DNA of 39,344 nt. Source: Caldifarciminota bacterium. Lineage in GTDB: Bacteria; Hydrothermota; Tepidihabitantia; SM23-42. Position 1 is the stretch's first letter; every line of letters begins with the position of its first letter. The notes beneath the pieces were generated by a model, which was given only the letters and a program-made list of their open reading frames with translations, searched no databases and was not told the DNA's origin. The DNA lies in contig CP070834.1 in assembly GCA_020341755.1 (NCBI GenBank), positions 2,271,431 to 2,310,774 on the forward strand, given 5' to 3'. The translations under genes and the position numbers were made by a program. Shown one piece after another: positions 1 through 39,344 of this stretch.

Positions 1-1158
1 CCTGATGATCCGTACAATGTCGCGTCTGCGAGTTTCAGCTACCTGAACAACGGAAACACATCCGAGTACGTCTGGATCTCCGACGACGGCGGCTACACGT
101 TCACCGACACCATTTTTGTCTATCATGCGATCGACCCGATAGCCGGCTCTTCAGGCGCCGGTCATCTCCGTCGTGGTCCGGGTGACTACATGTTCTTCAC
201 GTTCCACGATACGGTCACTGTCGGCATTCCGGTCGCGTACCCGCACATCATCGAATCCACCGACGGCGGCATGACCTGGGGTGCAAAACAAGAACTCAAC
301 GTTCCGATCATCAATCAGGACGCCCAGTTCTGGTGGACCGAACTCGACTGCGAATACATCGATGGTGACCTGTGGGCAGTACACAATGACATTAACCAGG
401 TATTCCCGGATTCGGGCCGTTTCTATGTTTGGAAAGGCACGGGCAGCCCTGGTTCATGGACCTGGGATGTCTGGGATGTTGACGATATGGTCATACAGAC
501 GACCATTGCCGACACAGCATTCTACTTCGCGATCGGTCAGTATCCGTCGGTCTCGTACGACCCAGTCTCCGGGCTTATCCTGATCGGCGCAAAATCGAAT
601 TACGAAAAGATCTACACGCCGACCAACGATACGATCTATTCCGGTGCTCATGTAGGTGGTATTTATTCCACTGATGGCGGAGCGAACTGGGAAGTAACCG
701 AACCGCTGAGCGCTGCCAATACCGGTCAGATCATCTGGGGTAACTGGAGCAGTACCGAAGTAGCACACCGGCTCGTGAACGACGGTGGAACGGTCTATGC
801 ACACTCGGCATGGTGTGATGAGATCGCCCTGGAGCTGTACCATGAGGTGGGCGAGATCAAACGCTTCCTCGGTGTCAATGAAATGGAGAACGGTATAGTG
901 AGTTTCGGCTACGACCTACGACCCAATATCACGCACGACCGCGCCCAGGCAACGTTCAGTATGCCTGCCTCCGGTACTGTTGCACTGCATGTGTTTGATG
1001 CAACCGGCCGCCTCATCGAGACGGTCTATGAGGGAAGCCTGGCGCAGGGTAATGCATCGTTCGATGTCAATGTGCAGCAGCTGGCAAGCGGTACCTATTT
1101 CGTCGTCCTTGAAACCGAACATGGTGTCGCAACCGAGAAACTCGTAAAACTCCACTGA
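1..1158 (+). CDS. Secreted Asp-box (BNR-like) protein with type-IX-like C-terminal sorting domain, 5' truncated
   Basis: The reading frame is open from the first base, so the gene begins outside the window; 385 residues are visible. Three Asp-box motifs (S-x-D-x-G-x-x-W/F type) lie near visible residues 27, 86 and 223 (for example STDGGMTW and STDGGANW). This suggests a sialidase-like beta-propeller, but no catalytic residues can be assigned. The last ~80 residues (sequence around ASGTVALHVFDATGRLI, SGTYFVVL, ending KLVKLH) match the general pattern of type IX secretion C-terminal sorting domains (TIGR04183 style), known for export across the outer membrane and surface attachment. An internal ATG at 190 is not the real start, because coding sequence with an Asp box continues upstream of it. 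A strong intrinsic terminator follows. Substrate unknown. Confidence 0.8.
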   Translation, partial: PDDPYNVASASFSYLNNGNTSEYVWISDDGGYTFTDTIFVYHAIDPIAGSSGAGHLRRGPGDYMFFTFHDTVTVGIPVAYPHIIESTDGGMTWGAKQELNVPIINQDAQFWWTELDCEYIDGDLWAVHNDINQVFPDSGRFYVWKGTGSPGSWTWDVWDVDDMVIQTTIADTAFYFAIGQYPSVSYDPVSGLILIGAKSNYEKIYTPTNDTIYSGAHVGGIYSTDGGANWEVTEPLSAANTGQIIWGNWSSTEVAHRLVNDGGTVYAHSAWCDEIALELYHEVGEIKRFLGVNEMENGIVSFGYDLRPNITHDRAQATFSMPASGTVALHVFDATGRLIETVYEGSLAQGNASFDVNVQQLASGTYFVVLETEHGVATEKLVKLH

Positions 1159-1179
1159 TACATACTACACTAATTGTGA

Positions 1180-1209
1180 AAAAGGAGGAGCATGTACGCT
1201 CCTCCTTTT
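1180..1209 (+). terminator. Rho-independent terminator
   Basis: An 11-bp stem (AAAAGGAGGAG / CTCCTCCTTTT) with an 8-base loop runs into a T-rich tract 22 bases after the stop codon of the secreted protein. Confidence 0.9.
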
Positions 1210-1235
1210 TCTTTATGTGATTCCTCCTTTGCATA

Positions 1236-1263
1236 TTGACTTGTCCTGCTTACTACATACAAT
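1236..1263 (+). promoter_or_regulatory. Sigma-70-type promoter for the HAMP membrane protein
   Basis: TTGACT (1236-1241), 16-bp spacer, TACAAT (1258-1263). Transcription should start about 12 bases before the ATG at 1282, with a Shine-Dalgarno AAGGAG at 1271-1276. Confidence 0.75.
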
Positions 1264-1281
1264 AACCGACAAGGAGAGTAT

Positions 1282-1866
1282 ATGGAGAACAGAATAAGAC
1301 GTAAGCAGTTCGTGCTACACGGTCTCCAGAAAACCCTTATTATCACCATCATGGGTATCATCATCGCGATCTCGGCATCGTTAGTCGTATTATCCTTCTT
1401 ACTCTTTCATTACTACAGTACCGGTTTCATCACGCCCGAGAATCAGATGTTCCCACTGACCGCCGCTATCTGGCCGGTCGTCATCACGGCCGTCGTATTG
1501 TATGGAGTGTGTTTATGGGTGCTCATTATTATAACACACCGGATTTACGGTCCTCTCTACCGTCTGACCACGTATATCAAGAAGCTCGTCAATGGAGACA
1601 AGACTGATGAGATCATCTTTCGCAAGGATGATGCGATCACCGGGTTAAAGGAGATATACAATGATCTGCGCACGAGCCTTGAAAAGACCCTCCATTACAA
1701 TTATACAGAAATGGTCCATATTTTCTCCGAACTGGAAAATATCCTCGATAATATCTACTACAAGAAGATAAAGGACCGAGAACTCTATGATTCTCTCCAG
1801 GAATGCTGTGGCAAACTCGCCCGGGCACTCGATATCACCTCAGAGGCGATAGAGAAAAAAGAATAA
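1282..1866 (+). CDS. Two-helix membrane protein with HAMP-like domain, no output domain
   Basis: 194 residues. Two membrane helices at about 19-43 and 59-85 flank a short ~15-residue periplasmic loop. They are followed by a HAMP-like segment (about 86-135, with RIYGPLYRLTTYIKKL) and a predicted helical C-terminal tail of ~60 residues. HAMP domains normally relay signals from membrane sensors to kinases, cyclases or chemoreceptor domains. Here no kinase, GGDEF or methyl-accepting domain follows, so this is either a stand-alone relay that pairs with another protein or a regulator of unknown type. The start is supported by AAGGAG five bases upstream and by a good promoter. It is monocistronic, between two terminators. 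Confidence 0.75.
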   Translation: MENRIRRKQFVLHGLQKTLIITIMGIIIAISASLVVLSFLLFHYYSTGFITPENQMFPLTAAIWPVVITAVVLYGVCLWVLIIITHRIYGPLYRLTTYIKKLVNGDKTDEIIFRKDDAITGLKEIYNDLRTSLEKTLHYNYTEMVHIFSELENILDNIYYKKIKDRELYDSLQECCGKLARALDITSEAIEKKE

Positions 1867-1907
1867 ACCCCCGCTGCAACCTGTACCGTTCTGCTTGCGG
1901 GGGTTTT
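1865..1907. terminator. Bidirectional terminator between converging genes
   Basis: Stem AAACCCCCGC (1865-1874) pairs with GCGGGGGTTT (1897-1906). T-rich sequence follows on the + strand, and on the - strand the complement also runs into T-rich sequence. It therefore can end both the HAMP gene and sucD. Confidence 0.85.
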
Positions 1908-1913
1908 ATTTAT

Positions 1914-2783
1914 TTATGACAGTGCCCGCTTCACCAGCCCGGCCACTTCTGCGGGAGTTTCACCTACTTCAATCCCACATTTCTTAAAGACCTCGATCTT
2001 TTCCGCCGCAGTACCGGCTGTTCCTGATATGATAGCACCTGCATGACCCATGCGTTTGTCAGCCGGCGCCGTCTTACCGGCAATGAATCCGAAGACCGGT
2101 TTCTTCATGTTCTTCTTGACCCATTGTGCTGCATCCTGCTCATCGCGTCCCCCGATCTCACCCACAACGACCACCGCTTCGGTAGCGCCGTCCTGATTAA
2201 AGAGATCGAGACAGTCGATGAATTTTGTTCCGATGACCGGGTCACCACCAATACCGATACAGGTCGATTGACCCAGACCGCTTTTGGTGATATGGTCAAC
2301 GATCTCATAGGTCAATGTACCGCTGCGCGATATCACACCGACCCTGCCCGGCTTGAAGATATGTCCGGGCAGAATGCCGACCTTCGCCTGACCGGACGAT
2401 ACGATGCCCGGAGAGTTCGGACCCACCAGTCGGCAGTCCTTGTCCTCCAGGTACGCCATGATCTTGATCATATCGATCGTCGGAATCCCTTCAGAAATGC
2501 AGACGATGAGCTTTACACCGGCGTCGATCGCTTCGTACACTGCGCCGACCGAGAACTTCGCCGGAACGAATAAAATCGCCGTATTCGCACCGGTTTTTTT
2601 CACTGCTTGTTCGACCGAATTGAACACCGGGACACCCTCGACCTTTTGACCACCTTTCCCGGGTGTAACACCGGCAACGACCTTTGTCCCGTACTTCAGC
2701 ATTTGACCGGTATGAAAACTTCCGTCCCGTCCGGTTATACCCTGCACCACCAACTTCGTATCATTATTAACCAAGATGCTCAT
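1914..2783 (-). CDS. sucD: Succinyl-CoA ligase (ADP-forming), alpha subunit
   Basis: 289 residues, the usual length of the alpha subunit, cytoplasmic. With SucC it interconverts succinyl-CoA and succinate with substrate-level phosphorylation of ADP/GDP in the TCA cycle. The N-terminal CoA-binding Rossmann region (VQGITGRDGSFHTGQML) is followed by the ligase domain with the phospho-histidine motif GHAGAI (His247). The start ATG is preceded by AAGGAG. It lies 11 bases behind sucC, so the two form an operon read toward the shared terminator at 1865-1907. Confidence 0.97.
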   Translation of the reverse strand: MSILVNNDTKLVVQGITGRDGSFHTGQMLKYGTKVVAGVTPGKGGQKVEGVPVFNSVEQAVKKTGANTAILFVPAKFSVGAVYEAIDAGVKLIVCISEGIPTIDMIKIMAYLEDKDCRLVGPNSPGIVSSGQAKVGILPGHIFKPGRVGVISRSGTLTYEIVDHITKSGLGQSTCIGIGGDPVIGTKFIDCLDLFNQDGATEAVVVVGEIGGRDEQDAAQWVKKNMKKPVFGFIAGKTAPADKRMGHAGAIISGTAGTAAEKIEVFKKCGIEVGETPAEVAGLVKRALS

Positions 2784-2794
2784 TATCGTTCTCC

Positions 2795-3925
2795 TTACCC
2801 GAGTAGTTCGATCGCCTTTTTTGCACCTTCATCCATTGTTTGTGCAAAGATGAGACCGGCTTCTCGTAATATCTCCATACCCTTATCTTCGTTCGTACCG
2901 GTCAGTCGTGCAACGATCGGCTGCTTGATGGTCAATTCCTTTTTCGCCTGTATTATACCGTTGGCAACGTCATCACAGCGGGTGATGCCTCCGAAGATAT
3001 TGAAGAAGATGACCTTCACGTTCGGATCTTTCAGCAAAATGCTCAGTGCATTTTTCACTTTTTCCGGTGACGATGACCCGCCGATATCAAGAAAATTCGC
3101 TGGCTCACCACCAAAGTGCTTTACCAGATCCATGGTCGCCATGGCGAGTCCTGCGCCATTGACCACACACCCGATATTACCGGAGAGGCTTACATACGAA
3201 AGGTCTTGCTCGCGTGCGAGTAATTCATTCTCATCCTCGCTTTCACGGTCGCGCAATGACTCAACATCAGGATGCCGGTAGAGACCGTTGTCATCAAAAT
3301 TCAACTTAGCATCCAGCGCGATCAGATCACCATCCGTTGTCACCACCAGCGGGTTAATTTCGGCAAGCGATGAATCCAGCTCGACGAAGAGTTTATACAA
3401 TTTCTCCGTGATCTGAGCACATGCGAATGCCGTTTTAACATCCTCATATAAGAAGAATCCTACCTCACGGGCTTTATGGGGCAGCATGCCGACGAGCGGA
3501 TCAACATACACTTTATGGATTGCTTCTGGTTTCTTTTTAGCCACTTCTTCTATCTCGACGCCGCCTTCCTTGCATGCCATTACCACGGTCTTTTGCACGG
3601 TTCGATCATTGATGATACCGAGGTATGCTTCGTTTGCGATATCAATGGCACTGGCAACCAGGACTTTCTTAACGATCAGGCCCTTGATCTCCATACCCAG
3701 TATTTTTTCAGCGTATTCCTTCACTTCCTGCTCGTTCTTAGCGATCTTGATTCCACCTGCCTTACCGCGTCCGCCAACATGAACCTGGGATTTAATAACA
3801 CATGGAATACCTACCTCCTTTGAGATCGCAATGACTTCATCAACGCTCTTCGCAACCCTACCCTTGGGGATCGGTATTCCGTATTTCCCAAAGACCTCCT
3901 TTGCCTGATATTCATGAACTTTCAA
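2795..3925 (-). CDS. sucC: Succinyl-CoA ligase (ADP-forming), beta subunit
   Basis: 376 residues from a TTG start. The N-terminus reads KVHEYQAKEVFGKYGIP, the standard beginning of the ATP-grasp domain in SucC. A perfect AGGAGG (3931-3936 on the complement) sits five bases before this TTG, so I prefer it to the longer frame beginning at 3955. The ATP-grasp domain fills about residues 1-220. The C-terminal ligase domain contains NIGCVVNGAGLAMATMD and the glycine-rich DIGGSSSPEK and FNIFGGITRCDDVANGI, typical of the family. It forms the alpha/beta ligase with SucD encoded just downstream. Expression probably comes from the promoter at 4026-4053, with a leader of about 95 bases. Confidence 0.97.
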   Translation of the reverse strand: MKVHEYQAKEVFGKYGIPIPKGRVAKSVDEVIAISKEVGIPCVIKSQVHVGGRGKAGGIKIAKNEQEVKEYAEKILGMEIKGLIVKKVLVASAIDIANEAYLGIINDRTVQKTVVMACKEGGVEIEEVAKKKPEAIHKVYVDPLVGMLPHKAREVGFFLYEDVKTAFACAQITEKLYKLFVELDSSLAEINPLVVTTDGDLIALDAKLNFDDNGLYRHPDVESLRDRESEDENELLAREQDLSYVSLSGNIGCVVNGAGLAMATMDLVKHFGGEPANFLDIGGSSSPEKVKNALSILLKDPNVKVIFFNIFGGITRCDDVANGIIQAKKELTIKQPIVARLTGTNEDKGMEILREAGLIFAQTMDEGAKKAIELLG

Positions 3926-4025
3926 TCTGTCCTCCTGTTTTAAGATTCGTCCCAAATATCATTCTACAATTACCTGAATCTATGGAAATCCAAAAAACTA
4001 TTTTGTCTTAAGCACAGTATTTCTT

Positions 4026-4053
4026 AGCATATACAAAAATGATATAAAGTCAA
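4026..4053 (-). promoter_or_regulatory. Sigma-70-type promoter for sucCD
   Basis: On the - strand: TTGACT (complement of 4048-4053), 16-bp spacer, TATGCT (complement of 4026-4031). The implied leader to the sucC TTG is about 95 bases and AT-rich. I see no riboswitch-like fold in it. Confidence 0.65.
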
Positions 4054-4124
4054 TATATCTGAAGTTTTTCCTCCACCTAAACAGAACCTATCGTGTGTTT
4101 TTATACCCTCACATTATAGGTCGG

Positions 4125-5015
4125 TTACTTGTGGTGCTCGAGCACCCGTGCCGCAGTGTCCAGCCCGTAGCGCTGCAAGGCTCTAACGGCATCGTTAAAT
4201 TCTGCGACCGTTATCCTCCGGTTCAGCTCGGTATACTCTGTGGCACGGTATGTCGGATAGTACTGAGCCATAACATTCACCACGGTTTGTCGTGAGAGCT
4301 CGCGGGCGATGAACTCAAAACATCGGTCACTACTCGCGATAGTGTGCGGCAGCACGAGATGTCGAACCAATACGCCCCGTAAGGCAATGCCCTCCTTGAC
4401 TGTAAGTTCGCCTACCTGGCGATGCATTTCCCGGAGTGCTGCCGTCACGGCATCCCAGTATCGGGGTGTCCCGGAATACTTCTCTGCATGTTCGTCATCC
4501 CCGTATTTCATATCTGGCATATAAATATCGATGATGCCATCGAGGAGTTTCAGGACTTCCACAGATTCGTACCCACCGCAGTTGTAGACAACAGGAATGC
4601 TGAGTCCGGCATCCTGAGCCCTGGCAAGTGCCTTGACGATCTGCGGCACCCAGGGAGTAGGCGTTACCAGGTTAATATTGTGACAACCACGGTCCTGCAA
4701 ATGCATCATTATGTGAGCGAGATCATCTGTGGAAACCTCTCTGCCCAGACCATGCTGGCTGATATCGTAATTCTGGCAGAAAACACAGTGCACATTACAG
4801 TAGGCAAAGAATATCGTTCCCGAACCGTGTATACCGACAAGTGGAGGTTCTTCCCCAAAGTGCTGATGATACGACGAAATCCTCACCTCAAGGCCTGCCC
4901 CGCAGTCACCCACTTCGCCTTGCAGTCTATCGACCCCGCATCCTCGCGGGCATAAACGGCATGGAGAGAGCAGGTCGTACAGGTCGTTGATGATTTTTTC
5001 TTTTATGAACTTCAT
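4125..5015 (-). CDS. PflX-type radical SAM protein (pyruvate-formate-lyase-activase-like, COG1313 type)
   Basis: 296 residues from the ATG at 5015; a TTG at 5042 would add nine residues, and neither start has a strong ribosome site. An N-terminal cysteine cluster (CRLCPRGCGVDRLQGEVGDCG) is followed by the radical SAM motif C-x3-C-x2-C (CNVHCVFCQN) around residues 83-90. Later motifs include NLVTPTPWVPQI and YMPDMKYG. The family resembles glycyl-radical activating enzymes, but its members usually lie away from glycyl-radical enzymes and their substrate is not established. It lies 65 bases downstream of hypD on the same strand. A link with hydrogenase or other metal-centre maturation is suggested only by that position. 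Confidence 0.85.
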   Translation of the reverse strand: MKFIKEKIINDLYDLLSPCRLCPRGCGVDRLQGEVGDCGAGLEVRISSYHQHFGEEPPLVGIHGSGTIFFAYCNVHCVFCQNYDISQHGLGREVSTDDLAHIMMHLQDRGCHNINLVTPTPWVPQIVKALARAQDAGLSIPVVYNCGGYESVEVLKLLDGIIDIYMPDMKYGDDEHAEKYSGTPRYWDAVTAALREMHRQVGELTVKEGIALRGVLVRHLVLPHTIASSDRCFEFIARELSRQTVVNVMAQYYPTYRATEYTELNRRITVAEFNDAVRALQRYGLDTAARVLEHHK

Positions 5016-5080
5016 GAAGGATCCATGGGGTCTGCCATCCAACTACCGGGATGAACTGACGTGCGTATATATATGGATCG

Positions 5081-6166
5081 TCACCGTTTTCGTTTTCTTC
5101 GCTGCTTTCCGGGTTTCCTCGTGCCATCGCCGTATTTGTAGTACGCTGCACATGATCCTTCTGACGATACCATACACGGTCCTACCGGGGTAATAGGGGT
5201 ACAGGCCTTGCCGAACAGTGCACAGTCAGGCGGCAGCTTCACACCGAGCAGCACCTTGCCGCATATACATCCCTTCGGTTCCCGGGACTGCGGCACGGAA
5301 ATATCATAGCGCGACTTCACATCGAATTTCTTATACGCTGTACTGAATGTCAGCCCCGACCGCTTGATCTCGCCGATACCCCGCCACTGTGAATCAACCA
5401 CCTTGAATACTTTTTTCATCAATCTCTGGGCGTGCATGTTTCCCTCGGGTTTTACCACCCGGCGGTATTCTATGGCAATACCTGCGCTGCCGGATGAGAT
5501 CTGTCGTACGAGACTCAGTATACCCTGTAATATATCTGCCGGATCGAAACCGGTAACGCAGCCCGGTATCTTATACTGCTCGCTGAGAAATTCGTAGGGC
5601 TTTGAGCCGATGATCGCTGATACGTGTCCCGGCAGTATAAGACCCTGTACGGCGATCCGCGGTGACCGTGCAATGAACTCCAGCGCCGGTGGTATGCATT
5701 TAAAGGCAGGCAGGACGAAAAAATTGGTGATACCCTGTTTTTCAGCAGTGAGTACTGTCGCTGCAACCGTTGGCGAGGTCGTCTCAAAACCGACACCGAT
5801 AAACACCACATCCCGATCAGGATGTGCTGTCGCTATCTGCAGCGCATCGAGCGGCGAATACACGATATGAGGACGGTAACTCTCCAGGGTCGTTTCAGAA
5901 CCGGGCACCCGCACCATATCGCCGAAGGTGGTAATCATAACCTTTTCCTGCCGGGCAAGGGCAACAGCATAATCGATCGTTGATTGCGGCGTAACGCAGA
6001 CCGGGCATCCTGGTCCGGACAAAAGCCGGATAGTATCCGGCAGCAGCGCTCTGATACCTGCTCGGGCTATTGCCATGGTGTGGGTTCCGCATACCTCCAT
6101 GAGCGATACGCGCGTGTTGTCGAGCCTCGATGCTGCCTCTTGGATCGTTTGGATTATTGTATTCAC
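5081..6166 (-). CDS. hypD: Hydrogenase maturation protein HypD
   Basis: 361 residues, full length. HypD is an iron-sulphur scaffold that, with HypC, assembles the Fe(CN)2CO group of [NiFe] hydrogenase in the cytoplasm. The family motifs are present: EVCGTHTMAIARAG near the N-terminus, SGPGCPVCVTP, FETTSPT and the cysteine-rich C-terminus (CICGKVLLG, GPCMVSSEGSCAAYY). The start is a GTG with only a weak AGAAAG upstream, 21 bases after the stop of the GGDEF gene and in the same frame. No hypA, B, C, E, F or hydrogenase genes are nearby, which is unusual. The C-terminal tail is a short basic run (RKPGKQRRKRKR). Confidence 0.95.
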   Translation of the reverse strand: MNTIIQTIQEAASRLDNTRVSLMEVCGTHTMAIARAGIRALLPDTIRLLSGPGCPVCVTPQSTIDYAVALARQEKVMITTFGDMVRVPGSETTLESYRPHIVYSPLDALQIATAHPDRDVVFIGVGFETTSPTVAATVLTAEKQGITNFFVLPAFKCIPPALEFIARSPRIAVQGLILPGHVSAIIGSKPYEFLSEQYKIPGCVTGFDPADILQGILSLVRQISSGSAGIAIEYRRVVKPEGNMHAQRLMKKVFKVVDSQWRGIGEIKRSGLTFSTAYKKFDVKSRYDISVPQSREPKGCICGKVLLGVKLPPDCALFGKACTPITPVGPCMVSSEGSCAAYYKYGDGTRKPGKQRRKRKR

Positions 6167-6187
6167 AACTTTCTGTGTTCTGAGTGT

Positions 6188-7384
6188 CTAAACCTTTTCT
6201 ACCTTGGCGTGGTATTCTCTTACCGTACTCCGACCCGCACCTTTTGCTTCGTAGAGAGCCTGATCGGCAAGTTTGATCAACTCCGATTCGCTGGTCGCGT
6301 CATCAGGGTACGCCGATACGCCAGCCGAGAATGCGACCTTTACTTTTTTGCCGCTTCTGGCGAAATCATAGGTCTCCAGGTTCTGCAGCAACTCTGCCAT
6401 GATCTTCCCTGCATCGCTTTTCTTCGTTTCTGGACACATTACTATGAATTCGTCACCCCCGTAGCGCGCCAGTATGTCTGTTTCATCGAAGTATTTCGAA
6501 AAAATGCGTGACAGTTGTACGAGCAGGTGATCACCGGCCTGATGACCGTAGGTATCATTGTATGCCTTAAAATTATCCAGATCGATGATCGATACCGACA
6601 GGTTATGCTGGAACCGTTTGGCACGATTCAATTCCTCGCGGAGTCGATCCTTAAAATAGCCGATATTGTAAAGCTTGGTCAAAGGATCGGTATGCGCGGT
6701 GAATTGTATATCGGCAAAACTCTGAGTGTTGTTGAAGGCAATCCCGGCAATACCGGCAACAACACCGAGCAGATCCATCTCGCGCATCGTAAGATTCTCG
6801 GTGCGCGTGATCGCAACCACACCGAATTTCTTCTCCTGGAAAAAGATCGGAAAGCAGATATCAGGGTCGAATATCGAATACGGCTCCCTGATATCAAGCA
6901 CAGAGAACTCCCTCTGACTGATACGGTGTTTTTTCTCGAAACAGGCACCCGCTTTTCCCTTTTTCTCGGGATCTTCGATTTCATAGATCAGTTTCGGCAG
7001 CCAGTTATCATTAAGACCGAAATGCGCGACCACGTTCAGCCGTTGGCCCCGCGGATCGGCAAGAAAAACAGCGACCTGGTCAGCATTCAGACAATTTACC
7101 ATCACCTCCTTGACCTCGTGGGCAATATCCTGGGGTTTCAGGCGGGAGGTGAGATTGATTATCGATGAGAAAAAGAGATTATCCAATGAATGAAGCTTTT
7201 TTAACTCTTCCTGCAGTCTGAGATTCTCTTTTTTCTGCCGATCGAGCTCATCGGTGATAATATCGATCCTTTTTATGACCCTGGTCTTTTTGCGTGAACC
7301 CGAGAATAGTGCAATAATGAAGATAATCGAGATGATAAAGACAGCCGCGATGATGATCGTTATGAAATTCCCGGTCGTTGGCAT
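6188..7384 (-). CDS. Diguanylate cyclase with membrane anchor and GAF domain
   Basis: 398 residues: one N-terminal membrane helix (about 9-28), a short coiled coil (about 35-65), a GAF-like sensor region (about 70-220) and a C-terminal GGDEF domain (about 230-395) with an intact ARYGGDEF active-site motif. It should make cyclic di-GMP from two GTP at the inner membrane. The allosteric inhibitory site (RxxD five residues before GGDEF) reads DETD, so product inhibition through that site is unlikely. The start codon lies five bases after a -10 box, so the mRNA is predicted to be leaderless. It is the first gene of a unit with hypD and the PflX-type enzyme, and ends with TAG. Confidence 0.9.
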   Translation of the reverse strand: MPTTGNFITIIIAAVFIISIIFIIALFSGSRKKTRVIKRIDIITDELDRQKKENLRLQEELKKLHSLDNLFFSSIINLTSRLKPQDIAHEVKEVMVNCLNADQVAVFLADPRGQRLNVVAHFGLNDNWLPKLIYEIEDPEKKGKAGACFEKKHRISQREFSVLDIREPYSIFDPDICFPIFFQEKKFGVVAITRTENLTMREMDLLGVVAGIAGIAFNNTQSFADIQFTAHTDPLTKLYNIGYFKDRLREELNRAKRFQHNLSVSIIDLDNFKAYNDTYGHQAGDHLLVQLSRIFSKYFDETDILARYGGDEFIVMCPETKKSDAGKIMAELLQNLETYDFARSGKKVKVAFSAGVSAYPDDATSESELIKLADQALYEAKGAGRSTVREYHAKVEKV

Positions 7385-7389
7385 ACCCC

Positions 7390-7418
7390 ATTTTATATAT
7401 ATTTTCTCTTCCTGTCAA
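7390..7418 (-). promoter_or_regulatory. Leaderless promoter of the GAF-GGDEF gene
   Basis: On the - strand: TTGACA (complement of 7413-7418), 17-bp spacer, TAAAAT (complement of 7390-7395), then five bases to the ATG at 7384. Transcription is expected to begin at or within a base of the start codon. Confidence 0.6.
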
Positions 7419-7431
7419 CAACTTGTTGACA
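7413..7431. promoter_or_regulatory. Perfect palindrome holding both divergent -35 boxes
   Basis: TGTCAACAA (7413-7421), one central C, TTGTTGACA (7423-7431): a perfect 9-bp inverted repeat. The outer six bases on each side are the -35 hexamers of the two divergent promoters. A repressor or activator bound here would control both genes together. Confidence 0.65.
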
Positions 7432-7453
7432 TAAACATGACCCGTGCTATAAT
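7426..7453 (+). promoter_or_regulatory. Consensus leaderless promoter of the M55 peptidase gene
   Basis: TTGACA (7426-7431), 16-bp spacer, TATAAT (7448-7453), then exactly five bases to the ATG at 7459. No Shine-Dalgarno sequence is possible if transcription starts at the usual distance. Confidence 0.8.
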
Positions 7454-7458
7454 GCATC

Positions 7459-8301
7459 ATGGCGCAAACAGTCAAGGTTTTCATATCATTTGACCTGGAG
7501 GGAGTAACCATCGTATCGTCATGGCGTGAGATGAAAAAAGATGCTCCATCATTTGGCGATATAAGAAAGTGTGGAACCGAGGAAGTAAGCGCTGCCATAC
7601 GGGGTATTCACCACGCCTCGCGGGGAAGATGTGAAATCGTGGTATGCGATGCTCATGCCATGGGTGAAAATCTTATCATCGACGCGCTTCCTAAAGGCAT
7701 CCATACAGTTAGGGGATCGCCTCGTGAGTTTTATATGGTCGAAGGCATAGATGAATCGTTCGATCTTCTGTTCTGCATCGGGTATCACGCCATGGCAGGA
7801 ACCCTGCGCGCGGGAATGGACCATACGTATTCTTCGTCACTGTTGTACAGTGTTAAGATCAACGGGGTTTTTGTGGGCGAAACCGAGATCAATGCTGGGC
7901 TCGCCGGTCATTACGGCGTTCCGCTCGGCTTGGTAACAGGGGACGATCAACTCATCAAGGAGGTTCACAAATTCTTCGGCGATGACCTGGAAACGGTCAT
8001 CACCAAACATGGCATATCTCGATTTTCCATGATGTGCCGCCATCCGGCTGACGTACAGGCTGAAATCGAGAAGAAAGCCGCACGGGCGGTCGAGAATATC
8101 GACCGCTACAAACCGTTCACATTCAAAGAACCGATCCAGGCTGAATTCGAGGTCACCAGCTCCTTGATAGGAGACCTTGTCGCGCCGATACCCGGTATAA
8201 AACGCACATCGGCACGTACGTTATCAGTGACCACAAAAACAATACTGGATTTCTATCGCATGATGCGTCTTATGTGCAGTACTGGTTCAGGGCAGGCCTG
8301 A
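7459..8301 (+). CDS. M55 family peptidase (DppA-like D-aminopeptidase)
   Basis: 280 residues, cytoplasmic. M55 peptidases are zinc D-aminopeptidases known to release D-Ala residues from short peptides, often from cell-wall turnover. The family's metal and catalytic positions are visible: Asp12 and Glu14 in FDLEGVT, His66 in CDAHAMGENL, His110 in GYHAMAG, His122 in MDHTYSS and Glu141/Glu143 in GETEINAGLAGH. The start must be the ATG at 7459, because the first metal ligands lie 12 residues in; it lies five bases after a perfect -10 box, so translation is predicted to be leaderless. It stands alone on this strand, with no peptide transporter beside it. Confidence 0.92.
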   Translation: MAQTVKVFISFDLEGVTIVSSWREMKKDAPSFGDIRKCGTEEVSAAIRGIHHASRGRCEIVVCDAHAMGENLIIDALPKGIHTVRGSPREFYMVEGIDESFDLLFCIGYHAMAGTLRAGMDHTYSSSLLYSVKINGVFVGETEINAGLAGHYGVPLGLVTGDDQLIKEVHKFFGDDLETVITKHGISRFSMMCRHPADVQAEIEKKAARAVENIDRYKPFTFKEPIQAEFEVTSSLIGDLVAPIPGIKRTSARTLSVTTKTILDFYRMMRLMCSTGSGQA

Positions 8302-8325
8302 AGCTTGACCCTCTGACCGACCGAC

Positions 8326-9624
8326 CTACTGGATCTCCATCAGTTCAAATTCGCACAGGGCAGTACGCTCGGTGCCACTCAGTAGATCGACGACCCGGAG
8401 AACCATGATGTAATATCCCGGACTCAGGTCCATAGGATGATATTCGGCTCCGAGATACGCAACATCACCTGCTTCCAGATGATCCTTGATCATAACGTCC
8501 ACTATTTCTCGACGCATTTTCTGCTTGTTGTATATTTCGTATGTCGTCTTCAATTGATGCATGCCATTTTTCGTTTCGAGATTATATACTTCAGCGAAAA
8601 AATAAAATGGACGGTGAACCGGAACAGCAGGGTTGGTGAGTGCGATCATACGACCGACCGGTTTATTGAATTTGCCATGAGTGAATCCCTCATCGATAAG
8701 AACGCACGGAATGAGATCACTGACCTCCTTTGCGTCATCCTGGTATTCGATGAGATCAACCAGCTTCGTCATGCTCGCTCCTCTTCTGTTTTTTATGTCA
8801 ACGAGCTCGACCTCCATTCGATATTCAGCTGGTTCGAGCCAGAGATTCACCTCGTCATAAAATACTCCAGCGGTGCGGTTTTGGGCCGAGAGAAGATCTT
8901 TCTTATGCTTGATAAGGCTGTCGTTTATGTCATATATGTCGATCGTTCTCTGGAGTATAATACCGGTCGTGTCCTCGAGCATAACGGTCATGTAGATCTC
9001 GAGTCGCGTTAAATTCAATTTCTGCCGGAACCGACCGATTGAAACGTCAAAATCCCACGGCTCATATGGTTCTGGAGAAGGCATGGTATCACCATCGAAC
9101 TCGCTGAGATAGGGTATTGTCACCCGGTCCCCGAACTCGGTTACCGCTAGCTGTTTGTATGCACGTGCGAATCTCACAAAGTCAAATACCAAACCTTCCC
9201 TCTTATACGTCCAGATCTCGGCGGGTTTCACCGCTTCATTTATCCTGATCGCGATCTTCTTCTGCGGTGTTATTTCCTCGCGTTTAGATGGTGGTCCGTA
9301 TTTGACGTAAACAGGAATACGATCGTCACTGAGCGGCGCGTGCTTTCCGAACTGATGGAAGGCGATTTCCTTGCGTTCTTCAAAGACAAGACGCTCCTCG
9401 TTTTTTCCTGCCCAGAAATCCTCGTAGTACCGGCCCCGTTCGGTCGGTGAATCAATATGCAGATACTCGACCGCAGCGGTCGAATCAATGCCTCGTAATC
9501 CCAGAAATATTTTGCGTTCATGCTCCAGAAGGCGATAATATCGAGCAGCAAAGACATTCGCTACGGCGCACGAGAGTATCACCAGGAAGCACATAACTAT
9601 AAGGACTTTTGCTGTTTTTTTCAT
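8326..9624 (-). CDS. GWxTD-domain envelope protein
   Basis: 432 residues from the ATG at 9624, which has GAGG five bases upstream; an ATG at 9645 would add seven residues. The N-terminus is a signal peptide (KKTAKVLIVMCFLVILSCAVA). The ILSC stretch could be a lipobox, so it may be a lipoprotein. The central part matches the GWxTD domain pattern: an RGRYYEDFW segment, then VKYGPPSKREE and EIWTYKREGLVFDF. The remainder is a beta-rich region. GWxTD proteins are common in the Bacteroidetes relatives and candidate phyla but have no proven function. It is the second GWxTD gene of a pair and is probably cotranscribed with the one upstream. Stop is TAG. Confidence 0.8.
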   Translation of the reverse strand: MKKTAKVLIVMCFLVILSCAVANVFAARYYRLLEHERKIFLGLRGIDSTAAVEYLHIDSPTERGRYYEDFWAGKNEERLVFEERKEIAFHQFGKHAPLSDDRIPVYVKYGPPSKREEITPQKKIAIRINEAVKPAEIWTYKREGLVFDFVRFARAYKQLAVTEFGDRVTIPYLSEFDGDTMPSPEPYEPWDFDVSIGRFRQKLNLTRLEIYMTVMLEDTTGIILQRTIDIYDINDSLIKHKKDLLSAQNRTAGVFYDEVNLWLEPAEYRMEVELVDIKNRRGASMTKLVDLIEYQDDAKEVSDLIPCVLIDEGFTHGKFNKPVGRMIALTNPAVPVHRPFYFFAEVYNLETKNGMHQLKTTYEIYNKQKMRREIVDVMIKDHLEAGDVAYLGAEYHPMDLSPGYYIMVLRVVDLLSGTERTALCEFELMEIQ

Positions 9625-9631
9625 CCTGACC

Positions 9632-9745
9632 TCACTTACTTCCATATCCCGGCACGGTTACGATTGCCGGCAGAAACTTCGATTTAATAAGCAACACCTC
9701 AACACTCCCCAGTACCTCATCCTCACCTGACCGCAGCGTGCGCAT
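9632..9745 (-). CDS. Possible 37-residue small protein between the two GWxTD genes
   Basis: An ATG one base after the upstream gene's TGA (TGA-C-ATG) opens 37 codons. They end seven bases before the ATG of the downstream GWxTD gene. The product (starts MRTLRSGEDEVLGS, ends VPGYGSK) has no membrane helix and no family that I recognise. The tight stop-start spacing favours translational coupling, but an ORF this short can arise by chance. It could also be the remnant of a longer gene. Confidence 0.35.
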   Translation of the reverse strand: MRTLRSGEDEVLGSVEVLLIKSKFLPAIVTVPGYGSK

Positions 9746-9746
9746 G

Positions 9747-10907
9747 TCACTGATCCTCGGCATCAATGAGATCCTCTTTGATATCCTCGGTCTTGTAGTC
9801 GCGCGTTAGCGGCATGATGAGTTCCAGCCAGGGCCATTTTATATACCAGTTCGGGTCCTGTGGACCGAATTCAAGGGCAGTCATCAATTCGCCGGGTCGA
9901 AGTTCGGTGATCAGACGGGGATTATCGTCACCTGCTATATCACTGAACAGCACATCGTTTCCCTCCCGGTAATAATGCCATACCTCAAGAATCAGCCCCG
10001 ATTCTGCCAACGCCAGTTTTTCTATTTCATCGGGTGGTCCGAATTCACTGTAGTATTGTCCCCTTTTTGTATCCCTTCCTCGCAGTGTCGATGTCGCGAA
10101 GAGATTATCGGCTTCGCGGTACCGCTGCTCCATGCTGATTTCAGCCGGTAATTTCGTCTCGGCAAGGTAAAAGTACTGCCGGCATGCAACTGTCGTGCCC
10201 GACGATGAATCTTCGATATGAACCGCAAGTTGATATTGACCGCTGGCAAAATCAGCGAGTACAATGGAATTCGTATCGATCTGAGTAAAATCGTGCTTCA
10301 ATCGCTTATGAACCTTCTCAAACCGCCGCGTCTCCGTACTGTCGATCACTGTGTACCGGATAGTATAAAAAAGACTGTCGGGAATCAATCCATATAGTTC
10401 CAGAAAGGAAAGTAGCGTATCGCGGCGTGAGAAGGAATGCTTGAGAATCGGATTGAGCGCATACCCGTGAAACACCATGTTACCCGATGTCTCCTTCCTG
10501 CCCAGGACAAGATCGCTGCATTTCAAGGTCGATGTATCAGGAAGAATATGGATATCGTTCCGAAAGACGAACACGCCGGTGCCGGAAGCAATATGGAGAT
10601 CATACCGGAATGTTCCCGGATAAAGATGCAGCGGAATGTAATCAATGAAATAATCATTCTGACACCCGGGTGAGATGGATGCTCCTTTTACCCCGCTAAT
10701 GGTCGCCGAATCGCTGTCAGCGATATGATGAACACCAAGACGATACGTGTATTGCAGGAACACGGTATCCTGCTGAGAATAATCGTTCTCAGACAACATC
10801 TGTGCCACCGGTATCTCGTACCACAATTCAGCGTAACCGTCATCAAAGCGGTAGACATCAACAGTAAGGGGAAATAGAGATATTAAATAGAGTAGTAAGA
10901 TTGCCAT
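9747..10907 (-). CDS. GWxTD-domain secreted protein
   Basis: 386 residues with an N-terminal signal peptide (MAILLLYLISLFPLTV). The N-terminal two thirds are beta-rich and unassigned. The GWxTD pattern lies at about residues 265-340: FATSTLRGRDTKRGQYYSEFGPPDEIE, then LEVWHYYREGNDVLFSD, where RDTKRG stands in for the G-W-x-T-D core. In the neighbouring paralogue the domain lies nearer the N-terminus. A fully consensus promoter lies upstream with a predicted leader of only about nine bases and no Shine-Dalgarno sequence. It heads the GWxTD transcription unit. Function unknown; probably periplasmic or surface-associated. Confidence 0.78.
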   Translation of the reverse strand: MAILLLYLISLFPLTVDVYRFDDGYAELWYEIPVAQMLSENDYSQQDTVFLQYTYRLGVHHIADSDSATISGVKGASISPGCQNDYFIDYIPLHLYPGTFRYDLHIASGTGVFVFRNDIHILPDTSTLKCSDLVLGRKETSGNMVFHGYALNPILKHSFSRRDTLLSFLELYGLIPDSLFYTIRYTVIDSTETRRFEKVHKRLKHDFTQIDTNSIVLADFASGQYQLAVHIEDSSSGTTVACRQYFYLAETKLPAEISMEQRYREADNLFATSTLRGRDTKRGQYYSEFGPPDEIEKLALAESGLILEVWHYYREGNDVLFSDIAGDDNPRLITELRPGELMTALEFGPQDPNWYIKWPWLELIMPLTRDYKTEDIKEDLIDAEDQ

Positions 10908-10922
10908 AACATTGTTATGATG

Positions 10923-10950
10923 ATTATAGGGTTTATGTCCTGACTGTCAA
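10923..10950 (-). promoter_or_regulatory. Consensus promoter of the GWxTD unit
   Basis: On the - strand: TTGACA (complement of 10945-10950), 16-bp spacer, TATAAT (complement of 10923-10928), both perfect. The start codon is 15 bases after the -10 box. A 6-bp inverted repeat CATAAC-ATT-GTTATG (10905-10919) overlaps the start codon. Confidence 0.85.
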
Positions 10951-10993
10951 GTATCTGGCTCAAGACCCGCGGGGACCTGCATATATACCATCG

Positions 10994-11021
10994 TTGACCT
11001 GATGTTCTTTTTCGGTACAAT
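10994..11021 (+). promoter_or_regulatory. Leaderless promoter of the GH57 gene
   Basis: TTGACC (10994-10999), 16-bp spacer, TACAAT (11016-11021), then five bases to the GTG start at 11027, the same geometry as at the M55 peptidase gene. Confidence 0.75.
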
Positions 11022-11026
11022 AGAAT

Positions 11027-12721
11027 GTGCCGAAAGCATACCTCTCAATCGTATTGCATTCACATCTGCCCTGGGTTCTCGGTCATGGTCGATGGCCTCA
11101 CGGTACTGACTGGCTGAACGAAGCCGCTGCAGAATGCTACATACCATTACTCAACGAACTCACTGGTCTTATCGAGAAAGGTCATCGTCCCCATATCAAT
11201 ATCGGCATTACCCCGATACTGCAGGAACAGCTGACCGCAGCCCCGTTTGTTGTTGAATTCAAGAATTATCTACAGCAGAAGATTACGGCAGCAGAGGAAG
11301 ATATACAGGAATTTACTAGAAAGAATGATCGTGAATTTCTCGCTGTCGCGCACATGTGGCATGACTACTACCAACACATTGAAAATGACTTCAAAAACGT
11401 GTACAAAGAGAATCTCGTTGCGGCATTCGGTCGACTGCAGGATGAGGGACTGCTGGAGATAATAACATCGGGGGCCACGCATGGGTATCTCCCTCTGTTA
11501 AAACATGACCGATCGGTGGCGGCACAGGTACGGCTCGGCGTTGAGGTTTACAAAAAGCATTTCCGACGCCAGCCCCACGGCATATGGCTACCGGAGTGTG
11601 CCTACCGGCCGGCCTACGCATGGACCCCGCCGACCAATCCTGAAGCTGCTCCGTATATGAGGAAGGGGGTGGATGAATTCCTGAGTACGCACAGTATCCG
11701 TTTTTTTATCACGGATGCACATCTCCTGAAAGGCGGTCGGGCAATTGGCGTGTATCTTTCCCGATTCAGAGCGCTGAAAAATCTTTGGCGCCATTTTGAG
11801 AAGGAATTCGTTCCGGTAAAAGAAGATTTTCCCAAGAGTCAATACGATGTATATCTTGTATCTTCGAATCCTAAGGTGACTCCGGTCGCGGTCTTCACCC
11901 GTGATCCTGTGACTGCATCACAGGTCTGGAGTGGGGATCTTGGTTATCCCGGCGAAGCGGCATATCTTGATTTTCACAAGAAGAGGTTTCCGGGCGGGCT
12001 TCGATACTGGAGGGTCACCGGACCAAAGATAGATCTCGCCGAAAAGGTTGCCTATGACCCGGGCAGCATCGATAGCATGCTGCGCGAGCATGCCAGACAT
12101 TTTGTATCGCTCATCAAAGATATCGCCGGAAAGTTCTATACTGAAGCCGGACGGCCCGCGTTCATCTGCATACCATTCGATACCGAATTGTTCGGGCACT
12201 GGTGGTTTGAAGGACCCCGGTGGCTTTCCAAAATCTTGAGCCTGATCGACGATGACGATGATCTGTCTCTGGCAACGGGTTCGACGATACTCGATACGCT
12301 TGAACCGCATAAGGTCATTTCCTTATCCGAAGGCTCGTGGGGCGAAGGCGGTTTTCATTACATATGGCTCAACAAATGGACAGAGTGGACATGGAGGCGA
12401 ATCTATGAAGCGGAAGACGAATTCTACGCACTTTATGATGAATTCACGCGCGGCAACGTACCAAGAAAAGATCTCCTCATGAAACAACTGGCACGAGAAC
12501 TGCTCCTCCTTCAGTCATCCGATTGGCAATTCCTCATCTCTACATGGAGTGCCCGCGATTATGCAGAACTAAGATTCACCCGCCACTATGAGAACTTCAG
12601 ACGAATTGCCGAGATCATGCGTAAACCCGCATTTTCGGATAGTGACCGTATCTTCCTGAAAGATCTGGAAGAACAGGATAGCTGTTTCAAGGATCTCGAT
12701 CTCTCCATTTTTTCCGAGTAA
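11027..12721 (+). CDS. GH57 family glycoside hydrolase, probable 1,4-alpha-glucan branching enzyme
   Basis: 564 residues, cytoplasmic. The N-terminus YLSIVLHSHLPWVLGHGRW is the family's first conserved region, which fixes the GTG start at 11027. The catalytic nucleophile is Glu190 in GIWLPECAYRP and the acid/base is Asp385 in PFDTELFGHWW. A helical DUF1957-like C-terminal region follows (about 420-560). GH57 branching enzymes transfer alpha-1,4-glucan chains to alpha-1,6 positions in glycogen synthesis; alpha-amylase activity is the alternative in this family. No other glycogen gene is in the window. It is followed closely by pcm, which has its own promoter. Confidence 0.9.
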   Translation: MPKAYLSIVLHSHLPWVLGHGRWPHGTDWLNEAAAECYIPLLNELTGLIEKGHRPHINIGITPILQEQLTAAPFVVEFKNYLQQKITAAEEDIQEFTRKNDREFLAVAHMWHDYYQHIENDFKNVYKENLVAAFGRLQDEGLLEIITSGATHGYLPLLKHDRSVAAQVRLGVEVYKKHFRRQPHGIWLPECAYRPAYAWTPPTNPEAAPYMRKGVDEFLSTHSIRFFITDAHLLKGGRAIGVYLSRFRALKNLWRHFEKEFVPVKEDFPKSQYDVYLVSSNPKVTPVAVFTRDPVTASQVWSGDLGYPGEAAYLDFHKKRFPGGLRYWRVTGPKIDLAEKVAYDPGSIDSMLREHARHFVSLIKDIAGKFYTEAGRPAFICIPFDTELFGHWWFEGPRWLSKILSLIDDDDDLSLATGSTILDTLEPHKVISLSEGSWGEGGFHYIWLNKWTEWTWRRIYEAEDEFYALYDEFTRGNVPRKDLLMKQLARELLLLQSSDWQFLISTWSARDYAELRFTRHYENFRRIAEIMRKPAFSDSDRIFLKDLEEQDSCFKDLDLSIFSE

Positions 12722-12727
12722 TCAGTC

Positions 12728-12755
12728 TTGACTTTACGTGGGTTTTCACTATGCT
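12728..12755 (+). promoter_or_regulatory. Promoter of pcm and the tRNA-Pro unit
   Basis: TTGACT (12728-12733), 16-bp spacer, TATGCT (12750-12755), then nine bases to the pcm ATG at 12765. The expected leader is only 2-4 bases. Confidence 0.65.
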
Positions 12756-12764
12756 AGTAGCGTA

Positions 12765-13418
12765 ATGCTTGAGGTCGAAGAGTGGAAATATGAACGCGAA
12801 CGCATGGTCGAGGAACAGATCGTCGCTCGGGGGGTCAAGAATAAACTGGTCATAGAAGCGATGCAGAAGGTTCCACGGCATCTGTTCGTTGACAAAACAT
12901 ATTACCCTCAGGCATATAATGATTATCCTCTGCCGATAGGGAATGATCAGACGATCTCTCAGCCGTATATGGTAGCCGCGATGACCGAAGAATTAAAATT
13001 GACCGGTAAGGAAAAAGTACTCGAAGTGGGGACTGGTTCAGGCTATCAGACTGCCATTCTGGCGCTCTTGAGCCATAAGGTGTACACGGTCGAGCGCATC
13101 GCAAACTTGACCATGAAGGCACGCAAGACGCTCGATTCGCTGAAATTTAGGAATATCAATTTTGCTGTGCGCGATGGCTGTATGGGATGGTCTGACTATG
13201 CACCGTATGACGCTATAGTGGTCACTGCCGGAGCACCAGATGTGCCGACCGCTCTCATTCAGCAGCTCGCCGATAACGGTCGCATGGTCATCCCGGTCGG
13301 GAGCGAGTATACGCAGGTGCTCAATCGCGTCGAAAAACGGCGCGGACGCGTACACCGCATAGAACTCTTCGGTTGTACGTTTGTACCGCTCGTGGGAAAA
13401 GGAGGGTGGAATAATTAA
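12765..13418 (+). CDS. pcm: Protein-L-isoaspartate O-methyltransferase
   Basis: 217 residues, cytoplasmic. It methylates isoaspartyl residues with S-adenosylmethionine to start repair of aged proteins. Visible motifs are [25 protein letters not shown], the SAM-binding [14 protein letters not shown] and the late [17 protein letters not shown], so the protein is complete. I chose the ATG at 12765 because a promoter ends just before it; an earlier start at 12738 would lie inside that promoter's spacer. The predicted mRNA is almost leaderless. The stop codon is directly followed by the first base of tRNA-Pro. Confidence 0.95.
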
Positions 13419-13492
13419 CGGGGCGTGGCGCAGCGGTTTAGCGCGCATGGTTCGGGACCATGAGGTCGTGGGTTCAAATCCCACCGCCCCGA
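13419..13492 (+). tRNA. tRNA-Pro (anticodon CGG)
   Basis: A full cloverleaf is visible: acceptor CGGGGCG / CGCCCCG, D stem GCGC / GCGC, anticodon stem CATGG / CCATG with loop TTCGGGA (anticodon CGG), T arm GTGGG-TTCAAAT-CCCAC, discriminator A. The CCA end is not encoded. Its 5' base abuts the pcm stop codon with no spacer, so it is probably cut from the pcm transcript by RNase P. Confidence 0.95.
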
Positions 13493-13513
13493 TGTCCCAC
13501 CAGAGGTGGGACA
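13493..13513 (+). repeat. Perfect hairpin directly after the tRNA
   Basis: TGTCCCACC-AGA-GGTGGGACA, a 9-bp stem with a 3-base loop beginning at the first base after the tRNA discriminator. No T-tract follows, so it is not a typical terminator. It could guide 3' processing of the tRNA or block readthrough weakly. Confidence 0.7.
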
Positions 13514-13548
13514 GCAGATAGCTGATGGCTAATGGCCGATGGCAAAAG
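13514..13548 (+). repeat. Degenerate 7-bp tandem repeat array
   Basis: Five successive 7-base units: GCAGATA, GCTGATG, GCTAATG, GCCGATG, GCAAAAG. The array is intergenic, between tRNA-Pro and the TIGR00725 gene. Confidence 0.7.
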
Positions 13549-13575
13549 ACATTATAAGATAGTATTCTTTCATAC

Positions 13576-14037
13576 ATGAAGAAAAAACGAAAGTTCATTG
13601 CTGTGATCGGTGGTTCGCAGGCTGATGAGGAAAATATGCGAATCGCAGAGGAAGTTGGCTGCCTTATCGCCCAGGGTAATGATATACTCGTCACAGGAGG
13701 TCTCGGCGGCATCATGCATGCCGCGTCAAAAGGTGCCCGGTCCTGTGGCGGTCTGGTTGTCGGCATTCTCCCTACAACAACCAGAGACGCTGCGAATCCA
13801 TATGTCGATATACCAATCGTCACCGGAATGGGTGAAGCACGGAACACCATTATTGCACGGACATGCGATGGTGCCATTGCCATAAATGGGGCTTACGGTA
13901 CCCTGTCCGAGATCGCCTTCTGCCTTCAATTCGGAGTGGTGGTTGTGGGAATCAATACCTGGAATATCGACGCACCGATCCTGAAGGCTTCGAACGCACA
14001 GGAAGCCGTGACCACGCTCATGAAGGCGCTCGCGTGA
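13576..14037 (+). CDS. TIGR00725 family protein (SLOG / LOG-like nucleotide-binding fold)
   Basis: 153 residues, the usual length of the family. The N-terminus FIAVIGGSQAD and the later GGLGGIMHAASKGARSCGG, MGEARNTIIARTCDGAIAI and GAYGTLSEIAFCLQFG are the phosphate-binding loops of the Rossmann-like SLOG fold shared with cytokinin-activating LOG proteins and DprA. The E-rich PGGxGTxxE catalytic motif of LOG is replaced by NGAYGTLSE, so phosphoribohydrolase activity is uncertain. The ATG has no clear Shine-Dalgarno sequence. It sits between tRNA-Pro and apt; a nucleotide-related role fits this setting but is inference. Confidence 0.85.
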   Translation: MKKKRKFIAVIGGSQADEENMRIAEEVGCLIAQGNDILVTGGLGGIMHAASKGARSCGGLVVGILPTTTRDAANPYVDIPIVTGMGEARNTIIARTCDGAIAINGAYGTLSEIAFCLQFGVVVVGINTWNIDAPILKASNAQEAVTTLMKALA

Positions 14038-14109
14038 AGAGCATTATAAATACCCTTATCAAATCGGCGCTCGATAAGAACGATGGCATTCGTTCAGCAA
14101 GGAGGCTTA

Positions 14110-14622
14110 ATGGACTTCAAACAATATATTCGTGATATACCTGATTTTCCAAAAAAGGGCATTGTGTTCAAGGACATCACGCCGCTGCTCAAAGATGAAA
14201 AAGCCTTTCGAGAAGCGATCGATGCGTTCACAAGATACTACAAAGATGAAAACATAGACAAGATCGTTTCGGTTGAGGCACGCGGTTACATCTTCGCGGG
14301 AGCCCTTGCGTATCACCTCAAATGCGGCTTTGTGCCGGTACGTAAACCCGGTAAGCTGCCTGCGGAAACCATTGCTAAGGACTACACGCTGGAGTATGGG
14401 AAAAATACCGTTGAAATCCATAAAGATTCTTTGCAGAGCCGTGAACGTGTGCTGGTTTTCGATGATCTCCTTGCCACCGGCGGGACCGTGAAGGCAACAT
14501 GCGATTTAGTAGAAGAGCTGGGCGGTATTATCGTTGGCTGTGCTTTTTTGATCGATCTGACTTTCTTGCACGGTAAGCAAAAACTTCAACCGCATAAGGT
14601 GTTCTCGCTCATCGAGTATTGA
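14110..14622 (+). CDS. apt: Adenine phosphoribosyltransferase
   Basis: 170 residues from the ATG at 14110, which has AAGGAGG seven bases upstream. The N-terminus MDFKQYIRDIPDFPKKGI is the typical Apt beginning, so the upstream ATG at 14083 is not used. The PRPP-binding motif VLVFDDLLATGGT lies at about residues 115-127, and SVEARGYIFAG is the other conserved loop. It converts adenine and PRPP to AMP in purine salvage. It lies 72 bases behind the TIGR00725 gene on the same strand. Confidence 0.96.
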   Translation: MDFKQYIRDIPDFPKKGIVFKDITPLLKDEKAFREAIDAFTRYYKDENIDKIVSVEARGYIFAGALAYHLKCGFVPVRKPGKLPAETIAKDYTLEYGKNTVEIHKDSLQSRERVLVFDDLLATGGTVKATCDLVEELGGIIVGCAFLIDLTFLHGKQKLQPHKVFSLIEY

Positions 14623-14700
14623 AAAATCGACCGAACCTGCACCACATATGCATTTCTTTATTACTCAATTACTTTTAGTTGATATAACGGAGAATTCTGT

Positions 14701-16260
14701 TTAACGTCCGGATATTTTTTTCATCCGCAGCAGCCGTTTATCTACCTCATGAAAAATATCACTTTCATCGATATCAATGGTCGTTCTGTATTCAAGTACA
14801 CCAAAAGATACCGATGCACTCTTTTTCTTGTATTCGGCAGTAAAAACCTCACGGGCAAACTTATCCTGTATCTTCCTGCCAAAGATTTCCGCATCCTGCT
14901 CGGTTGCATCAGGCAGGACCGCGACAAATTCATCACCTCCCCATCGTGCAATGGTATCGCTTTTCCGTGAATAGGACCGTAAGATGTTCGCAAAACGCAT
15001 TAAAACATCATCGCCGCACTTGTGCCCGAGTTCATCATTGATATCCTTTAAGCGGTCGATATCGAACATAACAACGGCAATAACACCCTTATGTACTTTT
15101 ACGGTCTGAATCCCCTCGACCAGTTTCTGCTCAAAGAATCTCCTCGTGTATACACCGGTCAACGAATCCTCGATCGATATCTTGTAGAGAACGGCATTCG
15201 CCAGTCGCAGCGATACGGTCTTAACCAGATTTTTCAAAAGTATAATAGTTTCCTTGGATAATTTCTCCGGTGTCCGCACGGTTATCGAACCGATAACACG
15301 CTCGCGGGTGGACAGCGGCAGTTCAACGATCTGGTCTGTACTATCGAACGTGCTAAGAGGATGGTCCCGGATCACCCGACCGTCATATGTCTTTGTCTTG
15401 TATATGCCGACATCAGGATAATCCAGCGAGAGTGTAACCTCGCGAGCCTGCAGGAAAACCTGGACTTTTTTTAGAATCGTTCTGATCAACTCTTCAACGC
15501 TAATAATGCTTTCGAGTATCCTGGTTATCTCGTTTATTTCTTCTTCTTTATTAATGCGGGTCTTCACCTCTGACTGGTATCGGGACATCTCGTAACCAAT
15601 ATAGGAAAAAAGAAGTATCCCCATGATGAACGGAATGGTTGCGCCGAATCCACGATCAGCGTACAGCATCGCCATCGAGATACCGAACGGATAAATGAAG
15701 ATTTCCAACATGTCGGTAACAAATGCTTCTTCCTTGAAATAGGTCCATATGTTCTCATTCCTGATCACCATCCGCACCGTGAAGAAAATTTCGTTGAGCA
15801 GTATGATAACGGCGATTCCGATGATCGGTCCGACAGCCGGCGAGAAATATCTCATAACAGCACCAGCCATCGTATAGATGATCGCGTATACACCCCCATT
15901 ATACAAACCGATCTGCATGGTACCCCGGAACTGACGCCAGCTGCTGAGACAGGCGCGGCAATTCTTCACGAACCACATCAGGGTGACACCCACCAGCGCA
16001 ACCGTAGCGGCAACCGCACTGCCGAAGGTGAGCAACAGGAAGAAATAGATGATGATGTCAAAGGAAACGATCGTGTCACGTATCTTTATATAGTAGTATG
16101 AGGATATCATGACTGCCAGGTAAAAGGCAATGGCTGCTGGGAAGGATGGGAACTGCGGCCTGGTGGCAATAACACTCCAGACAACGACCGCAACCCCGGC
16201 GATGATCATGAATATATCATATATAGATTTAAGTCTCTCCCGCACTACATAATTATACAT
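14701..16260 (-). CDS. Multi-helix membrane diguanylate cyclase
   Basis: 519 residues from the ATG at 16260; a GTG at 16338 in the same frame would give 545 residues, and neither has a good ribosome site. Seven or eight membrane helices fill residues ~15-225, a MASE-like sensor. A linker/GAF-like region (~235-355) follows, then a GGDEF domain (~360-515) with intact ARWGGDEF. The inhibitory site is present (RKSD, five residues before GGDEF), so product feedback is expected, unlike the other cyclase in the window. It should make cyclic di-GMP at the inner membrane. The sensed signal is unknown. The gene stands alone between converging apt and the envelope operon. Confidence 0.88.
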   Translation of the reverse strand: MYNYVVRERLKSIYDIFMIIAGVAVVVWSVIATRPQFPSFPAAIAFYLAVMISSYYYIKIRDTIVSFDIIIYFFLLLTFGSAVAATVALVGVTLMWFVKNCRACLSSWRQFRGTMQIGLYNGGVYAIIYTMAGAVMRYFSPAVGPIIGIAVIILLNEIFFTVRMVIRNENIWTYFKEEAFVTDMLEIFIYPFGISMAMLYADRGFGATIPFIMGILLFSYIGYEMSRYQSEVKTRINKEEEINEITRILESIISVEELIRTILKKVQVFLQAREVTLSLDYPDVGIYKTKTYDGRVIRDHPLSTFDSTDQIVELPLSTRERVIGSITVRTPEKLSKETIILLKNLVKTVSLRLANAVLYKISIEDSLTGVYTRRFFEQKLVEGIQTVKVHKGVIAVVMFDIDRLKDINDELGHKCGDDVLMRFANILRSYSRKSDTIARWGGDEFVAVLPDATEQDAEIFGRKIQDKFAREVFTAEYKKKSASVSFGVLEYRTTIDIDESDIFHEVDKRLLRMKKISGR

Positions 16261-16410
16261 GAAATGAGCATTTTTGTAAAGGAGTAAATAACAACGAGTC
16301 ACACAGACCGCCTGAAAATGCTGAAAAAAAATGAACACTCTGTAGATCTGTAAATTTTTGTACCTGGTTTATTTATTTTGTATATTTGGTCTCTTTTGTC
16401 GATTAACCTT

Positions 16411-16446
16411 ACCCATCAACGAAATGGGTCTCGTTGCCCAACAACG
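16411..16446. repeat. Two adjacent small hairpins
   Basis: ACCCAT (16411-16416) pairs with ATGGGT (16424-16429), and CGTTG (16432-16436) pairs with CAACG (16442-16446). They lie in the intergenic region between the membrane cyclase and the OmpA-like gene. No role can be assigned. Confidence 0.4.
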
Positions 16447-16471
16447 TATAACGATATGTTTTTTCTTCCTG

Positions 16472-16541
16472 GTTCTTAGTTTTTAGTTCCTACATTCTAT
16501 CCGTGGGCTTTCTACTGCGTGCTGTCTACTACTTACTCTAT
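16472..16541. repeat. Degenerate 7-bp tandem repeat array after the envelope operon
   Basis: Ten 7-base steps beginning GTTCTTA, GTTTTTA, GTTCCTA, CATTCTA and continuing through ACTGCGT, GCTGTCT, ACTACTT. The array touches the stop codon of the last envelope gene. The period matches the array at 13514-13548, but the unit sequence differs. Confidence 0.6.
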
Positions 16542-17395
16542 CTAATAACTATTTCTATCTTGGAGAATTTCGGCTGTAAGCCGATGGTGAAGCGCGGTGC
16601 GGTCTTGATACCTTCTGCCGGCAGGACGGTACGTTTTACGATCTCGTCCATAACTGCCTGACCATGCGCCTTGGCACGTGATTCGGATTCGGAATACGAA
16701 TACACAATGACCTCTTCCTGGAAATTGTCCTTTATCACATTTGCTACTTCATCATAATAATACCCAGCATATTCGGTCGACATCTGCGTGTTATCTCTGA
16801 AGAGTTCGTTCGACGCTATAGCGATGATTGTATTATCGTGCTCTTCATACACGATGCCGGTGAACCGGTAAGAACGACCACCTATTCTCGTCGGGTTTCC
16901 GACCGCATCGAATGCGGTAAAAACATAGTTGTACACTTCCCCCATATTGCACATAGTACCGTTATTCTTCCTGCCGTCCCAGGACAGCGATGCCGGCGGT
17001 AGACCCCGCTCAGCGATCCTCCGTACGATCTCACCATTACTATCCGTGATGATGAGTTCCCAGGATGAAACGGTTTTCTCAAAACGAGGGATGAACAACG
17101 CAATTTCCCCATAGACAAGCCTGCTCAACAGTGGTATGCGCAGATACTCGCTGTGCAGGTAGAGTATCGGCGTGTTCAGGGAATCGATCGTCGCATACAA
17201 TTTATCATCGAAAATGTACCGTTCCTGGGATATGATACTATCGAGCGGCGCGAACGGTTTCAATTCGGGTGCCAGTACGATTTTCCTATCCGTGATCTTA
17301 AATTCTGCTTCTCCGGTGATGACCTCTTCACCGATATCGTGTTCGGTCGGCTCTGCAGCTTGACCAATAAGCAATACTATCAGCAAAAGATTCAT
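16538..17395 (-). CDS. Envelope protein with FlgD-like Ig and degenerate OmpA-like C-terminal region
   Basis: 285 residues with a short signal peptide (MNLLLIVLLIGQAA). A FlgD-like Ig segment spans about residues 105-170 (WELIITDSNGEIVRRI, LPPASLSWDGRKNNG). The last ~95 residues resemble an OmpA-family peptidoglycan-binding domain in shape (helix around DEVANVIKDNF, then SESESRAKAHGQAV), but the usual Asp/Arg ligands are not clear. The start has GAGAGG seven bases upstream. It is the last gene of the envelope operon, 26 bases behind tonB. A role anchoring the Exb/Ton motor to the cell wall, like Pal or OmpA proteins, would fit but is inferred. Stop is TAG. Confidence 0.7.
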   Translation of the reverse strand: MNLLLIVLLIGQAAEPTEHDIGEEVITGEAEFKITDRKIVLAPELKPFAPLDSIISQERYIFDDKLYATIDSLNTPILYLHSEYLRIPLLSRLVYGEIALFIPRFEKTVSSWELIITDSNGEIVRRIAERGLPPASLSWDGRKNNGTMCNMGEVYNYVFTAFDAVGNPTRIGGRSYRFTGIVYEEHDNTIIAIASNELFRDNTQMSTEYAGYYYDEVANVIKDNFQEEVIVYSYSESESRAKAHGQAVMDEIVKRTVLPAEGIKTAPRFTIGLQPKFSKIEIVIR

Positions 17396-17421
17396 TGATT
17401 ACCTCTCACTATACAGCACAG

Positions 17422-18324
17422 TTAGCCGCATACAAACTTGAACGTGATAATACCCCATTGTGTTTCCTGAACCACTCCCGCGGGTAACGGCGCAAATTTC
17501 CATGACCGAACGGCATTGATGACCGCCTGATCGAGGTCGGGATATCCGGAAGATATCTCGACCAGTGATCCCTCTCTTACCCGGCCATTCGGTTCGACCC
17601 AGACTCTGATCTTTACCACACCGGAAAGCCTCTGCCGCAAACACCATGCCGGGTATTTCGGCAGTATCTTGGTCAAGATAGTGCGACCGGCGATCGGCCC
17701 GGCGAGCGAGATCTGCGTACCGGCCTGCTGGACTTTCAACTGGGTCTCGACATTTTTTTCGACGCTCTTCGTGATGTGCGTCGTTTTCGGAGGCGGTGGT
17801 TGTTTATCGATCTTGATAGTAGGTGCGGGTGCCTTTTTCCCGATCTTACCCGAGCTTCCGATCCCGACATCGCCTTCTGTACCAGCACCTCTCGGCAGAT
17901 TTTTTGCCAGCGAGATGGGTTTTTCAGCAAGGATCTCATCCGTGCTCTTCATCGAACCGTTCTTCGAACTGCCGATCTTGACCACATCGCCGATAGAACC
18001 GGCATCCATGTAGCGATCGAGGTCTATCGTCGCCTGGCTGCGGTCGAGTTTCGCATCGAGGTCGATAGCAGGTGTCACAATATCGCTGCCAGACCCGGAC
18101 GGCTCTGCTTCCGACTAGGTTTCCTGAACACCCGACCACACCGACCCCTTTGAGATGACCTTGGCGACTTCGGGTCGGTAGGATTGATCGATCAGGGTCA
18201 CTTCCTGGATATCTTCATAGTTTATCTGTGATGATCTGCTCGACCCCGACAGGAGTATAAAGAGAAGGACATGTATGATGATCGATACGATGATGCCGAG
18301 GTCTAACCGTTTGTCCTTTAGCAT
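17422..18324 (-). pseudogene. tonB: TonB-like energy transducer interrupted by an in-frame TAG at codon 70
   Basis: The N-terminal part (codons 1-69) has the membrane anchor LGIIVSIIIHVLLFILLSG. A TAG stop (complement of 18115-18117) follows Q-E-T. The same frame then stays open for 230 codons with a linker and a C-terminal TonB domain (RTILTKILPKYPAWC, VWVEPNGRVREGSL, DLDQAVINAVRSWKFAPLP). No frameshift is present; one base change would restore a 300-codon gene. The ATG directly follows the exbD stop (TAA-ATG). TonB couples the ExbB/ExbD proton motor to outer-membrane partners. Options are recent inactivation, a base-calling error, amber readthrough, or two separate peptides; the second lacks its own anchor and ribosome site. 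Confidence 0.8.
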
Positions 18325-18714
18325 TTATTCCCTTGGTTTCTTCGTGGCACACGCAATGCGCTTTGCGCCGGTCTTTTTCACCTGGGCGAGAATCTCCAGC
18401 ACATCGCTGTGATACACTTCTTTATCCGCCCGGACAATGACCAACTGGAATGGGTCTTTATCGAGTTCTGCGGCAATGACATCCGGTAACTGTTCGGGCA
18501 GAATCTCAACATCGTTCACGAGCAATCTGTTATCGATCGTGAACGTAACCGTCAAATTCTCTTCGGTCTTGGTCTCCGCGGTGTGTGCCATAGGCACATC
18601 GACGCTCGTCTGAGTATGAGTCATGACGAGCGGAGCGATCATCATCATCACCAGCACCAGGATCAAACCAACGCACGCCATTGGCAGTATATCAATATTT
18701 CCCATCTGTTTCAT
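18325..18714 (-). CDS. exbD: ExbD/TolR-like protein lacking the membrane aspartate
   Basis: 129 residues: one membrane helix (about 10-31) and a periplasmic domain of ExbD type (VTFTIDNRLLVNDVEILPEQLP, VIVRADKEVYHSDVLEILAQVK). In ExbD/TolR the helix begins P-x-x-D, and this Asp carries protons. Here the same position reads P-M-A-C (Cys14), and the only nearby acid, Asp8, lies before the helix. The protein may serve as a structural or non-proton-carrying partner of the neighbouring ExbD. It overlaps that gene by four bases (ATGA) and abuts tonB, so translation is coupled. Confidence 0.88.
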   Translation of the reverse strand: MKQMGNIDILPMACVGLILVLVMMMIAPLVMTHTQTSVDVPMAHTAETKTEENLTVTFTIDNRLLVNDVEILPEQLPDVIAAELDKDPFQLVIVRADKEVYHSDVLEILAQVKKTGAKRIACATKKPRE

Positions 18715-19124
18715 CTTCGGCTCCTGAGCAGGGCGAGCTCACCGGCTCCCTTTTGTTTTGCCAGATCGAGTATCTGAACGACACGTTCGTACTTCACGTT
18801 CTGCTCGGTCGAGACGATGACTTTTCGTGCCACGCTCCTGGCGAGGAGTTCGGGCAGCAATTCCTCCAGCCGCTCGTAGCTCACGGTCTCCTCGTTGAGC
18901 ATGATCGAACCGTCGTCGAGCAGGTGAATATTAACCTTGATATCGCTGACATCCCCGGCGCTCGCTTTGGCGACACCGGGAGTATTAACGAAAATCCCCG
19001 ATTCGAAGAACAGCGGAATTGTCACGATGAAACCGATTACGAGCGAGAGCGCGATATCGACCAGTGAATTCAATATCAGCCCCTCGGGTTTCTTCTCAAA
19101 CTTCAACCGTCTTCGTTTGCCCAT
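18711..19124 (-). CDS. exbD: ExbD/TolR-like protein with intact membrane aspartate
   Basis: 137 residues from the ATG at 19124, one base after the exbB stop; an in-frame start at 19145 would overlap exbB by 20 bases. A basic N-terminus (MGKRRRLKFEKKP) precedes one membrane helix (about 15-38) that carries Asp23 in NSLVDIALSLVIG, the position essential for proton flow in the family. The periplasmic domain (DIKVNIHLLDDGSIMLNEETV, IVSTEQNVKYERVVQILDLAKQKG) is of ExbD type. With ExbB it forms the inner-membrane proton channel that drives TonB. Confidence 0.9.
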   Translation of the reverse strand: MGKRRRLKFEKKPEGLILNSLVDIALSLVIGFIVTIPLFFESGIFVNTPGVAKASAGDVSDIKVNIHLLDDGSIMLNEETVSYERLEELLPELLARSVARKVIVSTEQNVKYERVVQILDLAKQKGAGELALLRSRR

Positions 19125-19125
19125 G

Positions 19126-19833
19126 TCAGAAGTTCCAGCCCTCATCGGCCGGCGGTGCAGGAGGCGGGGTCGGCTTTGTCGGACCTGTCTTGCCAGCCTG
19201 CCCGGCGGCTTTCTTCTTCATATTACTGAACAGGACCACGACACGGTCGCTGACGCCGTCGAGTTCCAATGCCAGCTCACTGCTTTTTTTAGTAAAATAG
19301 TTGTAGAAGAAGAGCGTAGGAATGCCTATGAACAGACCGAAGGCCGTGGTCAGAAGCGCTTCTGCAATACCGCTCGATATGACCGCCGGTCCGCCCGAAC
19401 CGGTAATAGCGATGTTGTGGAATGATTTGATCAATCCCATAACTGTACCGAGCAATCCCAGGAGGGTAGCGGCGTTTGCCAGCGTTCCCATACCGCCGAG
19501 ATACCGATCGAACTTCACTTTTTCTTCAATAATGAAGCTCGAGAGAAGGTCGAGGAGATTATCTGAATCGAGCTGACGGTTGTTGAGTGCAACACTGAAG
19601 AGCCCGTTGAGCGTATTCTTCTTTTGGTTGACATAATTGAAAGCGGCATTGACCCCCTGATTTCTAACCAGCTGGCTGAATTGTATAAAACCCTTTCGTG
19701 GATCAAAACGGTTCCGAGAGAAGTAGATGAAGCGTTCGATTATGAGTGCCAGAGCAACGATGGAACAGAACAGTAAAATTATCATGACCAGACTTCCTTT
19801 AAAAATGTCAATGACTGGCTGCCCTAAAATCAT
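19126..19833 (-). CDS. exbB: ExbB/TolQ/MotA-type proton channel protein
   Basis: 235 residues with three membrane helices (about 15-38, 115-140, 155-185). The family's pore motifs are clear: LLGLLGTVMGLIKSF and GIAEALLTTAFGLFIGIPTLFFYNYF, with the conserved Glu and Thr residues. The C-terminus is an unusual Pro-rich tail (TGPTKPTPPPAPPADE). A strong AAAGGAGG lies five bases before the ATG. It lies between the TPR protein gene and two exbD genes and forms the stator of the motor. Confidence 0.94.
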   Translation of the reverse strand: MILGQPVIDIFKGSLVMIILLFCSIVALALIIERFIYFSRNRFDPRKGFIQFSQLVRNQGVNAAFNYVNQKKNTLNGLFSVALNNRQLDSDNLLDLLSSFIIEEKVKFDRYLGGMGTLANAATLLGLLGTVMGLIKSFHNIAITGSGGPAVISSGIAEALLTTAFGLFIGIPTLFFYNYFTKKSSELALELDGVSDRVVVLFSNMKKKAAGQAGKTGPTKPTPPPAPPADEGWNF

Positions 19834-19852
19834 TCATCCTCCTTTATTGTCA

Positions 19853-22321
19853 TCATTCATTTCCTCCTTCTGGTTCTTCCGGAGTAATCTCTTCGGACGG
19901 TGGCGCGGTTCTCATCCCCTGTTCTCCAAGCAACTGCTCGCAAATCCCAACGTTATGCTGGGCATTTGCCAGGTAGGCTGAATTAGGATATGACTGGACC
20001 ACTGTCTTGAAATTTGTCAATGCTTTTCCATATTCTTGCATATTATAATAGGCTGTTCCGAGATTGAAATATACTACATCCAGCTGTTCGGCGGATGGGA
20101 AATACTGAAGAAATCGTTCATATAATTCTGCAGCCCGTGCCCATTTCTCAAGTTCATTCGCAGATTCAGCTGCCAGGAGCAGGGCATCCGGTGCCTGTGA
20201 CGAATTCGGAAAATTGACAACTACCTTGAGAAACTCATCAATAGCGCGTTCATAATTTCCTTCGTCGAAATGATCGCGGGCGATCCGGTATTGTCCGTCA
20301 GCCGCAAGTTCGCTTTCCGGAAATTTGCTTACGAAGAGGACCATCTCGTCCATCGAATCGAATCCTTTCCGGTAATAACACATTTCCATGCTCTTACGAG
20401 CACCCGCGGCTTCGTCTGATGTCGGAAATAGATCGAGGAATTTCTGAAACTCCCTGATCGCATCATCAAAACTCTGTTCATTATAATAACTCTGTCCGAT
20501 CGCCAGCTGGGCAGAGCGGGCATAGTCATTCTGGGGATGATTTTCCACTGCCCAGCGGAACAGGGCGCGTGCCTTATCGTACTCCAGTGCCTTGAAGTAC
20601 GTATCGCCCGCCCGAAAACCGGCTTCTGCCGCCTTGTAGGAAAAAGGGTAGGTCCCGATAAGTTCTTCCCAGGCCTCGATCGCCTGACCGTAATACTGGA
20701 GATTGAAATAGCACATCCCCGCATAGAACAATGCCGGGACCGCACACCGCTCATCCTTCGGATAGGTATGGTACACGGCTTCGAACGTATCGAGCGCGGC
20801 CAGGTGATTGTTAAGATTGTATTGTGTATAACCGATACCGAGATAGGTTGCGATCACCAGGGATGAATCATGGAACGGTGTCTGGCTCATGGCGGTCAAT
20901 ATCTGATGTGCCTCTTTTGAACGGTCCTGATTGTAGATGGCGTAGGCAAGACCGATCTTCGCATAGGGAGTGACCTCGACGCCGAAAAACTCCTGGGTCA
21001 CACGGAGATACTGCTTTTCCGCTTCTGGAAAATTATCCTTGTAATAGTATGCCTCACCAAGGAAGAAATGTGTTCTTCCTCGCCATGGGTTGGTTTCGGC
21101 AGGGAAATCCCGGAGGTATCGGCTGCCAAAGGTGACTGCGTGATCGTACTGTTTCAACCTGTTCAGCGAAGACAGGAGCATTGCCGCACTCGGCTCACGG
21201 AGCATGGAATTCGGGTAATACTGCAGCAGTTGCTCGAAGTACACTGATGCGTGATAATAATCTTTGTTCTGGAAATATATCATACCCGTAAGATACTCAC
21301 CGATACTCGACAGTTCGCCTGTAGCGAACATGGTCGCTAATTGCGAGGCAGAAGCGAGTGCTCGCAGTGTATCACCGGATGCCATCAGGGCATGCGTCAG
21401 CTGGAGGTTGGCATAGGTCGCTATCTGGGTATTCGGGTAATTCGCACGCACCCACTGGAACGCACTGACCGAGCCAGAGCCATCACCGAGATGCATCCTG
21501 CTGATACCGAGAAAGTAACTGCTGTGCGCGGCAAGTAAATTATCGGAGTGGCGGGTCAAGGGTAGAAGATGTTCTGAAGCAGCCGCATATTCACCCGCGT
21601 GAACCATGGCTGCGGCAAGGAAAAAATGTGCATAATCGTTCAATGAGCTCAGTGGATAGTTGACGATGAAGTCCCAGAATTTAATCCGTGCACCATCGAA
21701 ATCCCGGTTGAAGAATAGCGCTTCGGCTCTCGAGAACTCGGCGAGGACCGCAATGGGCGTGTTGGGTGCTACATCGAGGATTTCCTTGAAAACTCCGATC
21801 GCTTCCAGCGGCTTGCCGAGCCGGGAAAGTGCCTTGCCGTAATAAAATTTTGCCTCGAGTAATTCATTACCGGCAAGTTTATCCCGCGCTTCCTCAAAAC
21901 TTCCCCGGAAATAGTGTAGTACGCCAAGCGCAAAGTTCGCCCGCTCTTCCTGCTGATACGCAGCATGCTTGAGCAGTCTCTGCAGGATATCTTCGGCTTC
22001 CCGAAAATTTCCCTGCAGTATATCGATGAGGCCTATTGCATATAAACATTCCGGAGCAAGATAGGTTGCGCGTTTTTCTTTGAGGACCTGTTCGAAACGT
22101 TTCTTGGCATTCTCATACTCGCCCAGGTTGAAATAACATTCGGCAAGGCGGAATTCCACCTCATCACCAAAATCACTGCCTCCATACCGACCCAGCATCG
22201 TTCGGAAATAATCTACGGCACTGCGGTAATCTTCCTGGAGGAATAACTGATGGCCGATCTCATAGTCTGTGACCAGCTGGTCATAATCAATAGCCAGGAG
22301 GAATAGCACTATAGGTATCAT
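19853..22321 (-). CDS. Large periplasmic TPR-repeat protein
   Basis: 822 residues with a short signal peptide (MIPIVLFLLAIDY), then TPR/BamD-like repeats of about 34-38 residues over almost its whole length (for example FRLAECYFNLGEYENAKKRFEQVL and YFNLGTAYYNMQEYGKALTNFKTVVQSYPNS). No enzyme domain is visible. The short acidic tail is EEITPEEPEGGNE. Such proteins are assembly scaffolds; YbgF/CpoB, linked to the Tol system, is a much smaller relative in architecture. The gene lies 19 bases before exbB and 56 bases after the PorV-like gene, so it probably links the motor and an outer-membrane partner (inference). AAAGGA precedes the ATG. Confidence 0.85.
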   Translation of the reverse strand: MIPIVLFLLAIDYDQLVTDYEIGHQLFLQEDYRSAVDYFRTMLGRYGGSDFGDEVEFRLAECYFNLGEYENAKKRFEQVLKEKRATYLAPECLYAIGLIDILQGNFREAEDILQRLLKHAAYQQEERANFALGVLHYFRGSFEEARDKLAGNELLEAKFYYGKALSRLGKPLEAIGVFKEILDVAPNTPIAVLAEFSRAEALFFNRDFDGARIKFWDFIVNYPLSSLNDYAHFFLAAAMVHAGEYAAASEHLLPLTRHSDNLLAAHSSYFLGISRMHLGDGSGSVSAFQWVRANYPNTQIATYANLQLTHALMASGDTLRALASASQLATMFATGELSSIGEYLTGMIYFQNKDYYHASVYFEQLLQYYPNSMLREPSAAMLLSSLNRLKQYDHAVTFGSRYLRDFPAETNPWRGRTHFFLGEAYYYKDNFPEAEKQYLRVTQEFFGVEVTPYAKIGLAYAIYNQDRSKEAHQILTAMSQTPFHDSSLVIATYLGIGYTQYNLNNHLAALDTFEAVYHTYPKDERCAVPALFYAGMCYFNLQYYGQAIEAWEELIGTYPFSYKAAEAGFRAGDTYFKALEYDKARALFRWAVENHPQNDYARSAQLAIGQSYYNEQSFDDAIREFQKFLDLFPTSDEAAGARKSMEMCYYRKGFDSMDEMVLFVSKFPESELAADGQYRIARDHFDEGNYERAIDEFLKVVVNFPNSSQAPDALLLAAESANELEKWARAAELYERFLQYFPSAEQLDVVYFNLGTAYYNMQEYGKALTNFKTVVQSYPNSAYLANAQHNVGICEQLLGEQGMRTAPPSEEITPEEPEGGNE

Positions 22322-22377
22322 TCTTTTCCTTTCCCAGAATGTGTCTTAAAGAATATTTTATGCATTTAGTCTTCGAT

Positions 22378-23688
22378 TCAGTCCTGAGGAAGAAATTCGA
22401 TCTCGCCTTCGGGACCGAGCGTCGCAACCTCGCTCAAGAAACTCCTAAAACTGATGGTCTCGCCCATCTCATCGATGATGATAATCTCGTAGTAATATTT
22501 TCCGTCAGAGACGACCCTCCCGATATCATCGAGACCATCCCAGGAAAGACGAAGCGGAGGAGCATCCCATCCCGAATAGGTCCGTACGACTTCGCCGTAC
22601 TGATTGCGTATAAGCAGCTGCCAGCGTTCGATCGGCCGCTTTGTCTTATAGTGCAGATCCAACCAGGCAACGTTTTCCTTCCGGCCGGGAGTCGGGGAGA
22701 ACTTCCTCGGCGACCCCTCGACCCAGGTCCGGAAACCACCGAAATTGAGGAACATACCGACTTTGTGTCTGGTCGGGGCAAGGTAGCTCGAGGCGTAATG
22801 CAACTCGACCGCATAGTCGATACCGGCAGAGAACTTATTCCAGTCCTGCTGAAGACCAAGACCCGCTGTGATGAAGTTCTTATCCAGACCGCCCCGTATA
22901 GTCAGGATCGGGTAGACCGGTACGAACTCGATACCGACATGCGGTTCAATAGACGTGTAGTCGAGAACGTTCTTGCTTACATCCACCGCGATGATCGCCC
23001 GGCCGTCATACAATTTGAGTGCCGCACCACCCCGGAACGTAAGGGGCACCTCGTCGGTCTCATCGATGTACGTGAGCCTGGGTCCGAGGAGATTCTGGCA
23101 GGTGATGCCGATGGTGAAGCTTTTCCGCGGGAACAAGAACATTCCCAGATCGGCACCGATACCCACGGCTCCGTACTGCGCGATCTTACTGATCATCGAT
23201 TTGACATTCAACCCCAGACCGAGTATTCGCAGCGGTTGATAGGCATACGAGAACATAAAGCAATATTGATAAAAACTGTATATGCCCGCCTCAGTACCAG
23301 AGGGTGTGTATGATATAATATCGGGGGATCCCTGGTATACAAAACATAGACCCAGCGATCCGAACCGCCTGGTCGGCAGGGCGTACCCCAGATATCCTGC
23401 GGAAGTACCGAGCAAAGACAGATATGATGACTTTATGTTATGCGACATGAGCTGCACCAGCCCGGCAGGGTTATAATATGCGGCTTCCTGGTCATCCGCA
23501 AGTCCGGTAAAGGTCTTGCCCATGGCAATGGTACGCGGAGTCATACCATAGTTCAACAAAGCACCTGGCACCCCGCCTTCCTGTGCGAACCCGATGCTCA
23601 TCACGGTAAAGAAGAGTGCACAGGACATGAGTATCACGCTGCGCCGTGGGGAAATCCTGTTAATGGATTGTATCCTGCTCTCTACCAT
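22378..23688 (-). CDS. PorV-like outer-membrane barrel protein with C-terminal FlgD-like domain
   Basis: 436 residues from the ATG at 23688, preceded by AAAGGTAGGTG; it overlaps the stop of the upstream gene. A signal peptide (VILMSCALFFTVMSIGFAQ) is followed by a typical PorV/UPF0164-like beginning: LLNYGMTPRTIAMGKTFTGLADDQEAAYYNPAGL. The middle is rich in aromatic, alternating beta strands consistent with a barrel. The last ~110 residues form a FlgD-like Ig domain (WQLLIRNQYGEVVRTYSG, LRLSWDGLDDIGRVVSDGKYYYEI). PorV proteins belong to type IX secretion shuttling in Bacteroidetes. Here the context is instead an ExbB/D-TonB cluster. Confidence 0.82.
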   Translation of the reverse strand: MVESRIQSINRISPRRSVILMSCALFFTVMSIGFAQEGGVPGALLNYGMTPRTIAMGKTFTGLADDQEAAYYNPAGLVQLMSHNIKSSYLSLLGTSAGYLGYALPTRRFGSLGLCFVYQGSPDIISYTPSGTEAGIYSFYQYCFMFSYAYQPLRILGLGLNVKSMISKIAQYGAVGIGADLGMFLFPRKSFTIGITCQNLLGPRLTYIDETDEVPLTFRGGAALKLYDGRAIIAVDVSKNVLDYTSIEPHVGIEFVPVYPILTIRGGLDKNFITAGLGLQQDWNKFSAGIDYAVELHYASSYLAPTRHKVGMFLNFGGFRTWVEGSPRKFSPTPGRKENVAWLDLHYKTKRPIERWQLLIRNQYGEVVRTYSGWDAPPLRLSWDGLDDIGRVVSDGKYYYEIIIIDEMGETISFRSFLSEVATLGPEGEIEFLPQD

Positions 23689-25061
23689 ACGACACCTACC
23701 TTTGTCGCTGCTTTCACGACCGTGTTCGTGTGCGTCCACGCCTTGAGCACGGCATAATATAAACCGCTCGCAACGCGCTGATTCTTATCGTTGTAACCGG
23801 TCCATGCTATCCTGTTCAACCCTGCCTGGGCACCGATATCACCGGCATCGATCTCTTTCTGAAGGATCAGATTACCAAAAGGATCAAAGATCAAAAAGCT
23901 AACGTTCGCACTCGCCGGCAACCGGTATTCAAAGTACATCGAGCCTGACCCTTCTATGCCGAGGGGATTCGGGTACGCTTTGAGCAGGGTATCGACCAGC
24001 GTGGTATCATTAGTGGTATCCTGCTGGGCGAGTATATTCAGGTATGAACGGTAAGATGATTCGATCGTCCCGTCATCTGCCCACAGGTTCTGATTGTCGC
24101 CGGCAAAGCTGAAATTGACCAGGAATTGTGCGCTGCCGTTACTGAGCGTTTCTGCTGGGGGATTGGAGAAACTGAAGTCTGACACGAGTTGTACCGGATA
24201 ACCGCTCACCGCGGTCATGTTCCACATCGTATCGGTCGCATAGACTAATACCTGGAAATTCGTGCCTTCGTACTGGTCCAGCGGCATTCCCGATTTGCCG
24301 GGGGTGGCTGGTATCTCACTCGTCGTGTCGCCCGGCAGATGCGTTTCACCGGGAAGGACCACCAGCAGATCGGCGTAGGCTCCCGCAGATACCGGGATTG
24401 CTGCTGATGTATCTGTTTGTATCGAGGTGTTGGTAAGATCCGAAGCATAGATCTGCCGTGTCCCCGCGGTCCGGAATGCATAGGAAAAAGCGCGCGTACC
24501 GTTAACAAGCTGAATCTGCTGCTGGCTGACAAACGGATCAGAAGTCGTAACCCGCACCGTATGACCGATCGTATCGACAAGATTATACCATGCATCGGTC
24601 GCATAGACCTGAGCGGTAAAGGTATTTCCAGCAGTCTGTCCGGTCACGCTGCCGCTCTTACCGGTCGCGGTCCCCGGAGCATATGTCTCGTTCGGCACCA
24701 GAAGGAACAGCTGGGTCGGGATATTCGCCAATGTTTGTATCTGGTTTGACATCCCTGAATGTCCCTGAAAATCGTTACATATTAAGGACAGCGCATCCGA
24801 TGCCAGGGTTACAGTCACTGAGCCTGACCATGACCCACCGCTGAACTGAGCAAGCGTATCACAGTACACCGGGTTCGAAGGATTATCCAATGACGTATAT
24901 ATGCGGGCAGATCCATTGTAACCGTAATATGGATTGCCGTTGGCGTCCAGCGCATAGACCACAATACCGAACGGGTCACCAGCCCGTTGCGGCGTACTTA
25001 TCGGAGAAAATTCAAAATGGTCGAGTTGGCCTATAAGTATGACAGCGAGTAAACTTATCAA
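23682..25061 (-). CDS. Surface protein with repeated beta domains and C-terminal FlgD-like domain
   Basis: 459 residues. The TTG start at 25061 is preceded by AAAGGAGG four bases upstream, so it is credible. A short signal peptide (ISLLAVILIGQ) precedes at least three Ig-like repeats, recognisable by NPYYGYNGSARI, DAWYNLVDTIGHTVRV and DTMWNMTAVSGYPVQL. The C-terminus is a FlgD-like Ig domain with the YPNPLG hallmark and SGLYYAVLKAW. It is the first gene of the envelope operon. Exported, probably displayed at the surface; ligand unknown. Stop is TAG. Confidence 0.78.
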   Translation of the reverse strand: MISLLAVILIGQLDHFEFSPISTPQRAGDPFGIVVYALDANGNPYYGYNGSARIYTSLDNPSNPVYCDTLAQFSGGSWSGSVTVTLASDALSLICNDFQGHSGMSNQIQTLANIPTQLFLLVPNETYAPGTATGKSGSVTGQTAGNTFTAQVYATDAWYNLVDTIGHTVRVTTSDPFVSQQQIQLVNGTRAFSYAFRTAGTRQIYASDLTNTSIQTDTSAAIPVSAGAYADLLVVLPGETHLPGDTTSEIPATPGKSGMPLDQYEGTNFQVLVYATDTMWNMTAVSGYPVQLVSDFSFSNPPAETLSNGSAQFLVNFSFAGDNQNLWADDGTIESSYRSYLNILAQQDTTNDTTLVDTLLKAYPNPLGIEGSGSMYFEYRLPASANVSFLIFDPFGNLILQKEIDAGDIGAQAGLNRIAWTGYNDKNQRVASGLYYAVLKAWTHTNTVVKAATKVGVVW

Positions 25062-25087
25062 GATGCCTCCTTTCTATACTGCGGCAT

Positions 25088-25116
25088 AGTATAAGATATC
25101 ACAATAGCACCTTCAA
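25088..25116 (-). promoter_or_regulatory. Promoter of the eight-gene envelope operon
   Basis: On the - strand: TTGAAG (complement of 25111-25116), 17-bp spacer, TATACT (complement of 25088-25093), about 26 bases before the TTG start at 25061. I see no other promoter down to 16538. Confidence 0.65.
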
Positions 25117-25169
25117 TTCACAACAGTATTTTCGACAAAGAGAATTATAACGATTATCAGAATATTGTC

Positions 25170-25204
25170 AAGATTCTGATTGAACCTGGTATATCCAGAA
25201 TCTT
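25170..25204. repeat. 9-bp inverted repeat, possible operator
   Basis: AAGATTCTG (25170-25178) and CAGAATCTT (25196-25204), 17 bases apart, with a further CAGAAT at 25159-25164. It lies upstream of both divergent promoters. Confidence 0.4.
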
Positions 25205-25390
25205 AAACGCAAAAAATATGCCAACCAAAATGCTATTTTCTCCTCGAAATTCATGATAAATGTAATACTGCGTGAAGCACTATTATAAAAAAGTATAACA
25301 TCTCGTACAAAACCATTACAGCAGAAACCGGATTATATAGTCAATGAACAGCAGGGTATTTTCGGCACACTGACACTGCCCAGTAGTAGG

Positions 25391-25418
25391 TTGACATTAA
25401 AAATTGTTTGATTATAAT
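25391..25418 (+). promoter_or_regulatory. Consensus promoter of the DUF2723 unit
   Basis: TTGACA (25391-25396), 16-bp spacer, TATAAT (25413-25418), both perfect. Transcription should begin near 25425, leaving a leader of about 12 bases that holds an AGGAGG at 25427-25432. Confidence 0.85.
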
Positions 25419-25436
25419 TTATGTTCAGGAGGTTTG

Positions 25437-28151
25437 ATGAATTACAAGAAACTTGAAAAAATTCTCTTTTATGTATTACTCGTTGTGGTCAGTTTCGTAT
25501 ATTTATATACCGTAGCACCAACCTTGTCATTCTGGGATTGCGGCGAATTTATTGGCTCAGCATATACGCTCGCAGTACCGCACCCGCCGGGAACGCCCTT
25601 TTTTGTACTACTCGGAAGAGTCTGGCTCTTGTTCATGGGTCTCATGGCTGCCGTACTACCCATTACCAAAGAAGTTGCCTGGCATATGAATCTTCAAGGG
25701 TTGGGTTTCACAGTTCTTACCGTTCTCTTATTGTACAAAATGATGCTCAGGATCTTCCGGATGTTCCAACGGGAGACGAACGAAATCATACATATCTTGA
25801 TCGCGTTCGCATCCAGTCTGGCGACGGCATTTTTCTTCACGGTATGGCGGAATGCTATTGAAACCGAAGTGTATGCAGCTTCGACCTTTGTCTTTGTACT
25901 TATCACGTATCTCACGCTCATGTGGTATGAAAGCGTCAAACAGAATAATCCCCGGCATCATTATCTTTTGTTGATCTTTTATCTCATCTTTCTATCCTCA
26001 GGCATACACCTAACACCATTTTTGATCTTTATCCCGGTCTACGTATTCATCTTCGTGGTCGAGCGCCGGTATGTCCGGGATGCCTATATCTGGCTGCTCG
26101 GCGTGTTCCAGGTTCTTATCTTTGCGGTCAGCTTTTTATTACCGGAAGGCTGGTACAAGGTCGGCCTGGTCATCGGCGGGCTGCTCCTGGTGACGGCGCT
26201 TTTCTTGCCGCTGTACGACCCGCGTCGCTTCCACAACTGGCGTTTTTTCTGGGCGGGCGTCGTCCTGGTTCTGGTCGGTTTATCGGCCGAGCTATACCTG
26301 CCGATCCGCGCCCAGAAGTTGACCGAACTATACAAGGATGATGCAGTGCGCGAGCAGTATCTCGCCGGCGAGAATATCGCGCCCAGGATCAATGAATGTG
26401 ACCCCGGTGAGGATTTCAGTTTCGGCGCATTGTTCGATTATCGTTCGGCATACAATAATGTTTTGCACCGGGGTCAGTACGGACCGACCTCGTTGGTACC
26501 GCGCAAGACCCAGTACGAGACCGGGTTCAATCTGATTACCGGTGTGTACTGGCAGATGGATTTGTTCGTACGGTACATGTCGTGGCAGCCTATCCCCGAG
26601 ACCATGCATCCGCTCCTGCGCGGAATTGTGCTGGCGCTATTCTATATGCTCGGGCTCGGCGGTCTCGTCATGTTGTACAGCAGGGAAAAACGATTGTTCT
26701 TGCTGATGCTCATGATCATGTTCATGCTGAGCTTTGCCATGGTCGGGTATCTGAACCTCAGATTCTCAACGAGCGATACAAATCCGAACCATCAGCCGCG
26801 CGAGGTCCGGGAACGCGATTATTTCTTCCATACTGGTCATGTCTATTTCGGTTTTCTTATCGGTTTTGGCGCCCTCGGACTTATTGAAGCCGTGCGCAGG
26901 GATACCAAAGGCAACCGCTACATACAAACCGGGGTCGTGAGCGGCTTCATGCTCTTCTCGCTCGTACCCTTGTTGACTAACATCTATGTAAATAACCGTT
27001 TCGGTGATTTCATACCCAAGGACTACGGTTACAATATGCTCGTTTCATGCGACGACGGCTCGGTCGTGTTCACCAACGGTGACAATGATACATTTCCTCT
27101 GTGGTTTGCCCAGGAGGTGCTGGGGTTCAAGCGCAAAGTCATCATCGCAAATCTTTCCCTCATCAATACCAACTGGTATATCAAACAACTCAGGGATTGG
27201 GGCGCACCTATCAGTTTTAGTGATTACGTCATCAACCGACTCCAGCCGTTCATGACTCCTGACCGCCGCATCGTCTACGTCAAGGATATTATGATCAGGA
27301 ATATCATTGCCACTAATGCTGGTATTCGACTGAGCGAAGAAGATTACCTGATCTCTCAAGAGGAATTCGCCAAGCGTCACCTTCCGGGGTACAAGGGTGA
27401 ACGACCCATATACTTCGCCTCAACCGTTTCCCGAGAGAACTTCTCCGGTTTTGCTCCGTACTGTAAACTCGAAGGATTGGTTTATCGGGTGACCGGTGAC
27501 AGTATTGACCCGACCTTGAACGTCGATGTCCGAAAAACAGAAAATTTCTTCTATAAGACATACCGCTACACCGGTATATTCGAACCCGAGAAGCAGAAGA
27601 TACTCTCGAACATTCTTACAAATTTTGAGCAGCGCAAACAGGCCGGGGAGTTCTACGATTATGCCCTGCAAAAAGACGAGAATACCCACCGCCTGTACAG
27701 CAATTACGCTGCCGGATTGCATCAGCTCGGCGTCGTGTTGAAAAACCGGGGTGACATCATGGGCACGATACGGGCGTGGCGTTTTGCCCTGCTGTTCGAC
27801 CCACATCCGCGCTATTTCTTTGACTACAATCTCGGGCTGCTGTATGCACAGCTCGGCATCCCTGACAGCGCTGATCATTATTTCTCACAGATAGACATGG
27901 AAGACGCCGGGCTCATGATACAGATCGGTTCGGTATACCGCATGATGGGGCAGACCGCACAGGCGATCGAATATTTTCAGCGTGGTCTCCGGCTGAACCC
28001 GCGCATACCACAGGCATATTTCGGACTGTATGCTACGTATCTCGATATGAACGATACTGCATCAGCCGCCCGGATTCTGCAGGATTGGATAACCATGAAC
28101 CCGCACGACACCAGTGCGGTCAATATGCTGCGGGAACTCAATCTACCATGA
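25437..28151 (+). CDS. DUF2723 polytopic membrane protein (GT-C-like) with C-terminal TPR region
   Basis: 904 residues from the ATG at 25437, four bases after AGGAGG. The N-terminal DUF2723 signature is APTLSFWDCGEFIGSAYTLAVPHPPGTPFF; the acidic residues in this first loop resemble the catalytic site of GT-C glycosyltransferases. About ten membrane helices occupy residues 1-510. A soluble domain (~520-700) and TPR-like repeats (~740-900, for example QIGSVYRMMGQTAQAIEYFQRGLRLNP) follow. The family is thought to transfer sugars from lipid carriers to exported substrates, but the substrate here is unknown. It overlaps the next gene by four bases. Confidence 0.88.
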   Translation: MNYKKLEKILFYVLLVVVSFVYLYTVAPTLSFWDCGEFIGSAYTLAVPHPPGTPFFVLLGRVWLLFMGLMAAVLPITKEVAWHMNLQGLGFTVLTVLLLYKMMLRIFRMFQRETNEIIHILIAFASSLATAFFFTVWRNAIETEVYAASTFVFVLITYLTLMWYESVKQNNPRHHYLLLIFYLIFLSSGIHLTPFLIFIPVYVFIFVVERRYVRDAYIWLLGVFQVLIFAVSFLLPEGWYKVGLVIGGLLLVTALFLPLYDPRRFHNWRFFWAGVVLVLVGLSAELYLPIRAQKLTELYKDDAVREQYLAGENIAPRINECDPGEDFSFGALFDYRSAYNNVLHRGQYGPTSLVPRKTQYETGFNLITGVYWQMDLFVRYMSWQPIPETMHPLLRGIVLALFYMLGLGGLVMLYSREKRLFLLMLMIMFMLSFAMVGYLNLRFSTSDTNPNHQPREVRERDYFFHTGHVYFGFLIGFGALGLIEAVRRDTKGNRYIQTGVVSGFMLFSLVPLLTNIYVNNRFGDFIPKDYGYNMLVSCDDGSVVFTNGDNDTFPLWFAQEVLGFKRKVIIANLSLINTNWYIKQLRDWGAPISFSDYVINRLQPFMTPDRRIVYVKDIMIRNIIATNAGIRLSEEDYLISQEEFAKRHLPGYKGERPIYFASTVSRENFSGFAPYCKLEGLVYRVTGDSIDPTLNVDVRKTENFFYKTYRYTGIFEPEKQKILSNILTNFEQRKQAGEFYDYALQKDENTHRLYSNYAAGLHQLGVVLKNRGDIMGTIRAWRFALLFDPHPRYFFDYNLGLLYAQLGIPDSADHYFSQIDMEDAGLMIQIGSVYRMMGQTAQAIEYFQRGLRLNPRIPQAYFGLYATYLDMNDTASAARILQDWITMNPHDTSAVNMLRELNLP

Positions 28152-29098
28152 AAGCGGTAGTTCTGTATTCCGGGGGGCTTGATTCTACAATCGCCCTGAA
28201 GATCGTCCAGGAGTGGGGTGTCGAGGTATATCCACTCTATGTATTCAATAAATTTCTGTCTGTGAAAATGCCGCCACAGGTCCCGGACCTTAAGGTCGTC
28301 GACGTCAGCAAAGAATTCATCGACATTGTCCGCAATCCTCATCACGGGTACGGCAAGAATCTCAATCCGTGCATTGATTGTCGTATCCTTATGCTGAAAC
28401 GGGCTAAAGAATATATGAAAAAGATCGATGCCGACTTCATAGTAACCGGCGAGGTGCTGGACCAGCGGCCGAAATCACAACACCTGGACCAGCTCATGTT
28501 GATCGATAAAGAAGCCGATGTTCAAGAACTTGTCGTGAGACCGCTCAGCGGCGCTCTTCTACCTGTCACCATTCCGGAAAGACAGGGATTAATAGACCGC
28601 AATCTATTACTGGCGATAAAAGGTCGTTCGCGCAGGCCCATGATGAGCCTTGCAGGGCAACTCAAGATCACTGATTTCACCTCACCGAGCGGCGGCTGTC
28701 TTCTCACCGATCCGGGGTTTTGTCGGCGGCTTGCCGACCTCATGCGGTACCAGGAAAAGATCGGCATCCGGGACATTGAACTGTTGAAATTGGGTCGTCA
28801 CTTCCGGCTCGATAAAGAAACCAAACTGATCGTCGGACGGAACGAGGCGGAAAACGAAACTATCGAAAAATTAATAACCGGTAGTGATTACTTCGTGTAT
28901 GTGCCGGACACCGGCAGTCCCAACGCAATGTTATTGGGAAATAAAAAGCATATAAAACTTGCCGCCAGCATAGTCGCACGTTACAGCGATAAAAAAGATG
29001 ATGAAAACGTTGAGGTCTATTACCGGCAAAAGAAAGCGGTTAAGAAAATACGCGTTCATCCATCAACCAATGAAGAACTGGCTGGGTGGAGACTGTAG
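28148..29098 (+). CDS. PP-loop ATPase, tRNA-thiolation-like (ThiI/MnmA superfamily)
   Basis: 316 residues from the ATG at 28148, overlapping the upstream TGA (ATGA). The PP-loop YSGGLDST (residues 7-14) is typical of enzymes that adenylate tRNA before sulphur transfer. Two cysteines in NPCIDCRILMLKRAKEYM and Cys in PSGGCLLTDP could carry sulphur, as in MnmA-type enzymes. It lacks the THUMP domain of classical ThiI. I cannot say which tRNA position is modified, and related proteins are often annotated loosely as ThiI. Stop is TAG. Confidence 0.8.
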   Translation: MKAVVLYSGGLDSTIALKIVQEWGVEVYPLYVFNKFLSVKMPPQVPDLKVVDVSKEFIDIVRNPHHGYGKNLNPCIDCRILMLKRAKEYMKKIDADFIVTGEVLDQRPKSQHLDQLMLIDKEADVQELVVRPLSGALLPVTIPERQGLIDRNLLLAIKGRSRRPMMSLAGQLKITDFTSPSGGCLLTDPGFCRRLADLMRYQEKIGIRDIELLKLGRHFRLDKETKLIVGRNEAENETIEKLITGSDYFVYVPDTGSPNAMLLGNKKHIKLAASIVARYSDKKDDENVEVYYRQKKAVKKIRVHPSTNEELAGWRL

Positions 29099-29100
29099 TC

Positions 29101-29592
29101 GTGGAGAAACTGTGGGCCCCCTGGCGTGTAGAATACATACGAAATCCCGGCACCGGGTGCTTTTTCTGCCAGGGATTGAAGATGAAAGATCATAAGAAGG
29201 CATTGATCGTTGAGAAGCATGCCCGGGCATTCTCACTTTTAAATCGCTATCCCTATAATAATGGTCATCTCATGGTTGCACCGGTCCGGCATGTTGGTAA
29301 TCTGGAACTGCTCGACGATGAGGAATTACTAACGATCCATAACCTGCTGCGGCGTGCCATGAAATCAATAACCATGACCATGCAGCCGCAGGGCTTCAAT
29401 ATCGGCATCAATCAGGGACGGATCGCCGGTGCCGGGGTTGTCGATCACATCCATATCCATCTGGTCCCGCGCTGGCAGGGAGACACCAACTTCATGCCCG
29501 TTCTGAGCGATACCAAGGTCGTCTCTGAATCACTCCTGGCAACATACGAAAAAATCAGGGACGGACTCCATCAGCTCGACCACCCTGCATGA
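29101..29592 (+). CDS. HIT family hydrolase / nucleotidyltransferase
   Basis: 163 residues from the GTG at 29101, two bases after the previous stop, with GGAG nine bases upstream. The N-terminus EKLWAPWRVEYI is the usual beginning of this HIT subfamily, which argues against the earlier in-frame GTG at 29086. The histidine triad is complete in HIHIHLVPRW (His116, 118, 120), and CFFC (Cys20, 23) is a probable zinc site. Members hydrolyse or phosphorolyse dinucleotides such as Ap4A or nucleoside phosphoramidates. The precise substrate cannot be read from sequence. Confidence 0.92.
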   Translation: MEKLWAPWRVEYIRNPGTGCFFCQGLKMKDHKKALIVEKHARAFSLLNRYPYNNGHLMVAPVRHVGNLELLDDEELLTIHNLLRRAMKSITMTMQPQGFNIGINQGRIAGAGVVDHIHIHLVPRWQGDTNFMPVLSDTKVVSESLLATYEKIRDGLHQLDHPA

Positions 29593-29671
29593 CAATCCCT
29601 GAACATTCACCGATAACTGATTGTCCGGCCAGGAAATTCGGACGTAGCGTTTTACCCGGCATATCCTCAGT

Positions 29672-31114
29672 ATGTGCGGAATAATTGGTATTATTAGCAA
29701 AGACCCGGCAATCAACAGTATTTATCCGGCGCTCATTGCCCTGCAGCACCGCGGTCAGGACGCAGCCGGAGCAGCGACGTACCAGAACGGCTTTCATGTC
29801 AAGAAGGGTATGGGTCTCGTAACGAATGTCTTCAGCCAGAAACATCTCCAGCGCATGCGGGGCTCGGTGGGCATCGGTCACGTACGGTATCCGACGGTCG
29901 GCAGTGGTGCTGCTGAAGACGCACAACCGTTCATAGCCACGACACCCTTTGGCATAGCCCTCGCCCACAACGGGAATATCGTTAATTACTTCCTGCTCAG
30001 GGAAAGACTCATCGAAAAAGAATTCCGCTATCTCGATTCCGCGTGCGATGCCGAGGTCATTCTCAATTTTCTTTCGATAGAACTCATGAAACGCCATCCC
30101 AGGGATTTTCAGCCGGATATGCTTTTCAAGGCTCTGCGGCGCGTGTATCACCAGTTGACCGGTAGTTATGCGGTCGTCGCGGTCATTGCGAACAAGGGAT
30201 TGCTCGCCTTTCGTGACAGCCGCGGCATAAAACCACTCGTGTTCGGCAGAAACACGCACTGTATGTGCTTTGCCTCAGAGAGCGTGGCGCTCGACCTCCT
30301 CGGATGCAGCGAAGTCGTTGATGTAGAACCAGGGCAGGCTTATTTCATCGATATGAAGAGCAGGGTGCATCATCACCAGATCGTTAAACCCGCACGGGGC
30401 TCCCGGGCAGCATGCATATTTGAATACGTGTATTTTGCCCGTCCCGATTCCATTATCGACGGGATCGGTGTGTATGAAGCACGCCTGAGGCTCGGCGCAG
30501 AACTCGGTGCAGAATGCGCCAGGCAGAATATTAAGCCGGATGTTGTAATACCGGTTCCGGACACTGCGCGTGGTTCGGCTCAGATAGTCGCAGAAAAACT
30601 CGGCGTCAAGTACCGTGAGGGGCTGATCAAAAACCGGTACATACACCGTACGTTCATCATGCCCACACAAGCCGAACGTATGGCAGCGGTACGTATCAAG
30701 CTCAATACCATCCGTTCCGAGATACGCGGTAAAAAAGTCCTTCTCGTCGATGACTCGATCGTCCGCGGTAATACTGCCCGGGAAATCATCCGTTTGGTAC
30801 GTGATACCGGCGCTTCTTCAATCCTGTACGCAGTCTATGCGCCTCCCCTGCGCTATCCCTGTGTGTATGGAATCGACATGCAGACCAGGGGTGAGTTCAT
30901 CGCCCGGGAAAAGTCGGTCGAGGCGATACAAAACGAGATCGGCGCAGATCGTCTGATCTATCAAACAGTAGAAGGGCTGGTCAGAGGGGTCAAGAAGGGA
31001 AAAATGGGATTCTGTACAGCCTGTTTTACCGGCGCCTATCCGACTGATGTTCCTCAACAGCTACTGGAACGGATCGAACAGGACCGCAGGTCCTGTACAC
31101 CATATACTCAATGA
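29672..31114 (+). CDS. purF: Amidophosphoribosyltransferase
   Basis: 480 residues, full length. It makes phosphoribosylamine from PRPP and glutamine, the first step of purine synthesis, in the cytoplasm. The N-terminal glutaminase begins MCGIIGI with Cys2 as nucleophile, so there is no propeptide. RGQDAAG, GHVRYPTVGSG and AHNGNIVN are conserved. The PRPP site is VLLVDDSIVRGNT. CIFEYVYFARPDS and CTACFTGAYPTDV hold cysteines of the [4Fe-4S] cluster found in the Bacillus-type enzyme. The ATG has no Shine-Dalgarno sequence. It follows the HIT gene by 79 bases, with no other purine gene nearby. Confidence 0.97.
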   Translation: MCGIIGIISKDPAINSIYPALIALQHRGQDAAGAATYQNGFHVKKGMGLVTNVFSQKHLQRMRGSVGIGHVRYPTVGSGAAEDAQPFIATTPFGIALAHNGNIVNYFLLRERLIEKEFRYLDSACDAEVILNFLSIELMKRHPRDFQPDMLFKALRRVYHQLTGSYAVVAVIANKGLLAFRDSRGIKPLVFGRNTHCMCFASESVALDLLGCSEVVDVEPGQAYFIDMKSRVHHHQIVKPARGSRAACIFEYVYFARPDSIIDGIGVYEARLRLGAELGAECARQNIKPDVVIPVPDTARGSAQIVAEKLGVKYREGLIKNRYIHRTFIMPTQAERMAAVRIKLNTIRSEIRGKKVLLVDDSIVRGNTAREIIRLVRDTGASSILYAVYAPPLRYPCVYGIDMQTRGEFIAREKSVEAIQNEIGADRLIYQTVEGLVRGVKKGKMGFCTACFTGAYPTDVPQQLLERIEQDRRSCTPYTQ

Positions 31115-31156
31115 TCCAGTAATCACAGCAGTACATTCATTTTTTTGTACGCTATC

Positions 31157-31184
31157 TTGACATCGTAGTTATTATGACTATATT
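31157..31184 (+). promoter_or_regulatory. Promoter of the small lipoprotein gene
   Basis: TTGACA (31157-31162), 16-bp spacer, TATATT (31179-31184). A leader of about 25 bases carries GAGGAGG before the ATG at 31215. Confidence 0.8.
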
Positions 31185-31214
31185 TTACTAATAGGTAGAA
31201 CTAGAGGAGGCACG

Positions 31215-31589
31215 ATGAAAAAGTATATAGCTTTGCTCTTTGCTGGACTCTTGATACTCGGGCTGGCATGCACAACTACGGCAAGCAGAGAGGTGACGAT
31301 CGAACTCACCAATCCGCATGATACTATCCCCGTGGCGTTCGATGGCCATTATCAGATTAATGACGAACCTGAGGAAGCCATGACCGGTGAGACACCGGCA
31401 GAGTACACCTTCGAGCTTGAAGAAGGAGATGAGGTCGATGGAATGGTGTACAAGAGCGACTCGACCAATTTCACCGACACGCTCCATTTCCAGGTGCTCT
31501 TTGACGGCGTGGAACAATCGAATCTTGCTGCAGATATCATCATCCCTACTGAACTAGGAGGGATCACGTTTTCTTTTGCCGTCCAGTAA
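31215..31589 (+). CDS. Small lipoprotein of unknown function
   Basis: 124 residues. A signal peptide ends in the lipobox LGLAC (Cys19), so the mature protein should be lipid-anchored. The rest is acidic and beta-rich (VTIELTNPHDTIPVAFDGHY, AEYTFELEEGDEVDG), reminiscent of a single PEGA- or Ig-like domain, but I recognise no family. The gene is isolated, with its own promoter, a strong ribosome site (GAGGAGG) and its own terminator, so it may be well expressed. Confidence 0.8.
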   Translation: MKKYIALLFAGLLILGLACTTTASREVTIELTNPHDTIPVAFDGHYQINDEPEEAMTGETPAEYTFELEEGDEVDGMVYKSDSTNFTDTLHFQVLFDGVEQSNLAADIIIPTELGGITFSFAVQ

Positions 31590-31604
31590 TTCGATTCTCT
31601 ACTT

Positions 31605-31638
31605 AAAGACCAAGTCTTCATGACTTGGTCTTTTTTTT
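31605..31638 (+). terminator. Rho-independent terminator of the lipoprotein gene
   Basis: A 12-bp stem (AAAGACCAAGTC / GACTTGGTCTTT) with loop TTCAT runs straight into a run of T residues ending at 31638. Confidence 0.95.
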
Positions 31639-31648
31639 GCCGGTCATA

Positions 31649-32386
31649 TCACACCTCTACCGTGGCATCCGTGTCAAAGGGATTGGTACGCATGGCGAGT
31701 GAAAAGAGATACGGGTAATTGGCTTTCAGGTGCAGCATATAGTCTAACCATTCAGCTACCAGTAGGCGGTACGCTCTCGTGATATCACCCGAAAGATGTT
31801 TGAGATCGGTCTGAGACGACGATGCCGGATCTTTTCTATGTGAAAGTTCGTCGGTGAGATGGAACACTGCCCAGAGCAGATTGGTGAAACTGTCATGTTC
31901 AAGCAGATTGGGATTAGCGAGCAGCCTGAGCAGGAAATCACGCTTGCCGACAAGGAATCCCTTGAGATCGACCAGCATGTCAGGTTCGGCATGGACCGTA
32001 TAGGAATGCTGTTTAAGTTCCCTTCCGATTATCTCGAACTGTCTCATCGTGAAATCCTTAGTCGAGGACAATCGTGATACCAACTGCTTCCTGTTTTCAT
32101 CCGTACGGGAAAATCGTACAAGAAGCTCGGTCCCGACCTCACTGAAAAAAGTCCCGATAACCATGTTCATCTTTTCCAGCATTGCACGTTTTTCGCGCTC
32201 GCCCAGCAAGCGATGAATTATCAGGGTCACCAGTAAAACCTCGATGAAGACGAATGCGATATCGCCTACCAAGTAGATCAGTATGTGATGCACGTCGCGG
32301 AAGAAGAGGTAGTGAATGATGTATACCGCTGCCGACAGCACGACCAATACGATGCCCAAAATGATCTGCCAGCTTATCCGTTTCAT
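31649..32386 (-). CDS. Two-helix membrane protein of unknown function
   Basis: 245 residues from the ATG at 32386, with AGGAAGG upstream. Two membrane helices (about 8-28 and 34-60) form an N-terminal hairpin. The remaining ~185 residues are cytoplasmic and predicted helical, with conserved-looking stretches (IGTFFSEVGTELLVRFS, FLLRLLANPNLLEHDSFTNLLWAVFHLTDEL, RAYRLLVAEWLDYMLHLK). I recognise no characterised domain. It is 63 bases behind glutamate dehydrogenase on the same strand and could share its transcript. Confidence 0.7.
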   Translation of the reverse strand: MKRISWQIILGIVLVVLSAAVYIIHYLFFRDVHHILIYLVGDIAFVFIEVLLVTLIIHRLLGEREKRAMLEKMNMVIGTFFSEVGTELLVRFSRTDENRKQLVSRLSSTKDFTMRQFEIIGRELKQHSYTVHAEPDMLVDLKGFLVGKRDFLLRLLANPNLLEHDSFTNLLWAVFHLTDELSHRKDPASSSQTDLKHLSGDITRAYRLLVAEWLDYMLHLKANYPYLFSLAMRTNPFDTDATVEV

Positions 32387-32449
32387 CAAAAGCCTTCCTG
32401 ATAGCAGGACAAAAGAACCTGATACAATTGCTTTCTATGTACCATCTTT

Positions 32450-33712
32450 CTATGGGAAAATACCGCGGTCCTTGTAGACCGTTTCCAAACGCTGCAGGGC
32501 AACAATGTATGCCGCCGTGCGCCAATCGGTTTTGTACTGCTTTGCGGTATCTCGCACGCGTCCGTATGCATTGACCAGCTTGCGAAGAAGTTTTTGATCG
32601 ACCTCTTCGAGTTCCCAGAACTCGCTTCGTTTATTCTGCAACCATTCGAAATAGCTCACGACGACACCGCCGGCATTACACAGGATATCGGGAAGCATGG
32701 CAATACCGTTCTTCTGGAGTATCGCATCACCGTCAGGGTCGGTCGGCCCGTTCGCGCCTTCGGCAACAAGCTTCACCTTAATGAGCGGTGCAGTTTCAGC
32801 AGTGATCTGGTTTTCCAATGCCGCGGGGATCAAGATATCTGCCTTCGTACCGAGAAGTTGCTTATGATCGATAGCATGTGCTTGCCCGAATCCTTTAACA
32901 CCGCCGCTTTTCTTTACATACTCACCCAGATCATCCGGGTCGATCCCCTTTTCATTAGCGATGGCACCGGTGACATCCTCAACGGCAACCATGATCGCCC
33001 CAAGCGGCTTAAGTAAATGTGAAGCCCAGTAACCCACATTACCGAATCCCTGCACCGTATAGGTCGCGCCCTTCAGATCGAATTTTTCATCTTTCGCCCA
33101 TTCCTGTATGGTGAACACAACACCCTGACCGGTTGCCTTTTCTCGGCCGAGACTACCACCTGCTTCGACCGGTTTGCCGGTCACTACATGGCTGCACGCC
33201 TGCCGCTCGTGTGCCGGCATCGTCGATAGATACGTATCGAGCATCCACGCCATGATCTGTGCATTGGTATTGACATCGGGTGCTGGAATGTCGTATTCAG
33301 GACCGATATTGCTGCCGAGTGCAAAGGTAAAACGGCGCGTAACGCGTTCGATCTCACCCTTACTGCATTTACATGGATCGAATTGAATTCCGCCCTTTGC
33401 GCCGCCAAACGGTATGTTCACGATAGCGGATTTCCATGTCATCCAGGTTGCAAGTGCCCGAACTTCATCGATATCAACAGCCTGATGATACCGGAGCCCA
33501 CCCTTGAACGGACCGAGCGCGTTGTTATGCTGAACGCGGTATACGGTAAACATCTGTATGCTGCCGTTGTCCATTTTTACCGGAAAATTAACAATGATCT
33601 CATTGTTCGTTTTGGATAGGATCTTTCTGATGTCGGGATTGAGCTGGAGTATGTCCGCTGCTTTGTCGAACTGCCTGCAGACATTCCCGTATACACTAGA
33701 TTTCTTCTCCAT
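32450..33712 (-). CDS. gdhA: Glutamate dehydrogenase
   Basis: 420 residues, the size of the hexameric GDH of the Clostridium/archaeal type, cytoplasmic. It interconverts glutamate and 2-oxoglutarate plus ammonia with NAD(P)H. The substrate site is visible in GPFKGGLRYH and GGAKGGI (catalytic lysine), with DIPAPDVNT, and the nucleotide-binding Rossmann motif in VQGFGNVGYWA. The coenzyme preference cannot be read with confidence. The ATG at 33712 has AGGAGG four bases upstream, which rules out the earlier in-frame start at 33727. It follows transketolase by 23 bases. Stop is TAG. Confidence 0.96.
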   Translation of the reverse strand: MEKKSSVYGNVCRQFDKAADILQLNPDIRKILSKTNNEIIVNFPVKMDNGSIQMFTVYRVQHNNALGPFKGGLRYHQAVDIDEVRALATWMTWKSAIVNIPFGGAKGGIQFDPCKCSKGEIERVTRRFTFALGSNIGPEYDIPAPDVNTNAQIMAWMLDTYLSTMPAHERQACSHVVTGKPVEAGGSLGREKATGQGVVFTIQEWAKDEKFDLKGATYTVQGFGNVGYWASHLLKPLGAIMVAVEDVTGAIANEKGIDPDDLGEYVKKSGGVKGFGQAHAIDHKQLLGTKADILIPAALENQITAETAPLIKVKLVAEGANGPTDPDGDAILQKNGIAMLPDILCNAGGVVVSYFEWLQNKRSEFWELEEVDQKLLRKLVNAYGRVRDTAKQYKTDWRTAAYIVALQRLETVYKDRGIFP

Positions 33713-33735
33713 ACATCCTCCTCTCACAACCTATA

Positions 33736-35637
33736 TCATTTTACTTTTTTTAAATTTTTTATAATTACTTCTACCAGTGAACCGGTATCGAGCCCGTGTT
33801 TTTCATAAAGAATTTCGTGTTGATCCGATCCACCATACTGCTGTATGCCCATCTTCACTATTTTTACGGACAGATTTTGCTCTCCGATGATCTGAGCAAC
33901 GACGTTTCCCAGACCAGAGGTGACGATGTGATCCTCATAGGTAATGATCAATCCTGTCTTGGCGGCTTTTTTAATGATACCAGGATCAAGGTGCAGAGGC
34001 GCGGTTACGTTGTAAATGCGGGCGCGGACTCCTTTCTGCTTCAGCTGATCATGCGCATGTACGGCCATATGCACCATCGAACCCATGGTCAGCACGGCAC
34101 AGTCTGAGCCTTTCCTGACCACATCGGCAGCTCCATATGAGTATGAATAGTCTTTTCCGTACATGACCTCCCCGCTTTCTTTCGTGAGCGGCGGCAGTTT
34201 CGTTCTCGTTAATGCCAGGACATGGTTACCCGCCTGGTTGATAAAGAATCTCGTCATGTGGTCTGCCTGGTTCGGATCGGCAGGGATAAGCAATCGATAC
34301 CCGGGCAGATTTCGCAAGAGACCAATATAATCGATACAGTGATGGGTCTTGCCGTCCGGACCTACATTGTACCCGAGATGGGTCGCTACAATTTTCAGAT
34401 TCACATGGTTAATATCATTGAGCCGCAATTGATTATAGACTTCATCGATCGAGAATACACCAAAATCCGCCCAGATAACTATCGGTCCACTTATTGAAAG
34501 CATCCCGGCGATCGTCGCCGTCGTATGCTCGCTGACACCTGCTTCAAAGAAACAGTCCGGGCGGACCTTTAAGAACGGTGATACGCGCACCGAATCGGCA
34601 AGATCGCAGTCGAAAACGACAATACTGCCGTTTGGATTCAAACGAGCAATCTCTGCCAGGGCATTCCCGAATGCGGCTCGCGGATGAGTGGTATCAGTAT
34701 AGATCTTGGGCCTTCCTGTCTTGAGTGTTGGAACGGCTGTTCGATCACGCTCGGGCATCGCGTATTTTCTCTTTGAACGCTGTTTGGTAAGTTCATCCAC
34801 ATCATCCTCGATATCCAATTCGGCAAGGGCGATTCTGCATTCATCTCGTGTCGCAGCCATCCCATGATAATCGGCTCGGTTCTCCATGAAGGACACTCCA
34901 CGCCCCATGACGGTATGAGCAATGATGGCGTAAGGGTGCCTGACATCGTGTAAGGCAGTCGTGAGCGTACTGATGAGCGCCCTGAAATCATGACCGGACA
35001 CCTCCAGGACCTTCCATCCATCAGCCAGATAATTATCCCGTATATTGACCGGCATGACATCGTCGGTTCGTCCGGATATCTGAAAATTGTTTTTATCGAT
35101 GACAACCGTGAGATTGTGCAGATCATATTTTCGCGCGAATCTCCGCGCTTCAGCCACCTGCCCTTTTGCTTGCTCCGCGTCGCTCATGATCACGAAGGTA
35201 TTGAATTTGTGTTTACCGACACGTGATGCGAGGGCACAACCGCAGCCCGCTGATAGCCCCTGTCCCAGGTTACCGGTCGTCCATTCAATGCCAGGAATGT
35301 GGCGTTCGACGTGACCTTCGTATGGACTGTCACTCCTTCTGAACCCGGTCAGGACATCCCTGATGTCACAATAGCCCAGGCGCGCCAGACACGCATACAC
35401 TCCCGGGGATGTGTGGCCATGGCTCACAATTACGCGGTCCCTCGCGGGCTCATCAACCGATGCTGGTGTAAGGTTTGCTATGGTGTACACCGTGAGGAAC
35501 AGGTCGATCGACGACAGTGACCCGGCCGGATGTCCCGAACCCGCAACCGTCGTCATCTTGATTATATCACCCCGACAGAGCCGCGAAAGCTCTTGCAGAT
35601 GATTGATTGTCTCCTTGATGTTCTCGATTGTCTTCAT
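33736..35637 (-). CDS. tkt: Transketolase, single-chain, with altered thiamine-diphosphate motif
   Basis: 633 residues; both halves are in one chain. GSGHPAGS with His36, SHGHTSPG and GNLGQGLSAGCG are standard for the diphosphate-binding half. The pyrimidine-binding half has GVSEHTTATIAG with the catalytic Glu. The usual GDGE core of the cofactor motif reads SDAEQAKGQ (152-160); the metal-binding Asp153 is kept, and the conserved Asn lies in VVIDKNNFQISG. The enzyme should exchange two-carbon units in the pentose phosphate pathway, but a related ketose-transferring activity cannot be excluded. The ATG overlaps the RNase G stop (ATGA). Confidence 0.9.
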   Translation of the reverse strand: MKTIENIKETINHLQELSRLCRGDIIKMTTVAGSGHPAGSLSSIDLFLTVYTIANLTPASVDEPARDRVIVSHGHTSPGVYACLARLGYCDIRDVLTGFRRSDSPYEGHVERHIPGIEWTTGNLGQGLSAGCGCALASRVGKHKFNTFVIMSDAEQAKGQVAEARRFARKYDLHNLTVVIDKNNFQISGRTDDVMPVNIRDNYLADGWKVLEVSGHDFRALISTLTTALHDVRHPYAIIAHTVMGRGVSFMENRADYHGMAATRDECRIALAELDIEDDVDELTKQRSKRKYAMPERDRTAVPTLKTGRPKIYTDTTHPRAAFGNALAEIARLNPNGSIVVFDCDLADSVRVSPFLKVRPDCFFEAGVSEHTTATIAGMLSISGPIVIWADFGVFSIDEVYNQLRLNDINHVNLKIVATHLGYNVGPDGKTHHCIDYIGLLRNLPGYRLLIPADPNQADHMTRFFINQAGNHVLALTRTKLPPLTKESGEVMYGKDYSYSYGAADVVRKGSDCAVLTMGSMVHMAVHAHDQLKQKGVRARIYNVTAPLHLDPGIIKKAAKTGLIITYEDHIVTSGLGNVVAQIIGEQNLSVKIVKMGIQQYGGSDQHEILYEKHGLDTGSLVEVIIKNLKKVK

Positions 35638-37109
35638 ACGACGACCACCTTGAAGTCACCATCACCGACTGCATAATCACCTTTTACCCGCACGATGAGA
35701 CTGTATCTCTTACCGAGTTTTGCCAGGGTATCGGCATGATGCAGGCTGAGAAAATCAGCGACCCGCGGTGATGTTCTCAATTCAACCATTTTTCCCTGAA
35801 TGCTGCTGCCATTGTTCAAGAACCACCGTTCGATATACCCGACGATACTCTCCCGCGATTGCACTCTGCCCTTCCCCTTGCAGAGCGGACATATTTCGCT
35901 CAGGGCATGCGTCACACTCACGCGCGACCGTTCGCGCGTGAACTCAAAGAGTCCGAATTCACTGATCGATCCTATTCGATACCGGGCGCGGTCATCCCGT
36001 ATCATGGATTTGAATTCGCGAACCATGCGTCTGATATTCTCTTTTTTCTCAAGATCGATAAGGTCAACGACTACTAACCCACCGATATCCCGCAGTCGTA
36101 ACTGCCGGGCGATTTCTCGCAGCGCTTCAAGGTTCGTTGAGAACGCCAACCTCTCAGCCTGTTTTTCCTTCGATGATTTGCCGGTATTCACGTCGATAGC
36201 GACAAATGCTTCGGTCTGATCAATGACGATATAACCACCGCTGCGAAGCCATATTTTCCGCTCCTGGATATCTTTAAGTTGTTCCTCGATATTGAACTTT
36301 TGGAAAATTGGTTGTGGGTCAGTGTAAAGCTTCACACGCGATCTCATCCGAGGAGATACGATACCGAGATAATTCAGTATCTTCCGGTATTCTTGTTCGG
36401 AATCAACATACATATTGCGGATTTCCCGATTAAACAGATCGCGCACGACTTTTATTACCGCATCCGGTTCGCGATACACTAGTGTCGGAGCCGGCTCTTT
36501 TGCTTGTGCAAGTCTCTGCTCCCAGTTCCGTTTTAACACCTCGACTTCTTTTTTTATTTCATCATGCTTTGCCCGGGCTGATGCTGTTCGAATGATCAAA
36601 CCCATACCTGTGGGTTTGATCTGCTTCCCGATCTTAAAAAGCTCTTCACGTTCACGCCGGTGGCGTATCTTACGAGAAACACCGATGTTCTTTGCATTAA
36701 TAAGTACCACGACATATCTCCCGGGTATCGATATATAGGATGTCACGCGCGGTCCCTTGATCCCATAGGAATCCTTGGTAACCTGCACGATGATCTCTTG
36801 GTCTTTTTTCAGTTTTATCTCTTCTGGCCGATATTCCTGTTCCAGTTCAACATCGCTCTCAAAGAGTTCGGCGAATTCCTCAAAAGGAATCTCGTTGAGC
36901 GGAAGAAATCCATTTCTATCAAGGCCGATGTTCACGAATGCGGCTTTGAGCCCGGACATAAGATTGAGTACCTTTGCTTTATATATATTACCGACCAGGC
37001 TGCTCTGTTCCGGTCTTTCAACATAGTATTCAAGGAGTAATCCCTCACTCAGTAACGCAATTCTCGTTTCGATGTTTGAATAACTTACAACAATGTCTTT
37101 TTTTCTCAC
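35634..37109 (-). CDS. rng: Ribonuclease G/E family endoribonuclease
   Basis: 491 residues, the length of RNase G and without the long RNase E tail. An S1-type RNA-binding domain (~35-125, LVGNIYKAKVLNLMSGLKAAFV) precedes the catalytic domain with the Mg-binding aspartates in AFVAIDVNTGK and GGLVVVDLIDL. The zinc-link cysteines follow in CPLCKGKG. It cuts single-stranded rRNA precursors and mRNAs. The GTG start overlaps the stop of the radical SAM gene (GTGA), with GGAGG upstream inside that gene. The radical SAM/rng pairing is seen in many bacteria. Confidence 0.95.
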   Translation of the reverse strand: MRKKDIVVSYSNIETRIALLSEGLLLEYYVERPEQSSLVGNIYKAKVLNLMSGLKAAFVNIGLDRNGFLPLNEIPFEEFAELFESDVELEQEYRPEEIKLKKDQEIIVQVTKDSYGIKGPRVTSYISIPGRYVVVLINAKNIGVSRKIRHRREREELFKIGKQIKPTGMGLIIRTASARAKHDEIKKEVEVLKRNWEQRLAQAKEPAPTLVYREPDAVIKVVRDLFNREIRNMYVDSEQEYRKILNYLGIVSPRMRSRVKLYTDPQPIFQKFNIEEQLKDIQERKIWLRSGGYIVIDQTEAFVAIDVNTGKSSKEKQAERLAFSTNLEALREIARQLRLRDIGGLVVVDLIDLEKKENIRRMVREFKSMIRDDRARYRIGSISEFGLFEFTRERSRVSVTHALSEICPLCKGKGRVQSRESIVGYIERWFLNNGSSIQGKMVELRTSPRVADFLSLHHADTLAKLGKRYSLIVRVKGDYAVGDGDFKVVVV

Positions 37110-39344
37110 GTTACCTCCATAGGCGTATATAGTATGCCCTCTTTTTTAATGAACATGGTCGTTCTTGTCGCCTTATATAACCTCGTTAATTCTACCGGCT
37201 TGTCCACAAGGTAGGAAAGGAGCTCATAGAGGTTCACCTTCCGGTTCCCGAATCGCAAACCACAGGTAAGGACATCGTTCTCATAGGACAAAGATTCTAG
37301 ACCCTCCTGTATATTTTTCATCCCCGATTTCGTATCCACATACGCTGCTCCCCCGGAAAAATCCATTGATTTTTGTATGGCATCCCGAGAGATCGATACT
37401 TCGTAAAATATAATGTTTATTGAACTTGAAAGTGAGGGAGCATTGGACGGAATCATTCGAACATCGAGGACTCGTATCCCCGGTGGGAACCGCGTGTTCA
37501 GGTCCACGGATATATTCCCGAAGTACTCGGCAGACAGGCTCATGTCGAAATAATCACCTTTCGCAATCTGTCCGACACTCTTTGGTGGACAGAACGAGAC
37601 CTTTGGCACTGGTGAAAAACCCTGGCTGAACTGTATTGGCAGATCGGAGCGTCTCAGCGCCCGGTATATACTCCGCGTGATATCAAGATGGGAAGCATAC
37701 CGGAAAGGTTCACCCACGCTGTATTTCACCCGGTACTTGATCGCAGCGGTTTGCTTACGGGGGTACCGCCCGTAACTCACATACTGCTCAGCCGGTTCAG
37801 GACGACGGATCATTGCGCCATCACATGCACCGCACTGTACGCAATGATCATAAAGACAATTTTCGGTGGTTACGCCATCACGTGCCCGCGTCAATTCCTG
37901 CTCGAGGAAGGCTTTTTTCACACCACTGTCAACGAGGTCCCATGGATACGGTTTTTCCCTATTCAGATACGATGAGGGATCAATGCCGACCAAGTTAAAT
38001 GCCTCCTGCCAGCGATTGTATTCGAAATATTCTCGCCATTCTTCGAACTTGCCTCCGTTTTTATACACGGACTCGATAACCGGGTAGATACTGCTATCGG
38101 CTTTCGAGAGTACCGCTTCGATATACGCAACTTCCGGAGATTGGTATTTGATTTCGATTCTCCGTCTTTTTATCCTGCGGATACGGTCGATTTTTCCTTG
38201 CAGTTCATCTATCGGACTGAATACCACTGATTCGAACGGCGTATGTGGCTTCGGTACGAAAGGACTCAGCGAAATTTTGACGCCACCTTTTGGATACGCC
38301 TTGAGTATGCGGCTGACGAGTGCATCGATCTCCGCAACATCACGATCTTCCTCAAAGGGAAGACCGATCATGAAATACAGTTTTACCTGTTTCCAGCCCA
38401 GACGATGGGCGGTCTGTATGGACGAAATGAGCCGGTCATTAGAAAATGACTTATTGAGCCTGCACCGCAGTTCTTCACTTGCCGTTTCGGGTGCGAACGT
38501 AAGCCCTGTTTTTTTTATTTCCTTCAACAGGATTCCGAGGTCCTCACTGAACAGTTCTCCACGCATCGCCGGCAAGGAAACATTGACCATTTTTCGTTTG
38601 AGTGTCTCATTCAGTTTTCGGATCGTGTTGAGTAGATCCGGATAATCGAGTATGGAGAAAGCAAGCAGAGAGATCTCTTCCCATCCGGTCTGTCTGATCC
38701 CCTTTTCCGCAGCATTAAGAATATCCTCTTCCAAACGTATCCTCATAGGACGGTTCACATAACCTGCCTGGCAAAAACGACATCCCCATGTGCAGCCCCG
38801 CATGACCTCGATCGATAATCGATCATGGGTTATATCACAGATCGGCAATAACGGAGGCATCGGCAGGGTTTTTTCATCCAGACACGATGTGATCTTCCTC
38901 TTAACCTGTATGTCCTTGCCATGCAGAGCAGGGACCCATACACCGTCAAGTCGTGCAATGGCATCGAGACGTGCATCTTTGTCCTCTTTTGGTATGTTTT
39001 TAAGTATATCACCTATCTCGAGTACCGCATCCTCACCATCACCAATAACGAATGCATCGAAGACTTCGGAAAGGGGGGCAGGATTCAGCACTGCCGGACC
39101 ACCTGCGATGAGGAGTGGATGGCGTTTGTCGCGCACCGTGCGCCTGAATGGTATCCCGGCGAGTTCCAGTACATAGAGAACCGTTGTATAACAGAGTTCT
39201 GTTTGTAGGGAAAAACCCAGGAGGTCATAGTTGCTTATCGGCTTTCCGGTTTCCAATCCGTATAATCCAATCCCCTCACGGATGAGACGTTCGCCAAAAT
39301 CGGGCCAGGGAGCGAATACCCGTTCACACTGAATGCCCTCGATA
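37106..39344 (-). CDS. TIGR03960-type radical SAM protein with C-terminal DUF2344, 5' truncated
   Basis: The frame stays open to the window edge, and the text before the TTG at 39256 still matches the family (FAPWPD region), so the true start lies beyond 39344. 745 residues are visible. A cobalamin-binding-like N-terminal part (LLIAGGPAVLNPAPLSEVFDAFVIGDGE) precedes the radical SAM motif C-x3-C-x2-C in MRGCTWGCRFCQAG. The C-terminal ~230 residues are DUF2344 (YRVKYSVGEPFRYASHLD, PIQFSQGFSPVPKVSF). It is followed by overlapping rng. The reaction of this family is not established; an RNA-related role is suggested by that context. Confidence 0.92.
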   Translation of the reverse strand, partial: IEGIQCERVFAPWPDFGERLIREGIGLYGLETGKPISNYDLLGFSLQTELCYTTVLYVLELAGIPFRRTVRDKRHPLLIAGGPAVLNPAPLSEVFDAFVIGDGEDAVLEIGDILKNIPKEDKDARLDAIARLDGVWVPALHGKDIQVKRKITSCLDEKTLPMPPLLPICDITHDRLSIEVMRGCTWGCRFCQAGYVNRPMRIRLEEDILNAAEKGIRQTGWEEISLLAFSILDYPDLLNTIRKLNETLKRKMVNVSLPAMRGELFSEDLGILLKEIKKTGLTFAPETASEELRCRLNKSFSNDRLISSIQTAHRLGWKQVKLYFMIGLPFEEDRDVAEIDALVSRILKAYPKGGVKISLSPFVPKPHTPFESVVFSPIDELQGKIDRIRRIKRRRIEIKYQSPEVAYIEAVLSKADSSIYPVIESVYKNGGKFEEWREYFEYNRWQEAFNLVGIDPSSYLNREKPYPWDLVDSGVKKAFLEQELTRARDGVTTENCLYDHCVQCGACDGAMIRRPEPAEQYVSYGRYPRKQTAAIKYRVKYSVGEPFRYASHLDITRSIYRALRRSDLPIQFSQGFSPVPKVSFCPPKSVGQIAKGDYFDMSLSAEYFGNISVDLNTRFPPGIRVLDVRMIPSNAPSLSSSINIIFYEVSISRDAIQKSMDFSGGAAYVDTKSGMKNIQEGLESLSYENDVLTCGLRFGNRKVNLYELLSYLVDKPVELTRLYKATRTTMFIKKEGILYTPMEVT

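Follow-up and report, generated by a model that had tools for sequence, protein, structure and literature searches.

A palindrome between divergent GGDEF and M55 genes

The locus described here raises the question of whether a perfect palindrome lying between two divergent genes is the binding site of a regulator that controls both of them, or whether it follows from the way in which their promoters are placed. In the window (the whole stretch of 39,344 nt that was analysed), genes for a GGDEF diguanylate cyclase and an M55 D-aminopeptidase diverge from an intergenic gap of 74 bp, which holds the palindrome TGTCAACAA-C-TTGTTGACA (Table 1). The initial annotation had described this element as a perfect 9+1+9 palindrome with TTGACA facing both ways and had placed the -10 boxes five bases before the start codons; both descriptions were confirmed, the distance being exactly 5 nt at ATG 7384 and at ATG 7459. 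The reading that we favor, with a probability of about 0.83, is that two ordinary leaderless promoters stand back to back and that the palindrome is a by-product of their outward-facing -35 boxes, with symmetric inner bases between them.

The GGDEF protein carries its GGDEF domain at residues 230-386 with the GGDEF motif intact, a weak GAF match at residues 84-216 (Pfam GAF_3, 1.5e-5, below its cut-off) and, as judged by eye, a hydrophobic N-terminal stretch; its relatives are 52-64% identical. The M55 gene is single-copy in the genome. Elsewhere in the window, on the minus strand, a second GGDEF protein has a TonB/ExbD/ExbD/ExbB set and a TPR protein of 822 aa nearby (14701-22321), and two proteins without a Pfam match (8326-9645 and 9747-10907) resemble the GWxTD type by eye.

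Table 1. Features of the divergent GGDEF/M55 locus (window coordinates; a dot marks features without strand).
Feature	Position	Strand	Remark
GGDEF diguanylate cyclase gene, 398 aa	6188..7384	-	Pfam GGDEF 1.1e-44
-10 box TAAAAT, GGDEF promoter	7390..7395	-	5 nt before ATG 7384
-35 box TTGACA, GGDEF promoter	7413..7418	-	left outer end of palindrome
19-bp palindrome TGTCAACAACTTGTTGACA	7413..7431	.	two outward-facing -35 boxes and 7 inner bases
Inner spacer CAACTTG between -35 boxes	7419..7425	.	symmetric here; relatives have 4-5 nt, mostly without symmetry
-35 box TTGACA, M55 promoter	7426..7431	+	right outer end of palindrome
Extended -10 box TGcTATAAT, M55 promoter	7445..7453	+	5 nt before ATG 7459
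M55 D-aminopeptidase gene, 280 aa	7459..8301	+	Pfam Peptidase_M55 3.7e-86

Both start codons directly follow near-consensus promoters

The gap contains two complete promoters that face outward, each with a -35 and a -10 box of its own. The M55 promoter has a spacer of 16 nt between TTGACA and TATAAT (7448-7453), is extended by TG and matches the consensus hexamers at 12 of 12 positions, while the GGDEF promoter has a spacer of 17 nt and matches at 11 of 12. The presence of two near-consensus promoters, each ending 5 nt before its start codon, far exceeds what chance would give. The closest in-frame stop upstream of the M55 ATG is the TAA within the M55 -10 box, and that upstream of the GGDEF ATG is the TGA within the GGDEF -35 box; since these stops lie inside the promoter boxes and no start codon intervenes before either annotated ATG, an earlier start is excluded for both proteins. 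As judged by eye, a Shine-Dalgarno (SD) sequence at the proper distance is lacking at both starts, and the GGGG ahead of the GGDEF ATG stops one base short of the codon.

We searched the genome for TTGACW-N15-18-TATAAT-N4-8-ATG, using the reversed sequence as a control, and found 111 sites compared to 1 in the control; the N14-18 variant of this strict pattern has 42 sites, compared to the 111 at N4-8. In a sample of 439 kb from twenty 20-kb stretches, in which open reading frames (ORFs) were called mechanically (n = 360), -10-like boxes peak at 5, 6 and 7 nt before starts (22, 17 and 19 ORFs, with about 8 at other distances), and SD pentamers lie 3-11 nt from the start in 126 ORFs, so that two modes of initiation coexist. 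When a -35 box is also required, 19, 16 and 10 ORFs remain at 5, 6 and 7 nt, compared to a mean of 3.8; their spacer is mostly 16 nt long, a length that ties in the scoring favor. A comparison of 61 genomes showed more N4-8 than N14-18 sites in the family, the order and several class-level families, by about 2-3 fold in the family and by more in some class-level families; family f6 has few promoters of this type and no clear N4-8 excess.

Back-to-back TTGACW pairs number 38 in the genome and 8 in the reversed control, and 7 of 15 inspected pairs have -10-like boxes matching at least 5 of 6 positions on both sides. A second divergent pair lies in the window at 10908-11027, where the plus-strand promoter, TTGACC-N16-TACAAT-N5-GTG, belongs to a GH57 branching enzyme and the minus-strand promoter, TTGACA-N16-TATAAT, lies 15 nt before ATG 10907. 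Two further back-to-back sites in the genome, AGTCAAGAAAAAGATATTGACT and AGTCAAGGAAAAGATATTGACT (L091, G000:C1:460275-460296, and G000:C1:955903-955924), are near-identical, which suggests a repeated element.

Each promoter is conserved separately, that of M55 across the order

To the extent that hexamers, spacer and start distance were compared, the M55 promoter is the same throughout the order: the upstream region reads TTGACW-N16-TATAAT in all 20 readable genomes, seven of them with the divergent pair (including this genome) and 13 with M55 elsewhere. The -35 box is TTGACA, with TTGACT in two genomes, and the start codon (ATG or GTG) lies 5 nt past TATAAT, with the single exception of 6 nt in G002. 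The promoter is missing from four more distant genomes. Its near-fixation letter by letter across genera, at 55-62% protein identity, is unusually strict (window 7426-7461 and loci L004-L022). As judged by eye, the GGDEF -10 box is likewise 5 nt before the start in the genomes with the pair, apart from 7 nt in G003, and also in G009, G010 and G014; the GGDEF start codon in G002 is GTG. At the M55 genes located elsewhere (13 genomes), the promoter is retained and the palindrome is absent. Thus, the two promoters are conserved separately from each other, and the palindrome is seen only where they stand back to back.

That the genes are leaderless, as the initial annotation had also claimed, is well supported by the 5-nt distance kept across this order-level group, and the genome-wide peak of -10 boxes 5-7 nt before starts points the same way; transcription of each gene probably starts at its first codon. 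One could suppose instead that the transcripts begin farther upstream and that the boxes beside the start codons are incidental, given that SD-led genes are common in this genome. Neither of these two starts has an SD sequence, however, the complete M55 promoter, 5-nt distance included, is fixed throughout the order, and any other promoter would need to sit inside the opposite gene or its promoter, all of which make this account very improbable.

The palindrome is probably a by-product of its -35 boxes

Twelve of the 18 paired bases of the palindrome belong to the -35 boxes, at whose outer edges it stops exactly. This leaves three inner pairs to explain, for which the chance is about 1 in 64. 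At uniform composition, a sequence as long as the window should contain about one palindrome with 9-bp arms and a 0-6 loop by chance, and the window contains several longer ones, so the palindrome alone is not remarkable. The exact motif is rarer, at 0.01 occurrences within 3 mismatches per shuffled window, largely because two consensus -35 boxes lie in it.

The initial annotation had suggested looking for the palindrome upstream of other genes. This search yielded no further site: within 2 mismatches the 19-mer is unique in the genome, and within 3 mismatches there is one weak site, at control level. The palindrome was accordingly rejected as a regulon motif. Pairing of the inner letters at the 38 back-to-back TTGACW pairs of this genome (26/111) equals the random rate, as it does at 75 back-to-back pairs among the relatives' matches listed (44/184), and a general selection for inner symmetry at back-to-back -35 sites was likewise rejected.

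The same divergent pair is present in six further genomes of the family (G002, G003, G006, G011, G015 and G017), all of which keep both -35 hexamers (one as TTGACT). Because no same-genus genome was found among 100 relatives, loss of the palindrome could be followed at family distance only. At that distance the hexamers stay, while the inner letters and the spacer length change, and conservation of the palindrome does not extend beyond the hexamers: the bases between the -35 boxes are TATTA in the three genus g2 genomes, GAACA in G006, TACC in G003 and CATTC in G002, the last three being asymmetric. The genus g2 genomes, together with a promoter remnant in G001, have a perfect 17-bp palindrome at the same place. 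In all seven genomes with the pair, the -35 boxes lie 4-7 bp apart (spacers of 4, 5 or 7).

These results bear directly on the proposal that the palindrome is the operator of a dimeric regulator controlling the GGDEF and M55 genes together. Its perfection, its position centred between the promoters and the 17-bp palindromes of genus g2 and the G001 remnant are what such an operator would lead one to expect, and an operator with a single target would show no recurrence in the genome and would thus escape the search for it at other regulon genes, where none was found. Against this, inner letters and spacer length vary among the family relatives, by which the palindrome was rejected as a conserved operator, M55 genes located elsewhere do without it, and none of the 30 window proteins scanned matches a helix-turn-helix regulator family in Pfam. 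Taken together, the varying spacers, the chance-level inner pairing and the lack of a second copy leave the operator reading unsupported, and we consider it highly unlikely. What is conserved is the promoter and its distance to the start, rather than the inner palindrome.

The two genes are often apart

On the GGDEF tree, adjacency of the GGDEF and M55 genes is seen in one part only, the label needing three changes, and is absent in G009 and G010, inside the adjacency-bearing part. In most relatives the genes are apart: in G010 they share a contig at a distance of about 9 kb, and in the single-contig genome G005 they are hundreds of kilobases from one another. In G001 (96% complete), M55 was not found and the GGDEF gene is kept. 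Upstream of the latter (L036, G001:C114) lie a decayed M55 promoter, with a spacer lengthened to 19 nt in place of 16, and a few bases from the start of the M55 gene, adjoining the end of a gene that resembles window 8326-9645; M55 appears to have been lost, with its promoter left behind.

A functional coupling of the two genes was rejected on the grounds that adjacency holds in part of the family and that M55 was not found in G001. The idea that a palindrome-bound protein switches c-di-GMP synthesis and D-peptide turnover together therefore did not hold up, being countered by this separation and occasional absence of M55 as well as by the single copy, the chance-level inner symmetry and the unconserved inner letters and spacing, and a dedicated c-di-GMP/D-peptide switch is not indicated.

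A model with RNA polymerase alone

Under the preferred reading of two ordinary leaderless promoters, RNA polymerase is the only protein that the sequence requires. Polymerase with the housekeeping sigma factor would bind either promoter and start transcription at, or within 1-2 bases of, the initiator codon, and ribosomes would then initiate on the leaderless end of the mRNA. RNA polymerase usually has a footprint of roughly -55 to +20. Since the predicted start sites are separated by about 75 bp and the -35 boxes by 7 bp, two polymerases would overlap and may partly hinder each other sterically, so that occupancy may alternate. A weaker form of the suggestion that the locus chooses between the two genes, namely steric competition between two polymerases, is thus possible on geometry. 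Near-consensus boxes could raise occupancy above the usual. According to Warman et al., separate divergent promoters escape such direct clashes and basal activity does not usually suffice for competition (PMC12825309); we found no literature directly on steric exclusion at separate divergent promoters. We therefore hold the architecture with high confidence and polymerase competition with low-to-moderate confidence.

A stronger version would make the locus a regulator-free toggle, at which one polymerase fits at a time, so that strong use of either promoter would repress the other, which would be the reason for its retention. The -35 boxes are indeed 4-7 bp apart wherever the pair occurs, and tighter bidirectional promoters compete once one direction is strongly activated (PMC12825309). 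Gap compaction accounts equally well for the closeness, however, and the patchy arrangement, missing in G009 and G010, together with the missing M55 of G001, indicates that it is not strongly maintained. We regard the toggle as a doubtful alternative, albeit one with some chance of being right.

More speculatively, the WOR-3/Stahlbacteria-like order may use leaderless mRNAs, transcribed from near-consensus promoters of the form TTGACW-N16-TATAAT-N5/6-ATG, for a sizeable fraction of its genes, often with two such promoters back to back, so that polymerase alone would set the balance between divergent genes; as a whole, we think this rather unlikely. A limited literature search found no papers on leaderless genes in WOR-3.

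Comparison with known systems

The striking palindrome at this locus is mainly a by-product of promoter geometry and, as such, illustrates a trap for motif hunting between divergent genes. The analysis also uncovered a strong, order-wide signature of leaderless promoters in a little-studied bacterial group, which can help in annotating start codons and in deciding which organisms to use for work on leaderless translation.

A -10 box a few nucleotides before the start is likewise found in the leaderless (TA-led) genes known from Deinococcus-Thermus and Actinobacteria, which lack an SD sequence and occur alongside SD-led genes in the same genome; the -10 motif of D. radiodurans lies about 6-7 bp upstream of the ORF (PMC3160421, PMC12340547, PMC3898074). 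Both genes at this locus share the marks of TA-led genes, a -10-like box about 5-7 nt before the start and the absence of an SD sequence and of an earlier in-frame start. They differ in that a full TTGACW -35 box at 16 nt is usual here and the distance is mostly 5-6 nt, in a different phylum and as known from sequence.

Back-to-back divergent promoters are a classical gene organisation, with which the locus shares separate promoters, adjacent -35 boxes and divergent genes. It departs from this organisation in having hexamers and a spacer that together happen to make up a perfect palindrome, and in its two predicted leaderless transcripts. Bidirectional promoters, in turn, have divergent start sites 7-25 bp apart and reciprocally overlapping -10 and start positions (PMC10268837). 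Those described by Warman, Grainger and colleagues resemble this locus in their symmetric elements and in the possible exclusion of one polymerase by another (PMC12825309, PMC10268837). Theirs, however, share a -10 element, whereas here the predicted starts are about 75 bp apart, the -10 boxes are separate and only the centre of the palindrome is shared.
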